A DNA stretch of 64,000 bases, taken from the NCBI GenBank assembly GCA_002162075.1, contig CP021423.1:1116001-1180000 (forward strand). Direction: 5' to 3'. Shown here piece by piece: positions 1 to 64,000 of the stretch. Both the position numbers and the translations under genes were made by a program. This DNA comes from Armatimonadetes bacterium Uphvl-Ar1 (GTDB lineage: Bacteria > Armatimonadota > Fimbriimonadia > Fimbriimonadales > Fimbriimonadaceae). A model generated the notes under the pieces. That model made no database searches and had not been told where the DNA came from. It saw nothing but the letters and a program-made list of their open reading frames with translations. Each line of letters opens with the position of its first letter. Positions within the stretch are counted from its first letter, which is position 1.

Positions 1-74
1 TCTACCAAATGCGCCGAGGAATGAAAGAGATGGCGAAGATGGAAAAGAAGTTCAAGAAGTTCAAGCGGCGATGA
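1..74 (+). CDS. ffh: 3' end of signal recognition particle protein Ffh (partial)
   Basis: An open frame enters from the left edge and stops with TGA at 72-74. It encodes a short Met/Lys/Arg-rich tail (YQMRRGMKEMAKMEKKFKKF...). This resembles the methionine-rich end of the M domain of Ffh, the SRP GTPase that binds signal sequences and 4.5S RNA. The position just upstream of rpsP also fits, because ffh-rpsP is a common bacterial order. Only 23 residues are visible, so the assignment rests on composition and context. Confidence 0.6.
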   Translation, partial: YQMRRGMKEMAKMEKKFKKFKRR

Positions 75-132
75 AGCCAAACCTTGGGCCTATATTCCCC
101 GCCGACCTACCCGCTCAGTGAGTTCCACGCGC

Positions 133-138
133 TATAAT
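133..138 (+). promoter_or_regulatory. -10 element of the rpsP operon promoter
   Basis: A perfect TATAAT lies in the gap after ffh. No clear -35 hexamer is seen at the usual distance. Transcription from here would give rpsP an untranslated leader of about 75-80 bases. Confidence 0.5.
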
Positions 139-145
139 GGTGAGT

Positions 146-196
146 CCACGAGATTGTCTGTCGTGGCGCGAATGTGGCTGGTGTAACCTCACATTC
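146..196 (+). promoter_or_regulatory. Two hairpins in the rpsP leader
   Basis: CCACGA at 146-151 pairs with TCGTGG at 161-166, and GAATGTG at 170-176 pairs with CACATTC at 190-196. Both lie between the -10 and the rpsP ribosome binding site (GAAAGGAA near 204). They could be part of a ribosomal-protein leader regulator; that is inference from position only. Confidence 0.3.
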
Positions 197-219
197 ACAA
201 TTGAAAGGAATTCGAAAAC

Positions 220-681
220 GTGGTTAAAATCCGACTTAAAAGAATGGGCAACTCCCACCGACCGTTTTATCGGATCGTGGTGGCAAAGAGTGATTCGGCC
301 CGAGATAGCGCAGCGATTGAATATATCGGCACTTACGATCCCCTCACCAAGCCGTCAACAATCGAAATGAAGAGCGATCGAGCCCTGCATTGGTTGATGA
401 ATGGTGCCCAGCCGACCGAAACTGCGGCTATCCTGCTCAAGCGACAAGGGATTCTCGACGAGTTCTTTGCTCAGCGACCCAACGCAAAGAAGAAGTACGG
501 CTTTTTGGACAAGACCACGCAAGCAATGACCAAGGAATCAGCGGTCAGCCAAGTCGCCGCTCAGGCTGAGGAAGCCAAAGTGGAAGAAGTCAAGGCTGAA
601 GAAGTTGCTCCGGTTGAAGAAGCTCCAGTCGCCGAAGAAGCGGTTGCAGAAGAGCCCAAGGCCGAGGAGTCCGCTGAATAA
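220..681 (+). CDS. rpsP: 30S ribosomal protein S16 with long acidic tail
   Basis: S16 is a component of the 30S subunit body that assists assembly. The N-terminus MVKIRLKRMGNSHRPFYRIV is the family signature and the first 85 or so residues cover the S16 fold. The protein is 153 residues, longer than the usual 80-100, because residues from about 110 to the end form a low-complexity Glu/Ala/Val tail rich in EEV, AEE and PVEE repeats. The start is GTG at 220, preceded by a GAAAGGAA ribosome binding site. It is the first gene of a ribosome-biogenesis operon, and its stop overlaps the khpA start (TAATG). Confidence 0.97.
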   Translation: MVKIRLKRMGNSHRPFYRIVVAKSDSARDSAAIEYIGTYDPLTKPSTIEMKSDRALHWLMNGAQPTETAAILLKRQGILDEFFAQRPNAKKKYGFLDKTTQAMTKESAVSQVAAQAEEAKVEEVKAEEVAPVEEAPVAEEAVAEEPKAEESAE

Positions 682-926
682 TGGAGACGGTCGTCGCTTT
701 TGTTGAAGAATCTGTGAAGCAACTGGTCAACGAACCAGATGAAGTCAAAGTAGATACCGTTAGCGACCGACACGGTCAGGTCATCAAAGTAACAGTTTCG
801 CCGAACGACGTCGGACGCATCATCGGAAAAGATGGTCGCGTCATTACCAACCTCCGAACCATGACGAATGCCGTCGCCGCAAAAGCGCGCGTGAAAGCAG
901 TTGTCAAAGTTCAGACGGAAGACTAA
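681..926 (+). CDS. khpA: KH-domain RNA-binding protein KhpA
   Basis: This 81-residue protein is a single KH domain with the GXXG loop IIGKDGR around residues 47-53, the RNA-contacting element of the family. KhpA-type proteins bind RNA, often with KhpB, and affect ribosome assembly, sRNA function or cell division. The gene sits between rpsP and rimM, its common place in many phyla. The ATG at 681 shares its first base with the rpsP stop codon, indicating translational coupling. Confidence 0.93.
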   Translation: METVVAFVEESVKQLVNEPDEVKVDTVSDRHGQVIKVTVSPNDVGRIIGKDGRVITNLRTMTNAVAAKARVKAVVKVQTED

Positions 927-940
927 TCGAGTTCCCCATT

Positions 941-1447
941 ATGTCGGGCCGATCACCTCGCCCATCGCACATCACGATTGGACAGGTAGTCGGCCCACAC
1001 GGCATTCTGGGGGGGCTAAAAATCAAGCCATCAACGGACTTCTTCGAGCGATTTGAACCAGGCTCGGTGATTTTCTTGGATGGAACACCGGTCACGATTA
1101 CTCGATTGATGTCGCACAAAACTCAGTTGCGGATTGAAGTGAAAGAGGTTCGAGATCGGAACCACGCTGAAGCACTCAAATGGGCTAGCGTCACGGTTCC
1201 GGCGGACGAAATGCCCGTATTGGAAGAAGACGAGTTTTACACGGCGGATCTCATCGGGCTCAAGGTTGTCGATCAAAATGGGAATGTCCTGGGGAAAGTT
1301 GAAGATATCTTCCCTTCGCCTGCCCACGATATATTGATGATTGGAACCGCGATGGTGCCCGTTGTCAAGGAATTTGTGAAGGAAATCGATTTAGAAAACA
1401 AACAAGTGGTCATCACTCCCATAGCGGGGATGTTTGACGAGGATTAG
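941..1447 (+). CDS. rimM: Ribosome maturation factor RimM
   Basis: RimM helps 30S head maturation, acting around S19 and 16S rRNA processing. The 168-residue protein has the N-terminal RimM barrel (ITIGQVVGPHGILGGLKI around residues 11-28) and a C-terminal PRC-barrel with EFYTADLIGLKV and a VPVVKEFVKEID segment. Length is normal. It lies 14 bases after khpA and 3 bases before obgE. The usual following genes trmD and rplS are absent here. Confidence 0.96.
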   Translation: MSGRSPRPSHITIGQVVGPHGILGGLKIKPSTDFFERFEPGSVIFLDGTPVTITRLMSHKTQLRIEVKEVRDRNHAEALKWASVTVPADEMPVLEEDEFYTADLIGLKVVDQNGNVLGKVEDIFPSPAHDILMIGTAMVPVVKEFVKEIDLENKQVVITPIAGMFDED

Positions 1448-1450
1448 AAC

Positions 1451-2716
1451 ATGGCATTTATAGATGAAGCTGAAGTGAATTTCATTTCTGGGCGCGGCGG
1501 AGACGGTGCGGCCACGTTTCATCGTGAAAAGCACGTTCCCCGAGGTGGCCCGAACGGTGCCGATGGAGGCCGAGGGGGCAACATTACGCTTCTTGCCGAC
1601 AGGAATAAGCGCACTCTTTACGATTTCAAGCTTCGTGCTGAATATAAAGCCGACGACGGAAGTAAAGCGGTCGGGAACAAAGCGGGAAAGGATGCTAAGG
1701 ATATTGTGATTCGGGTTCCGGTTGGAACGATTGTCTATGATGCCGAAGATGGCGAGCAGATCATTGACCTTGCCGTCGATAAGATGCAATATGTTATTTG
1801 TCGGGGAGGGCGTGGGGGCCGGGGCAATCTGTATTACACCAATAGTGTTCGGCAATCACCGAGCTTCGCCCAGCGTGGTGCACCAGGCGATAATTTGAGT
1901 GCACGTTTAGAGCTTAAACTCATGGCCGATGTCGGGTTGATCGGTTTACCCAACGCCGGCAAATCAACTTTACTGAGCGTGATGAGCGCGGCAAAACCCA
2001 AGATCGCTGACTATCCGTTCACGACTCTGGCTCCCCAACTTGGGGTTGTTGCGATCGGCGACCACACCTTCGTGATGGCTGACCTTCCGGGACTTATCGA
2101 GGGTGCGAGCGAAGGGATTGGCTTGGGACACCAGTTTTTACGCCACGCTGAACGGAACAAGGTTTTGCTCCACGTGATTGATGCTTACCCAATTGATAAC
2201 TCGGATCCGGTTGATAATTTCCGGATGATTGAAGAAGAGTTGAAGCAATACAGCGAAGAGCTTTACAACCGCCCTCGGATCATCGCCCTGAATAAATCTG
2301 ATATGGGAATCCCGGAGGCTGAAGAAGACATCATTGAGCGGCTGGGCCAGTTTGGCGTGCCTATTTTCGTGATCTCTGCGGCAACTTCACAGGGCCTTGA
2401 TCCTCTCAAGTGGGCTCTCTGGAAGAGTGTCGAAGAGCTCTCCGCCGAAGAAGAAATTCCGATTATCGTTCCCACATATCGAAATGATGAAGGAAGTGCA
2501 TGGGACGTTGAAGTCATAGAAGAGGGGTACCGTGTGGTTGGCAAACGGATTGAGCGCCTTGTCGAAATGACCAATCTTGGCAATCGCGACGCGATCCACT
2601 TCCTTTACCGAAAGATGCGGCGAATCGGAGTGATTGAGAAACTTGAAGAAATGGGTGCTGAGCCCGGGGACACAGTCTTGATAGGAGCATTTGATTTCCA
2701 ATATGAAGAGTGGTAA
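1451..2716 (+). CDS. obgE: GTPase ObgE/CgtA
   Basis: Obg is an essential GTPase of late 50S assembly and stress control. All three parts are present: the glycine-rich Obg fold (residues 1-158, with GRGGDGAATFHREKHVPRGG), the G domain with GLPNAGKST (about 164-172), DLPGLIEGA and NKSD, and a C-terminal OCT domain from about residue 345 (DVEVIEEGYRVVGKRIERLV). The 421-residue length matches OCT-containing Obg proteins. The ATG at 1451 follows the rimM stop by 3 bases. The gene overlaps the upstream-most possible start of nadD. Confidence 0.97.
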   Translation: MAFIDEAEVNFISGRGGDGAATFHREKHVPRGGPNGADGGRGGNITLLADRNKRTLYDFKLRAEYKADDGSKAVGNKAGKDAKDIVIRVPVGTIVYDAEDGEQIIDLAVDKMQYVICRGGRGGRGNLYYTNSVRQSPSFAQRGAPGDNLSARLELKLMADVGLIGLPNAGKSTLLSVMSAAKPKIADYPFTTLAPQLGVVAIGDHTFVMADLPGLIEGASEGIGLGHQFLRHAERNKVLLHVIDAYPIDNSDPVDNFRMIEEELKQYSEELYNRPRIIALNKSDMGIPEAEEDIIERLGQFGVPIFVISAATSQGLDPLKWALWKSVEELSAEEEIPIIVPTYRNDEGSAWDVEVIEEGYRVVGKRIERLVEMTNLGNRDAIHFLYRKMRRIGVIEKLEEMGAEPGDTVLIGAFDFQYEEW

Positions 2717-3317
2717 GAGCCGATACGCCCTTTTTGGTGGGAGCTTTGATCCTCCTCACCTTGGCCACCGAGCCATTGCGCAAGGCGTCCAAGAGTCATT
2801 GGATCTGGATGAAGTGATTTGGGTGCCGAACTTTCGGAATCCCCTCCGCAGAAAAGCTTTTGCAACGGCTTATGAACGCCTTCAAATGTGTCAACTCGCA
2901 ACTGAGAACTTGCCGGGAATGGCGGTGAGTGACATTGAAGTCAGTCGTGGGACGAAAAGTTACACGATTGAAACGGTTGAAGAGATTCTCATGGTCAAGC
3001 CGGGCGAGCTTTGGGTCATCATGGGTGCGGATGCTCTTGAGGGCCTTCTTCAGTGGAAGGAACCAGAGCGACTTCTCCGCCTCTGCCGAATCGCGGTCGT
3101 GAGCCGCGACGGCACAAACCTTGACCGCGCTCTTTCTATGTTTAAAGAAGAAATGCGCGATGCCATCGATGATATCTCTATTCCCCTTCATCGGGCATCC
3201 AGTTCGCAAGTTCGAGACGACATTTTCCGAGACGCCACCCCAGAACTGATGCTGGAATCATCCGTTTGGAAATACATCCAAGATAAAGGCCTGTACCGTG
3301 ACAAACAAGAAGACTGA
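2703..3317 (+). CDS. nadD: Nicotinate-nucleotide adenylyltransferase NadD
   Basis: NadD adenylates nicotinate mononucleotide to deamido-NAD in NAD synthesis. The nucleotidyltransferase signature GGSFDPPHLGH is near the N-terminus and the C-terminal SSSQVRDDI matches the conserved Ser-Arg motif. I chose the ATG at 2703; a TTG at 2691 in the same frame is closer to the AGGAG at 2683 and cannot be excluded. Either start lies inside the end of obgE, and the 3' end overlaps rsfS by 20 bases, so translation is tightly coupled. Confidence 0.95.
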   Translation: MKSGKSRYALFGGSFDPPHLGHRAIAQGVQESLDLDEVIWVPNFRNPLRRKAFATAYERLQMCQLATENLPGMAVSDIEVSRGTKSYTIETVEEILMVKPGELWVIMGADALEGLLQWKEPERLLRLCRIAVVSRDGTNLDRALSMFKEEMRDAIDDISIPLHRASSSQVRDDIFRDATPELMLESSVWKYIQDKGLYRDKQED

Positions 3318-3714
3318 ACCTGAAATGACTTCCCTGGAGAAGTCCAACCTCATCCGAGAATATGCGGATGATATGAAAGCATTGGATATCGAGACACTCG
3401 ATATCCGCGAAAAGACGTCAATGGCGGACTTTTTTGTCATTTGCACCGGGACAAGCGATGTCCACGTCAAAGCAATCTGCGAGAAAGTTGCCGAAAAGCT
3501 ACGCGATCACGGAATCAAGCCTTATCGCCAAACCGAGAGAACGGGCGATGGCGGCGGTTGGGTTCTGTTTGATTACGGCGACGTGGTTTTCCATGTGATG
3601 CAAGAAGAAAAGCGGCAGTTTTACGACCTGGAAAGCTTCTGGGAGAGTCTGCCTAAGGATCCCAATTTGACTCTCCAAGAAACTGCACCAACCGAGCCAG
3701 TCGATGCGTCTTGA
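3298..3714 (+). CDS. rsfS: Ribosome silencing factor RsfS
   Basis: RsfS binds L14 and blocks subunit joining when nutrients are short. The 138-residue protein carries the family core: SMADFFVICTGTSDVHVKAI, then GDGGGWVLFDYGDVVFHVM. The start is GTG at 3298 within nadD, the usual neighbour. About 20 residues at the C-terminus (TLQETAPTEPVDAS) are an unconserved extension. Confidence 0.96.
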   Translation: MTNKKTEPEMTSLEKSNLIREYADDMKALDIETLDIREKTSMADFFVICTGTSDVHVKAICEKVAEKLRDHGIKPYRQTERTGDGGGWVLFDYGDVVFHVMQEEKRQFYDLESFWESLPKDPNLTLQETAPTEPVDAS

Positions 3715-3728
3715 ATGAGTAATTCATT

Positions 3729-4427
3729 GTGGAAGAACACCCCAAGCTAGCCGAAGAAACCGACCCGGAACCAACCGAACAATCGGAGGTATTCGAGCCT
3801 GATTCTCCAGAAAAAGTCGAACAGGCAGAACGGATTTTGCGAGAAGCCAACCTGGCCCGGGTACGCGGAAATGCAACCGTAGCTGATCGTTTGCTTAAAG
3901 AAGCCCAAGAGATGGCTCCGAATTCGGCGGTTGTGCTAGAGGCAATCGGAGATGACCTCGTCAAGAATGGACAGTTTCGCAAAGCAAAAGAGGCTTATCA
4001 GCGCGCAATGAAGCTCGATCCCGAGAGTAAGTCTATTGAAACCAAATATGGGGAGATGGTTCTAAAAGTGGACTTGTTCATTGATCCGTTCACTATGCAA
4101 GATCAATTTTCGGGCTATGCAAGCCCCAAGATTGCGATTGGACTGACGATTATTTGCCCTGGTCTTGGTCAGATGGCAGTTGAACGGTATGTAAAAGGCG
4201 GGATTATGATGGCGCTCTATATCGGATCGCTTGTAGGCGTCAGTTTCGTTCGCGGAGGCTTCGGGTTTTTGACCGGAAAAGCTCCATTTGAGCCGCTTGC
4301 CGGAGTTCTCTTGATGGTTGCGGCGGCGACTTTTCTTTGGGCTTTGGTTGATCTAGGCTCTATCAAAAATAAAGCGCCGAAGAGAATTGATCCTCCGGCG
4401 CCGCCTACTGAGTGGATGAATCGTTAG
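3729..4427 (+). CDS. TPR-containing membrane protein of unknown function
   Basis: Three parts are visible in the 232 residues: an acidic N-terminal stretch, tetratricopeptide-like helices (residues about 30-105, with LEAIGDDLVKNGQFRKAKEAYQRAMKLDP), and a hydrophobic C-terminal half of two to three membrane helices containing PGLGQMAVERYVKGG, which resembles the small-loop motif of TM2/DUF5683-type membrane proteins. The start is GTG at 3729, 14 bases after rsfS, with no strong ribosome binding site. It is the last gene of the operon and its 3' end overlaps the convergent E2 gene by 4 bases. I do not assign a function. Confidence 0.8.
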   Translation: MEEHPKLAEETDPEPTEQSEVFEPDSPEKVEQAERILREANLARVRGNATVADRLLKEAQEMAPNSAVVLEAIGDDLVKNGQFRKAKEAYQRAMKLDPESKSIETKYGEMVLKVDLFIDPFTMQDQFSGYASPKIAIGLTIICPGLGQMAVERYVKGGIMMALYIGSLVGVSFVRGGFGFLTGKAPFEPLAGVLLMVAAATFLWALVDLGSIKNKAPKRIDPPAPPTEWMNR

Positions 4428-5650
4428 CTGAGGAGCCGGGTCGGATTTTCCAGATAGTCCCGCACAACGTTCATGAACTGCGCACCGACTGCCCCATCAA
4501 CCACACGGTGATCGAACGATCCTGTGATGTTCATGCGCCAGCGAACTTCAAGATCGCCTTCTTCATTGACAATCACCTTACGTTGAGCCGAACTGATCGC
4601 AACGATTGCGGCGTTCGGTTCATTGATGATCGCGGTGAAGTTGTCCACATTGAGCATTCCCATGTTGCTGATGCTGAATGTTGAGCCAGTCATTTCGTTC
4701 GGCATGAGCTTTCCTTCGCGGGCTTTGCTGACAAGTCGCTTGCTTTCTTCTCCGATTTGACGGAGGGTGAGGTGTTGTGCGCCGTGGATGACCGGAACCA
4801 TCAGGCCATCGTCAATTGCCGCCGCAACGCCAATGTTGACGTTGCCGAATTGCAACAAGTGGTCGCCTTTGAACGTGCTGTTCACGACGGGCATCTGCTG
4901 GAGAGCCAACGTACACGCCCGAATTACAAAATCGTTGACGCTGATTTTGCCGCCCTCTTCGGCTTTGAACATTTCTCGAATGTCCATGATTTTCTCAAGA
5001 TCAATGTCAAGGGTGACGTAAAAGTGAGGAACCGTTTGTTTGGAATGCTGGGTTCGGTCAGCAATGATTCCGCGAAGATGATTGAGCTTGATTTGCTGAT
5101 CTTCTGCAGTGGGGGCTGACGGTGTGAAAGTCGGTGCCGAGATCTTGGTGCCTTGCTGTTCAATGGCAGATCGTACGTCTTTCTCAACAATTCTTCCGTT
5201 CGGGCCAGTACCAGAAATGCTCGTCAAGTCGACTCCGGCTTCTGCAGCAATACGCTTAGCGAGAGGGCTTGCCTTGACTCGTCCTGAAGGTGCGGCTGTC
5301 ACGGGAGGTTCTGCGGGTGTAGATGCAGCTGACGGCTTCGATTCAGAGACGGCTACTTCAGCTTTGGGAGCAACTTTCGCTTCTCCACTTCCCCAGCCAG
5401 CTGGGAGTTCTTCTCCCGCTTTCAGGATGGCCGCGATTGGCTGACCCACCGGAACCGTTTTGCCCGGTTCAAGGAGGATGCCCGCCAACGTTCCCTTGCC
5501 AGGAGCTTCGAGTTCAAGAGTGGCTTTGTCGGTCTGGATTGTGCCGATGACATCCCCGGACTTCACCTGATCGCCTTCTTTCTTAAGCCATTCGAGGAGC
5601 GTTCCCTCTTCCATGCCGTCGCCCATTTTGGGCATGATAACTTCCGTCAT
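4424..5650 (-). CDS. pdhC: 2-oxo acid dehydrogenase E2 (dihydrolipoamide acyltransferase)
   Basis: E2 transfers the acyl group from lipoate to CoA and forms the core of the pyruvate or branched-chain complexes. Order of domains in 408 residues: one lipoyl domain with the lipoylated Lys in QTDKATLEL, a Pro/Ala-rich linker, a peripheral subunit-binding domain (ASPLAKRIAAEAGVDL around 125-165), and the catalytic domain ending with DHRVVDGA. E1 and E3 genes are not adjacent, so the substrate (pyruvate or another 2-oxo acid) cannot be fixed from this window; the pdhC symbol is provisional. Confidence 0.93.
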   Translation of the reverse strand: MTEVIMPKMGDGMEEGTLLEWLKKEGDQVKSGDVIGTIQTDKATLELEAPGKGTLAGILLEPGKTVPVGQPIAAILKAGEELPAGWGSGEAKVAPKAEVAVSESKPSAASTPAEPPVTAAPSGRVKASPLAKRIAAEAGVDLTSISGTGPNGRIVEKDVRSAIEQQGTKISAPTFTPSAPTAEDQQIKLNHLRGIIADRTQHSKQTVPHFYVTLDIDLEKIMDIREMFKAEEGGKISVNDFVIRACTLALQQMPVVNSTFKGDHLLQFGNVNIGVAAAIDDGLMVPVIHGAQHLTLRQIGEESKRLVSKAREGKLMPNEMTGSTFSISNMGMLNVDNFTAIINEPNAAIVAISSAQRKVIVNEEGDLEVRWRMNITGSFDHRVVDGAVGAQFMNVVRDYLENPTRLLS

Positions 5651-5741
5651 AACCGAAATTCCGTTTGCTTGGTGAAACGCCCTTGTTTCCCTGCTTGCAG
5701 TCTACGCCCAAATGGGGTTTATCTTCTCGGTCCGTCCCGGT

Positions 5742-6755
5742 TTATCGCAGAGATTCTAGGGCAAGGGCGGCTCCGCCCAGGATTCCGGCGTTTTCGACCT
5801 GCTCGGCGAGTTTGATTTCACAGTCTTGAAAGATCGTCGGGGCCGCCACATTTCGAGCTTCGTTGATCATGGATGGAAGGAACCATTCGCCGGCTTTGCT
5901 GACCTGCCCTCCAATCGCCAGAATATCGGGAGCAAAAACGTTGATCAGGCTCCCGGCACCGATTCCCAAGAATGCTCCAAATTCCCGCCAGATTTCTCTC
6001 GCCAGCTCATCGCCTTTTTCCGCCGCATCGCTTATGGTTGCAGGAGTAATTTTGCCCCAGTCACCTTCAACGAGTTCGCTGATGATTGACTTTCGGCCCC
6101 GATTTAGTCGGTGCTGGGCGCGTCGAATGATCGCATCCCTTTGGCAGTAGGCTTCGAGCGAGCCATACGCCCCGCCCGTGCTGTCAAGCCCATCCTTTTG
6201 GACAATGATGTGTCCGAGTTCCCCACCCCCAAGATTGCCACCGAGCATCAATAGGGGCCCGGTCGCGTTGCCAAACATCGCCTCCGGTGCAAAAACGACT
6301 CCACCACCGATCCCCGTTCCTAAGGTAAGCATGAGGAGGCATTTGGCGGAATTTTTTCCTGTGCCAAATTTGTACTCGCCGAGGGCGGCGACGTTGGCGT
6401 CATTCCCCATAACGATTTTTTGTGTAGTGCGCTCTTCCAAGGGCCGCTTGAGTGGTACATCTTTCCAGTAGCGGAAAACACCATCGACGGTTTGGCCAAA
6501 GTTGGGGGCCCACTTCACCAGCCCCGTCCGGTCATCAACATGCCCGGGAACCGCCAAGCCGACAGTCTGAACATCTTGCCCCGCCGAATTTGCCGCCTGA
6601 CGAATCGTGAGAGCAACCGCTTCGATAACGGGTTCGATTCCGCTTTGAGCGTGAGACGGATTTTCGTACCGATCTCCGGCATAGTTGCCATCTTCGGTTA
6701 CGGCTTGGGCGCGGACATTTGTCCCACCGAGATCAACACCAATAACGCATTTCAT
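5742..6755 (-). CDS. ROK-family sugar kinase (glucokinase-like)
   Basis: ROK kinases phosphorylate glucose or related sugars with ATP. The phosphate-binding motif VGVDLGGTNVRAQAV is at the N-terminus, and MGNDANVAALGEYKFG and TLGTGIGGGVV are the other conserved blocks. Length (337 residues) is normal. The usual zinc motif CGCGNxGC that follows GH is replaced: after GHIIVQKDG comes LDSTGGAYGSLEAYC, so the zinc cysteines are missing. A CATAAT element 12 bases before the ATG is a plausible -10. The gene is divergent from the MoxR operon. Confidence 0.88.
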   Translation of the reverse strand: MKCVIGVDLGGTNVRAQAVTEDGNYAGDRYENPSHAQSGIEPVIEAVALTIRQAANSAGQDVQTVGLAVPGHVDDRTGLVKWAPNFGQTVDGVFRYWKDVPLKRPLEERTTQKIVMGNDANVAALGEYKFGTGKNSAKCLLMLTLGTGIGGGVVFAPEAMFGNATGPLLMLGGNLGGGELGHIIVQKDGLDSTGGAYGSLEAYCQRDAIIRRAQHRLNRGRKSIISELVEGDWGKITPATISDAAEKGDELAREIWREFGAFLGIGAGSLINVFAPDILAIGGQVSKAGEWFLPSMINEARNVAAPTIFQDCEIKLAEQVENAGILGGAALALESLR

Positions 6756-6865
6756 GGTTGACGGCTCATTATGCCTGGTTCAATTGAATTTATCTGCAAC
6801 AACTGAGTCCACGGGGAACGTACTTTAACCAGGGTTACAACGAGAGCCCTGGAGGAACACAAAAA

Positions 6866-7828
6866 TTGTCGCCGAACGACATACAAAAAATGGCAAACGC
6901 AATGATCGATGAGATCAGTCGCGTGATAGTTGGGAAACGAGAGACCATTGAGCAAACCGTACTCGCTTTGCTCTGCGGGGGTCACGTCTTGATTGAGGAT
7001 GTCCCCGGGGTTGGGAAAACTACTCTCGCAAAGGCGATCAGTAATGTGACGGGTGGCGACTTCCGCCGCGTTCAGTTCACCCCCGATCTGCTTCCGAGCG
7101 ACATCACCGGTTCATCGATTTTTAATTCAGAAACTCGGGAGTTTGAATTCCGACCCGGCCCCCTCTTTGCCAATATCGTTTTGGTGGACGAAGTCAACCG
7201 AGCGACACCGAAAACGCAATCGGCACTGCTTGAAGCGATGGAGGAGGGCCAGGTTTCGAGCGACGGTATCACTCGTAAACTGCCGGCCCCGTTCTTTGTT
7301 TTGGCGACCCAAAACAACATCGAAATGACGGGAACCTATCCGCTGCCAGAAGCCCAGCTCGACCGGTTTTTCAGTCGAGTTGCAATTGGCTACCCAGGGC
7401 GGGATTCAGAGATGGACATTCTTCGCAATCAGCAAAGGAGCCATCCCGTTGACTCGATGAGCCAAGTAGTTGAACTGAGCGAGTTAACTCAGGCCCAACG
7501 GTCCGTTCGCGAGATTTCGATTCAAGACAAAGTACGCGAGTATGTTGTTGACATTGTTCGCTCAACGCGGGAGAATAACCAGCTAATTTACGGCAGTTCC
7601 CCACGAGGATCGCTCTATCTCATGCTTGCTGCTCAAGCTCATGCCGCATTACAAGGTAATGATTTTGTGCGTCCTGATGACGTCAAAATCGTCGCTCCGT
7701 ACGTTCTTGGACACCGGCTGATTCTGAGGGGTGAGGTTCGAGCTAAGGGGTTAACTGGGCCAGACATTGTTCAGCAAATCCTCAGCGCAGTGCCTACGCC
7801 AACCGTGAGCACCCCGGCGGGAGTTTAG
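6866..7828 (+). CDS. MoxR-family AAA+ ATPase
   Basis: MoxR ATPases act as chaperones, commonly with DUF58/VWA partners, to mature or activate envelope enzymes. Walker A is GVPGVGKTTLA (about residues 46-56), Walker B is VLVDEVNRATPKTQ, and sensor 1 is VLATQNNIE. The start is TTG at 6866, supported by a strong GGAGGA at 6851. The 320-residue length fits. It opens a three-gene operon with DUF58 and transglutaminase proteins, a frequently conserved trio. Confidence 0.95.
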   Translation: MSPNDIQKMANAMIDEISRVIVGKRETIEQTVLALLCGGHVLIEDVPGVGKTTLAKAISNVTGGDFRRVQFTPDLLPSDITGSSIFNSETREFEFRPGPLFANIVLVDEVNRATPKTQSALLEAMEEGQVSSDGITRKLPAPFFVLATQNNIEMTGTYPLPEAQLDRFFSRVAIGYPGRDSEMDILRNQQRSHPVDSMSQVVELSELTQAQRSVREISIQDKVREYVVDIVRSTRENNQLIYGSSPRGSLYLMLAAQAHAALQGNDFVRPDDVKIVAPYVLGHRLILRGEVRAKGLTGPDIVQQILSAVPTPTVSTPAGV

Positions 7829-7839
7829 AGGAAGGACAC

Positions 7840-9051
7840 GTGCGGATCACTCGTTACGCTGGGATTACCTTGACATGGTCGGCTATGTTCCTCCTTGTCA
7901 TGGCAGTTCTTGTTTATTCGCCGATGCTGTTTTACATGGCAACGGCGATCATGGTAACGATTGCCGCCGCTCGGCTTCAAGCCTGGCTCTCCGTCCGCTA
8001 TCTGCGGTTTGAACGCTATGCGCCTCCAGCCGTAAAAGTTGGTGAGCCGGTCACAGTTGAAATCGTCGTTTGGAGCGAGCGTGAGTTGAAGCGGCCTCTG
8101 ATTACGATCCGGGATCATCTGCCGAGCCGCTTGATGGTTAGAGACCGTACTCACAGCCTGCCCGTTGCTCCGAGTTACGATCAACCAATCCGCACGCGGT
8201 ACTCATTTGTCCCAACTCGGCGCGGCAGGTACTCATGGGAACGGCTGACCGCGATTGGGACAGATGCACTCGGCTTAGTGAATATGGAACGCAGCTATCA
8301 CACCGACAAAGTCGAGCTTGAGGTCTATCCGAACCCTCTTCCAGTCAATATTGAGATTCAACCGCTCATGGGCTATGGTGCGAGCGATCTGGATAGCGGA
8401 GCAAGCCGGGGTTCGGGACTTGATCCGAGAGGAGTCCGAGAGTTTGCGTACGGTGACCCGATTCGATATATCCATTGGCGATCTAGCGCAAGAACGGGCA
8501 AGCTCCTAGTTAAAGAATTTGAGACTGGTTCTGGTGTTTCAATCAACTTCATCCTGCAACGCACGGAAGGATCAGAGTGGGGTGACCAGGAAACAAGCAC
8601 ATTTGAAGCGATGTGCAGCCATGCCTTGTTCCTGTCGACTGATTACAGTGAGCGGGGGGCAGTTGTTATCTTCCCCGTTCATGAGTCAGCCGAGACAGTC
8701 GCAAACGAGCATCCCGAACTCAGAACCCGTAATATCCGGAGTCTCCTGACTGATTTCGTACCGAGTCATCCCAATCCGATTTCGGCTGATCTTGCTGGTT
8801 TGAGGGGCAATCTCCGCGAAGGTGAAACGGTTGTCCTGTTCGTTGCTGAACAAGACCCATCTTTGCCTGATACTCTCCTCGGTTGGCCCGGCGTTCAGTT
8901 TGCGGTGATCGTTTATGATCCGCGTGAATATATTGATCGAAAACGAGAGAAACGAATACCTAGCCCGGCAAGCGATCCCAGTTACATTGGACGTCTGGAG
9001 CGATCAGGCGCAAAAGTCTATTTTCTGCCCCGACAAGAGGTGATTCGATGA
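7840..9051 (+). CDS. DUF58-domain membrane protein
   Basis: Two hydrophobic segments lie in the first 50 residues, followed by a beta-rich region and the DUF58 core GVREFAYGDPIRYIHWRSSA around residue 195-215. These proteins accompany MoxR ATPases. The function is not well defined; a scaffold or client role is inferred from the pairing. The start is GTG at 7840, 11 bases after the MoxR stop, with an AGAGGAAGG ribosome binding site. The 3' end overlaps the next gene by 4 bases (ATGA). Confidence 0.9.
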   Translation: MRITRYAGITLTWSAMFLLVMAVLVYSPMLFYMATAIMVTIAAARLQAWLSVRYLRFERYAPPAVKVGEPVTVEIVVWSERELKRPLITIRDHLPSRLMVRDRTHSLPVAPSYDQPIRTRYSFVPTRRGRYSWERLTAIGTDALGLVNMERSYHTDKVELEVYPNPLPVNIEIQPLMGYGASDLDSGASRGSGLDPRGVREFAYGDPIRYIHWRSSARTGKLLVKEFETGSGVSINFILQRTEGSEWGDQETSTFEAMCSHALFLSTDYSERGAVVIFPVHESAETVANEHPELRTRNIRSLLTDFVPSHPNPISADLAGLRGNLREGETVVLFVAEQDPSLPDTLLGWPGVQFAVIVYDPREYIDRKREKRIPSPASDPSYIGRLERSGAKVYFLPRQEVIR

Positions 9052-11144
9052 AAAAATTCCCCGCTGAACGCATCTGGCTCGATCACTTCTTGGCGGTTCT
9101 TGCCGGTGTCATGGCGGTTTATAGCGTTTGTATCAGTGTTGGATTAGAGCAAAACGCTCGCCTCCTTGCCGGAGGAGCGGCCTTGGCGGGACTTGCTGGT
9201 TTTGGCCTATCAATGCTCCTTGAAGAATCAAAGATTCATCGGGCTGATGGCTGGTTCCTGGCATTTTTTGGTTTCCTTGGCCTGTCACAAACGCGCAACC
9301 TCAACGAAGCACTACCCGATGGCCCGCTTCCCTTTGCAATCATTGCGGCCGTGATGATGGCGATTTTGCTGATCGTTGGAGGGATATTCGCGTGGCGAGA
9401 TGCAACTTTGCTCTTCCTGAGTTTGCCGTCCTTGGTGCTGTTCGGACTGGTCGGAACAATCGATACATGGCGTCCAGCTTTGTTTCTGTTTTGCGGAATG
9501 ATCCTGTGTATCGCCTTGCTCTACGCCCGAGTTCATCAAAGAACCATGCTCAAATGGGCTGTTGAAGGCGGAGCTAATCCTAAGCTTCTTCACCGTGATG
9601 TCTGGCGTTGGCAAGCCGGACCGGAGTATGCTTTTGTCGCGGCGGGCACAATTATCCTGCTGAGTTTCGTGGGTGCTCCGGTTGTTCAAACATCCCTTAC
9701 CGGAGTGAGCGATGCCGTTCGGGTTAATGTAAATACTCAGCTCAGGAATCAAACGAACCGGGCCTCCAATCCGACAACCCAATCCGTTGATGCACCCATA
9801 GGATCTGGCCCGGTCAATTTGAGTGACCGAGTTGAAGCTTTCGTCAAAATTGATCAACCTCGGTACCTCAGACGGTCCGTTTTCGATCAATACAGTATTC
9901 GTGGTTGGCGGATTTCACCATCACTTCAACAAATCACACCCCTTCCACTCAGGTCGTCTCCTTCTGAGGCAGGTTCGGTGCGGAAGGAAGACCTCAAGCC
10001 GGAATTTAGCTTTCCAGAATTTGAGTCTGTCGAGTTCTCATATGAGCCAATGACGACCCTCTCGACCGTTGTTCCAACTCCGTCAGTAGTAATCGCGACC
10101 AAGAAAAAGTTATTGGGCCTCTCTGAGAACATGGCAGGTGCCGTGATCGTGCCCACTAGTGTTAAGGAATCTGTCTTTGATTTTACGGTTCGGGTGCCGA
10201 AGATCGAGCAGCCTCCCACCGAAATTGGCAATACGAGGGCAGTTCCACCTGCGATGCTGGATCGCTACCTCCAGGTTCCAGCTTCCGTCGGTCAAGGACT
10301 TGAACTCAATTCTGCGGAGTTTGACCAACTTTCAGATTTTGAAAAACTGAATCAAATCAAGGCCGCCATTGCTGCCCAAAACCGCTATAACACCCAAACT
10401 CCTGCTGTTCCCCAAGGCAAGGATCCAGTCACCTATTTCCTGAATGAATCGAAGGAAGGTTATTGTGATCTCTTCGCCTCGGCGTTCGTTATTGAAGCGC
10501 GAAAGCAGGGGTTCCCCGCCCGCTACGTGACGGGTTACCTTATGGACTCAACTCAACTCGGAGAGGATGGAAGATACGCAATCCGAGAAAAACACAGTCA
10601 TAGTTGGGCCGAGGTCTACTTTGAAGATTACGGCTGGTTGATGTTTGACGCAACGGAAGGCGCGATTGACGTCACACCAGAGGGAGCAGATGCTGAGGAT
10701 CAGTCTTTGATCGGCAGAATTCGGGCTTGGCTATCGGAAAACATAGCATTGATCGCGGGCGGATTTGCCATTGCTTTGATCGGCGGTGTGGCTTTGCAAG
10801 TCTATCGAAGACGAGATCAGTCAGAGAGTCAGACCGGAGCCAAACTTCTGAATCAACAAACGATGAGGTTCCAGCGAGCACTTGAACGAACAGTGGGAAG
10901 CCCCAGGCGGTTCAGTCAGACGTTCCGCGAATATGCTGAACTCCATCAGGCTCTTCTGGTTCCCATTTCAAACGAAGTGAGTGAGTCGTTACCAATAATC
11001 GAACGGGCGCTTTACAGTTCCACTGAAATTTCCGAAGAGGAGTCTCTCCGGCTCAGTCAATCGATAGCTCAAATGGAAGTCACCGCGAAATTGGTTGAAA
11101 AAGAACGAAAAGCGGCCCAGAAATCAAAGCGAAAACCCGCATAA
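9048..11144 (+). CDS. TgpA-like membrane transglutaminase
   Basis: The 698-residue protein begins with five to six membrane helices (to about residue 235), then a periplasmic region with a transglutaminase-like cysteine protease fold. The catalytic Cys is in EGYCDLFASAF near residue 473, the His in KHSHSWAEVY near 518, and the Asp in GWLMFDATEG near 534. One more membrane helix (IALIAGGFAIALIGGVA) and a cytoplasmic tail follow. This is the DUF3488/TgpA architecture that partners MoxR and DUF58. The substrate is unknown. Confidence 0.92.
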   Translation: MKKFPAERIWLDHFLAVLAGVMAVYSVCISVGLEQNARLLAGGAALAGLAGFGLSMLLEESKIHRADGWFLAFFGFLGLSQTRNLNEALPDGPLPFAIIAAVMMAILLIVGGIFAWRDATLLFLSLPSLVLFGLVGTIDTWRPALFLFCGMILCIALLYARVHQRTMLKWAVEGGANPKLLHRDVWRWQAGPEYAFVAAGTIILLSFVGAPVVQTSLTGVSDAVRVNVNTQLRNQTNRASNPTTQSVDAPIGSGPVNLSDRVEAFVKIDQPRYLRRSVFDQYSIRGWRISPSLQQITPLPLRSSPSEAGSVRKEDLKPEFSFPEFESVEFSYEPMTTLSTVVPTPSVVIATKKKLLGLSENMAGAVIVPTSVKESVFDFTVRVPKIEQPPTEIGNTRAVPPAMLDRYLQVPASVGQGLELNSAEFDQLSDFEKLNQIKAAIAAQNRYNTQTPAVPQGKDPVTYFLNESKEGYCDLFASAFVIEARKQGFPARYVTGYLMDSTQLGEDGRYAIREKHSHSWAEVYFEDYGWLMFDATEGAIDVTPEGADAEDQSLIGRIRAWLSENIALIAGGFAIALIGGVALQVYRRRDQSESQTGAKLLNQQTMRFQRALERTVGSPRRFSQTFREYAELHQALLVPISNEVSESLPIIERALYSSTEISEEESLRLSQSIAQMEVTAKLVEKERKAAQKSKRKPA

Positions 11145-11156
11145 TCGGCTTTGAGC

Positions 11157-12216
11157 ATGGCGAAATCAGAACTCAATCCCCTTGACTTTCGGTTGATTCT
11201 TCTCGCCGGAGACTATGCATCCATGCGCAAATCAAAGCTCGATGAGATTCTTCGCCTTGCTGATCTTCACGAACAAGATGCATTTGACCGTGAATCAATC
11301 ATTAGCTCCGAAAAGCCATTTGCGGAATGGGTCAGCGCCGCCGCAACAACTCCTTTTATGAGTGACCGCCGGGCCGTCATTGTTCGGAACATTTCACGGG
11401 TGAAGCCAGAAGATGCCGCCGAATCACTCCGACTCAGTGAACTCAAAAGCCTTCCCCGTCTGCTCTCCTCATTCTGGTTGCAGATGAAGAAGCCAAAGCT
11501 GCCGACAGTCGGGAGCCTCAAGGAGACCCCCTAGCCGCCTGGAAAAAGGTTGTCAAGGAAAACGACGGCCTTACAATTGTTTCAAATATGCCGGACAAGA
11601 AAAACGTCCGATCCGTACAATCTGTCGCCCAAGCGGCGGGCAAAAAAATTGGTAACCAAGCTCTGAACGCGTTGGTGGAAATGGTTGGATTTCGGGCTGA
11701 CCGAGCCGAAGAGGAACTAGAGAAACTTGTTCTCTATGTAGGAGAGGCCAGAGAAATCACCCTTCAGGATGTCAAGAACTGCGTGACCCCGAGCCGGAAC
11801 ACAACATCTTTCAAATGTGCGATAGCTTGTGGGTCGGCGATGCAACTCGGGCGATAAAGGAAATGAATCGCTTGCGCGGGCAATCACGCGACTTTTCCGG
11901 TGAGGCAAGGCGGATTATTCCGTTCATAGTCAATCAAGTCAGAACCCTTTGGCAAGCCAAAAGTTTTCATGAAGATGGCGCGGGTGTTTGGGAGTTGAAA
12001 GAAAAGCCATTATCGAAAATGCATGAGTTTCCCCAAGGGAAAGCCAAAGATATGGCGCGCCGTTTGAGCTACGAGCAACTTCAAGGATTCATGCAAGCGC
12101 TCCGTTCAGCGAATGCTCAGCTTTCGGCAGGAGCCGAGGGGCGAAAACCCGAAGAGGTCATCGAATTCTTGATCCTGACCATGTGCGATATTGCACGTAA
12201 TCGAAAGTCCGCTTGA
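11157..12216 (+). pseudogene. holA: DNA polymerase III delta subunit, interrupted by two frameshifts
   Basis: HolA is the clamp-loader subunit that opens the beta clamp and is essential. Three pieces in three frames line up as one protein: residues to ...RLSELKSLP, then PSALLILVADEEAKAADS onward in the next frame, then after ...DVKNCVTPSR the sequence EHNIFQMCDSLWVGDATRAI in the third. One missing base at the C run 11454-11457 and another at the GG at 11796-11797 would restore a single frame of normal length. A truly dead holA would be lethal unless another copy exists, so sequence error is the likely cause. ATG 11157 follows a TTG at 11151. Confidence 0.85.
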
Positions 12217-12217
12217 A

Positions 12218-13639
12218 TTAGTCGTCAGATCCTTGGTTTCGGAGACTCCGTTGGTACTCCTCTTTACTTTGTTCATCCAATAGCGTAAACCGAGTGAATG
12301 CGGGCTGGAAGCCAAGCAATACTGTTCCGGTTGGGCCGTTTCGGTGTTTTCCAATGACAAGTTCGGCCACTTCGGCGGCAGCAGGGTTGAATTCTTGATC
12401 TTTCCCGGCTTCCTTTTTTCGATAGTATTCGTGACGATAGATGAACATGACCATGTCCGCGTCGGCCTCGATCGAGCCGGACTCGCGAATATCGCTCAGC
12501 ATGGGGCGTTTATCTTCACGTGATTCCACTCCCCGATTCAACTGGCTGAGGGCGATAACTGGACAGTCCAGCTCTTTGGCAAGTACCTTCAAACTCCGGG
12601 CAATTTCCGATATTTCTTGAGTGCGGTTTTCTGTCTTCTTGCTTCCGCGCATCAGCTGAAGGTAATCAACAATGACCAAGCTAAGTCCATGTTCGGCTTT
12701 GAGCCGCCGACACTTCCCGCGCATTTCCAAAGGCGAAACATCCGAAGTGTCATCAATGAAAATTGGCAGATTGTACATATCGTCGCAAGCATCTGCGAGC
12801 TTTTGGTAATCATTGGGGTGCAGATTCGTTTGTTTGAGCGCACTCATTGGCACCTGAGCCATTGTTGCAATCATCCGACGGACAAGTTGCTTGCCGCTCA
12901 TTTCGAGGTTAAAAACCGCAACGGCACCTTCTTCGGCCCGGGCAACGTTGATAGCGAAGTTCATGACGAGGGCAGTCTTCCCCATTGCCGGTCGAGCGGC
13001 AACAATCACAAGATCGCCACCATAAAATCCCGTTGTGACTCGGTCGAGGTCGGTGTATCCGGTGAGGGTTCCTAGCGACGGCTCGCCGGTCTCAAGCAGG
13101 TTATCAACGTCAACAAAGAACTCCTTGGCGAGTGACCGAACCGGGACAAAGTATTTCCCCATTCGCTTGCGGCCCACTTCAAAAATGGCACTTTCAGCCG
13201 CATCAACTTTTTCTTCGGCGGTCTGCTCCGCTTCACGGACGAGCTTGACAATTTCATGCCCAGCGGATTCCAAATTACGCAGGGTGGATTTATCCTGAAC
13301 AATGCCCGCGTAATAGGCTGCGTTTGCCGCACTGGGGACTGTCTCCGCAATTTGAACGAGGTATTCAACTCCGCCAACTTCGTCGAGTTTTCCGCGAACA
13401 AGAAGTTCGTCGCGTAATGTGACCAAATCGATGGCTTTGGAGTTCCGAAGCAGTTGGAATGAAGCTTTGAAGATTTCTCGGTGTGCCGGAACGTAAAAGT
13501 CGTCTTCGGTTAGAATCTCGACCACTTCCATCGCCGCACGCTCGCTCAGCAACATTGCACCGAGGGCTGACATTTCAGCTTCGGTACTTTGCGGCGGGAC
13601 GAAATCGTCCATCGTGCTAAATCGACTCTTTGTGGCCAT
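12218..13639 (-). CDS. dnaB: Replicative DNA helicase DnaB
   Basis: DnaB is the hexameric fork helicase. The N-terminal primase-interacting domain (PPQSTEAEMSALGAMLLS) is followed by the RecA-like domain with Walker A VAARPAMGKTALVM, the DYLQLM Walker B segment, and the RESGSIEADADMV motif. No intein is present. Length is 473 residues, normal. A TAATAT element lies 11 bases upstream of the ATG, leaving a very short leader. It converges on holA with a single base between stops and no terminator in between. Confidence 0.97.
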   Translation of the reverse strand: MATKSRFSTMDDFVPPQSTEAEMSALGAMLLSERAAMEVVEILTEDDFYVPAHREIFKASFQLLRNSKAIDLVTLRDELLVRGKLDEVGGVEYLVQIAETVPSAANAAYYAGIVQDKSTLRNLESAGHEIVKLVREAEQTAEEKVDAAESAIFEVGRKRMGKYFVPVRSLAKEFFVDVDNLLETGEPSLGTLTGYTDLDRVTTGFYGGDLVIVAARPAMGKTALVMNFAINVARAEEGAVAVFNLEMSGKQLVRRMIATMAQVPMSALKQTNLHPNDYQKLADACDDMYNLPIFIDDTSDVSPLEMRGKCRRLKAEHGLSLVIVDYLQLMRGSKKTENRTQEISEIARSLKVLAKELDCPVIALSQLNRGVESREDKRPMLSDIRESGSIEADADMVMFIYRHEYYRKKEAGKDQEFNPAAAEVAELVIGKHRNGPTGTVLLGFQPAFTRFTLLDEQSKEEYQRSLRNQGSDD

Positions 13640-13712
13640 CGCGGAGTGAGATATTACAGCGAGAAATGGGTAAGACCCGTGAAGTTATTCAGTCACTTTT
13701 CCAATGGTAGAT

Positions 13713-14348
13713 TTACTGGGTCTTTGCAACAATGCGTTCGATAATCTCATCCGGCGAGAGCCCAAAAGATTCGACGATGATCGCGTCCTCGGCGAGCATG
13801 AGCGGGCTATCATCGCGGGTGTAATCGCGGTGATCACGCTCTACAACTTCTTTGACCACCGCCGGGAGGGTGACAGGGTCACCTTTGGCAACCATTTCCA
13901 CCCAGCGTCGGCGTGCCCGCTCCTCAATGCTCGCGGTAAGGAAAATTTTGAGGTCAGCCTTTGGTGCAACGACGGTTGTCACATCACGTCCTTCCAAGAC
14001 CCAGTTGCCGACACTGATGATGGACTGCTGAGCCGCAACCATGGCCCTCCTCACCTCAGAGACAGTGCTGAGTTGGCTAGCCATTTGGGAGATTTCAAGT
14101 GACCGAATCTCTTCGGAAACATCCACCCCGTCAAGGCGAATCTTTCGATCGGGGGATGGTCCAAAGTCAATCAGAACTTGATCAATGAGTTCAATGACAT
14201 TAAAATCCGTCCCTTTGCGAAAAGCTGCTACGGCAAATGCTCGGTACATGGCTCCAGTATCAAGTAAATCCAACTCCAAGGCTTCTGCTAATCCTCGGGC
14301 AATGGTTGACTTCCCTGCTCCGGCTGGGCCGTCAATGGCAATGATCAT
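13713..14348 (-). CDS. cmk: Cytidylate kinase
   Basis: Cmk phosphorylates CMP and dCMP. The P-loop IDGPAGAGKSTIARGLAE begins at residue 4, DTGAMYRA and LEGRDVTTVVAP are the substrate-binding blocks, and the Lid region EERARRRW is present. The 211-residue length is typical. The ATG overlaps the aroA stop by 4 bases, an arrangement (aroA-cmk) found in many bacteria. Confidence 0.96.
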   Translation of the reverse strand: MIIAIDGPAGAGKSTIARGLAEALELDLLDTGAMYRAFAVAAFRKGTDFNVIELIDQVLIDFGPSPDRKIRLDGVDVSEEIRSLEISQMASQLSTVSEVRRAMVAAQQSIISVGNWVLEGRDVTTVVAPKADLKIFLTASIEERARRRWVEMVAKGDPVTLPAVVKEVVERDHRDYTRDDSPLMLAEDAIIVESFGLSPDEIIERIVAKTQ

Positions 14349-15727
14349 TCAATCACCTCGGGAGCACATCCAGAAAGCTCGGTCAAATGCCGCACGAACT
14401 CAGGATAACTCGTCTGGATTGCATCCGCATTCTCAATGATTGTTTCACCGGTCGCAATGGTTCCCGCGATAGTAAAGCTCATTCCAATGCGGTGGTCTCC
14501 AGAGCTATCGACCGTCGTTCCGTGGAGCGGGGTCGGGCCAGTAATGATCATGCCGTCATTCGTAGCTGTGATGTCTGCCCCCATGCGCTTTAGGTTTTCC
14601 GTTACAACGGCAATTCGGTCGGTCTCTTTCACTCTCAGCTCTTGGGCATCCCGGATCACTGTAGTGCCGTGGCATTGAGTGGCGAGGACGGCAAGAATTG
14701 GAATTTCATCGATCAGTGTAGGAACCACTTCGCCAGCAATCTCAAATGCCGGAAGCTGTTTGGGTGTACGAATAGTCATGGTAGCAACCGGTTCACCAAG
14801 TTCTTCTTGAGAATCGAGCAGCTCAAAAACAGGTTCAACTGGGAACATCTTTGCTAAGAGAACAAGAACTCCCACTCGGCTTGGATTGACTCCCAGACCA
14901 TTAAAGGTCACATCAGATTCTGCGTGCAACAAGCTCGCGACGATAAAGAAGGCTGCGCTTGAAATATCCCCCGGAACAGTGAATTCAAAGGAATTCCACT
15001 GTTGACCTCCCTCAATCGATATGGAGTTTTCAACTCGATCCAGCTCAATGCCGAGAGCCGTGAACATGCGTTCTGTGTGATCTCGGCTGAGAGCTGGTTC
15101 AGTAACGGTCGTTTTCCCATCGGCACGGAGGCCAGCCAGCAGTACCGCACTCTTCACCTGGGCACTTGCAACCGGACTGTCGTATTGAATTGCCCGCAAT
15201 GCTTTTCCGCGAATTCGAACTGGAGCGGTGTCTCCGGTGATGTCGGCTCCCAATTCCTGAATTGGCTTAGTGATCCGTCCCATCGGGCGTCGGCTCAGAC
15301 TTTCATCTCCAATCAGCGTTGCGTCAATCCCTTCAATCCCTGCAAGGATTCCCGCGAGGAGACGTATTGTGGTGCCACTATTTCCGCAATCCAAAATGAC
15401 TGGATCGGTAACCCATTGAGTCGGAGGCGTGACGTATACTTGAGTCGCACTTATCCGCCGTACCTCGGCACCGAGAGTGGCAAGGCACCTCAAGGTTGAT
15501 TCACAATCTTCCCCATTGAGTGGGTAGTTGATGATGCTCGTGCCGGGGCCGGGAATTTGTATTCCGCCAACCGCCCCTGGCCCGTCAACCGCTGGAGTGA
15601 AGTCATCGGATTCTCTTCGAGCGAGAGCGGCAAACATATAGGCACGGTGAGTCAGAGATTTATCCGAGGGCGGCCGAATGGTGCCACGAAATGCCCCAGT
15701 TTTCCTCACAATCAAACGACGCGCCAT
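14345..15727 (-). CDS. aroA: 3-phosphoshikimate 1-carboxyvinyltransferase (EPSP synthase)
   Basis: AroA condenses shikimate-3-phosphate with phosphoenolpyruvate in the chorismate pathway. Visible blocks: PPSDKSLTHRAYMFAALA near the N-terminus, LDCGNSGTTIRLLAGIL, GDESLSRRPMGRI, VKSAVLLAGL and RVKETDRIA. The 460-residue length is somewhat above the usual 430: after ALARRESDDF there is an additional Gly/Pro-rich segment (about residues 38-62) before NYPLNGEDCEST. It follows the amidase gene by 12 bases and is coupled to cmk. Confidence 0.96.
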   Translation of the reverse strand: MARRLIVRKTGAFRGTIRPPSDKSLTHRAYMFAALARRESDDFTPAVDGPGAVGGIQIPGPGTSIINYPLNGEDCESTLRCLATLGAEVRRISATQVYVTPPTQWVTDPVILDCGNSGTTIRLLAGILAGIEGIDATLIGDESLSRRPMGRITKPIQELGADITGDTAPVRIRGKALRAIQYDSPVASAQVKSAVLLAGLRADGKTTVTEPALSRDHTERMFTALGIELDRVENSISIEGGQQWNSFEFTVPGDISSAAFFIVASLLHAESDVTFNGLGVNPSRVGVLVLLAKMFPVEPVFELLDSQEELGEPVATMTIRTPKQLPAFEIAGEVVPTLIDEIPILAVLATQCHGTTVIRDAQELRVKETDRIAVVTENLKRMGADITATNDGMIITGPTPLHGTTVDSSGDHRIGMSFTIAGTIATGETIIENADAIQTSYPEFVRHLTELSGCAPEVIE

Positions 15728-15739
15728 GAATTCAAGGTT

Positions 15740-16345
15740 TTACCCTTGTGGCGGTTTGCGCTCCGACTTGCGACCATAAATGAGCGAAACTCCGAGAGGT
15801 TCAAGCCGATCCCAAGGATAGTCAATCGGGTCGTTCTTACGGCCCTCCGGATCAGCAATGAACTCGTGACTTGTGATCTGCTGAATGGGATACCAAGTGA
15901 CCAAGACCTTACAAAGCAACTCAACCGCCCTTAATTGGGGTTCTGTATATGGCTCGGTGCCATCGCCCTTATTGACAATTTCAATTCCGATACTAAAATC
16001 GTTGACCCCTTTGCGTCCAAGATAGTCTGTGCTCTGACCAGCGTGCCATGCGCGCTTGAGGCAACTCACTTGTTGAACGATTGAGCCATCTTTTCCGATC
16101 GTGAAGTGAGCACTCACCTGACTTTCGGGCATCGTGAACCACTTTACAGTTCCGGCAAGGTTAGAACTCGCCGTATGATGAAGAACAATCGTGTCAATCT
16201 TCACTCCCTCGGGCCGATCATTGATGTTAGGGGATTCGACCCAAACCACCTTATTTGGGCCCGGGGCAGTAAATTGAAACTCTTGTTCAAGGGCATCCCA
16301 ATCAATCATTGCCGTCAAGAATAGCGCAGAAGCCGGAATCAACAT
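15740..16345 (-). CDS. N-acetylmuramoyl-L-alanine amidase (amidase_2 family)
   Basis: The enzyme cuts the bond between muramic acid and the stem peptide. Zinc ligands are visible: IVLHHTA, SHEFIADP and the RKNDP motif; SAHFTIGKDGSIVQQV and WHAGQS are also typical. A short hydrophobic N-terminus (MLIPASALFLTAMI) may be a signal peptide or anchor. I chose the ATG at 16345 rather than the GTG at 16348 because a TATAAA element ends exactly 8 bases before it. The gene is divergent from the VOC gene and lies ahead of aroA. Confidence 0.87.
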   Translation of the reverse strand: MLIPASALFLTAMIDWDALEQEFQFTAPGPNKVVWVESPNINDRPEGVKIDTIVLHHTASSNLAGTVKWFTMPESQVSAHFTIGKDGSIVQQVSCLKRAWHAGQSTDYLGRKGVNDFSIGIEIVNKGDGTEPYTEPQLRAVELLCKVLVTWYPIQQITSHEFIADPEGRKNDPIDYPWDRLEPLGVSLIYGRKSERKPPQG

Positions 16346-16353
16346 CACATTCG

Positions 16354-16361
16354 TTTATACT
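16354..16361. promoter_or_regulatory. Overlapping divergent -10 elements
   Basis: On the plus strand TATACT (16356-16361) ends 8 bases before the VOC ATG. On the minus strand TATAAA (16359-16354) ends 8 bases before the amidase ATG. The two share their TATA core, so RNA polymerase could use only one direction at a time. With start sites about 7-9 bases past each -10, both messages would be leaderless. No -35 hexamer is obvious. Confidence 0.45.
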
Positions 16362-16369
16362 TCAAAGCA

Positions 16370-16714
16370 ATGATTACTGGGGCACAAATCATCCTCTATG
16401 TCACGGACATGGACCGATCTAGCATATTCTATGAAGAGATCATCGGGCTAACTCTCACTTTCGCTCCAAGCCCCTACTGGATAACGTTTGATTGCGGCGG
16501 AACCTCTCTTGCCCTTCATCCACAAGACTCGGGCAACGAACCCCTGCAATCGACAGCAATTGCCCTGTTCACCCAAGATTTAGAGGAATCGCGTTCGATT
16601 TTCAATAGCCGTGGCGCAAACTTTGGCGAGATTGCCGAACCTCATCCGGGAGTGAAATTCTGCTCGACCCAGGATCCTGACGGAACGACAATCTTCTTGA
16701 AACCTAGCCCTTGA
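16370..16714 (+). CDS. VOC-superfamily (glyoxalase-like) protein
   Basis: A 114-residue single VOC domain with the paired beta-alpha-beta-beta-beta modules: QIILYVTDMDRSSIFYEEII at the start and FCSTQDPDGTTIFL at the end. The family covers glyoxalases, dioxygenases and antibiotic-resistance proteins, and no substrate can be deduced. There is no Shine-Dalgarno sequence; the ATG sits 8 bases after a -10. The 3' end overlaps convergent bcp by 11 bases. Confidence 0.85.
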   Translation: MITGAQIILYVTDMDRSSIFYEEIIGLTLTFAPSPYWITFDCGGTSLALHPQDSGNEPLQSTAIALFTQDLEESRSIFNSRGANFGEIAEPHPGVKFCSTQDPDGTTIFLKPSP

Positions 16715-17156
16715 CTGAGGCAAGAACTTCAGCTGCATGGCCCGCTGGCTTTACTTTCGCCCAAACTTGCTTAACCATTCCATCACTGCCGACTAAGTAA
16801 GTTGTTCTTTCAACTCCCATGTATTTTTTGCCGTACATGGATTTTTCGACCCACAATCCGCAGGCTTGAATCAAGGATTTCTCTTCATCCGCGAGGAGAG
16901 TGAAGCCAAGGTTGTGCTTGGTTTCAAATTTCTTGTGAGATTTCACTGAATCCGGACTGACTCCGATAATCTGGACATCGCCAAAATCCTGGACTGCTCC
17001 CGTGAATTCGCAGGCTTCGGTGGTGCAACCGCTTGTGTCATCTTTGGGATAAAAGTAGATCACGAAATCACGACCCAGAAAGTCGGAATTGGAAACGGTT
17101 GTTCCCTCCTGATTTGGCAGACTGAACGACGGAAACACATCACCAACTTGGAGCAT
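16704..17156 (-). CDS. bcp: Thioredoxin-dependent peroxiredoxin (Bcp/PrxQ type)
   Basis: This peroxiredoxin reduces hydroperoxides. The peroxidatic Cys is in DTSGCTTEACEFTG, with the possible resolving Cys 5 residues on as in PrxQ. FYPKDDTSGCTTEA and GVSPDSVKSHKKF are the family blocks. The ATG at 17156 (MLQVGDVFPSF) is the conserved start; an in-frame ATG at 17177 adds seven residues that look unconserved. Confidence 0.94.
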   Translation of the reverse strand: MLQVGDVFPSFSLPNQEGTTVSNSDFLGRDFVIYFYPKDDTSGCTTEACEFTGAVQDFGDVQIIGVSPDSVKSHKKFETKHNLGFTLLADEEKSLIQACGLWVEKSMYGKKYMGVERTTYLVGSDGMVKQVWAKVKPAGHAAEVLASVKG

Positions 17157-17190
17157 AGTGTTCACTACGCAATGCATTCAGTCGTTTTCG

Positions 17191-17601
17191 TCAAATGCCC
17201 AACGCTTTGAGGATAACGCGCTTCCGCCGCTGACCATCGAACTCAGCATAGAAAATCTGTTGCCATGGGCCAAGATCCAACTCGCCATTTGTGATTGGGA
17301 TGGTTACCTGGTGATGCATGATCAAGTTCTTGAGATGCGCTTCGCCGTTATCCTCGCCGGTTCTGTGATGCTCATAGTCTTTTCGTGGGGCCAAGTTGTT
17401 CAGCCAGCGATGAATATCTTTGATGAGTCCGCTTTCCCAGTCATTTACATAAACGGCGGCTGTAATATGCATCGCCGAAACAAGGACAAACCCTTCCTGA
17501 ATCCCGGATTCGTACACAAATTGTGCGACTTCATCGGTGATTCGAACAAATTCTTCCCGATTTGTTGTTTCAAACCAGAGATAGTCAGTGTGGGCTTTCA
17601 T
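17191..17601 (-). CDS. YjbQ/UPF0047 family protein
   Basis: This small beta-barrel family is linked to secondary thiamine-phosphate synthase activity in E. coli. Visible motifs: [20 protein letters not shown] and [20 protein letters not shown] with the conserved His cluster, then [18 protein letters not shown]. Length 136 residues is typical. The ATG at 17601 is 8 bases after TAGACT (17615-17610), a leaderless arrangement; a GTG one codon upstream is less likely. Confidence 0.93.
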
Positions 17602-17640
17602 CACGTTCTAGTCTAGCGTGTTGGGTAAAAGGAGAGCATC

Positions 17641-19098
17641 ATGTTCTCTTCCGTCGAGCACTCCAACCATCCGCACCCTGAAGCCGTTGTTCATTTTCTA
17701 TTCACCGACAAAGATGCCCCGCTCTCACTCAGCATTGAGGCGAATAGTGCTGCAAACCGTCCCGAGTTCAAGTCCAAGCCCGGACAGATTGCCCAGGCAT
17801 TCCCTCCCAGCGGGCCCCGAGAAATCATTGTCGGGCTCGGTGATTCTTCAAAACTAAAAGTTGAAACAGTGCGCAAAGCTGCGATCAAGCTCGCGCAGCA
17901 CATTGATAACTGCCAACTTGAAGTTATTCACTTTGCCGAGAATTCAATCCTCAATGAAATTCAGTTTGGGCAAGCTATCGGAATTGGATTCCAGTTGGCT
18001 TCATATAACCCCCGGCAAATGCCAGGCTCGCGCACTGAGCCAGAGCCAGAAGTAAGCCTTCAAATCAAAGCTCTTTCCGAGCAATTTGATAAAGGATTAG
18101 CCCGCGGAATTGGGCTCGGAAGTGCCGTCAATTTCACTCGGAGATTGGTGAATACGCCGCCTAATATCGCAAATCCTCTTTGGATAGCTGACCAAGCCCT
18201 CGAACTGTCATCCCGTTGCCCGGGTTTGAGTGTGAGAGTGATCCAGGGCCAAGAACTTGAGGAAGAATGGCTCATCGGGCACATCAATGTTGGCCGGGCA
18301 AGTAGCAATCCGCCCTGCATGACCCGAATCGAATGGAATCCCAATCCTTCGGCGAACCAAAAGCCCATCGTTTTGGTTGGGAAGACGATCACGTACGACA
18401 CCGGTGGGCTTTCCATCAAATCGAAAACCGGAATGCCGGGCATGAAGCACGATAAGGCAGGTGGTTGCGCAGTCCTTGGCGTTATGCAAGCGGTTTCCGA
18501 AGTCATCAAGCCGAATTTCCCCGTTGTGGCCCTTCTCACCGCCGCCGAAAACAGTATTGATGCAACGGCGTACCGACCGGATGATGTCATAACCTACCGC
18601 AACGGCGTAACTGTGGAAGTAACCAACACCGATGCTGAGGGTCGTCTTGTTTTGGCGGATGGTCTTTGCTGGGCTTGCGAGATTGAGAACCCGGTGTGCG
18701 TCGTCGACATCGCAACTTTAACTGGCGGAGTCGTCACGGCTCTCGGAGCCGAGTTTGCCGGTTTATTCACCGAGAATCAGCATCTTCTGACCGAAATCAA
18801 AACTGCGGGTGAACTTTCCGGAGAAGAAGTTTGGCAACTCCCATTAACCGACGGATTCCGAGACATGATGAAAGGATCTGTCTCGGATATCGTCAACAGC
18901 GTTCCGGGAGGCAAGGGCCACGCAAGCCAAGGCGCGGCATTTCTCAGTTGCTTTGTAACGCCAGATGTGCCTTTTGCCCATATTGATATGGCGGGACTGT
19001 CACATACACGCGGTGATGAATTCCCGGTTGATGGCCCGAGTGGGTGGGGCGTTCGGCTTTTGGCCCAGTTTCTGACGGCAAGATCGGAGAACAATTAA
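17641..19098 (+). CDS. pepA: Leucyl aminopeptidase (M17)
   Basis: PepA removes N-terminal residues from peptides with two metal ions. The metal-binding and catalytic blocks are YDTGGLSIKSKTGMPGMKHD, followed by NTDAEGRLVLADGL, the M17 signature. The N-terminal domain is about 160 residues. Length 485 is normal. An AGGAGA ribosome binding site stands 6 bases before the ATG. yajQ follows 8 bases after the stop, probably co-transcribed. Confidence 0.95.
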   Translation: MFSSVEHSNHPHPEAVVHFLFTDKDAPLSLSIEANSAANRPEFKSKPGQIAQAFPPSGPREIIVGLGDSSKLKVETVRKAAIKLAQHIDNCQLEVIHFAENSILNEIQFGQAIGIGFQLASYNPRQMPGSRTEPEPEVSLQIKALSEQFDKGLARGIGLGSAVNFTRRLVNTPPNIANPLWIADQALELSSRCPGLSVRVIQGQELEEEWLIGHINVGRASSNPPCMTRIEWNPNPSANQKPIVLVGKTITYDTGGLSIKSKTGMPGMKHDKAGGCAVLGVMQAVSEVIKPNFPVVALLTAAENSIDATAYRPDDVITYRNGVTVEVTNTDAEGRLVLADGLCWACEIENPVCVVDIATLTGGVVTALGAEFAGLFTENQHLLTEIKTAGELSGEEVWQLPLTDGFRDMMKGSVSDIVNSVPGGKGHASQGAAFLSCFVTPDVPFAHIDMAGLSHTRGDEFPVDGPSGWGVRLLAQFLTARSENN

Positions 19099-19106
19099 GA
19101 AGCACT

Positions 19107-19598
19107 ATGGCCACCGAATTTTCATTTGACATCGTGAGTGAAGTAGACCGCATGGAAGTGAAGAACGCCTTCAACCAGGCGGTCAAGGAACTTTCCAACC
19201 GGTATGACTTTAAGGGCTCGCCCGCATCCATCGAGGAGTCCGACAAGGACATTGTTATCGCCGCCGAAGACGAATTCCGCCTAACTCAGGTTCGAGACAT
19301 CTTGTTTAGCAAGCTCATCAAGCGAGAAATCAGCGCTAAGATGATGACCTACGGCGACATTGAGCCGGCCAAAGGCACAACGGTCAAGCAGACGATCAAA
19401 TTCCGCGAAGGATTGGAAACGGACGAAGCGAAGGCCCTGAACAAGCAAATCAAGGACGAAAAATTCAAAGTGAATTCTCAAGTTCAAAACAATCAGGTGC
19501 GAATCACGGGGAAAAGTAAGGATGATCTGCAAAAAGTGATGCAATTCGTCAAGGCCCTTGACCTCCCTTACACCGTCAAATTCACAAACTATCGCTGA
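19107..19598 (+). CDS. yajQ: YajQ-family nucleotide-binding protein
   Basis: YajQ proteins have two ferredoxin-like domains; some bind nucleotides or cyclic di-GMP. The start MATEFSFDIVSEVDRMEVKN and the end DLQKVMQFVKALDLPYTVKF are family signatures, and the 163-residue length matches. I chose the ATG at 19107; an upstream in-frame start at 19044 would lie within pepA and add residues foreign to the family. Confidence 0.95.
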   Translation: MATEFSFDIVSEVDRMEVKNAFNQAVKELSNRYDFKGSPASIEESDKDIVIAAEDEFRLTQVRDILFSKLIKREISAKMMTYGDIEPAKGTTVKQTIKFREGLETDEAKALNKQIKDEKFKVNSQVQNNQVRITGKSKDDLQKVMQFVKALDLPYTVKFTNYR

Positions 19599-19603
19599 TT
19601 TGC

Positions 19604-19673
19604 CCTACCCCATCGGCCCAAACCTAGTGAACATTCCACAAGGGAGTGGAAAGTTGCGGAAGGATGGGGTAGG
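19604..19673 (+). terminator. Branched terminator-like structure after yajQ
   Basis: An 11-bp perfect outer stem (CCTACCCCATC at 19604-19614 with GATGGGGTAGG at 19663-19673) encloses a second hairpin (TTCCAC at 19634-19639 with GTGGAA at 19646-19651). ATTTTGTTT follows the outer stem. It is larger than an ordinary terminator, and a leader for the downstream receiver gene is an alternative. Confidence 0.6.
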
Positions 19674-19712
19674 ATTTTGTTTGCTCTGAGAGATGAGCTT
19701 GGTGACGACTCT

Positions 19713-20120
19713 ATGCCTCCGATGAAGATTTTGGTCTGCGACGACGAACGACACATTGTGCGGTTGATTCAGGTGAACCTGGAACGCGAAGGATTTACGG
19801 TCGTGACGGCCTACGACGGAAAAGAAGGACTTGAGAAAGTTCAATCTGAAAAGCCTGACATGCTCGTTCTCGACGTCATGATGCCGTACATGGATGGCTT
19901 TGAAGTCCTGAAGGCTTTGCGCCGCGATTCTTCAACCGAAGGTCTTCCCGTCATCATGTTGACGGCAAAAGCACAAGATAAGGACGTATTCGAGGGGTAT
20001 AGCTATGGAGCGGATATGTATCTCACCAAGCCATTCAACCCGCGAGAGCTGATCAGCTTCGTCAAGCGGATCGCTGCAGGTGGAAGCGGAAGCGATTCCG
20101 GTAGCCGCTACGACCTCTAA
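19713..20120 (+). CDS. Single-domain response regulator (receiver only)
   Basis: A stand-alone REC domain of about 130 residues with the acidic pair DDE, the phosphorylatable Asp in VLDVMMPYMDG, the Thr in MLTAKAQD and Lys in YLTKPFNP. There is no output domain, only a Gly/Ser tail, so it may act like CheY or Spo0F by protein contact. No histidine kinase is adjacent. ATG 19713 (MPPMKILVCDD) and ATG 19722 are both possible starts; a TTG further upstream overlaps the terminator region. Confidence 0.93.
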   Translation: MPPMKILVCDDERHIVRLIQVNLEREGFTVVTAYDGKEGLEKVQSEKPDMLVLDVMMPYMDGFEVLKALRRDSSTEGLPVIMLTAKAQDKDVFEGYSYGADMYLTKPFNPRELISFVKRIAAGGSGSDSGSRYDL

Positions 20121-20136
20121 GTCGACCAGCCGAGAT

Positions 20137-20179
20137 AACAGTTTTGCCAGTTCGTTCGCGAACTGGCAAAACTGTTTTT
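20137..20179 (+). terminator. Rho-independent terminator of the response regulator
   Basis: A perfect 18-bp stem (20137-20154 with 20159-20176) closes on a TTCG tetraloop and runs into a T tract. It begins 16 bases after the stop codon. The long stem makes it one of the strongest terminators in the window. Confidence 0.92.
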
Positions 20180-20236
20180 AGAACCCATTCATTTGGCACA
20201 AACTGTGCAAACCTGGTACAAACAAGACCACACACC

Positions 20237-20623
20237 ATGTTCGTTTACCTCCTCCAGACTCTGCCGGAATCTCAGGCGACAATGATCAACATCGCTTCTG
20301 CACTGTTCAAGAGCCTTGGTCGGTTGACGCCCCTTGCTTTTACACTACTTCCCTCTTTGATCGCGGTCATTCTTTACTTCACCCTTCGACGGATGAAAGC
20401 CACCCATCTCAACTGGGTTCCTTATCTTCCATTGGTGATTGGGGTCATTCTGGGAATTTTTGGATGGATTGCCATCAGTAGCAGTCTTTACGTCCAAATG
20501 GAATCAATCGGACAACGCTCCTTTTTGATCTACCGGGCGGTATTGATTGCCCCAATTCTTACGGCAATCGGACTCTTCCTACTCTCCAAATTTGGCGACG
20601 GTCGGATGGATTCGAACCTGTAG
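20237..20623 (+). CDS. Small hydrophobic membrane protein, unknown
   Basis: The ATG at 20237 gives 128 residues with three predicted membrane helices (around TPLAFTLLPSLIAVILYF, VPYLPLVIGVILGIFGWIAI and LIYRAVLIAPILTAIGLFLL). No ribosome binding site precedes it; ATG 20282 (MINIASALF) is another option. I recognise no family. It lies alone between a terminator and the lacI promoter. Confidence 0.65.
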   Translation: MFVYLLQTLPESQATMINIASALFKSLGRLTPLAFTLLPSLIAVILYFTLRRMKATHLNWVPYLPLVIGVILGIFGWIAISSSLYVQMESIGQRSFLIYRAVLIAPILTAIGLFLLSKFGDGRMDSNL

Positions 20624-20695
20624 AGCACAATCTTGGAATAATTCTCAAAATTATTCACACATTTTGGCACGAGTTGTGTTACTATACAAATCGAA

Positions 20696-20715
20696 CCGTG
20701 GATACGTATTCACGG
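20696..20715. promoter_or_regulatory. Palindromic operator upstream of lacI-type gene
   Basis: CCGTGGATACGTATTCACGG is an 18-of-20 palindrome centred on a CG step, the form expected for LacI-family operators. It ends 25 bases before the regulator's ATG and lies just after a TATACA -10-like element (20683-20688), placing it to block transcription. Autoregulation of the regulator-amylase operon is inferred. Confidence 0.65.
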
Positions 20716-20740
20716 ACACATCGGAGTCGATGAAAGACCA

Positions 20741-21760
20741 ATGAGGGTCACGCAGCAAGATATCGCCCGCATGGCAGAAGTCAGCCAGGCAACCGTGAGC
20801 AGAGTGCTCGCGGGGGACGCTCGCGTCGAACCCGTTACTCGCGATCGAGTTCTTAGCGTCATGGAAGAGGCGAATTACCGCCCCGACGTTCGAGCCCAGT
20901 CGTTGCGGCGAAAACGAACTCAACTTATCGGGATTGTTTTGAAAAGGGAGCGCAACGATGTTGCTGACGATCCCTTTGTCTCCGCCTTGGTCACAGAAAT
21001 CACCCAAAGTCTTTCAAGCACGAATTACCATCTCTGCTTTGATATCGCCCACTCATCCAATCACCAAAGTCAGGTCTATGATGAAATGTTGCGGAGCCGC
21101 CGAGTTGATGGGCTTCTCCTCGTTGAGCCAGAAGCAGAAGACCTTCGATTAATCCGCCTCAGCAAAGATCAGTTTCCTTTCGTCGTTATTGGTAACCCCC
21201 GAGTAGCCGCTTGGCACAGTGTAGATAACGACAACGTGCTCGCCGCCCGAATGGCAACGCTTCATCTTCTCGAAGCTGGGCATCAAAAAATTACATTCAT
21301 GGCCGGCCCGAAGGGTATCGGCGTGACCGATGACCGGATCACTGGCTACGAAATGGCCATGCGTGAGCAAGGTTTGACTCCAAAAGTTGTTCACTCTGAT
21401 TTTGGACATGAGGCCGCTTATTGCCGAATGGTTGACCTGATTGAGGCGAAGCAAGTCCCCGACGCACTTTTAGTAATGGACGACTTCATGGCTACCGGGG
21501 TGCTGAAAGCGGCGATGCAGAATAGCATTTCTATTCCTGGAGACCTGGCCCTCGCAAGCTTTAACGACTCTACAATTTGCCAACTGCTCCCCCACGGACT
21601 CACCTCCGTGAACATGAACCTGCCCATTCTCGTCAGACAGGCAGTTCACAAATTGATCCAACTCGTTGAAACCCCGGAAAAAGTCGAGCCCAGCCGCTAC
21701 GTTGTCCCGTGCGAGCTGGTTGTCCGAGGTTCATCGCGCCGAGGTGCTTCGCCCAAATGA
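20741..21760 (+). CDS. LacI-family transcriptional regulator
   Basis: The N-terminal helix-turn-helix (QQDIARMAEVSQATVSRVL) and hinge (YRPDVRAQSLRR) are followed by a periplasmic-binding-protein-like sensor domain (GIVLKRERN..., DGLLLVEPEAED, PDALLVMDDFMATGVL). Length 339 is typical. The stop overlaps the start of an alpha-amylase gene (ATGA at 21757), so it probably controls starch or maltodextrin use with an oligosaccharide effector. The operator at 20696 suggests it also represses itself. Confidence 0.94.
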   Translation: MRVTQQDIARMAEVSQATVSRVLAGDARVEPVTRDRVLSVMEEANYRPDVRAQSLRRKRTQLIGIVLKRERNDVADDPFVSALVTEITQSLSSTNYHLCFDIAHSSNHQSQVYDEMLRSRRVDGLLLVEPEAEDLRLIRLSKDQFPFVVIGNPRVAAWHSVDNDNVLAARMATLHLLEAGHQKITFMAGPKGIGVTDDRITGYEMAMREQGLTPKVVHSDFGHEAAYCRMVDLIEAKQVPDALLVMDDFMATGVLKAAMQNSISIPGDLALASFNDSTICQLLPHGLTSVNMNLPILVRQAVHKLIQLVETPEKVEPSRYVVPCELVVRGSSRRGASPK

Positions 21761-23856
21761 TCACTTCTATTCTTTCAATTGCGCTGTCGCAACAAATTTT
21801 CGTTCCGTATGAATTCGTATTCACGCATGCTCAAGCAAACACAGTTACGGTCGCCGGAACATTTAACAATTGGAACAAAACCGCTCATCCTCTCAAGCGG
21901 GATGCGGATGGCTCAACTTGGCGCATAACAATTGATGTTCCCGCTGGCGATCACCAATACAAATTCGTCATAAATGACACCGATTGGGTTGCCGACCCAA
22001 ACGGAAACAACCGAGACGACGGTTACGGAAATATCAATACGTTTGTCACGATCAAACCAACATCATTTGCCCAGCCTGCTCTCCTTGGCGATGGTCTCAT
22101 CACGGATTCAGCCCTGATTTTTGAACCGACTCGCAAGTTCGTCGCTTACGACAAACAAAAGAACTCAGTCCGATTGATTTTCAAAACTCGGAAGGGTGAT
22201 GTTCAGCAAGTAACTGCTTCGTTTCGGGGCCAAACAGCACAACTCAAACGCGTTGCGAGCAATGCGCTGTTCGATATCCATGTCGGTTCAATTGCTTCAA
22301 ACACGGCCGGAGAGCAGTTGCAATTCAGAGCCCAAGATGGGGCGAAAACAGTTGACATCAACTTCAAACTTGACGAGGCCACTTTGAACTCATTCTCCGA
22401 ATTTGGCGTCCCTGCTTGGACTAAAGGGGCCGTGTTCTATCAAATATTCCCCGAGCGTTTCGCTAACGGAAGCAAAGCGAACGACCCGGCAAACGTTCAA
22501 CCCTGGGATACAAAGCCTACATATTCCAACTTCCTCGGCGGTGACCTCGCTGGAGTTCAAAAGAATATTCCCTATTTGGCTGACCTCGGAATTACAGGAA
22601 TCTATTTCAATCCAATATTTCAAGGACCAGCAAACCACGGCTACGAAACAACCGATTTCAAACTTATCGATCCTCGATTTGGAACTAATGAGGAATTCGC
22701 CCAGCTCACTCGCGATCTGAAAGCCAAAGGCATTGCAACCGTTCTGGATGGTGTGTTCAACCACACTTCAACGGATTTTGCGGCTTTCAAGGAGATCGTC
22801 CAGAAAAATGAACAAGCCAAAACTCTCAATTGGTACACGATCAAGAGTTTTCCGGTTGTACGAAAGCAGAATCCGCCGTACGAAGCCTGGGCGGGATTTG
22901 AGTCCATGCCTAAGCTCAATGTCATGAATCCAGAAGTTCGTGACTACGTATTCTCAGTCTTGGATTTTTGGAACACAAATGCCGAAGTCGCAGGTTGGCG
23001 GCTCGATGTTGCCAATGAAGTTCCTGAGCCGTTTTGGCGTGAGTTCCGCACTCACCTTAAGACCATCAACCCGGAAGCCTGGATCATTGGCGAAAATTGG
23101 ACAGACAGCTCTCAGTGGCTGAAAGGAGATCAATGGGATTCGGCGATGAACTATCCGTTCCGTGGAGCCGTTCTAGATCATATCGCTCTTGGAAAATCTT
23201 CCGCTACCGCATTTTCTGATGCTCTGATGGCGAGTTACCTGATGTATTCCCCGCAGGTTTCGGCAAACATGCTGAATTCGATCAGTACTCACGATGTTCC
23301 CCGGTTCAAAACCCTCGCCGGGAATGACTCCATGCTTGCCAACATGGGTCTCGTAGCCTTGTTCTCCTGGCCTGGTGTCCCCTGCCTTTATTACGGCGAA
23401 GAACTTGGCATGGAAGGCGGAGTTGACCCAGACAACCGACGTGGAATGCGCTGGGAACTTGCCAACGAACGCAACACGACCCTCGCGCTGACCAAGCGGC
23501 TGATTGAAGCTCGCCGCGCATCCGCCGCACTCCATAGCGGCATTCCCGTCGTCCTCGCAACGGACGACAAGAAACAGATTTCTGCGTTTGCTCGTGTAGC
23601 AGATGCGGATGTGGCAATCGTTGCCTTCAATCGTTCGGCTCAAACTCAAACAATTGACTTGAGCTTTGGCGAACTGGAGCAAAAGTTGCCGAAATCGCTG
23701 GTTGATGTCGTTTCCGGAAAGGCTCTTCGCTTTTCCGGAGACGCTCGCCTCCGGCTCCAAATTCCGGCCAAAACCGCCATTTTGGCGATTGACCCGGAGT
23801 GTATTGAACCGAATACGGCTCAACGCAATCCAAACCCAATGGTGATTCAAAAATGA
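21757..23856 (+). CDS. Secreted GH13 alpha-amylase / neopullulanase-like enzyme
   Basis: This protein of about 700 residues begins with a short hydrophobic signal ([15 protein letters not shown]) and a CBM48-like domain ([17 protein letters not shown]...YKFVIND), then a second beta domain and the GH13 barrel. Catalytic residues are the Asp in [10 protein letters not shown] (nucleophile), Glu in WIIGENWTD (acid/base) and Asp in [18 protein letters not shown] and [16 protein letters not shown] are further GH13 blocks. It likely hydrolyses starch, pullulan or cyclodextrins outside the cytoplasm. It is coupled to the LacI gene before it and to a prepilin-like gene after it. Confidence 0.92.
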
Positions 23857-24725
23857 AGCGAAATGCATTCACACTTATCGAACTGCTCGTCGTGATCGCG
23901 ATCATCGCGATCCTCGCGGCAATCCTCTTCCCTGTCTTCGCGCAAGCTAAAACAGCTGCCAAGAAGACTCAAGACCTGTCAAACGCTAAGCAAATTGGCA
24001 CCGCCACTCAGCTCTACATGGCAGATTATGACGACAATACTCCCCAGTACCTCTGGCCGGAGTTCTATACAGTTGCAGCGCGTGTCAACGTTTATGCGAA
24101 GAACAAGGATATTTGGCGAAGCAATAGCTCACGATTCAAGGAAGGATCGTACAACTTTAAGCAAGGTAAGAATCCGTTCGCAGGTGCTGCTCCTGGATTC
24201 ATTACAAACCCAAATACCGGTTGTGGCTCACTTGGGCCCTCGTCACGAGGTCCGGCGAACTACTACGATGACATCTACTTCCCGCTTGACTTTGCATGGA
24301 ACGATTCCGTCGGTATTGCTGCATTCGAGTCCGGAATCACTTGCCAAGGCGCATGGTGGGGTCCGACAGCAAACGCAGGTGTTGACAATGGAATGAGCGG
24401 CACCGCTGGCAAGGTCACCGATGTTGCGAAAGTGGTTGTCTGGAGCACCTTCCCGAGCATTGGTACGCAGTGGCCAGGCGGATGCGTTGATGGTACATGC
24501 GACAACGGAGCAAGCATCGGTAGCCCGACTGCTAGCTTCTGGGGTTCCAACTACAAAGGACTCTATTCCGAAGGGACAAACTTGACCTACTTTGACTCAC
24601 ACGCAAAGTTCAGCAAGTTCACCCAACTGCACCCCTGTAAGCGAGAAACTTGTACAGACACCAATGGTCTCCGAACCGACTACAAAGCATGGGGCTTTAG
24701 CTGGGCTAGCCCGTCCGTCCAGTAA
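23853..24725 (+). CDS. Prepilin-type pseudopilin (DUF1559-like)
   Basis: A class III prepilin start [19 protein letters not shown], with Phe+1 and Glu+5, is followed by the spine segment FPVFAQAK and about 250 residues of globular domain rich in Gly, Trp and Cys. Near the C-terminus [12 protein letters not shown] resembles the H-x-DG region of DUF1559 proteins. Such proteins are abundant in Planctomycetes and Armatimonadota; the function is unknown, with surface pseudopilus or secretion proposed. Its ATG overlaps the amylase stop (ATGA), so the two are made together. Confidence 0.88.
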
Positions 24726-24735
24726 GTTAAAAGTT

Positions 24736-24762
24736 GCGTGGTCGTTTCTATAGCGACCACGC
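24736..24762. terminator. Hairpin after the prepilin gene
   Basis: GCGTGGTCG (24736-24744) pairs with CGACCACGC (24754-24762) around a 9-base loop. There is no T tract on the plus strand, so it may only weaken transcription or protect the 3' end before the lipoprotein gene that starts 15 bases later. Confidence 0.4.
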
Positions 24763-24776
24763 CCACCATCATTCAA

Positions 24777-25034
24777 ATGAACAAAATTCTCCTCACCACT
24801 CTGGCATTGATCAGTATGAGTGCAATCATTGGTTGCAACGAACCTCCTTCGGAGGCTTATTCGGCGACTGACAAAATAAAAGCACTGCCCCCCGAAGAGC
24901 AGTTTGACCTCATCAAAGACAATCCGGGACTCAATCTTCCGATGAAAGAACGTGCAATTCAAGCACTCAAAACAACGGAAGAGCAAAAACAAAAATGGCT
25001 TGAAGAAGTCCGCTCGCAAAGCGGTCAGCGGTAA
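24777..25034 (+). CDS. Small lipoprotein, unknown
   Basis: The ATG at 24777 gives an 85-residue protein with a lipoprotein signal (MNKILLTTLALISMSAIIGC), lipid-modified Cys at the lipobox IIGC, followed by a soluble helical region with charged repeats (PPEEQFDLIKDNPGLNLPMKERAIQALK). I recognise no family. A GTG at 24738 in the same frame lies in the hairpin and is unlikely. A strong terminator follows. Confidence 0.75.
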   Translation: MNKILLTTLALISMSAIIGCNEPPSEAYSATDKIKALPPEEQFDLIKDNPGLNLPMKERAIQALKTTEEQKQKWLEEVRSQSGQR

Positions 25035-25044
25035 TCTCAAATTG

Positions 25045-25086
25045 TCCCCTTCTTGCGGGCATTCCACGCACGAAGGGGAATTTTTT
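25045..25086 (+). terminator. Rho-independent terminator
   Basis: TCCCCTTC pairs with GAAGGGGA across an inner TGCG/CGCA stem with one mismatch, followed by six T residues. It ends the amylase-prepilin-lipoprotein transcript. Confidence 0.9.
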
Positions 25087-25113
25087 GTCAACTCATGCCG
25101 TACAATGGAATTC

Positions 25114-26052
25114 ATGGCCACCGTAGTCGAAGCTGACTTTACGCCCGGAATCGGGATGACCACCACCCAGGCACCGTTCATAGAAGAAGCTAAGCGCCAG
25201 GGCGAACTCTATATTGTCCAACCGTACACCCTCTATTCCGAAGAAAACCACGACACTTGGCGGCGGCTCTACGACCGAATGCTTCCGCAATGGGAAAAGT
25301 ACGCCAACGAACATTTTCTCGCCGGCATCGCCAATCTGTGCCTTGATCCTAACCGAGTTCCCCTCCTTGACGACGTCAACAAGTTCTTGAATCCATTGAC
25401 GGGGTTCCGGGCGAAGCCCGTGAGCGGATACGTCCCCGCATTTCAGTTCTTTGATTGCCTGCGGAACCGCGACTTCCCCACCACGATCACGATGCGGATG
25501 GCCTCCAAGCTGGACTACCTGCCCGAGCCGGATATTTTCCATGACATCGCGGGCCATGTTCCGATGCACACGGATAAAGCATTTGCCGACACTCTGGTGC
25601 GATTTGGCGAATGCGCGCATACCGCCGCAATCATCGCCAAAGAAATCAAAGACCCCGACGAACAAGTCAGGAAACTCGCAAGCATCATCAAAGCCATGGC
25701 GAGGTTCTTCTGGTTCACCATCGAATTTGGATTAATGAACGACCGCGCCACCGGAACGATCAAAGCGTACGGAAGTGGACTTCTCAGCAGCTACGGCGAG
25801 CTGGAATACAGCATCAAATCACCCGATGTTCAGCGGTATCCCGTGCAGCTCGAATGGATAGTGAATCAGTACTTCGAGATTGATCATTATCAACCCCTAC
25901 TTTACGTGGTGGACAGCTTTGACCACCTTTTTTCGCTGGTCGATGAACTCGAAATCTGGATGAAAGAGGGCAAGCTCGACAACGTTGCGCCGGGTGAACC
26001 ACTCGTCAACGACGAAGATTTGCGGAGTTTCCTCGAAGCTCAAGTGGATTAG
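25114..26052 (+). CDS. phhA: Phenylalanine 4-hydroxylase
   Basis: This is a catalytic-domain-only aromatic amino acid hydroxylase converting Phe to Tyr with tetrahydropterin and iron. The iron ligands are the two His of HDIAGH (residues 143 and 148) and the Glu of RFGECAH. The 312-residue length fits bacterial enzymes of this larger type. ATG 25114 lies 7 bases after TACAAT (25101-25106), suggesting a leaderless transcript; ATG 25105 is in frame but overlaps that -10. The 3' end overlaps the convergent gene by 4 bases. Confidence 0.94.
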   Translation: MATVVEADFTPGIGMTTTQAPFIEEAKRQGELYIVQPYTLYSEENHDTWRRLYDRMLPQWEKYANEHFLAGIANLCLDPNRVPLLDDVNKFLNPLTGFRAKPVSGYVPAFQFFDCLRNRDFPTTITMRMASKLDYLPEPDIFHDIAGHVPMHTDKAFADTLVRFGECAHTAAIIAKEIKDPDEQVRKLASIIKAMARFFWFTIEFGLMNDRATGTIKAYGSGLLSSYGELEYSIKSPDVQRYPVQLEWIVNQYFEIDHYQPLLYVVDSFDHLFSLVDELEIWMKEGKLDNVAPGEPLVNDEDLRSFLEAQVD

Positions 26053-26315
26053 TGCTTGTTGAATTCGGGTGGAGTCAGCCTGTCCGCAACTTGGACGGGC
26101 TTTTCGCCCATTTCCACTTGGAGCATAAGGTCGTGGACGGCACCGCGCAATTCTTGTACTTCGTACCTCAAAGCGTTGATTTCTTCGTTATTTTGAGGAG
26201 TGACCTTGTGTCGGGCCTCCACCATTTTGCGCATGTTGGTGATTCCAACTGAGAACAGAGTGATCATCGTGATGGCACCAAAGACAATGAAGGCGATTTG
26301 TGCATCAGGATCCAT
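26049..26315 (-). CDS. Small membrane-anchored coiled-coil protein
   Basis: The 88-residue protein has one N-terminal membrane helix (DAQIAFIVFGAITMITLFSV) followed by a basic junction and a coiled coil (EEINALRYEVQELRGAVHDLMLQVEM). The ATG at 26315 is preceded by GAGGAG. The layout resembles PspB but I do not claim homology. It shares topology and the ALRYEV motif with the preceding gene, which it overlaps by 11 bases, so the two look like diverged paralogues in one operon. Confidence 0.75.
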   Translation of the reverse strand: MDPDAQIAFIVFGAITMITLFSVGITNMRKMVEARHKVTPQNNEEINALRYEVQELRGAVHDLMLQVEMGEKPVQVADRLTPPEFNKH

Positions 26316-26595
26316 TCTGATTCTCCTCACTGAGTCGTCCTGAAATCCCGCCCCCAAGACTCCGAATATCATCCATCTGGATCGCCTGTTGGTTCATCTG
26401 TTCCTTCATTTGGGCAACTTCGTACCGAAGAGCTTGAACTTCGTTAGCCAAGGCATTCTGGCTCTGAACATCGTTTCGGGTTCCCTGCATAAGTTCGACC
26501 ATCTTGCGTTGGTGTGTAGTCAAGATTGCCGCGATGGGAATACCGAAGATCATAATGACTGCGGCTAAAGGAATCAGGTTCTCGATCCATTCCAT
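26305..26595 (-). CDS. Small membrane-anchored coiled-coil protein (paralogue)
   Basis: A 96-residue protein with an N-terminal membrane helix (NLIPLAAVIMIFGIPIAAIL), a short basic region (TTHQRKMVELMQG) and a coiled coil (NEVQALRYEVAQMKEQMNQQ). It is the first gene of a two-gene unit. PspB-like or other membrane-scaffold roles are possible; function is not known. Confidence 0.75.
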   Translation of the reverse strand: MEWIENLIPLAAVIMIFGIPIAAILTTHQRKMVELMQGTRNDVQSQNALANEVQALRYEVAQMKEQMNQQAIQMDDIRSLGGGISGRLSEENQNGS

Positions 26596-26813
26596 GAAGT
26601 TTCAGTATTCCTTAATCTTACAACGGGAGGCGACCCTTGCGGTCCCTGATCGGCCGATTTGAATTCTGCGCTTGCGGTCGCTTTCTCGGCCCGAGTCACC
26701 TGACCCGTTGAATGACCATAATTTACAATATCTCAATATGTTCTGCAAGTGAGTCGGGACTATTTTGATACCATGCGGGACTATTGCTTAAATATCTTAA
26801 GGTTTCAATGATA
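26596..26813. promoter_or_regulatory. AT-rich intergenic region with direct repeats
   Basis: This gap lies between the end of hisA and the start of the membrane coiled-coil pair. CGGGACTATT occurs twice as a direct repeat (26755-26764 and 26776-26785), 21 bases start to start, or two helical turns. A TAAGAT element on the minus strand about 20 bases before the ATG at 26595 is a plausible -10. No gene is seen. Confidence 0.35.
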
Positions 26814-27515
26814 CTAGAACAGTAATTTTAAGTCTACTTTCCCCTCATAGATCGCCTTTCCGACGATCACGGCCTCGCATTTCGTATCCGCGAGAGCTTC
26901 AATGTCCTCAATGCAACTCACTCCACCACTCGCAATAATCTTCCCTTCCACCTGGTCAACCCATTCTTGAATTAGGTTGACGTTCGGCCCTTGGAGCATT
27001 CCATCGGTCGCGATGTCTGTCACGATGAACCGCTTGCACCCCATATTGGCGAGGGTTTTCCCGAGTTCGATCCCCACCAAGCCGCCAGTTTCCTCCCAGC
27101 CGTGAGTCGCGACAAAACCATCCTTCATATCAATCCCGGCGACAATATCTGCCCCATAAGTATTGATCCACTGTTGAACAAGGGCCAAGTCTCCTGCGAT
27201 TCGGCTCCCCAAGATCACGCGGTTCGCCCCGGCGGCGAGAGCTTGGCGAATAAGAACCTCATCCCGAATGCCTCCCCCAAACTCAATTTTCAGAGCCGTT
27301 CGGTTGCGAATTTTCTCAATAATTTCGAGATTTTGAGGCGCGCCGGCCTTCGCTCCATCCAAATCTACGACATGAAGCCACTTTGCTCCCGCTTGCTCAA
27401 ACTTCCGTGCCACTTCATAAGGGTCAGAATCATAGACCGTTTTCTGCTGATAATCTCCTTGGCTCAGGCGAACAGCCTGACCGCCGATGATATCAATTGC
27501 GGGAATTACGAACAT
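26814..27515 (-). CDS. hisA: Phosphoribosylformimino-AICAR phosphate isomerase HisA
   Basis: HisA isomerises ProFAR in histidine synthesis. The (beta-alpha)8 barrel motifs are clear: FVIPAIDIIGGQAVRLSQGD at the start with the catalytic Asp, the phosphate-binding IEFGGGIR, and IVTDIATDGMLQGPN with the second catalytic Asp, then IASGGVS. Length is 233 residues. It overlaps hisH by 10 bases in the order hisB-hisH-hisA. Confidence 0.97.
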   Translation of the reverse strand: MFVIPAIDIIGGQAVRLSQGDYQQKTVYDSDPYEVARKFEQAGAKWLHVVDLDGAKAGAPQNLEIIEKIRNRTALKIEFGGGIRDEVLIRQALAAGANRVILGSRIAGDLALVQQWINTYGADIVAGIDMKDGFVATHGWEETGGLVGIELGKTLANMGCKRFIVTDIATDGMLQGPNVNLIQEWVDQVEGKIIASGGVSCIEDIEALADTKCEAVIVGKAIYEGKVDLKLLF

Positions 27516-28102
27516 GTCAAAAACCTCTCCAGGAGCCGCAAGCCCGCCTCACCCGATTTTTCGGGATGGAATTGAGTCGCCCAAACGTTCCCCATTTGCA
27601 AAGCTGAAGCAAACCGAATCCCATAGTTCGTCCAAGCCGCAACATGGCTCTCATCCTCGACTTCGGTATAAAGCGAATGGACAAAATAAACCTCTTCTGA
27701 GCCCGTCGTTTCCGTGAACTTTCCGGGAACAGAGTCAAGACGGTTCCAACCCATCTGTGGAATCTTGACACCCGGAGTTTTCGGGAAGTACTGGACTTTC
27801 CCCGGAATAATTTCAAGGCCGGAGTGCGCACCAAACTCTTCGCTGGTATCTAGCAAAAGCTGCTGGCCCAGGCAAATTCCCAAAAGCGGTTGACCGCTTT
27901 TCGCAAACGCCTGCAGATCGGATTTCAAACCTGACAGATGGTTCATCGCTTGGCCAAATGCACCGACCCCTGGCAAAATCAATCGTTCTGCGCCCGAGAG
28001 ATCCGATTGGATCACGACTTCGTGCCCGAGTTTGCGACAGGCGTTCTCCACCGAACGCAAATTCCCCATTCCGTAATCTAGCAATACCGTCTTAGATGAC
28101 AC
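27506..28102 (-). CDS. hisH: Imidazole glycerol phosphate synthase glutaminase subunit HisH
   Basis: HisH supplies ammonia to HisF. The class I glutaminase triad is visible: Cys in LGICLGQQLLLD, His and Glu in ATQFHPEKSG. LDYGMGNLRSVENACRKLG is the family N-terminus. Length 198 is typical. hisF is not in the window. Both ends overlap neighbours (hisB by 11, hisA by 10 bases). Confidence 0.97.
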   Translation of the reverse strand: MSSKTVLLDYGMGNLRSVENACRKLGHEVVIQSDLSGAERLILPGVGAFGQAMNHLSGLKSDLQAFAKSGQPLLGICLGQQLLLDTSEEFGAHSGLEIIPGKVQYFPKTPGVKIPQMGWNRLDSVPGKFTETTGSEEVYFVHSLYTEVEDESHVAAWTNYGIRFASALQMGNVWATQFHPEKSGEAGLRLLERFLTCS

Positions 28103-28691
28103 CTTTGGTACTGCTCACTCCTGATCGCTCCACGGTTCGGGTCGCTCGTCCCAGCGTAATCCCGACCCCCTTAAAAATGGACTCTGCAAGATGGTGGTCG
28201 TTGTCACTCGTTACCCGGCGGATATGGAGACTGATTCCGCTTGATTGCGCAAAGGCACGGAAAAACTCACGAATGCACTCAGTGCTCAAATCACCGATTT
28301 TCTCTCGGCGAAAATCGCAGTCCCAAGTGAGCATTCCTCTTCCAGAAATATCTAGGGCAATGAGACTGAGTGATTCATCCATCACCGCGTGCAGACTGGC
28401 ATACCGCTCAACCGCCGTGGAGCCGAGGGCTGACCGCACCGCTTGCCCGATGGCAATTCCGACATCTTCAACTGTGTGGTGATCATCGATATGGAGGTCG
28501 CCTTCACATTGAACGGTTAAACCAATTCGACCATGGAACGCAAGCTGATGCAGCATATGGTCAAAAAAACCCACTCCGGTTGATATCTCGATTTCTGCCG
28601 GAGAATCTAGGTTCACGCGAACCGAGATATTTGTCTCCTGTGTTTCCCGCGTCACTTCCCCGATGCGCAACCGACCAGTTGTCGAATCCAT
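28092..28691 (-). CDS. hisB: Imidazoleglycerol-phosphate dehydratase HisB
   Basis: A monofunctional IGPD of 199 residues without the phosphatase domain of E. coli HisB. Metal-binding motifs are FFDHMLHQLAFHG, DDHHTVEDVGIAIG and the second repeat ending DNDHHLAESIFKGVG. It begins the hisBHA operon. A TAAAAT element just upstream of the GAGGG and ATG leaves little or no leader. Confidence 0.97.
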   Translation of the reverse strand: MDSTTGRLRIGEVTRETQETNISVRVNLDSPAEIEISTGVGFFDHMLHQLAFHGRIGLTVQCEGDLHIDDHHTVEDVGIAIGQAVRSALGSTAVERYASLHAVMDESLSLIALDISGRGMLTWDCDFRREKIGDLSTECIREFFRAFAQSSGISLHIRRVTSDNDHHLAESIFKGVGITLGRATRTVERSGVSSTKGVI

Positions 28692-28782
28692 CCCTCATTT
28701 TAGTCCGCATGATTCCTCTGGACTAGGTTCAAAACTGATGCATCCCACATCATCGCGGCGGCGTATACTAAAGCGAACAACC

Positions 28783-29925
28783 ATGGGAATCTGGGACAAG
28801 TTAAAAGGCGAGTTCATTGACATCATCGAATGGACAGATAGCACTACTGACACGATGGTGTACCGATTTGAGCGGCACGGGAATGAAATCAAGTACGGCG
28901 CTCAGCTGACAGTCCGCGAAAGCCAAGTCGCGGTCTTCGTTGATGAAGGTCAATTTGCCGATGTCTTCCAACCCGGGATGTACACGTTGGAAACATCGAA
29001 TATGCCGCTTTTGAGTACTTTGAAAGGGTGGAAGTACGGGTTTAATTCACCGTTCAAATCAGAGGTCTATTTTGTTAATTCCAAGAGGTTCAACGATCAA
29101 AAATGGGGCACGATGAACCCAATCATGATGCGCGATGCCGACTTTGGTATGGTACGCGTCCGGGCTTTTGGAACCTATGCACTTCGCGTCAAAGACGCAA
29201 AGCTGTTCATGCAAGAGGTTGTCGGAACGAACTGGCAATTCACGACCGAAGAAATCACGAATCAGATTCGGAATTACATAGTCAGCGGATTTGCTGAGGC
29301 GATCGCACAAGCGCAAATGCCCGTGCTTGATCTCTATTCCCAATACACCGATATGGGCGAAAGTTTGACCAAGCTCATGTCTCCTAAGATCGAAGCTCTT
29401 GGTCTGGAACTTGTTGATCTTCTGATCGAGAACGTCTCTGTTCCGCCCGAAGTTGAGCAAGCAATTGACACGCGATCCAAGATGGGTGCGGTTGGCAATC
29501 TCGATAATTACATGAAGTATCAAGCCGCCGATGCCATGGTCAAAGGAGCCGAAAACCCCGGTGGAATGGGCGGAATCGGGGCACAAATGGCAGCCGGAAT
29601 GATGATGGGGCAGCAAATGGGCAACATGATGACTCCCCCACCAGCGGCAACCCCCGCAACTGCCCCTCCACCACCGGGTGGAGCAGGCGCACCGCCGCCA
29701 CCCGCTCCAAGCGGCCCTCAAGTTCACCTTGCCGTGAATGGTCAGCAATACGGCCCCTATTCCATGGAGCAAGTTTCACAATACGTTAAGGAAGGTCGAA
29801 TCCAGCCTGATTCCTCGCTCTGGATGGCCGGAATGGCAAGTTGGCAACCTGCCTCAACCATTGACGGCATCAAGGAACTGTTCGGCGAGAATCCCCCACC
29901 GCCGCCCGCACCACCTCTCGGATAA
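28783..29925 (+). CDS. SPFH-domain protein with C-terminal GYF_2 domain
   Basis: The 380-residue protein starts MGIWDKLKGEFIDIIEW, the opening of the YdjI/virion-core-like SPFH family, followed by the SPFH core (GQFADVFQPGMYTLET, VRAFGTYALRVKDAKLFM). A Met/Gly-rich and Pro-rich linker leads to a GYF_2 domain (GPYSMEQVSQYVKEGRIQPD...WMAGMASWQP). In B. subtilis YdjI works with YdjG, YdjH and PspA at stressed membranes. The next gene resembles YdjG. ATG 28783 follows TATACT by 13 bases with no Shine-Dalgarno sequence. Confidence 0.87.
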   Translation: MGIWDKLKGEFIDIIEWTDSTTDTMVYRFERHGNEIKYGAQLTVRESQVAVFVDEGQFADVFQPGMYTLETSNMPLLSTLKGWKYGFNSPFKSEVYFVNSKRFNDQKWGTMNPIMMRDADFGMVRVRAFGTYALRVKDAKLFMQEVVGTNWQFTTEEITNQIRNYIVSGFAEAIAQAQMPVLDLYSQYTDMGESLTKLMSPKIEALGLELVDLLIENVSVPPEVEQAIDTRSKMGAVGNLDNYMKYQAADAMVKGAENPGGMGGIGAQMAAGMMMGQQMGNMMTPPPAATPATAPPPPGGAGAPPPPAPSGPQVHLAVNGQQYGPYSMEQVSQYVKEGRIQPDSSLWMAGMASWQPASTIDGIKELFGENPPPPPAPPLG

Positions 29926-29937
29926 TGAGGCTCAACG

Positions 29938-31011
29938 ATGGCGGAACAACGGTACCCCTGTGCGAGTTGCGGGGCGCAACTTCTCTATGCGCCCGGCACT
30001 CCCAATATGACCTGCCAGTATTGTGGGCACTCCGAAGAAGTTCCGACGAGCGAAGCTCAGATCGAGGAGCTGGATTTCCACGCTTTTCTTGCGACCCATC
30101 TTCCTCCCTCATCCATCGAACCCGCGACCGTTCTCCATTGCAATAACTGCGGTGCGGAATTCACCTGGCCGGCGAACCAAGAGTCGGGAGCCTGTCCCTT
30201 CTGCGGAAGCAATGTCGTTGTGCCGACGGATCCTCAAAATCGAATTGAGCCGCGTAGCGTTCTTCCCTTCGCGGTCGACATCAAAGCCGCTCGGGAGAAG
30301 TTTAAGCAGTGGATCGGAAGCAGGTTCTGGGCACCCAACAATCTTAAAGCTCTTGCTTTGGTCGAGAACGGCCTGAAAGGGTGTTACATTCCCTACTGGA
30401 CTTACGATTGCTTCGCGACCACTGCCTATACCGGAATGCGTGGCGAGCATTACTACGAAACTGAAAGCTACACCGACTCAGACGGCAATCGCCAAACTCG
30501 GCAAGTGCAAAAGACGCGGTGGTACCCTGCGAGCGGAGTGGTGTTTGATGAGTTCGACGACGTTTTGGTTTTGGCCAGCGAGCATCTCCCGCCGCGATAT
30601 GCCCAGGCGATGAATAGTTGGAATCTCACGACCCTTGCCCCATACGATGGCAAGTATTTAAGTGGATTTGTGGCGATGCGATACGACAAAGGACTGGAGC
30701 AAGGTTTTGAGGATGCTAAGCGGATCATGGATCCGACAATCCGGGCAAGCATCTGCCGTGATATTGGTGGAGACACTCAGCAGATCACGAGTTACAACAC
30801 TCAACATGACCGCTTGACTTTCAAACACATTCTGCTCCCGATTTGGAGCGGGGCTTATCGCTATGGCGGTAAGTCTTGGGCGTATTTGGTCAATGGTCAG
30901 ACGGGTGAGATTCGAGGCGAGGCTCCGGTGAGTCCGTGGAAAGTCGCGATTGCGGTTCTGCTCGGGTTGATTATTCTTGGTGCGATTATCTTCTTCACCC
31001 AGTCAAAATAA
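29938..31011 (+). CDS. Double zinc-ribbon membrane protein, YdjG-like
   Basis: Two zinc ribbons lie at the N-terminus (CASCGAQL...CQYCG and CNNCGAEF...CPFCG). A conserved middle region (GLKGCYIPYWTYDCFATTAYTG, YLSGFVAMRYDKGLEQGFEDA) and one C-terminal membrane helix (VAIAVLLGLIILGAIIFF) complete the 357 residues. These are often misannotated as PriA-like or phage replication proteins. It lies 12 bases after the SPFH gene, matching the YdjI-YdjG partnership in membrane stress; the role here is inferred. Confidence 0.85.
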   Translation: MAEQRYPCASCGAQLLYAPGTPNMTCQYCGHSEEVPTSEAQIEELDFHAFLATHLPPSSIEPATVLHCNNCGAEFTWPANQESGACPFCGSNVVVPTDPQNRIEPRSVLPFAVDIKAAREKFKQWIGSRFWAPNNLKALALVENGLKGCYIPYWTYDCFATTAYTGMRGEHYYETESYTDSDGNRQTRQVQKTRWYPASGVVFDEFDDVLVLASEHLPPRYAQAMNSWNLTTLAPYDGKYLSGFVAMRYDKGLEQGFEDAKRIMDPTIRASICRDIGGDTQQITSYNTQHDRLTFKHILLPIWSGAYRYGGKSWAYLVNGQTGEIRGEAPVSPWKVAIAVLLGLIILGAIIFFTQSK

Positions 31012-31045
31012 ATATCCCCTCTAGCTTTGCGCTAAAGGGGATATT
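31011..31045. terminator. Bidirectional terminator between convergent genes
   Basis: AATATCCCC at 31011-31019 pairs with GGGGATATT at 31037-31045, extended inward to a 5-base loop with one mismatch. T-rich sequence lies on both sides, so it can end the zinc-ribbon gene on the plus strand and the PEP-CTERM gene on the minus strand. Confidence 0.85.
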
Positions 31046-31072
31046 GTGTTTCAAAAGTACGTTCAGTTGAAC

Positions 31073-31783
31073 TTACTTTTGCTTGCGTCGGCGAGCAGCG
31101 GCGAGAGCAGCAAGACCAAGAACCGTCATGGTTGCCGGCTCGGGCACTGCTTCAAGTGCGACGTCGTCGAAGTAGACGGTACCAGCAGAAGTTGAGGATG
31201 TGTCCCAATCGTGATACATATCCACTTCTCCCACTTCGGTTCTTGCAGTTGCAATTGAGTAGCTAAAATTGTTGCCATCAACTGTAACGTCTACAGTGTT
31301 TGTTCCAGTTGTGTAGATGATGGCCAAGTCCAACCACCGACCAGTTGCGTTTGTGATCGTCCCCAATCCTGCGCCCGCATTATAGGTCCAACCACTATTT
31401 TGCCCACCCAAAACCTTTCCAGATGAGTTGAGCCAAAGACCACCTACGCGAGATGCTCCACCTCCGTTCCACATTTCAATGCCCTGTACGAGATCCGATG
31501 AACTTCCTGCATCAATCCACATCTTTGCAGAGAGTTTTACTGGTCCGGTCATGTTTGAGACAGCACGGAACATGAAGGTACTGCCACCTGGGCGGGTGTT
31601 GATAACACTCTGAGTACCGCTAAAGGCTTTATTGTTTGTGACTTGTGCGCTAGCACCACTCCATGAATCTTGTCCACCAAGTGCACCTACCGAATATGTT
31701 GGGGCTTCAAAGCTCGTGCTAAACTGAGCACTGGCGACGCTGACAGCGAGCAACGCTCCAGAAATCATTGCGAATTTTTTCAT
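31073..31783 (-). CDS. PEP-CTERM sorted secreted protein (copy 1)
   Basis: A signal peptide (MKKFAMISGALLAVSVASAQ) leads a 200-residue beta-rich domain resembling a concanavalin-like jelly roll (GGQDSWSGASAQVTNN..., TVYFDDVALEAVP). The C-terminus has VPEPATMTVLG, a hydrophobic helix and an Arg/Lys end, the PEP-CTERM signal for an exosortase-type system. No exosortase is in the window. It is a tandem duplicate of the gene at 32028-32831, sharing the tail exactly. Confidence 0.9.
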   Translation of the reverse strand: MKKFAMISGALLAVSVASAQFSTSFEAPTYSVGALGGQDSWSGASAQVTNNKAFSGTQSVINTRPGGSTFMFRAVSNMTGPVKLSAKMWIDAGSSSDLVQGIEMWNGGGASRVGGLWLNSSGKVLGGQNSGWTYNAGAGLGTITNATGRWLDLAIIYTTGTNTVDVTVDGNNFSYSIATARTEVGEVDMYHDWDTSSTSAGTVYFDDVALEAVPEPATMTVLGLAALAAARRRKQK

Positions 31784-31795
31784 TTTTTCCTCTTC

Positions 31796-31830
31796 CAGTC
31801 AAAAAGAATGACTGAGACTCCACTATCATA
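31796..31830 (-). promoter_or_regulatory. Leader of PEP-CTERM copy 1: -10 and conserved hairpin
   Basis: On the minus strand TATGAT (31830-31825) is a -10 candidate. Just before the GGAAGAGGAAA ribosome binding site, CAGTCA pairs with TGACTG (31814-31809 with 31801-31796). The same hairpin precedes copy 2 at 32845-32863, where one A-U pair becomes a G-U pair so the stem is kept. Confidence 0.45.
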
Positions 31831-31920
31831 TCAGAGATGTTAACATCTCGCCCAGGTAGTTTTACTTGTTGTGTCGAAAAAACTTAGGACTGCGAACGAA
31901 AACAAATTGTGGAGAAAAAC

Positions 31921-31964
31921 GAGGATTCTTCTCGGGGCAAGTATGTTTTTCACCGAGTCAAAAC
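31921..31964 (+). pseudogene. Relic of the 3' end of the zinc-ribbon membrane gene
   Basis: In one frame this stretch reads ILLGASMFFTESK, matching the C-terminal IILGAIIFFTQSK of the protein encoded at 29938-31011. The original stop TAA has become CAA. It directly precedes a copy of that gene's terminator and a copy of the PEP-CTERM gene, showing that the tandem duplication began inside the end of the zinc-ribbon gene. Confidence 0.7.
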
Positions 31965-31967
31965 AAA

Positions 31968-31996
31968 AATCCCCTCTGGCATTGCGCCAAAGGGGA
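31968..31996 (-). terminator. Terminator of PEP-CTERM copy 2
   Basis: ATCCCCT pairs with AGGGGAT around an inner TGGC/GCCA stem and 5-base loop. On the minus strand it runs into TTTTTGTTTTG. It is a diverged copy of the terminator at 31011-31045. Confidence 0.85.
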
Positions 31997-32027
31997 TATT
32001 GTGTTTCAAAGGTACGTTCGGTTGAAC

Positions 32028-32831
32028 TTACTTCTGCTTGCGTCGGCGAGCAGCTGCGAGAGCAGCAAGACCAAGAACGGTCATAGTTGCCGGCTCGGGA
32101 ACTGCTTCAGCACTAAATGACGCATTGTCAAGAAATGCAGAGCCTTGAAAAGATCCGGTAGTGTCCCAATCGTGAAAAATCTGGGCATGTGTTAGGTTGG
32201 TTGTACCAAAATTCACTGATTTTGTGAATGTTTCAGTCGCATTTCCAAAGCCTGTACCCAAACCAGAGAAGGTGAACGTCACGTTATTAGTAGTTGCACC
32301 TCGATCTGCAACGAATGAAACATCAACCCATCGACCAATGAAGTCTGCTGTATTTCGTGCCTGAAGTATTCCAGTTGATCCGGCGTTGTAAGAAGCATAG
32401 CCGCCTCCGTTGCCTCTTAAACCATCAGCACTTAACGCAACTCCGATAAAACCTGAAGTAGCAAATGCTGATGTACCAAATCCAATTCCGAAGTATCTGT
32501 CACCTGTTGTCGAGGAAACAAAAATTGATGCGGATCCTTTCAGTATTTGTGTTCCAGCAGATGGTGCTCCAATAGCAAAAGCTTTACCGACTGAGGCAAA
32601 GTTCGAGCCAGTTGTCCCTGTTGCCAAGAGAACGGACTGAGAGGGCGATAACGAAGCATTGTTAGTGATCACAGGAACGTTGGAAGTTCCGGAGCCGGCC
32701 ACCCACCCATCTTGAGTCGCAACATTGCCAATGGCAAACGAATCAAAATTTGTAGAGTAGCTGAATTGCGCAGAAGCGATTCCGGGGATAGCGATGAGCG
32801 CAGTAGCGCCCAGAAGTGCGATTTTTTTCAT
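32028..32831 (-). CDS. PEP-CTERM sorted secreted protein (copy 2)
   Basis: A 267-residue paralogue of the adjacent gene with signal peptide (MKKIALLGATALIAIPGIASAQ), jelly-roll-like repeats (DGWVAGSGTSNVPVITNN..., HAQIFHDWDTTGS) and a PEP-CTERM tail identical to copy 1 (VPEPATMTVLG...). The mature region has diverged far more than the tail and the leader. Likely an exported or surface protein with unknown ligand. Confidence 0.9.
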   Translation of the reverse strand: MKKIALLGATALIAIPGIASAQFSYSTNFDSFAIGNVATQDGWVAGSGTSNVPVITNNASLSPSQSVLLATGTTGSNFASVGKAFAIGAPSAGTQILKGSASIFVSSTTGDRYFGIGFGTSAFATSGFIGVALSADGLRGNGGGYASYNAGSTGILQARNTADFIGRWVDVSFVADRGATTNNVTFTFSGLGTGFGNATETFTKSVNFGTTNLTHAQIFHDWDTTGSFQGSAFLDNASFSAEAVPEPATMTVLGLAALAAARRRKQK

Positions 32832-32980
32832 TTATTTCCTCTTCCAGCCAAAAAGAATGACTGAGACACAAACATGTTAACAGAAAGATGAAAATTTGGA
32901 ACTAGTATTTATACTAGGTTGACACCAAAGCAATAGACACCATGGAAAATCGCAGCTCCGATAGAATAATCACAAGGGAA

Positions 32981-33019
32981 ACGGGACTACTTCCTAATAA
33001 CATTAGGAAGTAGTCCCGT
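32981..33019 (-). terminator. Terminator of dnaK
   Basis: A perfect 18-bp stem with a 3-base loop (arms 32981-32998 and 33002-33019) lies 33 bases after the dnaK stop. On the minus strand TTTCCCTT follows. The pairing length suggests a strong stop or mRNA-stabilising hairpin. Confidence 0.85.
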
Positions 33020-33051
33020 AATTATCATGGGACCACGAATTAAATTCTGTT

Positions 33052-34947
33052 TTACTTGTCTTCTTTGAAGTCAGCGTCGATCACGTCTTCATCCGATTTC
33101 ACCCCGGCACCGACGCCCGCTTCGACTTTTTCGTCACCAGATCCGGATTGGGCATAGAGCGTTTCAGCGAGTTTGTGGCTCTCTTCTTCGAGGGCCTTCT
33201 TCCCTTCCGCCATAGCGTCGAGGTCTTGTCGCTCAATCGCTTGGTTGAGTTCAGTGATCTTTTCTTCTATTCGAGCCCGGTCAGCTTCGCTGACCTTATC
33301 ACCCAAGTCTTTGATCATCTTCTGCGTACTGGAAACCAACCGCTCACAATCATTCTTGAGTTCTGCAGATTCGCGTGCCTTGCGGTCAATCTCTGCGTTT
33401 GCTTCCGCGTCCTTAACCATGCCTTCAATTTCGCCTTTATCAAGGTTGCCGCTTCCGGTGACCGTGATTTTTTGCTGACTTCCGGTGGCTTTGTCGGTTG
33501 CCGTGACGTTGAGGATTCCGTTAGCATCAATGTCGAAGGTGACTTCAACTTGGGGCACTCGGGCCGGTGCCGGAGGAATTCCACTCAAGTTGAACTGGCC
33601 AAGCGACTTGTTGTCTTTCGCGAGACTCCGTTCCCCTTGCAAGATGTGGATCGTCACTTCTGTTTGGTTATCCGCCGCCGTGGTGTAAACCCGTGACTTC
33701 TTGGTCGGAATCGTGGTGTTTCGCTCGATGAGGTGGTCAGTGATTCCCCCTTGTGTTTCGACACCCAGGCTGAGCGGAGTTACGTCGAGCAGGAGGATAT
33801 CTGTCTTGTCGCCGCTCAGGACACCAGCTTGAATTGCCGCACCCAGGGCAACAACTTCATCCGGGTTAACTGATTTGTTAGGCTCCTTGTTGCTCAGCTT
33901 TTTGACCAATTCTTGAACCATCGGGATTCGAGTTGAACCACCGACTAGCACGACCTCGTTCAAGTCACTGTAACTGAGCTTGGCATCTTTGATGGCTTGG
34001 GCCATTGGAGTTTTGATCCGCTCCAGGAGATCGGCACACAAGTCTTCGAATTTGCTCCGGCTGAGAGTCTTTTCCAAGTGAATCGGTTCGTTGTCAACTG
34101 CGGTGATAAATGGCAAGCTGATATCGGTGCTAACTGCGCTTGAAAGTTCAATTTTTGCCTTCTCTGCTGCTTCGCGGAGGCGTTGGAGGGCCTTGCTGTC
34201 TTTGCGCAGATCAATGCCATTTTCTCCGCTGAACTCGGTCGCGAGCCAGTCCACGATTTTCTGGTCAAAGTCATCTCCACCGAGGTGACTGTCTCCAGCC
34301 GTTGACTTGACTTCAATCACCCCGTCGCCGACATCCAATACGGAGACGTCGAACGTTCCGCCACCGAGGTCAAAGACGAGGATTGTTTCGCTGGTCTTCT
34401 TGTCAAGTCCATAGGCAAGCGAAGCGGCGGTAGGCTCGTTGATGATTCGGAGGACTTCCAAACCAGCAATTTCTCCAGCATTCTTGGTCGCGGTGCGCTG
34501 ACTGTCATTGAAGTAAGCCGGAACGGTGATAACTGCTTTGGTCACTGACTGACCGAGATAGGCTTCAGCATCCGCTTTAAGCTTTTGAAGAATGATCGCA
34601 CTGATCTCTTCGGGAGTGAATTCCTTATCAACGGCGGGGATATGCACGGCGGCATTTCCGCGCTTGTCTTTGACCACTTTGTATGAGACTCGCTTCGCTT
34701 CTTCAGCGACTTCTTCGAGCTTGTGGCCCATGAATCGCTTGATCGAAGCGACGGTATTCCCAGGGTTCGTGACGGCTTGGCGCTTGGCGGTTGCCCCGAC
34801 GAGCCTTTCGCCGCTCGCTTTGAATGCAACAACGCTCGGCAGTGTCCGCGTCCCTTCGGCGGTCGAGATCACGGTGGCTTCCCCACCTTCCATCACGGCG
34901 ACAACGCTGTTGGTCGTCCCCAAGTCAATTCCTACTGTTCGTGACAT
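33052..34947 (-). CDS. dnaK: Chaperone DnaK (Hsp70)
   Basis: DnaK binds hydrophobic peptides under ATP control with DnaJ and GrpE. The N-terminal ATPase motif [17 protein letters not shown], the [13 protein letters not shown] phosphate loop, the [13 protein letters not shown] block and a substrate-binding domain ([14 protein letters not shown]) are all present. At 631 residues it is full length, with an acidic EEV-like tail ([13 protein letters not shown]). grpE and dnaJ are not adjacent. Confidence 0.98.
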
Positions 34948-34977
34948 CGCTTGATTTTCCTACTTGCTGCCGTAGCC

Positions 34978-35006
34978 ATTAAACTACTTTAGCCTTATAG
35001 ACTCAA
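34978..35006 (-). promoter_or_regulatory. dnaK promoter
   Basis: On the minus strand TTGAGT (35006-35001) and TTTAAT (34983-34978) are separated by 17 bases, a sigma-70-like spacing. The ATG of dnaK is 31 bases downstream. No CIRCE inverted repeat is seen, so HrcA control through CIRCE is not supported. Confidence 0.55.
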
Positions 35007-35069
35007 GTGACGATTACTTTCTCATTGGGGTTGCATATGGGGGGAAATTTGGGACTTCCTGCTCTCTCG

Positions 35070-36347
35070 TTATGCTGCCTTGAAAAAGCCCGATGGAGTG
35101 GTTGGTACAGCTCTCGATGGGAGGACAAAGCGGGTTTGGTCATTTTTCATTCGACACAAGATCAAATCCGCGAGAACATCTCGATAGTCAATCGTTGGCT
35201 TGAGATCAACACCATCACGCCGATTCTCACTTTCAAGACCTGGCCAGTCAGTTTGGATTCCACCGGTGACATTCGGGCCCATGGTGAGCATACAGCCCGC
35301 CGTGCCATGCTCTGTCCCGCGTGATCCATTCTCTTCAACCTGACGACCGAATTCGCTCATGACCACGAGTGTCCACCGGGTGTCTCCTGATGCTTCCATA
35401 TCAGAATAAAATGCCGCCATACACCGAGCAAGTTCATTCATCATGGACTCAAGGATTCCGCCAACACTTCCCTGATTCGCATGGGTATCCCACCCATACC
35501 AATCGTATTGAATAACCTCGACCCCAATATCACCCTTAATCATTCCCGCCGCATATCGCAACGAGTTTCCAAGACTGGACTGTGGATATTGCAGGTGGCC
35601 ACTTGACTGGTAGTCAGTTAAATTAAGCGGGTTGATTACATCAGAAGCTCTTTTGGCATCTCTTACAATCGCGCGCGATTCGTCCTTTACTCGGCTATAC
35701 ATTCGAACAATCGTGTTGGCGATCTCTTCATCATCGCTAAATCCTCCGCTCATTGTGTAAGCGGAGGGATCCGTTACAGAAACTATTTGTTGACCTTTCC
35801 GCATGGAAACGGGAGTGCTTTCGCCAAAGAATAGACCTCTGAAAGGAGGATTAGCTTTGCTGCTAAGAGTACTAGCCAAGTGTCTGGATACCCAACCGCC
35901 AGCTGATTCTGAATCTGCAACCGCTTGAAGAAAATGTTGCTCCTCAAAATGTGATCGGCTAGAATTTTCCCGACCAACTGCGTGAATAACCCCCAGATTT
36001 CCGTCATTAAATGCTTCCATCAATGGAAGAAAGGCTTTTGGAAAACCGAAGTAACCGTTCAGGTCAATGGCACCGTTGCTTCCTTGACCGGGTTTTGGAA
36101 TCGCAATCGTAGGTCTTACTTGGTAGTAAATCGGGTCACCATGCGGACAACAGAATGAGAGTGCGTCGGCACCACCTTGGAGGTGGATTACAATCACAGC
36201 ATCACGAATTGATGTACCTTGGGCAAATGAAATTCTGGGAGCAATGAGGGGAATGGCGACGGATGAAGCAAGGAGTGCACCTTGACCTAGTAGCTTTCTT
36301 CGGGAAAGTTGTTGGTACTCATTACATGAATTTTCTGTCATTGTCAT
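35070..36347 (-). CDS. DUF1501 protein, Tat-exported
   Basis: The protein of 425 residues starts with a twin-arginine signal (LSRRKLLGQGALLASSVAIPL) and contains DUF1501 sulfatase-like blocks (VIVIHLQGGADALS, DWYGWDTHANQG, VVMSEFGRQVEENGSRGTEH). DUF1501 proteins are nearly always paired with DUF1800, as here, and their function is not established. It follows DUF1800 by 10 bases in one operon. Confidence 0.9.
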   Translation of the reverse strand: MTMTENSCNEYQQLSRRKLLGQGALLASSVAIPLIAPRISFAQGTSIRDAVIVIHLQGGADALSFCCPHGDPIYYQVRPTIAIPKPGQGSNGAIDLNGYFGFPKAFLPLMEAFNDGNLGVIHAVGRENSSRSHFEEQHFLQAVADSESAGGWVSRHLASTLSSKANPPFRGLFFGESTPVSMRKGQQIVSVTDPSAYTMSGGFSDDEEIANTIVRMYSRVKDESRAIVRDAKRASDVINPLNLTDYQSSGHLQYPQSSLGNSLRYAAGMIKGDIGVEVIQYDWYGWDTHANQGSVGGILESMMNELARCMAAFYSDMEASGDTRWTLVVMSEFGRQVEENGSRGTEHGTAGCMLTMGPNVTGGIQTDWPGLESENRRDGVDLKPTIDYRDVLADLILCRMKNDQTRFVLPSRAVPTTPSGFFKAA

Positions 36348-36357
36348 CTCACTTGTT

Positions 36358-37944
36358 TCAGAACCATTGATACGACGGCGAGCACAGTGCGATCGAAAGT
36401 GCTTCCATGGGACGGTTTCCTCTCTTTAAATATCGGCGAATGAATATCTGATCCGATACTGGTAATTCTCCCAGGAAAAAGTCGGCATTAATTGAAGCGA
36501 CCTTTTCGGCATCGGATAATGGAGACAGTTTTGCTTGAACAGCACTCGGCGAAAATCCAACCCATCCTCTACACATGCGTGAGATGACAAAGAACCGGTT
36601 GATTGTTCCGCCCGACCAGAAACTGAATCCATGAGCAAATCCGTCCGGCTGAATATGCTTTTCATGGGTGTGTTTCACCACCTTGAGGTATCCGTTGACG
36701 TGTTCAAAATTTAAGGCATTGGCTCCAAATTGACGGAATACTCCTGCAACGAGGTGATACGGACGCTTGTAGATTGGATTGCTTTTCATGATTTCCGTCT
36801 CATCCAGAATCTCCCTGAGAATTGCTTTAATGTCTCCGTCGCTCCCCCATACTTGAGCCACTCGGGAAATCAAACTTGAACTTGCACGACGACCCAAAAA
36901 CCATTCGGACAGCTTATGTGTGACATGAATGATCGTACTCGGATGATTTGCTAGGAAGTTCAAAACCTCTTCCCCTTGACTTTGACCAGTCTGGTTAAAA
37001 GTTCTCCCCATAACAGTCCTACTACCTGGGCTTTTCAAATTCGGATCGAACCGAAACTTCTGATAGTCAGGGCTTCCTGGTTCTTCTTCAGTAACTCCCC
37101 AACCTGTCAAAATTTCGGCCAACTCGTAGATATCTGCTTCTGCATACCCTCCTTCAACTCCAACGGTGTGTAATTCAAGGAGTTCTCTAGCATAGTTGAT
37201 ATTGGTTTGGCCCATTCGAGACGACGCGTTGTCAAGATAAACCATCATGGCTCCGTGCTCTGCAACAGCAAAAAGCAATGATTTGAATGTGCTCATAGAA
37301 TTTGGCCAAATACTCGTGCGGGCAAAATCCGCCCAAGCTGCTGAAGTAACTGAACCCCCTGCCCAGACATAAAAGTGATCCATCCAAAATTCGGTCATAC
37401 GTTGGTAGAGGACTCGCTTGGAAAGACCTGCGCGGAAGATCATTGCCGCCTGCGCTTGTGTAAATGGATGCCAGGGAACGCCAGCGAATTGATTGAGTTG
37501 CTCAACAGTTAAAGAAAGGAGCGGATATTGGGATTGAATCATTGCTTCACAGGCAGAGTCATCAATTTGCTCGTAGTTGATTTGCTTATCAAGATAACTT
37601 GCATATCCAAGGGCATTTATTTCAGCAACATCGGCAGCGGTTGGACCATAAGATATTTTCCTAAGTAGCTTCTTCTTTGAATCAGCCCAGCTGCGACCAA
37701 AAGTTGACCCACCAGTTGCACCGCCCGAACCACCTGACTCGATAGCATTGAATCCGCCATTCCCAGGAGGCCGATTTCCAAATCGTCCCGGGGCCATCCG
37801 ATTCTGCGCGCTGGCCAATTCGGCAGCTGCACCAAGGGCCATGGTCAATCCACCCGCCAGCAATCCTCTGCGCGAGGTCGCGGTTTGGGTCATTGCTTCC
37901 AGAATCTCGTCGGGTCGTTTTTCGTCATTCAGCCGGGTCAACAT
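36358..37944 (-). CDS. DUF1800 protein, Tat-exported
   Basis: A twin-arginine signal (TSRRGLLAGGLTMALGAAAE) precedes a Gly-rich linker and a 450-residue DUF1800 domain with helical blocks (RMTEFWMDHFYVW, INYARELLELHTVGVEGGYAEADI, VMGRTFNQTGQSQGEEVL). Length is 528. It is the first gene of the DUF1800-DUF1501 pair common in Planctomycetes, Armatimonadota and others. The role is unknown; export and co-occurrence are the only clues. Confidence 0.9.
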   Translation of the reverse strand: MLTRLNDEKRPDEILEAMTQTATSRRGLLAGGLTMALGAAAELASAQNRMAPGRFGNRPPGNGGFNAIESGGSGGATGGSTFGRSWADSKKKLLRKISYGPTAADVAEINALGYASYLDKQINYEQIDDSACEAMIQSQYPLLSLTVEQLNQFAGVPWHPFTQAQAAMIFRAGLSKRVLYQRMTEFWMDHFYVWAGGSVTSAAWADFARTSIWPNSMSTFKSLLFAVAEHGAMMVYLDNASSRMGQTNINYARELLELHTVGVEGGYAEADIYELAEILTGWGVTEEEPGSPDYQKFRFDPNLKSPGSRTVMGRTFNQTGQSQGEEVLNFLANHPSTIIHVTHKLSEWFLGRRASSSLISRVAQVWGSDGDIKAILREILDETEIMKSNPIYKRPYHLVAGVFRQFGANALNFEHVNGYLKVVKHTHEKHIQPDGFAHGFSFWSGGTINRFFVISRMCRGWVGFSPSAVQAKLSPLSDAEKVASINADFFLGELPVSDQIFIRRYLKRGNRPMEALSIALCSPSYQWF

Positions 37945-38097
37945 AGCAATCTCTCATTCAACTGAGCAATTCAAAGTCGCTCCAAAGAGGATTTCCACCT
38001 CCCGTAATCCTCCTGACCAGTTGAGATACGGGGACGATCAAAAACCCGTAATTCTGAGAGACTAGGCAAAATACGGTCAATTGAGTAGCCTCTCGCT

Positions 38098-38940
38098 ATG
38101 ATCCGAATTGGCATCGTCTCCTGCCTTGAGCTCCCAGAACCTGATGTTGATGCTCAAATCACCCTCGACGCCTTCCATTCCGCCGGGCTTCAAGCCGACG
38201 CTCCCGGTTGGGATGATCCATCTGTGAATTGGGCCGATTTCGATCTGCTCCTTCCCCGTGCAACTTGGAACTATCCTGAAAAGCCCCAAGAATTCAAAGC
38301 CTGGATCGACTTTGCCGCCTCGCAAACGACTCTGCTCAATCCGTCAGAAATCCTCCTCGAAAATGTCGACAAATCCTATCTTTTCAATTTAGAGAAAATG
38401 GGCATTCCGATTGTCCCAACTCAGGTGTTTCAGCCGGATCTATTTTCAAACTACTTCACAAATTGGAATGTAGATCGAATCGTCATCAAGCCATCAATCG
38501 GAGCTGGAAGCTACTTGACTCACTACTTTTCACCATCGGAATTCAATGGAGCCGTCTCCCTCGCACAAGAAATCACTGAAGCTGGGTCAAATCCCCTGGT
38601 TCAACCATTTATGACTGCGGTCAGTAACGGCGGTGAGCGGTCACTGATTTGGATTGATGGGCAATTCACACACCGGATCATCAAGCAGCCAAGGTTTGAT
38701 GGTCAAAACGAATCCGTGAGCGCGGCATCCGCCCCTGAATTCGACGAAATTGAACTCGCTGAAAAAATCCTGGCTCCGATTGAATCACAACTTCTTTATG
38801 CCCGAGTTGACTTGATTCGGCAAGATAACCAACTATTCCTCAACGAACTCGAATTGATCGAACCGAGCCTGTTCTTTCAGCAGAATCCGTCTGCCCTCGA
38901 TAATCTTGTTGCAGGTGTCAAAAAACGGATCAGCCTTTGA
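38098..38940 (+). CDS. ATP-grasp domain protein
   Basis: The 280-residue protein has the three-domain ATP-grasp layout of RimK/glutathione synthetase-like ligases: an N-terminal alpha-beta domain (MIRIGIVSCLELPEPDVDAQ), NKSY-like DKSYLFNLEKMGIP, the phosphate loop region VIKPSIGAGSY and the metal site FLNELELIEPSLFF. The substrate pair it joins is unknown. It converges on the methyltransferase gene and overlaps it by 11 bases. Confidence 0.85.
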   Translation: MIRIGIVSCLELPEPDVDAQITLDAFHSAGLQADAPGWDDPSVNWADFDLLLPRATWNYPEKPQEFKAWIDFAASQTTLLNPSEILLENVDKSYLFNLEKMGIPIVPTQVFQPDLFSNYFTNWNVDRIVIKPSIGAGSYLTHYFSPSEFNGAVSLAQEITEAGSNPLVQPFMTAVSNGGERSLIWIDGQFTHRIIKQPRFDGQNESVSAASAPEFDEIELAEKILAPIESQLLYARVDLIRQDNQLFLNELELIEPSLFFQQNPSALDNLVAGVKKRISL

Positions 38941-39598
38941 GGGCATATCCTGAAATATGAGGCGACACGACGGGAAATTTGAGCTTAAAGTGATCAAGAG
39001 CAACTTCTGCAAATCCAGCGGTTTCGATGGTCTCCCACGATTTCCTGTCCGGATGACACCCGTCCGCGCAGCAGCACCAGAGCGGCTTGACGACCGATTG
39101 AATCATGCCGGTAAGAGTTCCTGATTCCGCGGCAACATGCTCAACGAAAACGTATCGCCCGCCCGGTTTCAGAACCCGTTCAATTTCCCTCAGGACTTGA
39201 ACCGGGTTCGGAACTGAACAAAGCACGAGTGTTCCAATGACGTAGTCAACCGAATTGTCCGGAAGCGGCATTTCTTGCGCGCTCCCTTGCACAAGCTCAT
39301 GTCTAATTCCGTATCGACCAGCCTCCTTCGCCAGATACGGGAACATGTACTGGTTATATTCCAGCCCAATCCAATCAACCTGTGGATTCAGATACTTGAA
39401 ATTGACGCCAGTTCCAGGGCCGATCTCTAAAATTCGACCTTCTAGACCGCCAAACAACTGCAATTTTCGATCCGCAATCCGAGGTTCATAAACCTTCATC
39501 ACCTGGTTGATTCCCCATGCGAACCACCGGCGCCGAAGACCCCAAAACTCGGATTGCGTCATCTCTGTTAACAGACTACGCGATTTAATGTTAGGCAA
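38930..39598 (-). CDS. Class I SAM-dependent methyltransferase
   Basis: Motif I is RILEIGPGTGVNFKYL, followed by the acidic residue in GLEYNQYMFPY, motif IV DNSVDYVIGTLVLCSV and LKPGGRYVFVEH. The C-terminal WCCCADGCHPDRKSWETIE has a Cys cluster and resembles the METTL7/small-molecule thiol or lipid methyltransferase group, though the substrate is not known. It is last in a five-gene minus-strand cluster, 9 bases after the TGA-containing gene. Confidence 0.87.
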   Translation of the reverse strand: MPNIKSRSLLTEMTQSEFWGLRRRWFAWGINQVMKVYEPRIADRKLQLFGGLEGRILEIGPGTGVNFKYLNPQVDWIGLEYNQYMFPYLAKEAGRYGIRHELVQGSAQEMPLPDNSVDYVIGTLVLCSVPNPVQVLREIERVLKPGGRYVFVEHVAAESGTLTGMIQSVVKPLWCCCADGCHPDRKSWETIETAGFAEVALDHFKLKFPVVSPHISGYALKG

Positions 39599-39607
39599 TA
39601 GGCCGGA

Positions 39608-40798
39608 TTAGGGCCATGAGTCTCGCTTGCTCGTGAGTGGGTTCAAGTATTCCGTCCAAAAATAACTCTGTTGCGGCGGAACTGACAGGGCGATTTCATC
39701 ATCAACCGTTTGAAAGGCCATTTTGATTGGATATTTGCCTTCCGGCGCACCGTTGGTATTCGCATGATCACCCCATGCATAACCTTGGGCATAAGCAATA
39801 AACGAAACTCCCGGACGCGACATCAACTCGCCTTTTGAATTCAAGGAAATCGTTCCTTCGATCATCCCGGCAATTCCTTTCTCCGTTCCATCACGACCTT
39901 CCAAATTCGTCATTCTAAACAAACCATGGAACTGGTATTCATCCTTGGATACTCGTGTGACCTGAATGTCTAAGGTGCGAATATTGTCAAATCGCCACCG
40001 ATTGGGTTCCCCTCGCACATTATCAACCAAGTGGAAACGGGCTAGTCTCCGAGCCAGCTTGGCTGGCAATGGGAAGGTCGTCAGTGGGTTCGATTGAATC
40101 GCCTGAATGTCTTCAGGGAAAATCCAAAAATGATCTCGGCCAATACTTCGGTTCTTCTCCGGTGCGTCTTCTGGTAATGGCAAAATCCTCGAGATCGAAC
40201 GCACTACTGTTGTGCCTGCTGGTCGCTCTCGACTCCATGACCTGGGTGAGGTCAGGGGTTCATGCTTTGCCTCGGGCGGACTATTCTTAAACGCTTCAAG
40301 TCCTTCATCAAGTAGCTTCATAAACTCGTCACGTTGGCGACCGTGCATGCTGAATTTGTATGCCTGCCCATCTGCTCCAACAACGTAAAACCCTTGACCT
40401 GTGACCCCTTTCGTCACTCCGGGATGGACTTTTTCTGCTGTGCTCAGGAACCAACTCCTTTCGGGCGACTCCCACTTACTCACTTGGAGTTCATTGGTGT
40501 TCCCCGCGAACGGGATGAATTCTGATTTGAGACGCTGAATAACGTCGGGGCGAGTGAACAAGTCACGCTTGTCCGCTTGACCATTGTTTCACGTACAGCC
40601 TGTCGGGTGACCGTTCATCATCCACATGAAAATTGGCTTGTTCTGGCGATAGGCTTCCCGCCGCGCTTCAAAAAGATCAAGATGCCACCCAACTTCCATC
40701 CACTTTTCTTCTTCGGGCAGGGGCCACAGGGCACTCACTTGCTCCGATAGAGTCAACGGGCTTCCCAGAGTCGCAAAAAGGGCCAACATTGGCAACAT
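39608..40798 (-). CDS. Exported thioredoxin-like protein with in-frame TGA (candidate selenoprotein)
   Basis: Reading from ATG 40798, the frame has a signal peptide (MLPMLALFATLGSPL), a thioredoxin-fold-like start (FEARREAYRQNKPIFMWMMN), then GHPTGCT, a TGA at 40591-40589, and NNGQADKRDLFTRPDVIQRL in the same frame to residue 396. The TGA is codon 70, two after Cys68, giving a Cys-Thr-Sec redox motif. Both sides form one protein and neither is complete alone. Alternatives are a Cys (TGC/TGT) to TGA mutation or a base error; an indel is excluded because the frame is unchanged. The C-terminal 300 residues are unrecognised. No Sec synthesis genes are in this window. Confidence 0.72.
40557..40591 (-). 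promoter_or_regulatory. Candidate bacterial SECIS element
   Basis: The 32 bases directly after the TGA (40588 down to 40557) fold into one hairpin: AACAA pairs with TTGTT, a 2-base bulge (TG) follows, GTCA pairs with TGAC, then an A-G mismatch and GC/GC close a six-base apical loop GGACAA. A G at the start of the apical loop about 15-16 bases from the UGA is the main feature of bacterial SECIS elements. Confidence 0.6.
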
Positions 40799-40811
40799 CC
40801 AGATAGTCTAT

Positions 40812-41633
40812 TCAAATCACATCTAAAATTGTGCGAACTCCACGACAGGATCGAATAATTTCATCCATATCTGACCGCCACTCAAAGTTCTCGCCGAATC
40901 CACCATATTCAATCGCTACAATTTCTGGCCTCGCCGCATGTCCATGCCTGATTGCTGCCGCAACAAACGCTGTGCATTCCCAATCATCGTCGGTCATGGG
41001 CAATGAATCATAAAGTAATTCACCACCTGGCTTCAATCCGACTCCTGTGATGTGCCATTCGCGGAGAGCATGGAGCGGGAACCGCATCAGCTCTTCCCGA
41101 AAATCAAGTACATTTTCAATGCAAGTAATCTTCAAATGAGCCGAGTCGAGCAACAGTCCACAGCCAGTTTCGGAAACAACCTGGCAAAAGAACTCACCAA
41201 GCGTACTGACTCTTTCAGTTTCACATGCATCTGCCCGGGCAACCGAATTCTCGATGATCACTTTTTCAATACCGAATCTATCCGCTAACTCCAAAATTGC
41301 CTTTCGGCAACAGTCTATGTATTGATCAACCGAACAATTATTGCCAAACCACTCTTCCCGAAAAACAATGTGCAGATTTGCAAACTCGCTCTCGCATTCG
41401 TCGAAAAGTCTCCCGATCCAATCCCACTTTGGCTCCGGGTGGTCGAAATTTATGACACCTGCTGGGCCAACCCCTAGCGGGAAATGGACGTAATAGGGAC
41501 CCGAAACCGCCGTTTCCGCAATCCATTCTTCAGCAAGGCCCGTTTTGAGCAAATCCACCGGGATTCTGCCCTTCTCTCTAGCTAAGATCGCTTGAGGACT
41601 GGCATTGATAGCTAGTTTCAACCAATGCTCCAA
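40812..41633 (-). CDS. DUF692/MNIO-like TIM-barrel protein
   Basis: The 273-residue protein has barrel strands with likely metal ligands: YYVHFPLGVG, NLHIVFREEW, VIIENSVARADA, GLLLDSAHLKI, LREWHITGVGL and VAIEYGGFGENF. The order EN, LLLD, eWHI resembles the DUF692 (multinuclear non-heme iron oxidase) family, some of which modify cysteines in RiPP precursors. DUF692 has LLLDvnN where this has LLLDSAH, so a xylose-isomerase-like relative is an alternative. It is between a PLP enzyme and the TGA-containing gene. Confidence 0.6.
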   Translation of the reverse strand: MEHWLKLAINASPQAILAREKGRIPVDLLKTGLAEEWIAETAVSGPYYVHFPLGVGPAGVINFDHPEPKWDWIGRLFDECESEFANLHIVFREEWFGNNCSVDQYIDCCRKAILELADRFGIEKVIIENSVARADACETERVSTLGEFFCQVVSETGCGLLLDSAHLKITCIENVLDFREELMRFPLHALREWHITGVGLKPGGELLYDSLPMTDDDWECTAFVAAAIRHGHAARPEIVAIEYGGFGENFEWRSDMDEIIRSCRGVRTILDVI

Positions 41634-42574
41634 AATTCAGCAAGTCGAGCAAGATCAACATTGCCACCTGTAACGACAATCCCCACGCGCTTGCCCCGAA
41701 TATCTCGAGTCCCTCCCAGAATTGGCGCAAAACTCAAACATCCAGTTGGCTCCACAATCATCTTGAGCGTTTCTGCGTATCGCTTAGTTCCCATAATCAA
41801 CCAGTCGTCTGGGACGGAAAGCATCTCGTTAACAATTTCTTGGATGATGCTGAATGTCAACTCACTCGCGCTTGGAGTCCGAGCCCCGTCGGCAATCGTG
41901 ACCGGATCTTTGACACTCTCCAGAACTCCCGACCGGAATGAGCGGCAAATATCGTCGCCCGCATCTGGTTCAACCCCAATCACCGCGCAATGCGGAGATA
42001 ATGCCCGTGCAGAAATCGAAGAACCACTGAGCAAACCTCCACCGCCCGCACAAACAAAAAGCTCATCCAACTCGCCCACTTCTTCGATTAGCTCCTTGAC
42101 TGCAGTTCCTTGCCCCGCAACGATCCACGGATGATCATATGGTGGAATAACGGTCAAACCTCGCTCCTCCGCCAACTTCGCCCCGAGGGATTCGCGGGTT
42201 GTCTCGTCTCGGTCGTAGAGGATAACTTCCCCACCGTATCCCTTTGTCGCAGCGATCTTGAGGGCTGGCGCGTCATCCGGCATAACGACCGTAACTGCAA
42301 CTCCATGGACTTCGCCGGCGCGGGCGAGGGCTTGCGCATGATTCCCAGAAGAAAAAGTCAAGACACCCCGCTCGCGTTCACTGGTTGTGAGTTGCAAAAT
42401 GGCGTTAGTGGCACCACGATACTTAAATGACCCCGTGACCTGAAAATTCTCACACTTAAAGAACAGTTCGGCTCCAAACTCTTCGTTCCAGCGGCGCGAA
42501 GTCCGAACGGGAGTCCGATGTACGAACGACGATATCCGATCGTGGGCGGCTTCGATGTCAGAAAAGTTGACCAT
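41618..42574 (-). CDS. PLP-dependent threonine dehydratase / serine racemase-like enzyme
   Basis: Fold type II PLP enzyme of 318 residues. The Schiff-base lysine lies in GSFKYRGA, the phosphate-binding loop is CAGGGGLLSG and SSGNHAQALA binds the substrate carboxylate. No C-terminal ACT domain, so it resembles catabolic threonine dehydratase or serine racemase and not biosynthetic IlvA. I chose ATG 42574 (MVNFSDIEAAHDRI); an ATG at 42607 adds 11 residues. It overlaps the DUF692-like gene by 16 bases. Confidence 0.88.
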   Translation of the reverse strand: MVNFSDIEAAHDRISSFVHRTPVRTSRRWNEEFGAELFFKCENFQVTGSFKYRGATNAILQLTTSERERGVLTFSSGNHAQALARAGEVHGVAVTVVMPDDAPALKIAATKGYGGEVILYDRDETTRESLGAKLAEERGLTVIPPYDHPWIVAGQGTAVKELIEEVGELDELFVCAGGGGLLSGSSISARALSPHCAVIGVEPDAGDDICRSFRSGVLESVKDPVTIADGARTPSASELTFSIIQEIVNEMLSVPDDWLIMGTKRYAETLKMIVEPTGCLSFAPILGGTRDIRGKRVGIVVTGGNVDLARLAEFWSIG

Positions 42575-42628
42575 CGGAAACGATGCTACCCACGTCGGAT
42601 ACCGCATTTCAGGCGGTTTAACCCGCCC

Positions 42629-42955
42629 CTACATTCCAGATGCTTTTTCTGCCACCTTAGCCGGATCGTTCTCGCCCATTTTCAAGCAAGAATCGCAGCA
42701 CATGAAGTACCGAGTACCCTCGTGGTCAACGTAGCCCACGGCTTCACTTTCATCCTTCATTTCAGCCCCCATCAGTGGGCAAACCAACTTTCCATCCTTG
42801 TTCTTGAACGCAACCGGTTCTGAGGTTGATCCCTCTGCCTCAACTTTAGCCGCCGAGATTGCCTCACCCGTTGGAGCAACCGCTTCTGGTTCAGCAGTAC
42901 ACCCAACTAATACGAACACGGCAATCAAGCCCAACAGCAAACTTTTCAGTTTCAT
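42629..42955 (-). CDS. YHS-domain lipoprotein
   Basis: A 108-residue lipoprotein with signal (MKLKSLLLGLIAVFVLVGC) and Ala/Glu linker, then a YHS-like metal-binding domain: CPLMGAEM, YVDHEGTRYFMCCDSCLKM and NDPAKV. YHS domains bind heavy metals or copper. It heads a run of five same-strand genes, with about 54 bases before the PLP enzyme. ATG 42955 is used; the ORF also has a GTG two codons upstream. CATAAG lies 7 bases before the ATG. Confidence 0.82.
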   Translation of the reverse strand: MKLKSLLLGLIAVFVLVGCTAEPEAVAPTGEAISAAKVEAEGSTSEPVAFKNKDGKLVCPLMGAEMKDESEAVGYVDHEGTRYFMCCDSCLKMGENDPAKVAEKASGM

Positions 42956-43032
42956 AGTCACCCTTATGTTTCAAATCGCCAAATAGTTCCCTGCGCCTGC
43001 GCGAACATGCGGTGTAGACTCAAGCCATCAAA

Positions 43033-44238
43033 ATGACCTTGCCGCTTTCAGACCGCGCCAAAGCAATGCCCGCTTCCCCGATTCGCAAGCTTGCCCCATT
43101 TGCTGATCAAGCCAAAAAAGACGGAGTCACGGTCTACCATCTCAATATTGGGCAACCAGATGTCCCAAGCCCACAACAATTTTGGGATGCGATCAAAAAT
43201 ATAAATCTGAGCGTTCTCGAATACTCAAATTCCGCGGGGATCGCAGAATTACGAGAAAAGGCCGCGGCTGACTATCGGCGGCAAGGAATCGATGTCACCG
43301 CCGATCAGGTCTTGATCACAACCGCTGGTTCAGAGTCCCTCAGCATTGCCCTCAGCGTGATTTGCAATGCGGGCGACGAGGTGATTATCCCCGAACCACT
43401 CTATGCAAACTACATCGGTTTTGCCGCTGGGACGGGCATCAAAGTTGTTCCCATACCGACTTACATAGAGTCGGGGTTCGCCCTTCCACCCTCGGAAGAT
43501 TTTGCACGGCGCATCACCGCAAAGACTCGCGCGATCGTCATCTGTAACCCGGGGAACCCAACCGGCACCACGTACTCACGCGAACAACTGAACGAATTGC
43601 TTGCGATTGCGAGAAAGCACAACCTTTATGTGATTGCCGATGAAGTGTATCGAGAATTTTGTTATGATGGGATCAGACCCGTCAGCGTCCTCCAGCTTGA
43701 GAATTCCGACCAAAACGTGATCATGGTGGATTCTGTCAGCAAGAAATTTAGCTTGTGTGGAGCCCGAATTGGCTTCTATGTGACACGTAATTTAGAACTC
43801 ATGGGCCCGGCGATCCGGTTTGCCCAGGCTCGACTCAGTAGCCCAACTCTGGAGATGATGGGCGTGATGGCTGCATACGATACACCCGCAAGCTATTTCG
43901 ACGAACTGCGGGCAGAATATACGAAGCGACGAGATCTCCTTATATCGCGCTTGCGCGCGATCCCCGGCGTGGTCTGCCCGGATATTCAAGGAGCATTCTA
44001 TGCAATGGTTCGGCTTCCCATTGATGATAGCGACAAATTTTGCCAGTGGATGCTGGAATCATTCCGCCATAGCAACAGCACCGTCATGATGGCACCGGGA
44101 ACAGGATTCTATGCCACTCCAGGCTCCGGAAAAGACGAAGTACGAATCGCGTACGTTTTGAATACTGAAAAGCTTGGTTTAGCCATGGATTGTCTAGAAA
44201 TTGCCCTCAAGCAATATCCAGGACGCACTACCGCTTAA
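43033..44238 (+). CDS. Class I/II pyridoxal-phosphate aminotransferase
   Basis: The fold type I aminotransferase of 401 residues carries VYHLNIGQPDVPSPQ, NPGNPTGTTYSREQL, YVIADEVYREF and the PLP lysine in VDSVSKKFSLCGARIG. It is close to aspartate aminotransferases of the AspB group, though substrates such as Tyr or other amino acids are possible. A TAGACT element is 12 bases before the ATG. Its end overlaps a convergent gene by 11 bases. Confidence 0.92.
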   Translation: MTLPLSDRAKAMPASPIRKLAPFADQAKKDGVTVYHLNIGQPDVPSPQQFWDAIKNINLSVLEYSNSAGIAELREKAAADYRRQGIDVTADQVLITTAGSESLSIALSVICNAGDEVIIPEPLYANYIGFAAGTGIKVVPIPTYIESGFALPPSEDFARRITAKTRAIVICNPGNPTGTTYSREQLNELLAIARKHNLYVIADEVYREFCYDGIRPVSVLQLENSDQNVIMVDSVSKKFSLCGARIGFYVTRNLELMGPAIRFAQARLSSPTLEMMGVMAAYDTPASYFDELRAEYTKRRDLLISRLRAIPGVVCPDIQGAFYAMVRLPIDDSDKFCQWMLESFRHSNSTVMMAPGTGFYATPGSGKDEVRIAYVLNTEKLGLAMDCLEIALKQYPGRTTA

Positions 44239-44659
44239 CGAGCATCCAGGCCGCGAGAACTGCTTGAATTGACCAAGCCAAAGCTCTGGGCCAGTTCGTC
44301 CGGATGAGTTGCTCAATCAATTCCACGTCCTTTGTAACCAATTTCATGTGAATTGGCCCACTAACGACGCCCGTCCACCCCACAGATAGCGCAAGGCAGA
44401 GGATAACTGATCCCTTCACCCACCACGAATCTGAGAGGCTCAGAGCCGCAAATGAGCACAGTATCTGAAGAATCATCGGCGGCCCTACCAAAATTCCGGT
44501 TGCAGAAGTATGCATGGCATGAAATTGACTCCAATCTTCACCGGATACAAACTTAAATGCCGGGTAATGAACCAGACCGACGTACCACCCCACCGCCGCC
44601 ATCCAAGCGGCGCTACAAGCAAGTCCAACCCAAATCAACCGATCCCAATCCACAAACAC
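44228..44659 (-). CDS. Four-helix integral membrane protein, unknown
   Basis: The 143-residue protein has four hydrophobic segments and conserved-looking polar motifs VGLVHYPAFKFVSGEDWSQF and MHTSATGILVGPPMI with paired His. I have seen similar uncharacterised proteins in Planctomycetes and relatives, but no function is known. The start is GTG at 44659 or GTG 44653; no Shine-Dalgarno sequence is visible. Confidence 0.7.
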   Translation of the reverse strand: MFVDWDRLIWVGLACSAAWMAAVGWYVGLVHYPAFKFVSGEDWSQFHAMHTSATGILVGPPMILQILCSFAALSLSDSWWVKGSVILCLALSVGWTGVVSGPIHMKLVTKDVELIEQLIRTNWPRALAWSIQAVLAAWMLVKR

Positions 44660-44671
44660 CTTCTATGCAAA

Positions 44672-44703
44672 AAAACCTCGTTCTGCTATCAGAACGAGGT
44701 TTT
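44672..44703 (-). terminator. Terminator of rpmB
   Basis: AACCTCGTTCTG and CAGAACGAGGTT form a 12-bp stem around CTAT. The minus strand continues into a run of seven T. It follows the rpmB stop by 20 bases. Confidence 0.93.
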
Positions 44704-44722
44704 GCGCAGTGAGTTTGAAATC

Positions 44723-44989
44723 TTAAACGTTGTAGTCTGGCTTGATCAACCAGGCTTTGGGAATCGGCTTCAGTCCGCAAATAACTGCGGCATATTCGTC
44801 GGTCTTCATTACGGAAGCAGCAACCGTAAGTCGAACCTTACCGTTCGGGGTTTGAATCGTAACCGTTTGGAGGTTGGCGTGCTGCCATCGGTTCTTGTGC
44901 GGGGCTCGGAACTTCCAAGCCGAGTGTCGGTGCCGCACGTGCTTTGCTTTATTCGCTTTCTTTCCGCTTACTTGACAGACCTTTGCCAT
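44723..44989 (-). CDS. rpmB: 50S ribosomal protein L28
   Basis: The 88-residue protein begins MAKVCQVSGKKANKAKHVRH and continues HSAWKFRAPHKNRW, QTVTIQTPNGKVRLTVAASVMKT, as in L28. The zinc-type Cys pairs are reduced to a single CQVSGK Cys. The frame extends upstream through the tRNA region but the ATG at 44989 is the family start. rpmG is not adjacent. Confidence 0.95.
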   Translation of the reverse strand: MAKVCQVSGKKANKAKHVRHRHSAWKFRAPHKNRWQHANLQTVTIQTPNGKVRLTVAASVMKTDEYAAVICGLKPIPKAWLIKPDYNV

Positions 44990-45084
44990 CTCAATCTCCG
45001 TTTTCCTGCGCTCGCGGCTTTCGCCGCGACTCCCAATTATATCTTGTTGGTGCTTTTCACCCTGGGCACAGGGAAAAAAGTTTA

Positions 45085-45160
45085 TGGTGCCGCAAGCCGG
45101 ACTCGAACCGGCGACCCAAGCATTTTCAGTGCTTTGCTCTACCAACTGAGCTACCGCGGC
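45085..45160 (-). tRNA. tRNA-Phe (GAA)
   Basis: A 76-base cloverleaf with acceptor GCCGCGG, D-arm with AGCTCAGTTGGTAGAGC, anticodon loop CTGAAAA (anticodon GAA), T-arm GGTTCGAGTCC and an encoded CCA. It is immediately followed by tRNA-Phe's neighbour tRNA-Asp, six bases away. Confidence 0.96.
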
Positions 45161-45166
45161 ACAAAA

Positions 45167-45242
<76 letters not shown>

Positions 45243-45307
45243 GCGTGGGAACCAAATTATGCCCAACTGACCGCCATAAACGCAAGGCTCGGGACGCATG
45301 GCCCTAG

Positions 45308-46405
45308 TCATTTGCCGGAAGACAAGAGTTCTCGGACAAGGCGTCCCTGTTCTTCTCCATCCAATAAGAACGCATCATGACCCCAGGGACGACTGATTTC
45401 CACATGTTTGGAGCGCAATCCTGCTTCAATTGCCATTCTATTTAGGGCCACACTCTGGTGAGTCGGATAGATCCAGTCCGAATCAAAACTCGTAAATAGA
45501 AATTCAGCCTTGGCTCCTTCTAATGAGGGCAGTTCGAAGTAGTCAATTGCTCGCGTAACTACAAGGAATGTATTGGCATCGAATCGAGCCGTGAATTTAT
45601 CCCCTTGATAGTTCAAATAGCTCTCAACCGCGAACTCAATTCCTCCGTCAAAAGCAAAGTTATCTTTTCCTTGCAGTCGCCGTCCAAATTTTTGCCGAAA
45701 GCTGTCTTCGCTTAAATAGCTGAGATGGCCAATCATTCTTGCTACCGCAAGTCCGTTCAACGGCCCAGCCGAACCATAGTAATCGCCCCCTCGAAACCCT
45801 GGATCGCGCAGAATAGCCTGCCGACTTGACTCATTGAATCCAATTTGCATCGCATCGTGAGCCGCGCAGCTTGCCGTACACCAAACCCGGGCAACCGAAT
45901 CAGGAAATTGAACTGACCACGAGAGTGCTTGCATCCCGCCCATACTCCCTCCAGCAACAAGTGCCCATTGTTCAATCTTCAAGTTCCGCATCAGTCGTTC
46001 CTGGGCAACAACCATGTCCTCAATTTGAACCGCTGGAAATCGAGAGCCGTAGTGCCGACCATCCGGATCAACCGAACTTGGACCCGTTGAACCCTGGCAC
46101 CCACCCAAAACATTTGAGCCAACGACGAAATATTGATTTGTGTCAATTGCCAAACCTGGCCCAACCAGACGATCCCACCACCCAATCGCGTGAGAATCTC
46201 CGCTCAGGGCATGACAAATCAGAATTGCGTTATCTCGCGCCTCGTTCAATTGACCCCAAGTCTCAAAGGCAATCGTGACTGATGCCAAGCGGCCCCCTGC
46301 CTTCAAATCCATGGATCCGATGTTAGTAAATTGACGAACAGCCTCAACAACTGCCGTGCGCTCGTTCTCAGAAAAAAGGGCATCGTCGGGTGATTTGCTC
46401 GTCAT
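45308..46405 (-). CDS. metX: Homoserine O-acetyltransferase (MetX family)
   Basis: MetX activates homoserine for methionine synthesis. The alpha/beta-hydrolase blocks are NAILICHALSGDSHAIGWW, the nucleophile Ser in AGGSMGGMQAL, SDWIYPTHQS with the Asp, and HDAFLLD with the His. Length 365 is normal. Succinyl-CoA use cannot be excluded by eye. The ATG is 8 bases after a TAGATT element, indicating a leaderless message. Confidence 0.94.
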   Translation of the reverse strand: MTSKSPDDALFSENERTAVVEAVRQFTNIGSMDLKAGGRLASVTIAFETWGQLNEARDNAILICHALSGDSHAIGWWDRLVGPGLAIDTNQYFVVGSNVLGGCQGSTGPSSVDPDGRHYGSRFPAVQIEDMVVAQERLMRNLKIEQWALVAGGSMGGMQALSWSVQFPDSVARVWCTASCAAHDAMQIGFNESSRQAILRDPGFRGGDYYGSAGPLNGLAVARMIGHLSYLSEDSFRQKFGRRLQGKDNFAFDGGIEFAVESYLNYQGDKFTARFDANTFLVVTRAIDYFELPSLEGAKAEFLFTSFDSDWIYPTHQSVALNRMAIEAGLRSKHVEISRPWGHDAFLLDGEEQGRLVRELLSSGK

Positions 46406-46413
46406 TCTTTCAA

Positions 46414-46419
46414 AATCTA
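46414..46419 (-). promoter_or_regulatory. metX -10 element, leaderless spacing
   Basis: TAGATT on the minus strand ends 8 bases before the metX ATG. No ribosome binding site lies between. Confidence 0.45.
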
Positions 46420-46474
46420 CCTGCTACGAGTACGGGTTCCCCCAAACCCATGCAACAAGTCACCCGCTCCATGA

Positions 46475-46480
46475 TATAAT
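46475..46480 (+). promoter_or_regulatory. -10 element of the third PEP-CTERM gene
   Basis: A perfect TATAAT lies 37 bases before the ATG at 46518. CGGAGAGA before the start supplies the ribosome binding site. Confidence 0.5.
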
Positions 46481-46517
46481 TGAGGTTCATTTCCTGATTT
46501 TCGGAGAGACAACAACA

Positions 46518-47222
46518 ATGAAAAGAGTTCTGCTGCTCGCCTTCGCGTGCGTTTTTGCCCCGCTTGCTTCTGCCCAATCGTTTGGCTTTGAAACCTCAGA
46601 AGGATTTACCGTTGGCAACTTGGACGGTCAACAAAGCTGGAATGGTGCCTCCAACGCAACAGTCAGCACTGAGCGAGCGAGGACAGGCGCACAATCCGTT
46701 AAGACGGTTGGTGGATCATTTGGAGGTTCCTCGTGGAAGGACTTCAGCCCAACTTTAACAAGCCAATTCTTCATGTCTGTCTATGTCAATATCGTCTCAG
46801 GGAGCTCAAATGATCGCATTTTTGGAATCACCGCATTCAATGGATTCACAACCGGCCCTAACGTAACCGTTTCATCTAGTGGACAAGTGAGAGCCGGAAA
46901 CTCATCCGCTTTTTCTGCTCCGGTTGTGGGAAATCTCACATCTGCCGCAACTGATCGATGGATTCAAATTGGGCTGCTTTACACACCGGGCACCACATCC
47001 GCAACGGTTTTTGCCGATGGTCAGCAGTACAATCTGACATTGGGTTCCGCCTTGAGTCAAATCACCGACATAGGAATTTATTCTGATTACATCAGCGACA
47101 TCAATAGTACGGGAACCGCCTACTTTGATGACTACAATGTTGGTGACGCCGTTCCTGAGCCTGCAACTCTCATCGTTTTGGGGACTGCTGCATTTGCAGC
47201 TGCTCGGCGAAAACGAAAGTAA
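46518..47222 (+). CDS. PEP-CTERM sorted secreted protein (third)
   Basis: The 234-residue protein has a signal peptide (MKRVLLLAFACVFAPLASAQ), a jelly-roll-like domain parallel to the 31-32 kb pair (NLDGQQSWNGASNATVSTE, ITDIGIYSDY, GTAYFDDYNVG) and a PEP-CTERM tail (VPEPATLIVLGTAAFAAARR). It is a more distant member of the same family. A strong terminator follows. The ATG 46518 is used; the frame extends upstream across metX. Confidence 0.9.
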   Translation: MKRVLLLAFACVFAPLASAQSFGFETSEGFTVGNLDGQQSWNGASNATVSTERARTGAQSVKTVGGSFGGSSWKDFSPTLTSQFFMSVYVNIVSGSSNDRIFGITAFNGFTTGPNVTVSSSGQVRAGNSSAFSAPVVGNLTSAATDRWIQIGLLYTPGTTSATVFADGQQYNLTLGSALSQITDIGIYSDYISDINSTGTAYFDDYNVGDAVPEPATLIVLGTAAFAAARRKRK

Positions 47223-47239
47223 GCCGAATGTCAGCATAA

Positions 47240-47276
47240 AAAATCCCCTCTTGATTGATCAAAGAGGGGATTTTTA
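47240..47276. terminator. Bidirectional terminator
   Basis: ATCCCCTCTT pairs with AAGAGGGGAT, flanked by A and T runs on opposite sides, so it functions on both strands between the PEP-CTERM gene and the convergent pilT. The stem sequence repeats that of the terminators at 31011 and 31968. Confidence 0.9.
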
Positions 47277-47277
47277 A

Positions 47278-48471
47278 TTACTCGCCGCCGACTCTCGGAC
47301 GATTCGGCTGACCCCGAACGACACTTGGCGGTGCCGCAGGCGCTTCGGTGGAATTCCCTGCTCCCGGACTTGTTGGTGGCGGAGCATCACCTTTCACGGC
47401 ATTCGGGCTACCCAGAGCAATAATGCGGTCGAACTCAAATGGATCTTTGGCCTTGTTTCTCGCTTCTTCAGCTTCGACAAACCCTGCTTCAACCAACTTC
47501 GACAACGATTGGTCGAGAGTCTGCATTTTTTGTCGCGATCCGGTTTGGATGATCGAGCCTATTTGATAGGTCTTGTTTTCCCGAATCAAGTTGCGCACCG
47601 CACTCGTTGCATTCAAGATTTCAAAAGCCGCAATTCGCCCCCGTCCATCTTTTCGACGAACAAGCGACTGACTCACAACACCCAGCAAGTTGACCGACAA
47701 TTGCATGCGAATTTGCTGCTGTTGGTGCATCGGGAAGACATCAACGATACGATCAACTGTTTGAAGCGCATCAACTGTGTGAAGAGTGGCAAAAACCAAG
47801 TGTCCGGTTTCTGCCGCCGTGATCGCAAGGTGGATTGTCTCCAAATCGCGCATTTCCCCGACCAGAATCACATCCGGGTCTTGTCGCAAAACATATTTCA
47901 ATGCGTTCGCGAAGCTGTGTGTATCCACATCCAATTCCCGCTGATTGATCAGTGCTCGGTGATCATCATGGACAAATTCAATCGGGTCTTCGACCGTCAT
48001 GATGTGAACATCTTGGGTTCGGTTTATTCGATCAACCATTGCGGCCAAGGTTGTAGACTTTCCGCTTCCTGCTGGCCCGGTCACCAAAACCAACCCACGA
48101 GGTCGCTCAATAAAATCGTAACATGCGGGCGGAAGATTCAAATCTTCCATTGATGCCACATCGAACGGAATCACACGAAAAACAGCTTGAGCATGCTCTC
48201 TCTGTTGGAATAGGTTTCCTCGAAAACGGGCTACTCCCGTGATTTCGTGAGCAAAGTCAAGCTCCATATCCCGGTCAAACTTCTCAATCTGATCCGGCCT
48301 GAGCAAATTCTTAATCGAGGTTCGGAATGTCGCATCATCAAAGTGCGGCACTTCCTCCATCTCGTAAAGTTCGCCGTAAACGCGGACGTACACCTTGCCC
48401 GTATCCGTTTTGAAGTGGAGGTCAGACCCGTTCCGCTTCACACACTCACGCAAAAGCTCTTCAATGTGCAA
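47278..48471 (-). CDS. PilT-family twitching motility ATPase (paralogue 3)
   Basis: Secretion-type ATPase that retracts type IV pili. The N-terminal PAS-like domain is followed by Walker A in VTGPAGSGKSTTLAAMV, the Asp box MTVEDPIEFVHDDHR, Walker B LVGEMRDLETIHLAI, and the His box ATLHTVDALQTVDRI. The 397-residue protein has a C-terminal Pro/Gly-rich tail (PPPTSPGAGNSTEAPAAPPS) beyond the usual 350. It overlaps the next PilT gene by 11 bases. Confidence 0.93.
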   Translation of the reverse strand: MHIEELLRECVKRNGSDLHFKTDTGKVYVRVYGELYEMEEVPHFDDATFRTSIKNLLRPDQIEKFDRDMELDFAHEITGVARFRGNLFQQREHAQAVFRVIPFDVASMEDLNLPPACYDFIERPRGLVLVTGPAGSGKSTTLAAMVDRINRTQDVHIMTVEDPIEFVHDDHRALINQRELDVDTHSFANALKYVLRQDPDVILVGEMRDLETIHLAITAAETGHLVFATLHTVDALQTVDRIVDVFPMHQQQQIRMQLSVNLLGVVSQSLVRRKDGRGRIAAFEILNATSAVRNLIRENKTYQIGSIIQTGSRQKMQTLDQSLSKLVEAGFVEAEEARNKAKDPFEFDRIIALGSPNAVKGDAPPPTSPGAGNSTEAPAAPPSVVRGQPNRPRVGGE

Positions 48472-49555
48472 GGTTCGTTGCCTCCGCTAATCCTTCTTTC
48501 TCAGCCCGCCGGTGAAACTCCGCCGTGTTTGAACTCTTCACCAAGGCATGTTCGTAATCCACTTTCTTTTCCCGTAACAACTTCAAAAGCGATCCATCTA
48601 GGGTTTGCATTCCAAAATCAATCCCCGTTTGAATGTGCGGCAGGATTTGGTGAGTTTTTCCGTCTCGAATCAACGTCCGAATCGCCGGGGTACAGACCAT
48701 GACTTCGTGCGCCGCAACCCGGCCCTTACCATCTTGTGTCGGCAAGAGAGTTTGAGAGACAACTGCCTGGAGGGTTACGCTCAGCTGAGTTCGAATCTGC
48801 GCTTGTTGCTCGCTATCAAAAACGTCAACAATCCGGTCAATTGTCTGAGCCGCATCTACTGTGTGCAAGGTACTGAAGACTAAGTGTCCGGTTTCTGCCG
48901 CTGTGATCGCCAACTGAATGGTCTCCAAGTCCCGCATTTCCCCAACCAAAATCACGTCGGGATTCTGCCGCATGACGTGTTTCAGCGCATCGGCAAAGCT
49001 GTGAGTATCTGTTCCAAGTTCTCGCTGATTGACAATGCTCGATTTATCCTCGTGGACGTATTCGATTGGATCTTCCACTGTGATGATGTGCCGTCGCACA
49101 TTCATGTTGATGTGGTTGATCATGGCGGCAAGCGATGTGGACTTCCCGCTACCCGTTGGACCAGTCACCAGAATCAGACCCCTCGGCAATAGGCTCAACC
49201 CTTTGGTAACCGGCGGCAAGCGAAGCTCATCAATTGTCCGAATTTCGTACGGAATCAATCGAAACACTCCGCCCACCTGGTGACGTTGCCAAAACAAGTT
49301 GACCCGGAATCGGGCAAGACCCGGCACTGCCACCGAAAGATCGCATTCCAGGAATTCGTAAAGCCTCTCCTTTCTTTCGGGGGTCAAGATGGATTGGAAA
49401 ATCGTTTCCAATTCATCTCCCGGAATTGATTCAGCATTAACCCGAACCAAGTCCCCACGAATACGCATGATCGGGGGGTTGTTTGCTTTCAGGTGCAGGT
49501 CGCTCGCATCGCGCTCAACAACCTGCCGCAATAGTGCTTCCAGCTTCGGATGCAT
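48461..49555 (-). CDS. PilT-family twitching motility ATPase (paralogue 2)
   Basis: A 364-residue ATPase with the same blocks: ASDLHLKANNPPIMRIRGD, VTGPTGSGKSTSLAAM, ITVEDPIEYVHEDK, LVGEMRDLETIQLAIT and STLHTVDAAQTIDRI. It lies between two other PilT homologues on the minus strand, 9 bases after the first. PilT or PilU roles cannot be told apart by sequence here. Confidence 0.93.
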   Translation of the reverse strand: MHPKLEALLRQVVERDASDLHLKANNPPIMRIRGDLVRVNAESIPGDELETIFQSILTPERKERLYEFLECDLSVAVPGLARFRVNLFWQRHQVGGVFRLIPYEIRTIDELRLPPVTKGLSLLPRGLILVTGPTGSGKSTSLAAMINHINMNVRRHIITVEDPIEYVHEDKSSIVNQRELGTDTHSFADALKHVMRQNPDVILVGEMRDLETIQLAITAAETGHLVFSTLHTVDAAQTIDRIVDVFDSEQQAQIRTQLSVTLQAVVSQTLLPTQDGKGRVAAHEVMVCTPAIRTLIRDGKTHQILPHIQTGIDFGMQTLDGSLLKLLREKKVDYEHALVKSSNTAEFHRRAEKEGLAEATNLAH

Positions 49556-49564
49556 GGTCTTGTC

Positions 49565-50644
49565 TTACCGCCGTAGCATCTGCTTCAGTTCAGAAAGGAT
49601 GCCCGCATAATTGTACGCGACTTCCTCGGTGATGATGCCTGCCTTAACATAGCGAGCAAGGGATTGGTTCATCGTTTGCATGCCCCAGAATCCGCCTTCG
49701 TTCATCAAGTGATAAAGATCGCCAAAGTTGCCGTCTTCAATCGCCTTGCTGACTGTCGGTGTACAGATCAAGATTTCCGCCGCAACAACCCGACCATTTC
49801 CGTCCGCTCGCGGAACAAGCTTTTGCGCGACGACCGCTCGAAGAGAGTTGGAGAGTCGTTGTGACAAGTGAACCTTTTCGTGCGGCGGGAACATGTTGAT
49901 AACCCGGTCGAGGGTTTCGTAAGCTGAAGCTGTGTGAACCGTGGAGAAGACCAAGTGACCCGTTTCCCCCGCTTGGAGCGCAACGTTCATCGTTGTGGTG
50001 TCGCGCATTTCCCCGACGAGAATGACGTCCGGAGCTTCCCGAACAACGGCCCGCATTGCGGGATAGAAGTCTTCTGTGTCAATCCCGATCTCGCGTTGAC
50101 TGACGTAGCTGTTCTTGTCCTTGTGTTCAACCTCAAGCGGGTCCTCAATGGTGACGATGTGGCACCGGCGTTGCTCGTTGATAATATCGAGCAGAGCTGA
50201 AAGCGTCGTTGTTTTCCCTGAACCCGTCGGACCAGTAACAAGAACCAATCCTTGGCGGTTCTTAGTGATTTCGGAAAGCGACGGCGGCATCCCCAATTCT
50301 TCCAGGGTTCGGATTCGGGAAGGAACGATCCGCATAACGGTTGCGATGGTGCCCCGCTGGCTGTAAACGTTGGTCCGAACCCGGCACTTCCCTTCTAAAA
50401 CGAACGCCAAGTCCATTTCGCGGTTATCTAAAAATTTGTTCCATTGCCGCTCATTCATGACCGACCTCATGAGTCTCTCAACATCATGTTCAGTCATAAC
50501 TGGCCACTCGCCCGGTAAATCTCGAATAAAGCTAAACTGCTTCATTCTCGGTTTACTTCCAACCTTGAGGAAGATGTCAGAGGCGGTTTCGTTGTAACCG
50601 ATTTCAATCAATTCGCGGATATCAATGGAAGCTGCGTCACGCAT
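49565..50644 (-). CDS. pilT: PilT-family twitching motility ATPase (paralogue 1)
   Basis: The first of three, 359 residues: VTGPTGSGKTTTLSALL (Walker A), VTIEDPLEVEHKDK, LVGEMRDTTTMNVALQ (Walker B) and STVHTASAYETLDRV. It differs most from the other two (MEWP-like N-terminus ASIDIRELIEIGYNETASDIF). Gene order and small gaps show one operon of three ATPases with an additional gene upstream at 50656. The pil structural genes are not present. Confidence 0.93.
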   Translation of the reverse strand: MRDAASIDIRELIEIGYNETASDIFLKVGSKPRMKQFSFIRDLPGEWPVMTEHDVERLMRSVMNERQWNKFLDNREMDLAFVLEGKCRVRTNVYSQRGTIATVMRIVPSRIRTLEELGMPPSLSEITKNRQGLVLVTGPTGSGKTTTLSALLDIINEQRRCHIVTIEDPLEVEHKDKNSYVSQREIGIDTEDFYPAMRAVVREAPDVILVGEMRDTTTMNVALQAGETGHLVFSTVHTASAYETLDRVINMFPPHEKVHLSQRLSNSLRAVVAQKLVPRADGNGRVVAAEILICTPTVSKAIEDGNFGDLYHLMNEGGFWGMQTMNQSLARYVKAGIITEEVAYNYAGILSELKQMLRR

Positions 50645-50655
50645 AGTGGGTTCTC

Positions 50656-51402
50656 TTACTTTTTCCGATTCTTCTGCCCGGGTCGAAGCAGGGCGAAGTA
50701 TACCAAAGCCCCGGCAATCACAATCCCTGAAATCAAGATCGGAAGAACAAATATGGGCAACCCCGAAGGAGTTGCGGGTTTTTTGACTGGATCAGGCATT
50801 TCTGACAGCGATCCGGGAATCTCGATCAAGCGAGTGTCTTGGGTCAAAACTTCAACCCGGTATTCAATTCCATCCGGCTCTTGAAGAATTTTCCCCTCTA
50901 CCATTACTGCCTCATCAACATAGCTTTGAAGCGAATTGGGGCTTACCTTTTCCCCGTCAAAGTGAATCAAAAAGCTTGAAATCATCGGTGTGGAACTCCC
51001 GAGGAATGCTTTGACGAGGGCATCAATATTTAGTCGATCATTTTGACGATCAATCAGATTGTCACAGGCAAAAGTCGCTCTCAGAACCGAATCCCCTGAT
51101 TCCGAACCCAAATCCATCGGCTTGACTTGCAATCCACGAATCTCCGAGCCTGCAAATTTGCCAACAAGCGTCGCCTGGAGTTGGAGCAACGATGGACTGT
51201 AGCCGGGGTCTCGCACCGTCACCGTGACCATGTCTGATCCCATTTCTGGCTTTTTGACAACAATGAAGACTTGAGGAGGTGTGGCGAACGGAATCTCTTG
51301 CTTTCCTTCCTCCCCCTGCCCAAATCCCAGAGCCATCACCCCCATCAAAATCACCGTGATCAGCCAACGCACGCCAAAAGTATGACTCCTTCGCACCGTC
51401 AC
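50656..51402 (-). CDS. Bitopic membrane protein ahead of the PilT genes, unknown
   Basis: Using GTG 51402, preceded by GGGAGGAAT, gives a 248-residue protein with an N-terminal signal/anchor (WLITVILMGVMALGFG), a beta-rich external domain (MVTVTVRDPGYSPSLLQLQ...) and a C-terminal membrane helix (IFVLPILISGIVIAGALVYF) with a basic cytoplasmic tail. A TTG at 51471 could start it earlier. I recognise no family. It is 11 bases before pilT, so it may help pilus function. Confidence 0.65.
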   Translation of the reverse strand: MTVRRSHTFGVRWLITVILMGVMALGFGQGEEGKQEIPFATPPQVFIVVKKPEMGSDMVTVTVRDPGYSPSLLQLQATLVGKFAGSEIRGLQVKPMDLGSESGDSVLRATFACDNLIDRQNDRLNIDALVKAFLGSSTPMISSFLIHFDGEKVSPNSLQSYVDEAVMVEGKILQEPDGIEYRVEVLTQDTRLIEIPGSLSEMPDPVKKPATPSGLPIFVLPILISGIVIAGALVYFALLRPGQKNRKK

Positions 51403-51481
51403 AACCGGCAATTCCTCCCTCAAAACCGGCAAGATGTGGAACAAAAAAGTAAAAACTGCGTAAAGACGCAAACAGAGCCGA

Positions 51482-51487
51482 TATAAT
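51482..51487 (+). promoter_or_regulatory. greA -10 element
   Basis: TATAAT stands 35 bases before the greA ATG, with a TTTGAGGAGC ribosome binding site in the leader. The -35 region is not well matched. The facing gene at 50656 may share this region. Confidence 0.5.
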
Positions 51488-51522
51488 ACGCGTCTCTTTG
51501 AGGAGCAAATCGCTACAAAACT

Positions 51523-52020
51523 ATGGAAGAACTCGAAATTGAACAGAGAGCCCCTGTCTTATTGACGGCAGGCGGACACGCTCGGCTCAAAGAAGAGCTC
51601 AAGCATCTCACGGTGAACAAGCGAGCCGAGATTGCCGAGCGCATCCGGGAAAGCAAAGATCACGGGGAATTTAGTGAAGATAATAATGAGCTAGATGAGA
51701 TCAAAATTGAGCAAGGAATGGTCGAGAGCCGCATTTCGGAGCTTAAGTCAATTCTCTCCGGAGCAGAAATTTTTGATCCCAGCCAACTGTCGACCGACGA
51801 AGTTGACCTTGGTCTCTTTGTAACCGTTGAAGACATCAACCGAGACTTCCAGTTTGAAGTCCAAATCGTTGCCAGCATTGAAGCCAACGCCGATATGGAT
51901 ATGATCAGCGAGGAATCACCGATGGGCAACGCCCTCATGAACCTCAAGGTTGGCGAAGTTGCTGAGTTTGAAGCTCCAGCTGGAACACTTCGTTACAAAG
52001 TCATCAAAATTCGCGCTTAA
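51523..52020 (+). CDS. greA: Transcription elongation factor GreA
   Basis: GreA rescues backtracked RNA polymerase by stimulating transcript cleavage. The N-terminal coiled coil holds LTAGGHARLKEELKHLT and the tip acidic residues in GEFSEDNNELDEIK; the C-terminal FKBP-like domain ends with SPMGNALMNLKVGEVAEFEAP. At 165 residues it is normal. It is followed by secE and nusG. Confidence 0.95.
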   Translation: MEELEIEQRAPVLLTAGGHARLKEELKHLTVNKRAEIAERIRESKDHGEFSEDNNELDEIKIEQGMVESRISELKSILSGAEIFDPSQLSTDEVDLGLFVTVEDINRDFQFEVQIVASIEANADMDMISEESPMGNALMNLKVGEVAEFEAPAGTLRYKVIKIRA

Positions 52021-52031
52021 ATTGAAAAGTT

Positions 52032-52060
52032 AACGGGCCTATAACATGCGGGGGCCCGTT
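52032..52060 (+). terminator. Hairpin between greA and secE
   Basis: AACGGGCC (52032-52039) pairs with GGCCCGTT (52053-52060) around a 13-base loop. No T run follows, so it may be a weak terminator, an attenuator or a processing site before secE. Confidence 0.4.
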
Positions 52061-52120
52061 CTCCCAATGGTAAGATCATGCAATCCCCCCTTTTGCGGAA
52101 AAGCTACCGCATTGGAGAAC

Positions 52121-52378
52121 ATGAAAACCATGACCGACAAACCCGAAGGGCAACAGCCGAGATCGAGCGGCAAACTGCCGACCCCACAGGTACGCCGTGG
52201 GCTTGGCAGCTTTTTTAAAGATTTGAAACGCGAAGCCCGTCAAGTCACATGGCCGACTCCCCAAGAGACCACACGACTAACCGGTACGGTGATTGCGGTT
52301 TGCGCCCTCGTTGCCGGATTTCTCTTCATCCTCGGATTCCTTGTTCAAGGTCTCTTCCGAATCTTGGGGGTTCAGTAA
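52121..52378 (+). CDS. secE: Preprotein translocase subunit SecE
   Basis: The protein of 85 residues has the short N-terminal region and the SecE signature (FFKDLKREARQVTWPTPQETTR), then one membrane helix (AVCALVAGFLFILGFLVQGL). The ATG at 52121 or 52130 starts it. In most bacteria secE precedes nusG as here. It is 3 bases from nusG. Confidence 0.95.
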   Translation: MKTMTDKPEGQQPRSSGKLPTPQVRRGLGSFFKDLKREARQVTWPTPQETTRLTGTVIAVCALVAGFLFILGFLVQGLFRILGVQ

Positions 52379-52381
52379 GTA

Positions 52382-52909
52382 ATGGCTCGATCTTGGTATG
52401 CCGTCCACACAATTTCCGGACACGAAAAGAAAGTAAGCGAGCTCCTGCGTCGCCGAGCCGACATGATGAATCTCTGGAACGTTGATGTTTTTGAAATCAT
52501 GATTCCAACGGAAAAGGAACTGGTCAACCGAAACGGCAAGCGAGCCGAGCGCGACCGAAAGGTCTTCCCCGGTTATATCTTGGTCAATATGTATCTCACT
52601 GACGATTCGTTCAAACTCGTCAAAGGCACCTCCGGGGTGACCGGCTTCGTGAGTAGCGGTTCAAAACCCGTTCCGATGGAAGATTATGAAGTTCGCCGAA
52701 TCTTGACGAACCTCGAACAGAGCCAAGAAGTCCCCAAAATCGCGTTCAACAAAACCGACATCGTTCGCGTTGTTGAAGGGCCATTTGCTGACTACACGGG
52801 TCGGATTGAAGAAGTTAATCCAGATCGCGAAAAGGTCAAGGTGATGATTTCAATCTTTGGTCGAGACACCGCTGTTGAACTCGATTTCGCTCACGTTCAA
52901 AAGGAATAG
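52382..52909 (+). CDS. nusG: Transcription antitermination factor NusG
   Basis: NusG increases elongation and links transcription to translation. The NGN domain (WYAVHTISGHEKKVSELLRRR, FPGYILVNMYLTDDSF, GVTGFVSSG) and KOW domain (KTDIVRVVEGPFADYTGRIEE) are complete at 175 residues. The ribosomal genes rplK, rplA, rplJ that normally follow are replaced by a terminator and an opposite-strand gene. Confidence 0.97.
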   Translation: MARSWYAVHTISGHEKKVSELLRRRADMMNLWNVDVFEIMIPTEKELVNRNGKRAERDRKVFPGYILVNMYLTDDSFKLVKGTSGVTGFVSSGSKPVPMEDYEVRRILTNLEQSQEVPKIAFNKTDIVRVVEGPFADYTGRIEEVNPDREKVKVMISIFGRDTAVELDFAHVQKE

Positions 52910-52931
52910 TACAAAGCTCCAGAAGTTCAAA

Positions 52932-52967
52932 AGTGGGCAAAGTCAGCGGCTTTGCCCACTACTTTTT
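52932..52967 (+). terminator. Terminator of the greA-secE-nusG region
   Basis: AGTGGGCAAAG pairs with CTTTGCCCACT (52932-52942 with 52950-52960), then ACTTTTTG. It overlaps the last codons of the convergent gene. Confidence 0.92.
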
Positions 52968-53957
52968 GACAATGACCATCCTGTGATCAGAATGTCGGGT
53001 TTTCCGTGATGAGACCTGCCAATTTCCCATCTTGGAATCATTCATCCCCACAGTCCAGATGCGGTCAATTCGCACAAGCGGGAGGTCGTTGATTGCGGTT
53101 CCGGGCCAACCGAACCCTCTCACTTCCCCACTATCTCGGACGTTCATGAACTGTTTTGATCCCAATTGAGCCGGAGGAGCATTGTAGTCCCCGCCCACAA
53201 GAACATCCACCGGTCCTTCAAATTTAATCAGTTTGCGCTCCTTGTCCACAATTCTTAAGATTTCTTCCGTACGCATCTTTCGCCTTTTCAAAAGCTCTGC
53301 TTGCGAAGTCCAGCATTCTGGAGTCCAATAATCCAGCCGAAAAATGGGTGGGGCGAGTCGTAGCGAAACAATCACCGAATAAGGCGTTCTTACGAGTGTG
53401 AAGTCGGGCTCTCTGATCACTGACACGCTCTCAAATTCGACCAGTTCTTTCTTTATCAAAATCGAAGCATCAATCCCGGCAAACACGTGGTAACCCAATC
53501 GCTCACCGAGCGGTACAAGCTGAGTCGCTGGAGGTGACTCTTGCAAGAGAACGAATTCTGAACCCAAATCAAGAGCCTCTTCAGCCGCTTCTTCAATTCC
53601 TCCTCCACAGTTAAGAGAAACCAAATGCACTTGGCTTTTCGGACTCTGATCGAACAAAGTACGCATGAGAATGTATGGCTCTTCAGCGACTATTAAAACG
53701 TTCAGCAAAGTCAACCCGAGAGCTACCTGTAAATTCTTAAACCACTTCTTAAGCGGATAACTAATGGACAAAATCCAACCCAAGACACACCAACTCCATA
53801 CAGGAAAAATCGTGACTGCCGCCATCAAATCCGGAGAAAAAGCAAACACAAAGAACAAAATCAAATAGTAAAACGAGATAATGCCTCGTTGGACGTCCCG
53901 CTTCCGATGACTGTCTACTGACGAGGATTCATCGCGTCTTTGATCGCGCATCCGCAT
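52959..53957 (-). CDS. Membrane-anchored endonuclease/exonuclease/phosphatase-fold protein
   Basis: Two or three hydrophobic segments near the N-terminus (YYLILFFVFAFSPDLMAAVT, SWCVLGWILSI, VALGLTLLNVLIVA) precede an EEP-fold domain with SLNCGG, FVLLQESP, VLVGGDYNAPP, RIDRIW and TRHSDHRMV, the metal and catalytic His-Asp sites. The substrate (nucleic acid, phospholipid or phosphoinositide) is not known. It overlaps the FeoB-associated gene by 43 bases. The first ATG 53957 is used. Confidence 0.8.
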   Translation of the reverse strand: MRMRDQRRDESSSVDSHRKRDVQRGIISFYYLILFFVFAFSPDLMAAVTIFPVWSWCVLGWILSISYPLKKWFKNLQVALGLTLLNVLIVAEEPYILMRTLFDQSPKSQVHLVSLNCGGGIEEAAEEALDLGSEFVLLQESPPATQLVPLGERLGYHVFAGIDASILIKKELVEFESVSVIREPDFTLVRTPYSVIVSLRLAPPIFRLDYWTPECWTSQAELLKRRKMRTEEILRIVDKERKLIKFEGPVDVLVGGDYNAPPAQLGSKQFMNVRDSGEVRGFGWPGTAINDLPLVRIDRIWTVGMNDSKMGNWQVSSRKTRHSDHRMVIVKK

Positions 53958-54079
53958 GAATCTCCGCAGCTCTTACAGCTTCCCTTTTCACCGCGACTCG
54001 CCATCACAACTCGCCGAATTAAGAACCCTGCTGAGGCCCCGACGATCAGCCCTACTGTAATGATCTCTGGCCAACTCAT
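53915..54079 (-). CDS. FeoB-associated Cys-rich small membrane protein
   Basis: A 54-residue protein with one membrane helix (ITVGLIVGASAGFLIRRVV) and a Cys-rich tail (GSCKSCGDSCGCAIKD). FeoB-associated proteins of this form, possibly iron-binding adaptors, follow feoB in many bacteria. Its ATG 54079 overlaps the feoB stop (ATGA). It ends inside the EEP gene's first 43 bases, an unusual overlap. Confidence 0.8.
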   Translation of the reverse strand: MSWPEIITVGLIVGASAGFLIRRVVMASRGEKGSCKSCGDSCGCAIKDAMNPRQ

Positions 54080-56268
54080 CCGCCTAACATCCTCCCAACT
54101 TGCTGAATTGCCACACTCAAGATATACGCCAATGCGGTCATATATCCAAATGCGAACCAGGCCCATTTCCAGCTATTTGTCTCACGTTTGATCGCCGCCA
54201 AAGTAGCCATACATTGACAACAGAGAGCAAAGAACACCATCAGGCTCACGGCTGTCCACGGTGTCATGAGCGGCCTTCCATCCGGCCATGTTGCTGAGTT
54301 GATTGAATCTTTGAGGCTGGCTGACTCCTCATCAACGTCGCCACCGGTTCCAAAGAGAATTCCCATCGCCGGAACAACAACTTCTCGTGCTGGAAACGCC
54401 GCCAAAATTGCCGTTGTCAGCCGCCAGTCGAACCCTGCCGGAACAAAGACTGGCTCAATTGCCCTGCCGAATCGGCCCAAGATTGAATCCTCCCGTTGCC
54501 GTAACTCTGCATATTGGTCAAAGCCAGAATCCTCTGCGACAACTTTCCCTTGAGAAACCCACTCCTTCTCATAAGCTGCAGTGTCTCCTCGGGGGAAATA
54601 GAGCAATGCCCAAATGAGAACGGTCATTGCAAAAATAATCGTCCCGGCTGTCACCAAGAACACCTTAGCGCGAGAAAAAACCGTCAGGACAACATCTTTC
54701 CAGCGTGGCCACTGGTACTTGGGCAACTCCATCATGAAGGGGAGTCGCTTGCCTTTGAACCACCCTTTGTTCAAAATCAAAACAATGGGAATCGCGACCG
54801 CTAAGCCGATGAAGTGCATGAAGAACAAGCTAAGACCCGCCCAAACCGCACCAAACCGAGGCTCGATCACCGCTCCAATCAACAAAACGTAAACTGGCAG
54901 ACGGGCAGAGCAGCTCATCAACGGTGCGACCAGAATAGTCATCATTCGACTTCGCTGATCCGGCATGACGCGGGCGGCCATGATCCCCGGAATAGCACAG
55001 GCAAAACTGCTTAATAACGGAATAAATGCCCGCCCATTCAATCCACACCAACCGAGCAGCCGATCCATCAAGAATGCCGCCCGGGCCATGTATCCAGTGC
55101 CCTCAAGTACCGATATAAAGAAGAACAATATCATGATCTGAGGCAAAAAGATCACGACGCTTCCAATTCCCTCGATGATCCCGTCGACAACGAGACTTTG
55201 CAAAACCGGGGTGCCCTCCAGCCATCCTCCTACGACCCCTGCGACGGCCGATTTACCCGCATCAATTAAGTCCATGAAGGGAGCCGCAAAGGTGTAGATC
55301 GATTGAAAAACGGCATACATGATCCCTAAGAAAATAACGAGTCCAAAAACGCGATGGGTCAGCAACGCATCAACCATCTCCGTCTTTGTTCGACCCCTGG
55401 GAACAGTCGGTAAAACGTAGCTCTCGGATTTGACTCGGCTCGCCCATGCATAACGACTCTGAGCATCGACCGTTCTGGCCTGAACATTTGCCCCAAAAAT
55501 GAGTTTGCGTTCTTCTTCAACCACCGCCCATAGCTCAGGAATCTCTCGGAATCGATCACCTGTCGAACAATTCTCATCCATGAGAACGCACCGGGCCTCT
55601 GTTGGCTTGAGGTCAATGCCCTTGCGGTTCATCTGCTCAACAACTCGCGCTGCCGCATCAGTGACGATTTTCGGGAAACCGAGATCAAGCTCTAGCTCGC
55701 GGGGATCAGCAAGTGCCCTTCCCATAGCATCACGGAGCTCTTTCAGACCTTCGTTCTTGTGTGAGACGACGGGAATCACCTCACAACCAAGGTGGTTACT
55801 CAGAACCGCAAGATCAATTTCCCCCTTTTCTCGATGAACAACGTCGGTCAGCGTCAATGCAACGACGACATTGAGGTTTGTTTCCGCAAGTTGACTAAAC
55901 AGAAAAAGATTTCTTTCAAGATTGGAAGCGTCCATCACATAGACGACCAAATCGGGCGAGGTGCTTTCATCGAGTAGTGCCTCGACCGCTACTTCCTCGT
56001 CGGTTGAAATTGCCGCAAGTGAATACAAACCCGGAACATCTACAATTTCTGCAAGTTTCCCCTCAATTTCCACCTGCCCAGAAACTTTTTCAACCGTCAC
56101 TCCGGGGTAGTTGCCGACTTTTTGCCGCGCTCCAGTCAGGGCGTTGAATAAGCTGGTTTTCCCTGCATTGGGGTTCCCAACTAACGCGATCAGGGGCTGA
56201 GTACGGCCAGCTGAAGCAACAACTACCGAATCAATCAAGCTCGACAAGGCGGAGGCACTCCACTTCAC
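54076..56268 (-). CDS. feoB: Ferrous iron transporter FeoB
   Basis: FeoB imports Fe(II) with a cytoplasmic GTPase domain. G1 is VGNPNAGKTSLFNAL (residues about 30-44), G2/G3 are NYPGVTVEK and DVPGLYSL. The membrane domain has the Gate motifs (FACAIPGIMAARVMPD, SCSARLPVYVLLIGA) and several helices. The frame opens at GTG 56268, giving 730 residues; TTG at 56238 is closer to the feoA stop and could be the true start. It forms feoA-feoB-small protein. Confidence 0.94.
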   Translation of the reverse strand: MKWSASALSSLIDSVVVASAGRTQPLIALVGNPNAGKTSLFNALTGARQKVGNYPGVTVEKVSGQVEIEGKLAEIVDVPGLYSLAAISTDEEVAVEALLDESTSPDLVVYVMDASNLERNLFLFSQLAETNLNVVVALTLTDVVHREKGEIDLAVLSNHLGCEVIPVVSHKNEGLKELRDAMGRALADPRELELDLGFPKIVTDAAARVVEQMNRKGIDLKPTEARCVLMDENCSTGDRFREIPELWAVVEEERKLIFGANVQARTVDAQSRYAWASRVKSESYVLPTVPRGRTKTEMVDALLTHRVFGLVIFLGIMYAVFQSIYTFAAPFMDLIDAGKSAVAGVVGGWLEGTPVLQSLVVDGIIEGIGSVVIFLPQIMILFFFISVLEGTGYMARAAFLMDRLLGWCGLNGRAFIPLLSSFACAIPGIMAARVMPDQRSRMMTILVAPLMSCSARLPVYVLLIGAVIEPRFGAVWAGLSLFFMHFIGLAVAIPIVLILNKGWFKGKRLPFMMELPKYQWPRWKDVVLTVFSRAKVFLVTAGTIIFAMTVLIWALLYFPRGDTAAYEKEWVSQGKVVAEDSGFDQYAELRQREDSILGRFGRAIEPVFVPAGFDWRLTTAILAAFPAREVVVPAMGILFGTGGDVDEESASLKDSINSATWPDGRPLMTPWTAVSLMVFFALCCQCMATLAAIKRETNSWKWAWFAFGYMTALAYILSVAIQQVGRMLGG

Positions 56269-56473
56269 TTTGGCGGACGCACAGTCGATAACCGCGCAAT
56301 TCTAATTCCATTGGGTCACCGAGCGGGGCAATTTTGGTCACTTTGAATTCGGTGCCCGGAATCAAACCCAACTCAAGCAAACGCGTGTGTAGCGCTTCTT
56401 CGTCGCCGACCGATTCAATCCGCGCCCGCATTCCGCGTCGAAGGTCTTTCGCAGAAATCACACGCTCCGCCAT
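56231..56473 (-). CDS. feoA: Ferrous iron transport protein FeoA
   Basis: FeoA is a small SH3-like cytoplasmic protein needed for FeoB activity. The 80-residue frame from ATG 56473 carries RLLELGLIPGTEFKVTKIAPLGDP and ELRGYRLCVRQSEV, as in the family. GTG 56482 is an alternative start. Up to 38 bases overlap the feoB reading frame. TAAGAT 15 bases upstream is a possible -10. Confidence 0.93.
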   Translation of the reverse strand: MAERVISAKDLRRGMRARIESVGDEEALHTRLLELGLIPGTEFKVTKIAPLGDPMELELRGYRLCVRQSEVECLRLVELD

Positions 56474-56530
56474 TTCAATCACCCGTTAATCTTACATTAA
56501 AAGTAAAGATTGAATCGGGCCGCATACCCA

Positions 56531-57265
56531 TCATTTTTTGATCAAATCGAGATTGTAGAGTTCGGATCGGATCGCTTCCTTATCATCCACCTTGACCTTG
56601 ACTTCATAGGCAATCTCGTAATCCACTTCTCTGCCCAGCCCATCAATCGTCCGCTCATAACTTTTGAAATAGCGAATATCCCCCGCAGCATTGATGAAAA
56701 AAGCACCTTTCATTGAAGCCTTGAGATTCACGTTCGGACGAACACGGCACAAAATGACGCTTACCATCTCCCCGTTGTACTCTCGCGTTCCTCCATCTTC
56801 GTAATTGGAAAGGAGTTGATTGACCGTTTGGAGGTCAGCGGGACGGCCCATGATCATGTCCAGTGGGATTGAGCGATCCGGGATCAACGCCGTGATGATT
56901 GAATAAAGAGAGCGAACGTCGAGCAACTCACCATTCCGCTGACGAATCGGTTCATAAACGTAGTTTTTTCGATCACTCGCTTCGGGTGCTGTGTAGGCAA
57001 AAAATTCACCATCTGAGATCATCCGGATATCTCGCGCCTGTCCAGACACCAACTTCTGATTGAGATAGAGCTTATTCGGAGTAGAAAACTGGAGATCGGT
57101 AAGTATCTTTGACTTCGGAGTACCGTCCAGCGAAATCGTCATTGCGATCGACCCAGAAACATTCGCCGCATAAAAGTAGCGGCTGATTGCTTCCGAGAGT
57201 TTGCCTTGTGGGCTCTGCGCGGGCGTACCACTCAGGGCGATGACCAATGCAACCGTAGTTATCAT
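56531..57265 (-). CDS. Exported LolA-like or DUF2092-like beta protein, unknown
   Basis: ATG 57265 gives 244 residues with a short signal (MITTVALVIALSGTPAQ) and a beta-rich region (SISLDGTPKSKILTDLQF, PNKLYLNQKLV, MGRPADLQTVNQLLSNYEDG) consistent with outer-membrane lipoprotein-sorting or DUF2092 folds, though I cannot be sure. Its ATG overlaps the stop of the adenosyltransferase gene by 4 bases, so expression is coupled. Confidence 0.6.
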   Translation of the reverse strand: MITTVALVIALSGTPAQSPQGKLSEAISRYFYAANVSGSIAMTISLDGTPKSKILTDLQFSTPNKLYLNQKLVSGQARDIRMISDGEFFAYTAPEASDRKNYVYEPIRQRNGELLDVRSLYSIITALIPDRSIPLDMIMGRPADLQTVNQLLSNYEDGGTREYNGEMVSVILCRVRPNVNLKASMKGAFFINAAGDIRYFKSYERTIDGLGREVDYEIAYEVKVKVDDKEAIRSELYNLDLIKK

Positions 57266-57798
57266 GACTTTCTCCAAATTGTTTCGGGGGTTCCAGTGCG
57301 GGCATTCTCTAGGCGAGCCATCGTGAACAGCCAATCCGCAAGTCGGTTCAAGAATTGTACACCTTCTGGCCTCAAACTAGAATCCTCGGCGACGGCGACC
57401 ATGGAGCGCTCTGCCCGGCGACAAACCGCCCGGGCGATATGTAATGTACTTGCGGGCGGAGTCCCTCCCGGTAACACGAAATTCATCAAAACCGGAAGTT
57501 CCTCGTCTGCGGCATCAATTTCTTGCTCAAGTTTGAGGATTTCGTCCGCTGCCGATTCCATGATAAACCGTTTATCTTCGGACAAACTTGCGACTTCGGC
57601 TCCCAGATCAAAAAGACGGGATTGAATTTCGAGCAAACGTTCACTCAACACTGCTCTATGGGCAATTGCAAGGCCAATCGTTGCGTTCAGTTCGTCCAGA
57701 TCACCGAGTGTATGAATCACCAGATCGTCTTTTGACACCCGATCCCCGCCGAGCAACCCGGTCGAACCATCATCCCCAGTCTTGGTATAAATCTTCAT
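57262..57798 (-). CDS. pduO: Cob(I)alamin adenosyltransferase (PduO type)
   Basis: The enzyme transfers the adenosyl group from ATP to cob(I)alamin. Signatures KIYTKTGDDGSTGLLGGDRVSKDD at the start, VLPGGTPPASTLHIARAVCRRAER near the end and LNRLADWLF are all present. The protein is 178 residues. Gene order tagA-pduO-unknown is coupled through 4-base overlaps. Confidence 0.94.
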   Translation of the reverse strand: MKIYTKTGDDGSTGLLGGDRVSKDDLVIHTLGDLDELNATIGLAIAHRAVLSERLLEIQSRLFDLGAEVASLSEDKRFIMESAADEILKLEQEIDAADEELPVLMNFVLPGGTPPASTLHIARAVCRRAERSMVAVAEDSSLRPEGVQFLNRLADWLFTMARLENARTGTPETIWRKS

Positions 57799-58546
57799 TT
57801 CTTCTTCTCCGCTTGCTTGACCAGTCGTACAAAGACCGGCAGCGTTTTTGCCTTACTAAATTTCTTCGGATTCAGCAATGTTCGCCACAACCACTCTATT
57901 TTCAATTTCTGAATGATCACGGGTGCCCGCTTAACCTTGCCACTCATCACATCAAGCGTTCCGCCTACACCCATCGCAATTCCGAATTGCATATGCTTTC
58001 GTGCTTCGTCAATAAATTTCTCTTGGCGCGGAATTCCCATTGCAACTAAGAGGATGTCTGGCTTTATCTCCGCCAACTGTTTCGCCACGAATTCATTTTC
58101 CGACTCTGGAAAGTGTCCATGCTGCGCGCCGATGATGTTACATCCGGGATACTTGATCATCATTCGCTCTCGAGCGGCTTCCGCAACACCCGGTGCGGCC
58201 CCGAGCAAATAAACGGAATACCCCTTAGCCGCGCTCAATGCCAGCAACCGATCTGCCAGATCAACCCCGCTCACTCTTTCGGTGGTAACGTCTTGCCTCC
58301 GCAAAGCCCAAATCACTCCATTACTGTCCGCCGTCACCCAACTCGCTTCTTGGTAAATTCGCATCAGCGCGGCATCTTCCTGCGCTATCACAATCCCGAA
58401 GCATCCGCCGTAGCGACCAAATGCGAACCTCCAGATTGGATAAGGTGCTCCACCTGAACGACTGAATCTTCGAGCGATGCAACACAAACAGGTACCCCCA
58501 AAATTTCCCGTTGATCCCCCAATTTTGAAATCGCGCTTGCCACCAT
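57795..58546 (-). pseudogene. tagA: WecG/TagA/CpsF glycosyltransferase, frameshifted
   Basis: These enzymes add N-acetylmannosamine-type sugars to lipid carriers. The N-terminal half (SKLGDQREILGVPVCVAS, SGGSHLVATADASG) and the C-terminal half (IVIAQEDAALMRIYQEASWV, TADSNGVIWALRR, VYLLGAAPGVAEAARERM, DILLVAMGIPRQEKF) are in different frames. One missing G in the run at 58395-58397 joins them into one normal protein of about 250 residues. ATG 58546 follows GAGAG. Likely an intact gene with a base error. Confidence 0.8.
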
Positions 58547-58628
58547 CACTCTCTCTGCCAATAATAGACGCAACAGCCCGGGCAATGATGCCATTCCTGG
58601 GCGGAATTGCGTAGAATGGAGACGAACT

Positions 58629-59414
58629 ATGGCAACTGCGGTCGCGCCGAAGACAATCCGATTTGAAATCAAACGTCAGGACAACAACTCCGCCAAGGCG
58701 TTTTGGCACACATTCGAGACTCCTTACAAGGAAGACATGAATGTGATCTCCACGCTCATGGAGATTCGGAAAAATCCCGTCACCACTGATGGGCAGGCCG
58801 TCGAGCCCGTCGCATGGGAAGCCGCCTGCCTTGAGGAAGTCTGCGGAACTTGCACCATGTATGTTAATGGGCACATTCGGCAAGCCTGTACGGCATTGAT
58901 TGACGAAATCGCCGAACAACGAGGCGATGTTATGTACGTCAAGCTCGAACCGATGAGCAAGTTCCCAATCATCCGCGACCTCATCGTAGACCGTAGCAAA
59001 ATGTTTGAGAATCTGATCAAAGTCAAAGCATGGGTACCAATTGATGGTTCCTATGACCTCGGAATGGCTCAACCGCAAGATGACCATGTCCGAAAACTCC
59101 GATACGACCTCAGTCGGTGCATGACCTGTGGATGCTGTGTCGAAGCCTGCCCTCAAGTCAATGAGCGTACAGAGTTTGTCGGGCCAGCGGCGATTGCCCA
59201 GGCTCTCCTCTTTAACCTCCACCCTGTTGGAAAGACCTTTGAAAATGACCGACTTGACTTCCTCACCACCGAAGAAGGAATTACGAATTGCGGTAACGCC
59301 CAAAACTGCGTCAAGGTTTGCCCCAACGAAGTGCCGTTGACACTCGCAATTGCGGAGATGAATCGCCAAACCACGGTTTACAAAATCAAAAAATTCCTCG
59401 GAATGACGCGATAA
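58629..59414 (+). CDS. sdhB: Succinate dehydrogenase/fumarate reductase iron-sulfur subunit
   Basis: SdhB carries electrons through three Fe-S clusters. The [2Fe-2S] ligands lie in CLEEVCGTCTMYVNG...C, and the C-terminal ferredoxin region has CMTCGCCVEACPQVN and NCGNAQNCVKVCPNE. Length 261 is typical. TAGAAT is 11 bases before the ATG, with GGAGA between. The flavoprotein subunit SdhA is not in this window. Confidence 0.93.
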   Translation: MATAVAPKTIRFEIKRQDNNSAKAFWHTFETPYKEDMNVISTLMEIRKNPVTTDGQAVEPVAWEAACLEEVCGTCTMYVNGHIRQACTALIDEIAEQRGDVMYVKLEPMSKFPIIRDLIVDRSKMFENLIKVKAWVPIDGSYDLGMAQPQDDHVRKLRYDLSRCMTCGCCVEACPQVNERTEFVGPAAIAQALLFNLHPVGKTFENDRLDFLTTEEGITNCGNAQNCVKVCPNEVPLTLAIAEMNRQTTVYKIKKFLGMTR

Positions 59415-59430
59415 TCGTTACAATCAACAC

Positions 59431-59465
59431 ATGCCCGAACCTCCAATGCGAGTTTCGGGCATTTT
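59431..59465 (+). terminator. Terminator after sdhB
   Basis: ATGCCCGAA (59431-59439) pairs with TTCGGGCAT (59454-59462), followed by TTT. Confidence 0.7.
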
Positions 59466-59502
59466 CATTCGTCTAGGAAAGTAGAATCGGAAGACCAACG
59501 CT

Positions 59503-60012
59503 ATGCTGAACTTGATTGCCCTCCTCGCCATCTCGCCCAACCAAGCGGAAGCCCCTGAAATATCTGTAAAGCTTGATCAAACAACGGGTGTCGCAGGTGG
59601 CCCGGTTCGTGGTACTGCAACGATCACTTTTGCCCCCGGCCTCCATGGATACCAAAATCCACCCAGTCAGGATTACCAAATTCCGGTCGCCGTGAGCGTT
59701 GGCGAAGAGACTTTCCGGCCAGTCAAAATTAAGTATCCCGTCGGTGAAGAACATAAAGTTGGGGGTGAAAATGAGGCCTCTCGGACCTATTCTGGAACTG
59801 TTTCCATACCTTTTGTATTAAAGTCCCCGTCAAAGCCGGGCAAACACACCATTTCGGTCAAAGTCCGCTACCAGCAGTGCACCGACTCAATGTGCTTTGC
59901 TCCCAAAACTACAACTCAAGCCGTCGAATTCACGACCAAAGCCGCTCCTAAAGGATGGACGATCGTGAGCGGTGCGGCTAACTGGGCAAAAGCATTGTCC
60001 GAACTCAAATAG
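59503..60012 (+). CDS. DsbD alpha-domain-like secreted protein
   Basis: The 169-residue protein has a short signal and an immunoglobulin-like DsbD N-terminal domain: FAPGLHGYQNPPSQDYQIPV and VRYQQCTDSMCFAPKT with the redox Cys pair. It lacks the membrane and thioredoxin domains. It lies 3 bases before a full DsbD-like gene that has its own alpha domain, so it may be an extra reductant acceptor in the periplasm. Confidence 0.83.
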   Translation: MLNLIALLAISPNQAEAPEISVKLDQTTGVAGGPVRGTATITFAPGLHGYQNPPSQDYQIPVAVSVGEETFRPVKIKYPVGEEHKVGGENEASRTYSGTVSIPFVLKSPSKPGKHTISVKVRYQQCTDSMCFAPKTTTQAVEFTTKAAPKGWTIVSGAANWAKALSELK

Positions 60013-60015
60013 ACC

Positions 60016-62019
60016 ATGAACCGACTTAAAAGACTCCTCACTGTCGCAATTTTTGCGATTCTCAGCGTTTTTGCGCTTGCCCAACAAGAGCTAGCGGAGC
60101 AAACTGTTGAAAGCGGCAAAATCACTTGGTCGGTTGAACTCAAAAATCCCGATACCCGCGTTGGGGAAACCACTCAGCTTATAGTCACCGGAAATTTGCC
60201 CGAGGGATGGCACACCTACGGGCCTCAGTTGCAATACGAAGACATGTTTATTCCGATGACCATCAAGGTTGATCTTGATGGAAACATCGCCGCTGCGGAA
60301 GGAGACCTGGTTCTACCGCCAGCCCATGTCTTGCGCGACCCTGGTTTTGATAAGCCGGTTGCTTGGTACGAAAAGGAGTTCAAATTTGCCGTTCCCGTCC
60401 GCATAACCGGAAATGGTAGTCCCCAAATCCAGGTTCAAATTCGAGCACAAGCGTGCGATGACAAGGGTTGCGACGCCCCCAAACGTGCGACTCTCGGTGT
60501 TCCATTTGCTCCTGCCGCCGGTGAAGCCAGATCCGATCGGACTGAACCTGACCTCGCCGAAGTTGAACAGTCCGCCAACTTCGTCATGCCCGCCGACGAC
60601 GAGTCCACCGCCAATCCAAAGGTCATGGAAAATGCGCTGAACGGAATTGCGCCCGGCGAAAGCGCAGACGGTCAAGCCAAACCAACTGACGCGACATCCA
60701 AAGAAATTGACGATGCAAAAGCTCAAGGGCTTGTTCCGTTCCTATTGATCAGTTTTGTGGCCGGACTTCTCGCCCTTCTCACTCCATGCGTCTGGCCCAT
60801 GATCCCGATCACAGTCAGCTATTTCACTAAGAAATCCGAGGAGGGCCCGGGTGCCGTCATGAAGTACGCAATCGCCTACTGCTTGGGAATCATTGGCACT
60901 TTCGTCGGCCTCGGACTCATCATAACATTGATTTTCGGCGCATCGGGAATCCAAAGACTTGCCGCGAGTCCAATCGCTAATGGTCTGCTCGCCATCCTCT
61001 TCATCGTTCTGGCCATCAATCTCTTCGGCGTTTTTGAAATCCGGGTGCCGACAAGGTTTGTCAACAAAGCGCAATCTAAGTCGAAAACCGCTGGTTTCGC
61101 CGCGCCAATTCTCCTTGGATTCGTCTTCAGCCTCACAACGTTCACTTGCACAGTTCCGTTTGTCGGGACAATTCTCGTGACCGCGACGAGCGGCAGTTTG
61201 CTCTACCCAATCCTTGGCATGACCGCATTCAGCCTCGCGTTTGCGATTCCCTTCTTCCTCCTTGCAATCTTGCCCAACGGACTCAAAAAGCTCCCCAAAT
61301 CCGGCTCCTGGTTGAATGCCGTGAAGTCATATATGGGATTCCTAGAACTTGCCGCCGCAATGAAGTTCGTCAGCAACGTTGACGTCATTGTCAACGACCC
61401 TCTTTGGTTGCCTTTCCAAGCTTTTGGCGCAGTTTGGTTCACGATCTTCGCCGTCGCCGCCATGTATCTGTTTGGGATTGTTAAGATGCCCCATCAAGAC
61501 GGATCGGTTATCGGAATCGGGAGGAAAATCTTCGCCTTCGCCAATGTAGGGATTGCGCTTTGGCTCCTTGCTGGAATTTCCAACGCCCAAATCCTCGGAC
61601 CTATGGTTGGGTTCTATCCACCCAAGCAAAGCGGTGAAGGTACAGGAAGCATCGTTTGGAACGAGAACCGCGCCGCTGTTGAAGCGACCGCACTCGCTGA
61701 AGGAAAACCAATCTTCATTAATTTCACCGGAAAAACATGCACCAACTGCCGTGTGATGGAGTACCAGAGATTCCCGACGAAGCCATATATGAACGAACTC
61801 AATAAATTCGCCCTGATGGAGCTATACACCGATCGTGAGACTGCCGAAGACGAGGCGAACGCAAAGTTCCGCGAAGAACTTACTGGATCAGCTACAAACC
61901 CGACTTACGCAATCACAAGGCCGGACGGAACCCTGGTCAGCGTGTATCAAGGTATGGCAAAAACCGACGCGGACTTCATCAAATGGATGCAAGAGAACTA
62001 TACTGAAGCCCTCAAGTGA
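60016..62019 (+). CDS. dsbD: Thiol:disulfide interchange protein DsbD-like
   Basis: The 667-residue protein has a signal peptide, an alpha domain with RAQACDDKGCDAPK, a membrane domain of eight helices with the Cys in LLTPCVWPMIPI, and a C-terminal thioredoxin domain with KTCTNCRVMEYQ. It passes electrons from cytoplasmic thioredoxin to the periplasm. Its stop overlaps kdsA. Confidence 0.92.
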   Translation: MNRLKRLLTVAIFAILSVFALAQQELAEQTVESGKITWSVELKNPDTRVGETTQLIVTGNLPEGWHTYGPQLQYEDMFIPMTIKVDLDGNIAAAEGDLVLPPAHVLRDPGFDKPVAWYEKEFKFAVPVRITGNGSPQIQVQIRAQACDDKGCDAPKRATLGVPFAPAAGEARSDRTEPDLAEVEQSANFVMPADDESTANPKVMENALNGIAPGESADGQAKPTDATSKEIDDAKAQGLVPFLLISFVAGLLALLTPCVWPMIPITVSYFTKKSEEGPGAVMKYAIAYCLGIIGTFVGLGLIITLIFGASGIQRLAASPIANGLLAILFIVLAINLFGVFEIRVPTRFVNKAQSKSKTAGFAAPILLGFVFSLTTFTCTVPFVGTILVTATSGSLLYPILGMTAFSLAFAIPFFLLAILPNGLKKLPKSGSWLNAVKSYMGFLELAAAMKFVSNVDVIVNDPLWLPFQAFGAVWFTIFAVAAMYLFGIVKMPHQDGSVIGIGRKIFAFANVGIALWLLAGISNAQILGPMVGFYPPKQSGEGTGSIVWNENRAAVEATALAEGKPIFINFTGKTCTNCRVMEYQRFPTKPYMNELNKFALMELYTDRETAEDEANAKFREELTGSATNPTYAITRPDGTLVSVYQGMAKTDADFIKWMQENYTEALK

Positions 62020-62849
62020 AATCCGTCTCCAACCCCATCCAAGTCAAAAATCTCACCATCGGCAATGGCCCTCTCGTTCTGATCGCTGGCCCTTGCCTCG
62101 CTGAAAGCAAAGACCTGTGCGAACAAATCGCCGGCACACTGAAAGAAACTACAACCGCGCTGGGCATTCCCTACATCTTCAAGGCTAGTTTTGATAAAGC
62201 CAACCGTACATCGGCGAACTCAAAGCGTGGACAAGGCATGGAAGCTGGTCTGGAAATCCTCCGTGATATCGCGGCCATGTTCGACCTACCCGTAACGACC
62301 GACCTTCACGATGCGCACCAAGCCGCCGAGGTTGCCGCGTCAGTTGATCTGCTCCAAGTCCCCGCATTTCTTTCTCGCCAAAGTGATCTGCTCGAAGCAT
62401 GCGCCCAAACCGGCAAACCTGTCAACGTCAAAAAGGGTCAATTTCTTGCTCCATGGGATACCAAAAACATCGTTGAAAAGTTAGAAGCCTTCAATGCGAA
62501 TGGAATCATGCTCACAGATCGCGGGACAAGCTTCGGATACAACACACTCGTTGTTGATATGCCCGGTTTGGAGATCATGCGCAGCTACGGAGTTCCTGTC
62601 TGCTTTGATGCCACTCACTCTGCCCAACGACCTGGTGGAGCCGGAACTTCAACTGGCGGCAATCGCGACTCCATCCCGGCCATGGCCCGTGCCGCTGTCG
62701 CAGTTGGTATTGACGCCCTTTTCCTGGAGATCCACCCCGATCCAGCCAACGCCGCCAGCGATGCCGCGACCCAGTGGCCCTTGAACCGAGCAACCGAGTT
62801 ATTGGAACAGCTCCTCGCGGTCGACCAAACCCGCCGCAAATTCGACTAA
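62016..62849 (+). CDS. kdsA: 3-deoxy-8-phosphooctulonate synthase
   Basis: KdsA makes KDO-8-phosphate for lipopolysaccharide. The barrel blocks LIAGPCLAESKDL, FKASFDKANRTS, PVTTDLHDAHQ, VKKGQFLAPWD and CFDATHSAQRPGG are all present. Length 277 is normal. Presence supports an outer membrane with lipid A-KDO. ATG 62016 overlaps the DsbD stop. Confidence 0.97.
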   Translation: MKSVSNPIQVKNLTIGNGPLVLIAGPCLAESKDLCEQIAGTLKETTTALGIPYIFKASFDKANRTSANSKRGQGMEAGLEILRDIAAMFDLPVTTDLHDAHQAAEVAASVDLLQVPAFLSRQSDLLEACAQTGKPVNVKKGQFLAPWDTKNIVEKLEAFNANGIMLTDRGTSFGYNTLVVDMPGLEIMRSYGVPVCFDATHSAQRPGGAGTSTGGNRDSIPAMARAAVAVGIDALFLEIHPDPANAASDAATQWPLNRATELLEQLLAVDQTRRKFD

Positions 62850-62874
62850 ACCAGCCATAATCACACCCAGGCAA

Positions 62875-63515
62875 ATGAACGAATTGCAATTGCGTGGTGC
62901 TCTTTGTGAGGTCGGCAGAAGGCTTTGGCAGCGCAATCTCCTTGGCGGTGCGGAAGGCAATATCTCGTGTCGCTTGAGTCCTCGTCAACTCCTCATCACC
63001 CCGTCGGGGTGAGCAAGGGCCACCTCAAACCAAACGATCTGCTCATCATTGATCTCAAAGGTGAACTCATCAAAGGCGATGGAGTTGTCAGTAGCGAGTA
63101 CCGACTTCACACGGCGATTTATGCCGAACGAACAGATTGTCAGGCTGTAGTTCATGCTCACCCACCAGTTGCGACTGGTTTTGCTCTTGCAGGGGAAGAA
63201 ATTCCTGACAATCTTCTCCCCGAAAGTGCGGTCGTCCTCGGAAGCGTTGCGACTGTACCCTTTGCCATGCCCGGGACAGATGCAATGGCCGAGGCAATCC
63301 ACCCCCTCCTTGCCGATCACAAAACATTTCTCCTCGCCAACCACGGAGCCGCCGTTATGGGCAAAGACTTGTACGATGCCTGCTTCCGTATGGAAACCCT
63401 GGAGAGAGTAGCAACCGTGATTCTCCATGCCCGCACTCTAGGTGGTCCCCGACCCCTCCCAAATCAAGACTTCGATCACCTCCTGAACACCGCCCTAAAC
63501 GGACAACTAAACTAA
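62875..63515 (+). pseudogene. Class II aldolase/adducin-family protein, frameshifted
   Basis: The zinc aldolase fold (fuculose-phosphate aldolase or MtnB group) is visible: LLGGAEGNISCRLSPRQLLITPSG in the first frame, then VSKGHLKPNDLLIIDL, VVHAHPPVATGFAL and LANHGAAVMGKDLYDAC in the next. A lost G in the run 63006-63009 explains the shift. The repaired protein would be about 213 residues. The stop overlaps hisS (TAATG). Confidence 0.85.
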
Positions 63516-64000
63516 TGAGCCAAAAATTTCAAGCCCCCAGAGGCACAAACGACATCATCCCTGCTCCATTTCAAAAAGATCCGATTTTTGAAATTCATCG
63601 CTGGCAGTTTGTCGAAGCGCAGTTCCTCCTCAATGCATGGAATTACGGCTATCAGGAAGTCCGAACACCGATGTTCGAGGATATTGAACTCTTCATCCGA
63701 TCCAGTGGCGAAGCGAGTGAAGTCGTTAACAAGGAAATGTATGACTTTTACGACAAAGGTGAACGTCATATCGCCCTAAAGCCGGAGGGCACTGCGCCCG
63801 TTATGCGCGCCTTTTTGGAACACGGCATGGGCAATCTTGGCACCCCCAACCGCTTGTGCTACATCAATCACAGTTTCCGATACGGTCGACCTGGAAAAGG
63901 GCGGTATCGCCAACTCCACCAACTCGGAATGGAAATCGTCGGGTCGGCATCGCCGTTCGCCGACGCTGAAATAATCACAGCAACCCATGACTTCTTTAGC
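63515..64000 (+). CDS. hisS: Histidyl-tRNA synthetase (5' part)
   Basis: The first 162 residues are present: FQAPRGTNDIIP, motif 2 precursor EVRTPMFEDIELF, then KPEGTAPVMRAFLEHG and FRYGRPGKGRYRQLHQLGMEIVG, class II aaRS motif 2 and the histidine-specific region. The gene runs off the right edge. The ATG shares a base with the aldolase stop. Confidence 0.97.
   Translation, partial: MSQKFQAPRGTNDIIPAPFQKDPIFEIHRWQFVEAQFLLNAWNYGYQEVRTPMFEDIELFIRSSGEASEVVNKEMYDFYDKGERHIALKPEGTAPVMRAFLEHGMGNLGTPNRLCYINHSFRYGRPGKGRYRQLHQLGMEIVGSASPFADAEIITATHDFFS

Follow-up and report, generated by a model that had tools for sequence, protein, structure and literature searches.

A probable selenoprotein with a predicted thioredoxin-like fold, from a family absent from the catalogue and libraries searched, in an Armatimonadota genome

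We wanted to know whether a TGA lying inside a gene of Armatimonadetes bacterium Uphvl-Ar1 is a true stop or a codon for selenocysteine (Sec). The gene is found in a stretch of 64,000 nucleotides (contig CP021423.1, positions 1,116,001 to 1,180,000), hereafter the window, and positions are counted from its first letter. The elements of the gene and its upstream neighbor are as follows:

39608-40798, minus strand: candidate selenoprotein gene of 396 residues, interrupted by a single TGA, ATG at 40798, homologues collinear over the full length
39608-39610, minus strand: stop codon TAA of this gene
40589-40591, minus strand: in-frame TGA, codon 70, probably read as Sec, as judged from TGA in relatives and the Sec machinery
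40595-40597, minus strand: Cys68, at -2 from Sec (CxU), the column having been read in relatives
40812-41633, minus strand: upstream gene, a member of the MbnB/TglH/ChrH (MNIO, PF05114) family, in the same direction; 13 bases separate its end from the ATG of the candidate gene

A sequence-only reading of this locus had proposed that the frame is continuous across the TGA and that a Cys two residues before it forms a CxU motif. Both points were confirmed, as Cys68-Thr69 immediately precede the TGA and this codon is the sole in-frame stop between 40798 and 39608. Annotation with the standard code would retain only a downstream ORF of 317 aa with a TTG start. When the gene was compared with its 95%-identical relative (PNMZ01 BC.035), dN/dS was about 0.046 upstream and about 0.040 downstream of the TGA. 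These low values, a sign of equal purifying selection on both sides, together with the full-length alignments of the relatives, indicate that the two halves behave as one gene. A lone in-frame stop is also what a fresh pseudogene looks like, and a nonsense mutation or a miscall in an ordinary gene could have produced it. Contrarily to what this would predict, dN/dS stays low downstream of the TGA, the same TGA occurs in 114 distinct relatives across phyla, and neither TAA nor TAG was ever found at the site among the relatives collected. Moreover, the independent assembly of the nearest relative contains the identical TGA, which speaks against the concern that resequencing might reveal a sense codon. 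We thus give a pseudogene or a sequencing error practically no weight.

We then looked at the residue found at the Sec site in homologues. Over all distinct relatives collected, the column contained 114 TGA, 6 Cys, 2 Ser and 2 Asp, and never Trp; this is the alignment of UGA with Cys or UGA expected of a bacterial selenoprotein, Ser and Asp being restricted to four diverged copies, two of which come from genomes without detectable selA, selB or tRNA-Sec. In one Cys-bearing relative (L185), the Cys in the Sec column opens a classical CTNC motif. Cys68 is less constant than Sec70: Cys is present at -2 in 103 of the 114 distinct TGA-bearing relatives, the others being of the GHCU, GTTU, GSTU or GMTU types. 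Relatives were present in 25 of 61 close genomes, with TGA at the same site in nearly all. We also scanned 84,980 species genomes with a search pattern that ended at the Cys position, before the TGA codon. Of the 222 stretches matched, 204 encode relatives, and TGA was at the site in each of the 80 named loci fetched from these 204. According to record titles, from which single metagenome bins may be misassigned, these loci belong to Armatimonadota, Planctomycetota, Latescibacterota, Poribacteria, Gemmatimonadota, Marinimicrobia, Kiritimatiellia, Chloroflexi, Bacillota bins and others. The viral contigs searched contained no relative. The host genome itself encodes two further paralogues with TGA at the site (L045 and L046, G000:C1:1794304 and 1877901), making three copies, and the paralogue motifs in this genome are MNGHPLGCT-U-NNGVRGRQLVW and YFGDPRGHC-U-QNGAKTRQFVW. 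In the second paralogue, L046, the order is His-Cys-Sec in place of Cys-Thr-Sec.

Insertion of Sec in a bacterium calls for SelA, SelB, SelD and tRNA-Sec, and the host genome, a single contig of 2.99 Mb, encodes all of them. The tRNA-Sec scored 73.9 bits (Rfam gathering score 47) with anticodon UCA (ARAGORN), selA 430 bits (cut-off 268), selB 352 bits (cut-off 242) and selD 348 bits (cut-off 125), so the search advised by the earlier reading returned a complete machinery. The selD gene (L043, G000:C1:2772333-2773256) has an in-frame TGA of its own, in a CAG-U-ASK context, and is itself a selenoprotein gene. At the scale of the phylum, we compared 291 genomes of Armatimonadota, a relative being counted when TGA-bearing at E<1e-30 and the lists being counted by hand. 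The selA gene was over the cut-off in 42 of 47 genomes with a TGA-bearing relative versus 96 of 244 others (Fisher p 1.2e-10; the genomes are related and the counts are not phylogenetically independent). Among the five TGA-bearing genomes without selA, three had selB over the cut-off, two of those also having tRNA-Sec; G087 and G054, which had neither selA nor selB over the cut-offs, are incomplete (78% and 73%). Two nearly complete genomes, G170 and G031, lacked selA and had neither selB nor tRNA-Sec over the cut-offs, and their full-length relatives carry Ser and Asp. The case of G152 (87% complete, no selA, Ser at the site) is ambiguous, with a selB-like gene below the cut-off and a tRNA-Sec match just over it. 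In G012, the Sec machinery is present, yet a diverged copy has Asp at the site.

Readthrough of the UGA by a near-cognate tRNA, such as that for Trp, or a code in which UGA means Trp, would give a full-length protein without selenium and would likewise conserve both the UGA and the coding sequence downstream. This is very improbable in view of the complete Sec machinery, which in the phylum goes together with TGA-bearing genes, of the relatives that have Cys and never Trp at the site, and of a SECIS-like hairpin with a loop G, described below. In addition, the gene directly upstream terminates normally at a TGA, indicating that TGA is a stop elsewhere. We also looked at the RNA that follows the UGA, where two hairpins can be drawn:

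40556-40574, minus strand: probable bacterial SECIS hairpin, 7-bp stem GGACAAG/CUUGUUC, loop CGUGA (40567-40563), conserved in relatives
40557-40588, minus strand: hairpin of the sequence-only reading, loop GGACAA, overlapping the CGUGA hairpin and less conserved

The hairpin put forward earlier does exist: 35 nt counted from the UGA form 11 pairs around loop GGACAA (folding energy -9.1 kcal/mol; z -1.98 relative to dinucleotide shuffles), a folding score that is unremarkable when taken alone. When a slightly longer sequence was folded, the CGUGA-loop hairpin, which has bases in common with the first, became the minimum; its stem joins nt 18-24 to nt 30-36 counted from the U of UGA (40574-40568 and 40562-40556). 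In each of nine close relatives all 7 pairs are kept, and one pair has changed on both sides (A-U to G-C), whereas the GGACAA hairpin is incompletely paired (5/9 to 8/9) in five of these relatives. The SECIS is thus more likely the CGUGA-loop hairpin than the GGACAA-loop one. Over the family, we used 79 non-redundant sequences and compared each with recodings keeping the protein sequence. The 39-nt stretch from 6 nt past the start of the UGA codon folded better than these synonymous recodings, with a mean z of -0.81 (se 0.10, n 79), versus -0.32 to +0.10 for six later segments in the same 79 genes. The best simple hairpin had a G among the first two loop bases in 79 of 79 sequences against 60% in the recoded null, these sequences being related and not phylogenetically independent. 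For the gene in the window alone the hairpin score is borderline (p 0.05); the hairpin soon after the UGA with G in the first two apical-loop bases, typical of bacterial selenoproteins, is a family-wide signal exceeding that of synonymous recodings. A CGUGN loop lies 22 nt into the element in many members and at nt 25, one codon later, in the close relatives of the window gene. This shift of the loop by one codon without amino-acid indels argues that the RNA itself is under selection.

The encoded protein was modeled with AlphaFold on an alignment of 51 sequences (mean pLDDT 90.8). It is divided as follows:

40751-40798, minus strand: residues 1-16, a hydrophobic N-terminus that may be a short signal peptide, from sequence only, with low model confidence at residues 1-4
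40277-40705, minus strand: predicted thioredoxin-fold domain, residues 32-174 (AlphaFold and VIA-align)
39701-40219, minus strand: predicted C-terminal antiparallel beta-barrel domain, residues 194-366, conserved

Aligned with VIA-align, residues 32-174 matched 3f9u (Z 13.6), ERp18 1sen (12.3), AGR3 (12.0), DsbH (10.7) and DsbD-gamma (9.6). Foldseek with the model gave no match at E<=0.001, and the fold assignment therefore stands on the VIA-align Z-scores and on sequence hints. The predicted topology, with a nucleophile where the first helix starts, is that of a thioredoxin fold (from AlphaFold and VIA-align, Foldseek alone not being significant). Sec70 lies directly before helix 71-80, with U-N-N-G where CxxC is expected. 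This location at the helix start, together with the column shared with the first Cys of CTNC in L185, indicates that Sec holds the nucleophile position. The thioredoxin-like fold claimed earlier is supported by structure prediction. Gly occupies the second CxxC position in 51 of 51 aligned sequences and replaces the resolving Cys; the two redox residues in CxxC spacing that define a classical thiol-disulfide oxidoreductase do not appear in UNNG. Sec70, Asn72, Gly73, Gln135 and Gly136 are invariant in the same alignment and were not imposed by the search pattern, of which the invariance of W59 to G67 is partly a product. The short hydrophobic N-terminus suggests that the protein is exported. 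Folded alone, the C-terminal domain reached a pLDDT of 91.3, and its best structural matches are small beta-barrels (Z 6.6), with no clear solved relative among them; as such a Z is within the range of common arrangements, we place this domain in no family.

The missing resolving Cys leads to another view of a real selenoprotein, in which Sec would serve as in glutathione peroxidase, or in another single-Sec peroxidase, rather than in a thiol-disulfide oxidoreductase. Thioredoxins carry a cis-Pro at the start of the strand that here spans residues 136-140, and this Pro seems to be replaced by the invariant Gln135-Gly136, a placement deduced from secondary structure. Structures of GPX are among the weaker VIA-align matches (Z 5.8), and the folds of DsbH, ERp18, AGR and DsbD-gamma match much better (Z 9.6-13.6). 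We keep a peroxidase of this kind as a possible but doubtful reading. Alternatively, Sec could bind a metal or a ligand and take no part in redox catalysis: Cys-Thr-Sec and the attached barrel could form a binding site, and the MNIO family of the neighboring gene handles iron and Cys chemistry. The location of Sec at the thioredoxin nucleophile position argues for catalysis instead, and the MNIO-family gene is adjacent in only some members of the genus, making a binding role improbable.

The MNIO-family gene adjoins the selenoprotein gene in 4 of 6 genus members compared, and the two are probably co-transcribed. Synteny around the selenoprotein gene is confined to the genus, and our neighborhood comparison found no gene recurring beside the family across phyla; for these reasons, an operon role for the MNIO-family neighbor was not adopted. 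Downstream of the selenoprotein gene, DUF1501 and DUF1800 genes lie next to each other (window 35070-37944, minus strand) and are conserved in the genus. Two other in-frame TGA codons were seen in other genomes. One is in a Thioredoxin_7-like gene (L183, G044:C10:5374-5781; DEFC-U-TNARTLR) whose relatives have Cys there (EEMACANARTLR); these apparently make a second, separate Sec/Cys pair. The other, in a short thioredoxin-like frame (L184, G118:C87:24983-25279), has an NPG-U-GGCQT context and is possibly a further selenoprotein.

Altogether, the analysis shows a conserved recoding site, the Sec machinery, an RNA structure signal and a predicted fold, best explained by a true selenoprotein whose family lies outside the libraries searched, with two domains, probably exported, having Sec at the nucleophile position and its UGA decoded by the host Sec system through the CGUGA hairpin; we give this reading a probability of about 0.87. 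The earlier proposal is supported, with its choice of SECIS hairpin revised, the genome having Sec machinery, the TGA recurring in a second assembly and homologues having TGA or Cys at the site. Sec insertion, export, enzymatic activity and substrate are inferred. UGA codon 70 would be translated as Sec by the host SelA, SelB, SelD and tRNA-Sec, under the direction of the CGUGA-loop hairpin beginning 14 nt after the UGA. In the N-terminal thioredoxin-fold domain, of the Thioredoxin_7/DsbH/ERp18 type, Sec at the N-terminal start of the active-site helix would act as the nucleophile. The most likely mechanism would be a thiol/selenol redox cycle, in which a disulfide or a peroxide is attacked by Sec; either Cys68, through a selenenylsulfide, or an external thiol would then resolve the intermediate. 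Counting against a firm assignment of this resolving step are the loss of the second Cys of CxxC and the variation of Cys68 among relatives. A role in binding a substrate or a partner is possible for the C-terminal barrel.

With more than 200 relatives in a one-genome-per-species collection, from several phyla of poorly cultured bacteria, and Sec in nearly every copy read, the family would extend the known selenoproteome. Standard annotation would truncate such genes at the UGA and lose the active site. The family also offers a way of testing directly why Sec, rather than Cys, is kept at this site. As a broader and tentative proposal, to which we give well under even odds, it might be a widespread selenoprotein family, so far uncatalogued, that has split into several paralogous branches (of GCTU and GHCU types). 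Its members would use Sec, hardly ever Cys, in a thioredoxin fold that lacks the resolving Cys and has Gln-Gly for cis-Pro, and their active site would be that of a new kind of selenoperoxidase or reductase, joined to a barrel that binds a ligand.

The sequence-only reading had also foreseen a new or little-described family member. The family is new in the sense of being absent from the 2026 catalogue (PMC13188914) and from Pfam and NCBIfam, whose models do not reach it. The catalogue covers prokaryotic selenoproteins in 119 families or subfamilies (PMC13188914), and its table has no entry with the present motif; a literature search on selenoproteins in Armatimonadota yielded no description of the family either. 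Sequence searches of Pfam, NCBIfam and PDB gave no match for the window protein. The VPGUxxT thioredoxin-like (seleno)proteins (NF041382 / NF041383) match weakly over the thioredoxin part of some relatives, with best E-values of 4e-6 (Cys member L027) and 5e-4 (L022). These relatives score 13-27 bits where the cut-offs are 275 and 350 and so, like the unmatched window protein, stay outside those families; the motif here is GCT-U-NNG, not VPGUxxT, and the C-terminal domain is unmatched. The Trx7/PDZ (seleno)proteins (NF041199), of catalogue motif CxxU (PMC13188914), have a Thioredoxin_7-type N-terminal stretch that weakly matches two Cys-bearing relatives (E 1e-3 and 0.03). The best relative has 18 bits against a cut-off of 300 and the window protein is unmatched, so neither belongs there; no PDZ domain was found in the present family, which has CxU/UxxG. 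The TsoC motif (NEPxGxxU, NF045708), similar by eye, was ruled out by the lack of any match in the NCBIfam scan. The thioredoxin-like selenoprotein Sec.1 has a CxU arrangement (PMC13188914), which both share, although no family member tested had a Pfam match to its domain PF13192. For Thioredoxin_7 (PF13899), the window protein is unmatched and two Cys relatives have 14 bits, below the gathering threshold of 27. In predicted fold, residues 32-174 are nonetheless alike to Thioredoxin_7, DsbH, ERp18, AGR and DsbD-gamma (Z 9.6-13.6), from which the present family differs by Sec for Cys, Gly for the second Cys, an extra Cys at -2 and an added C-terminal barrel.
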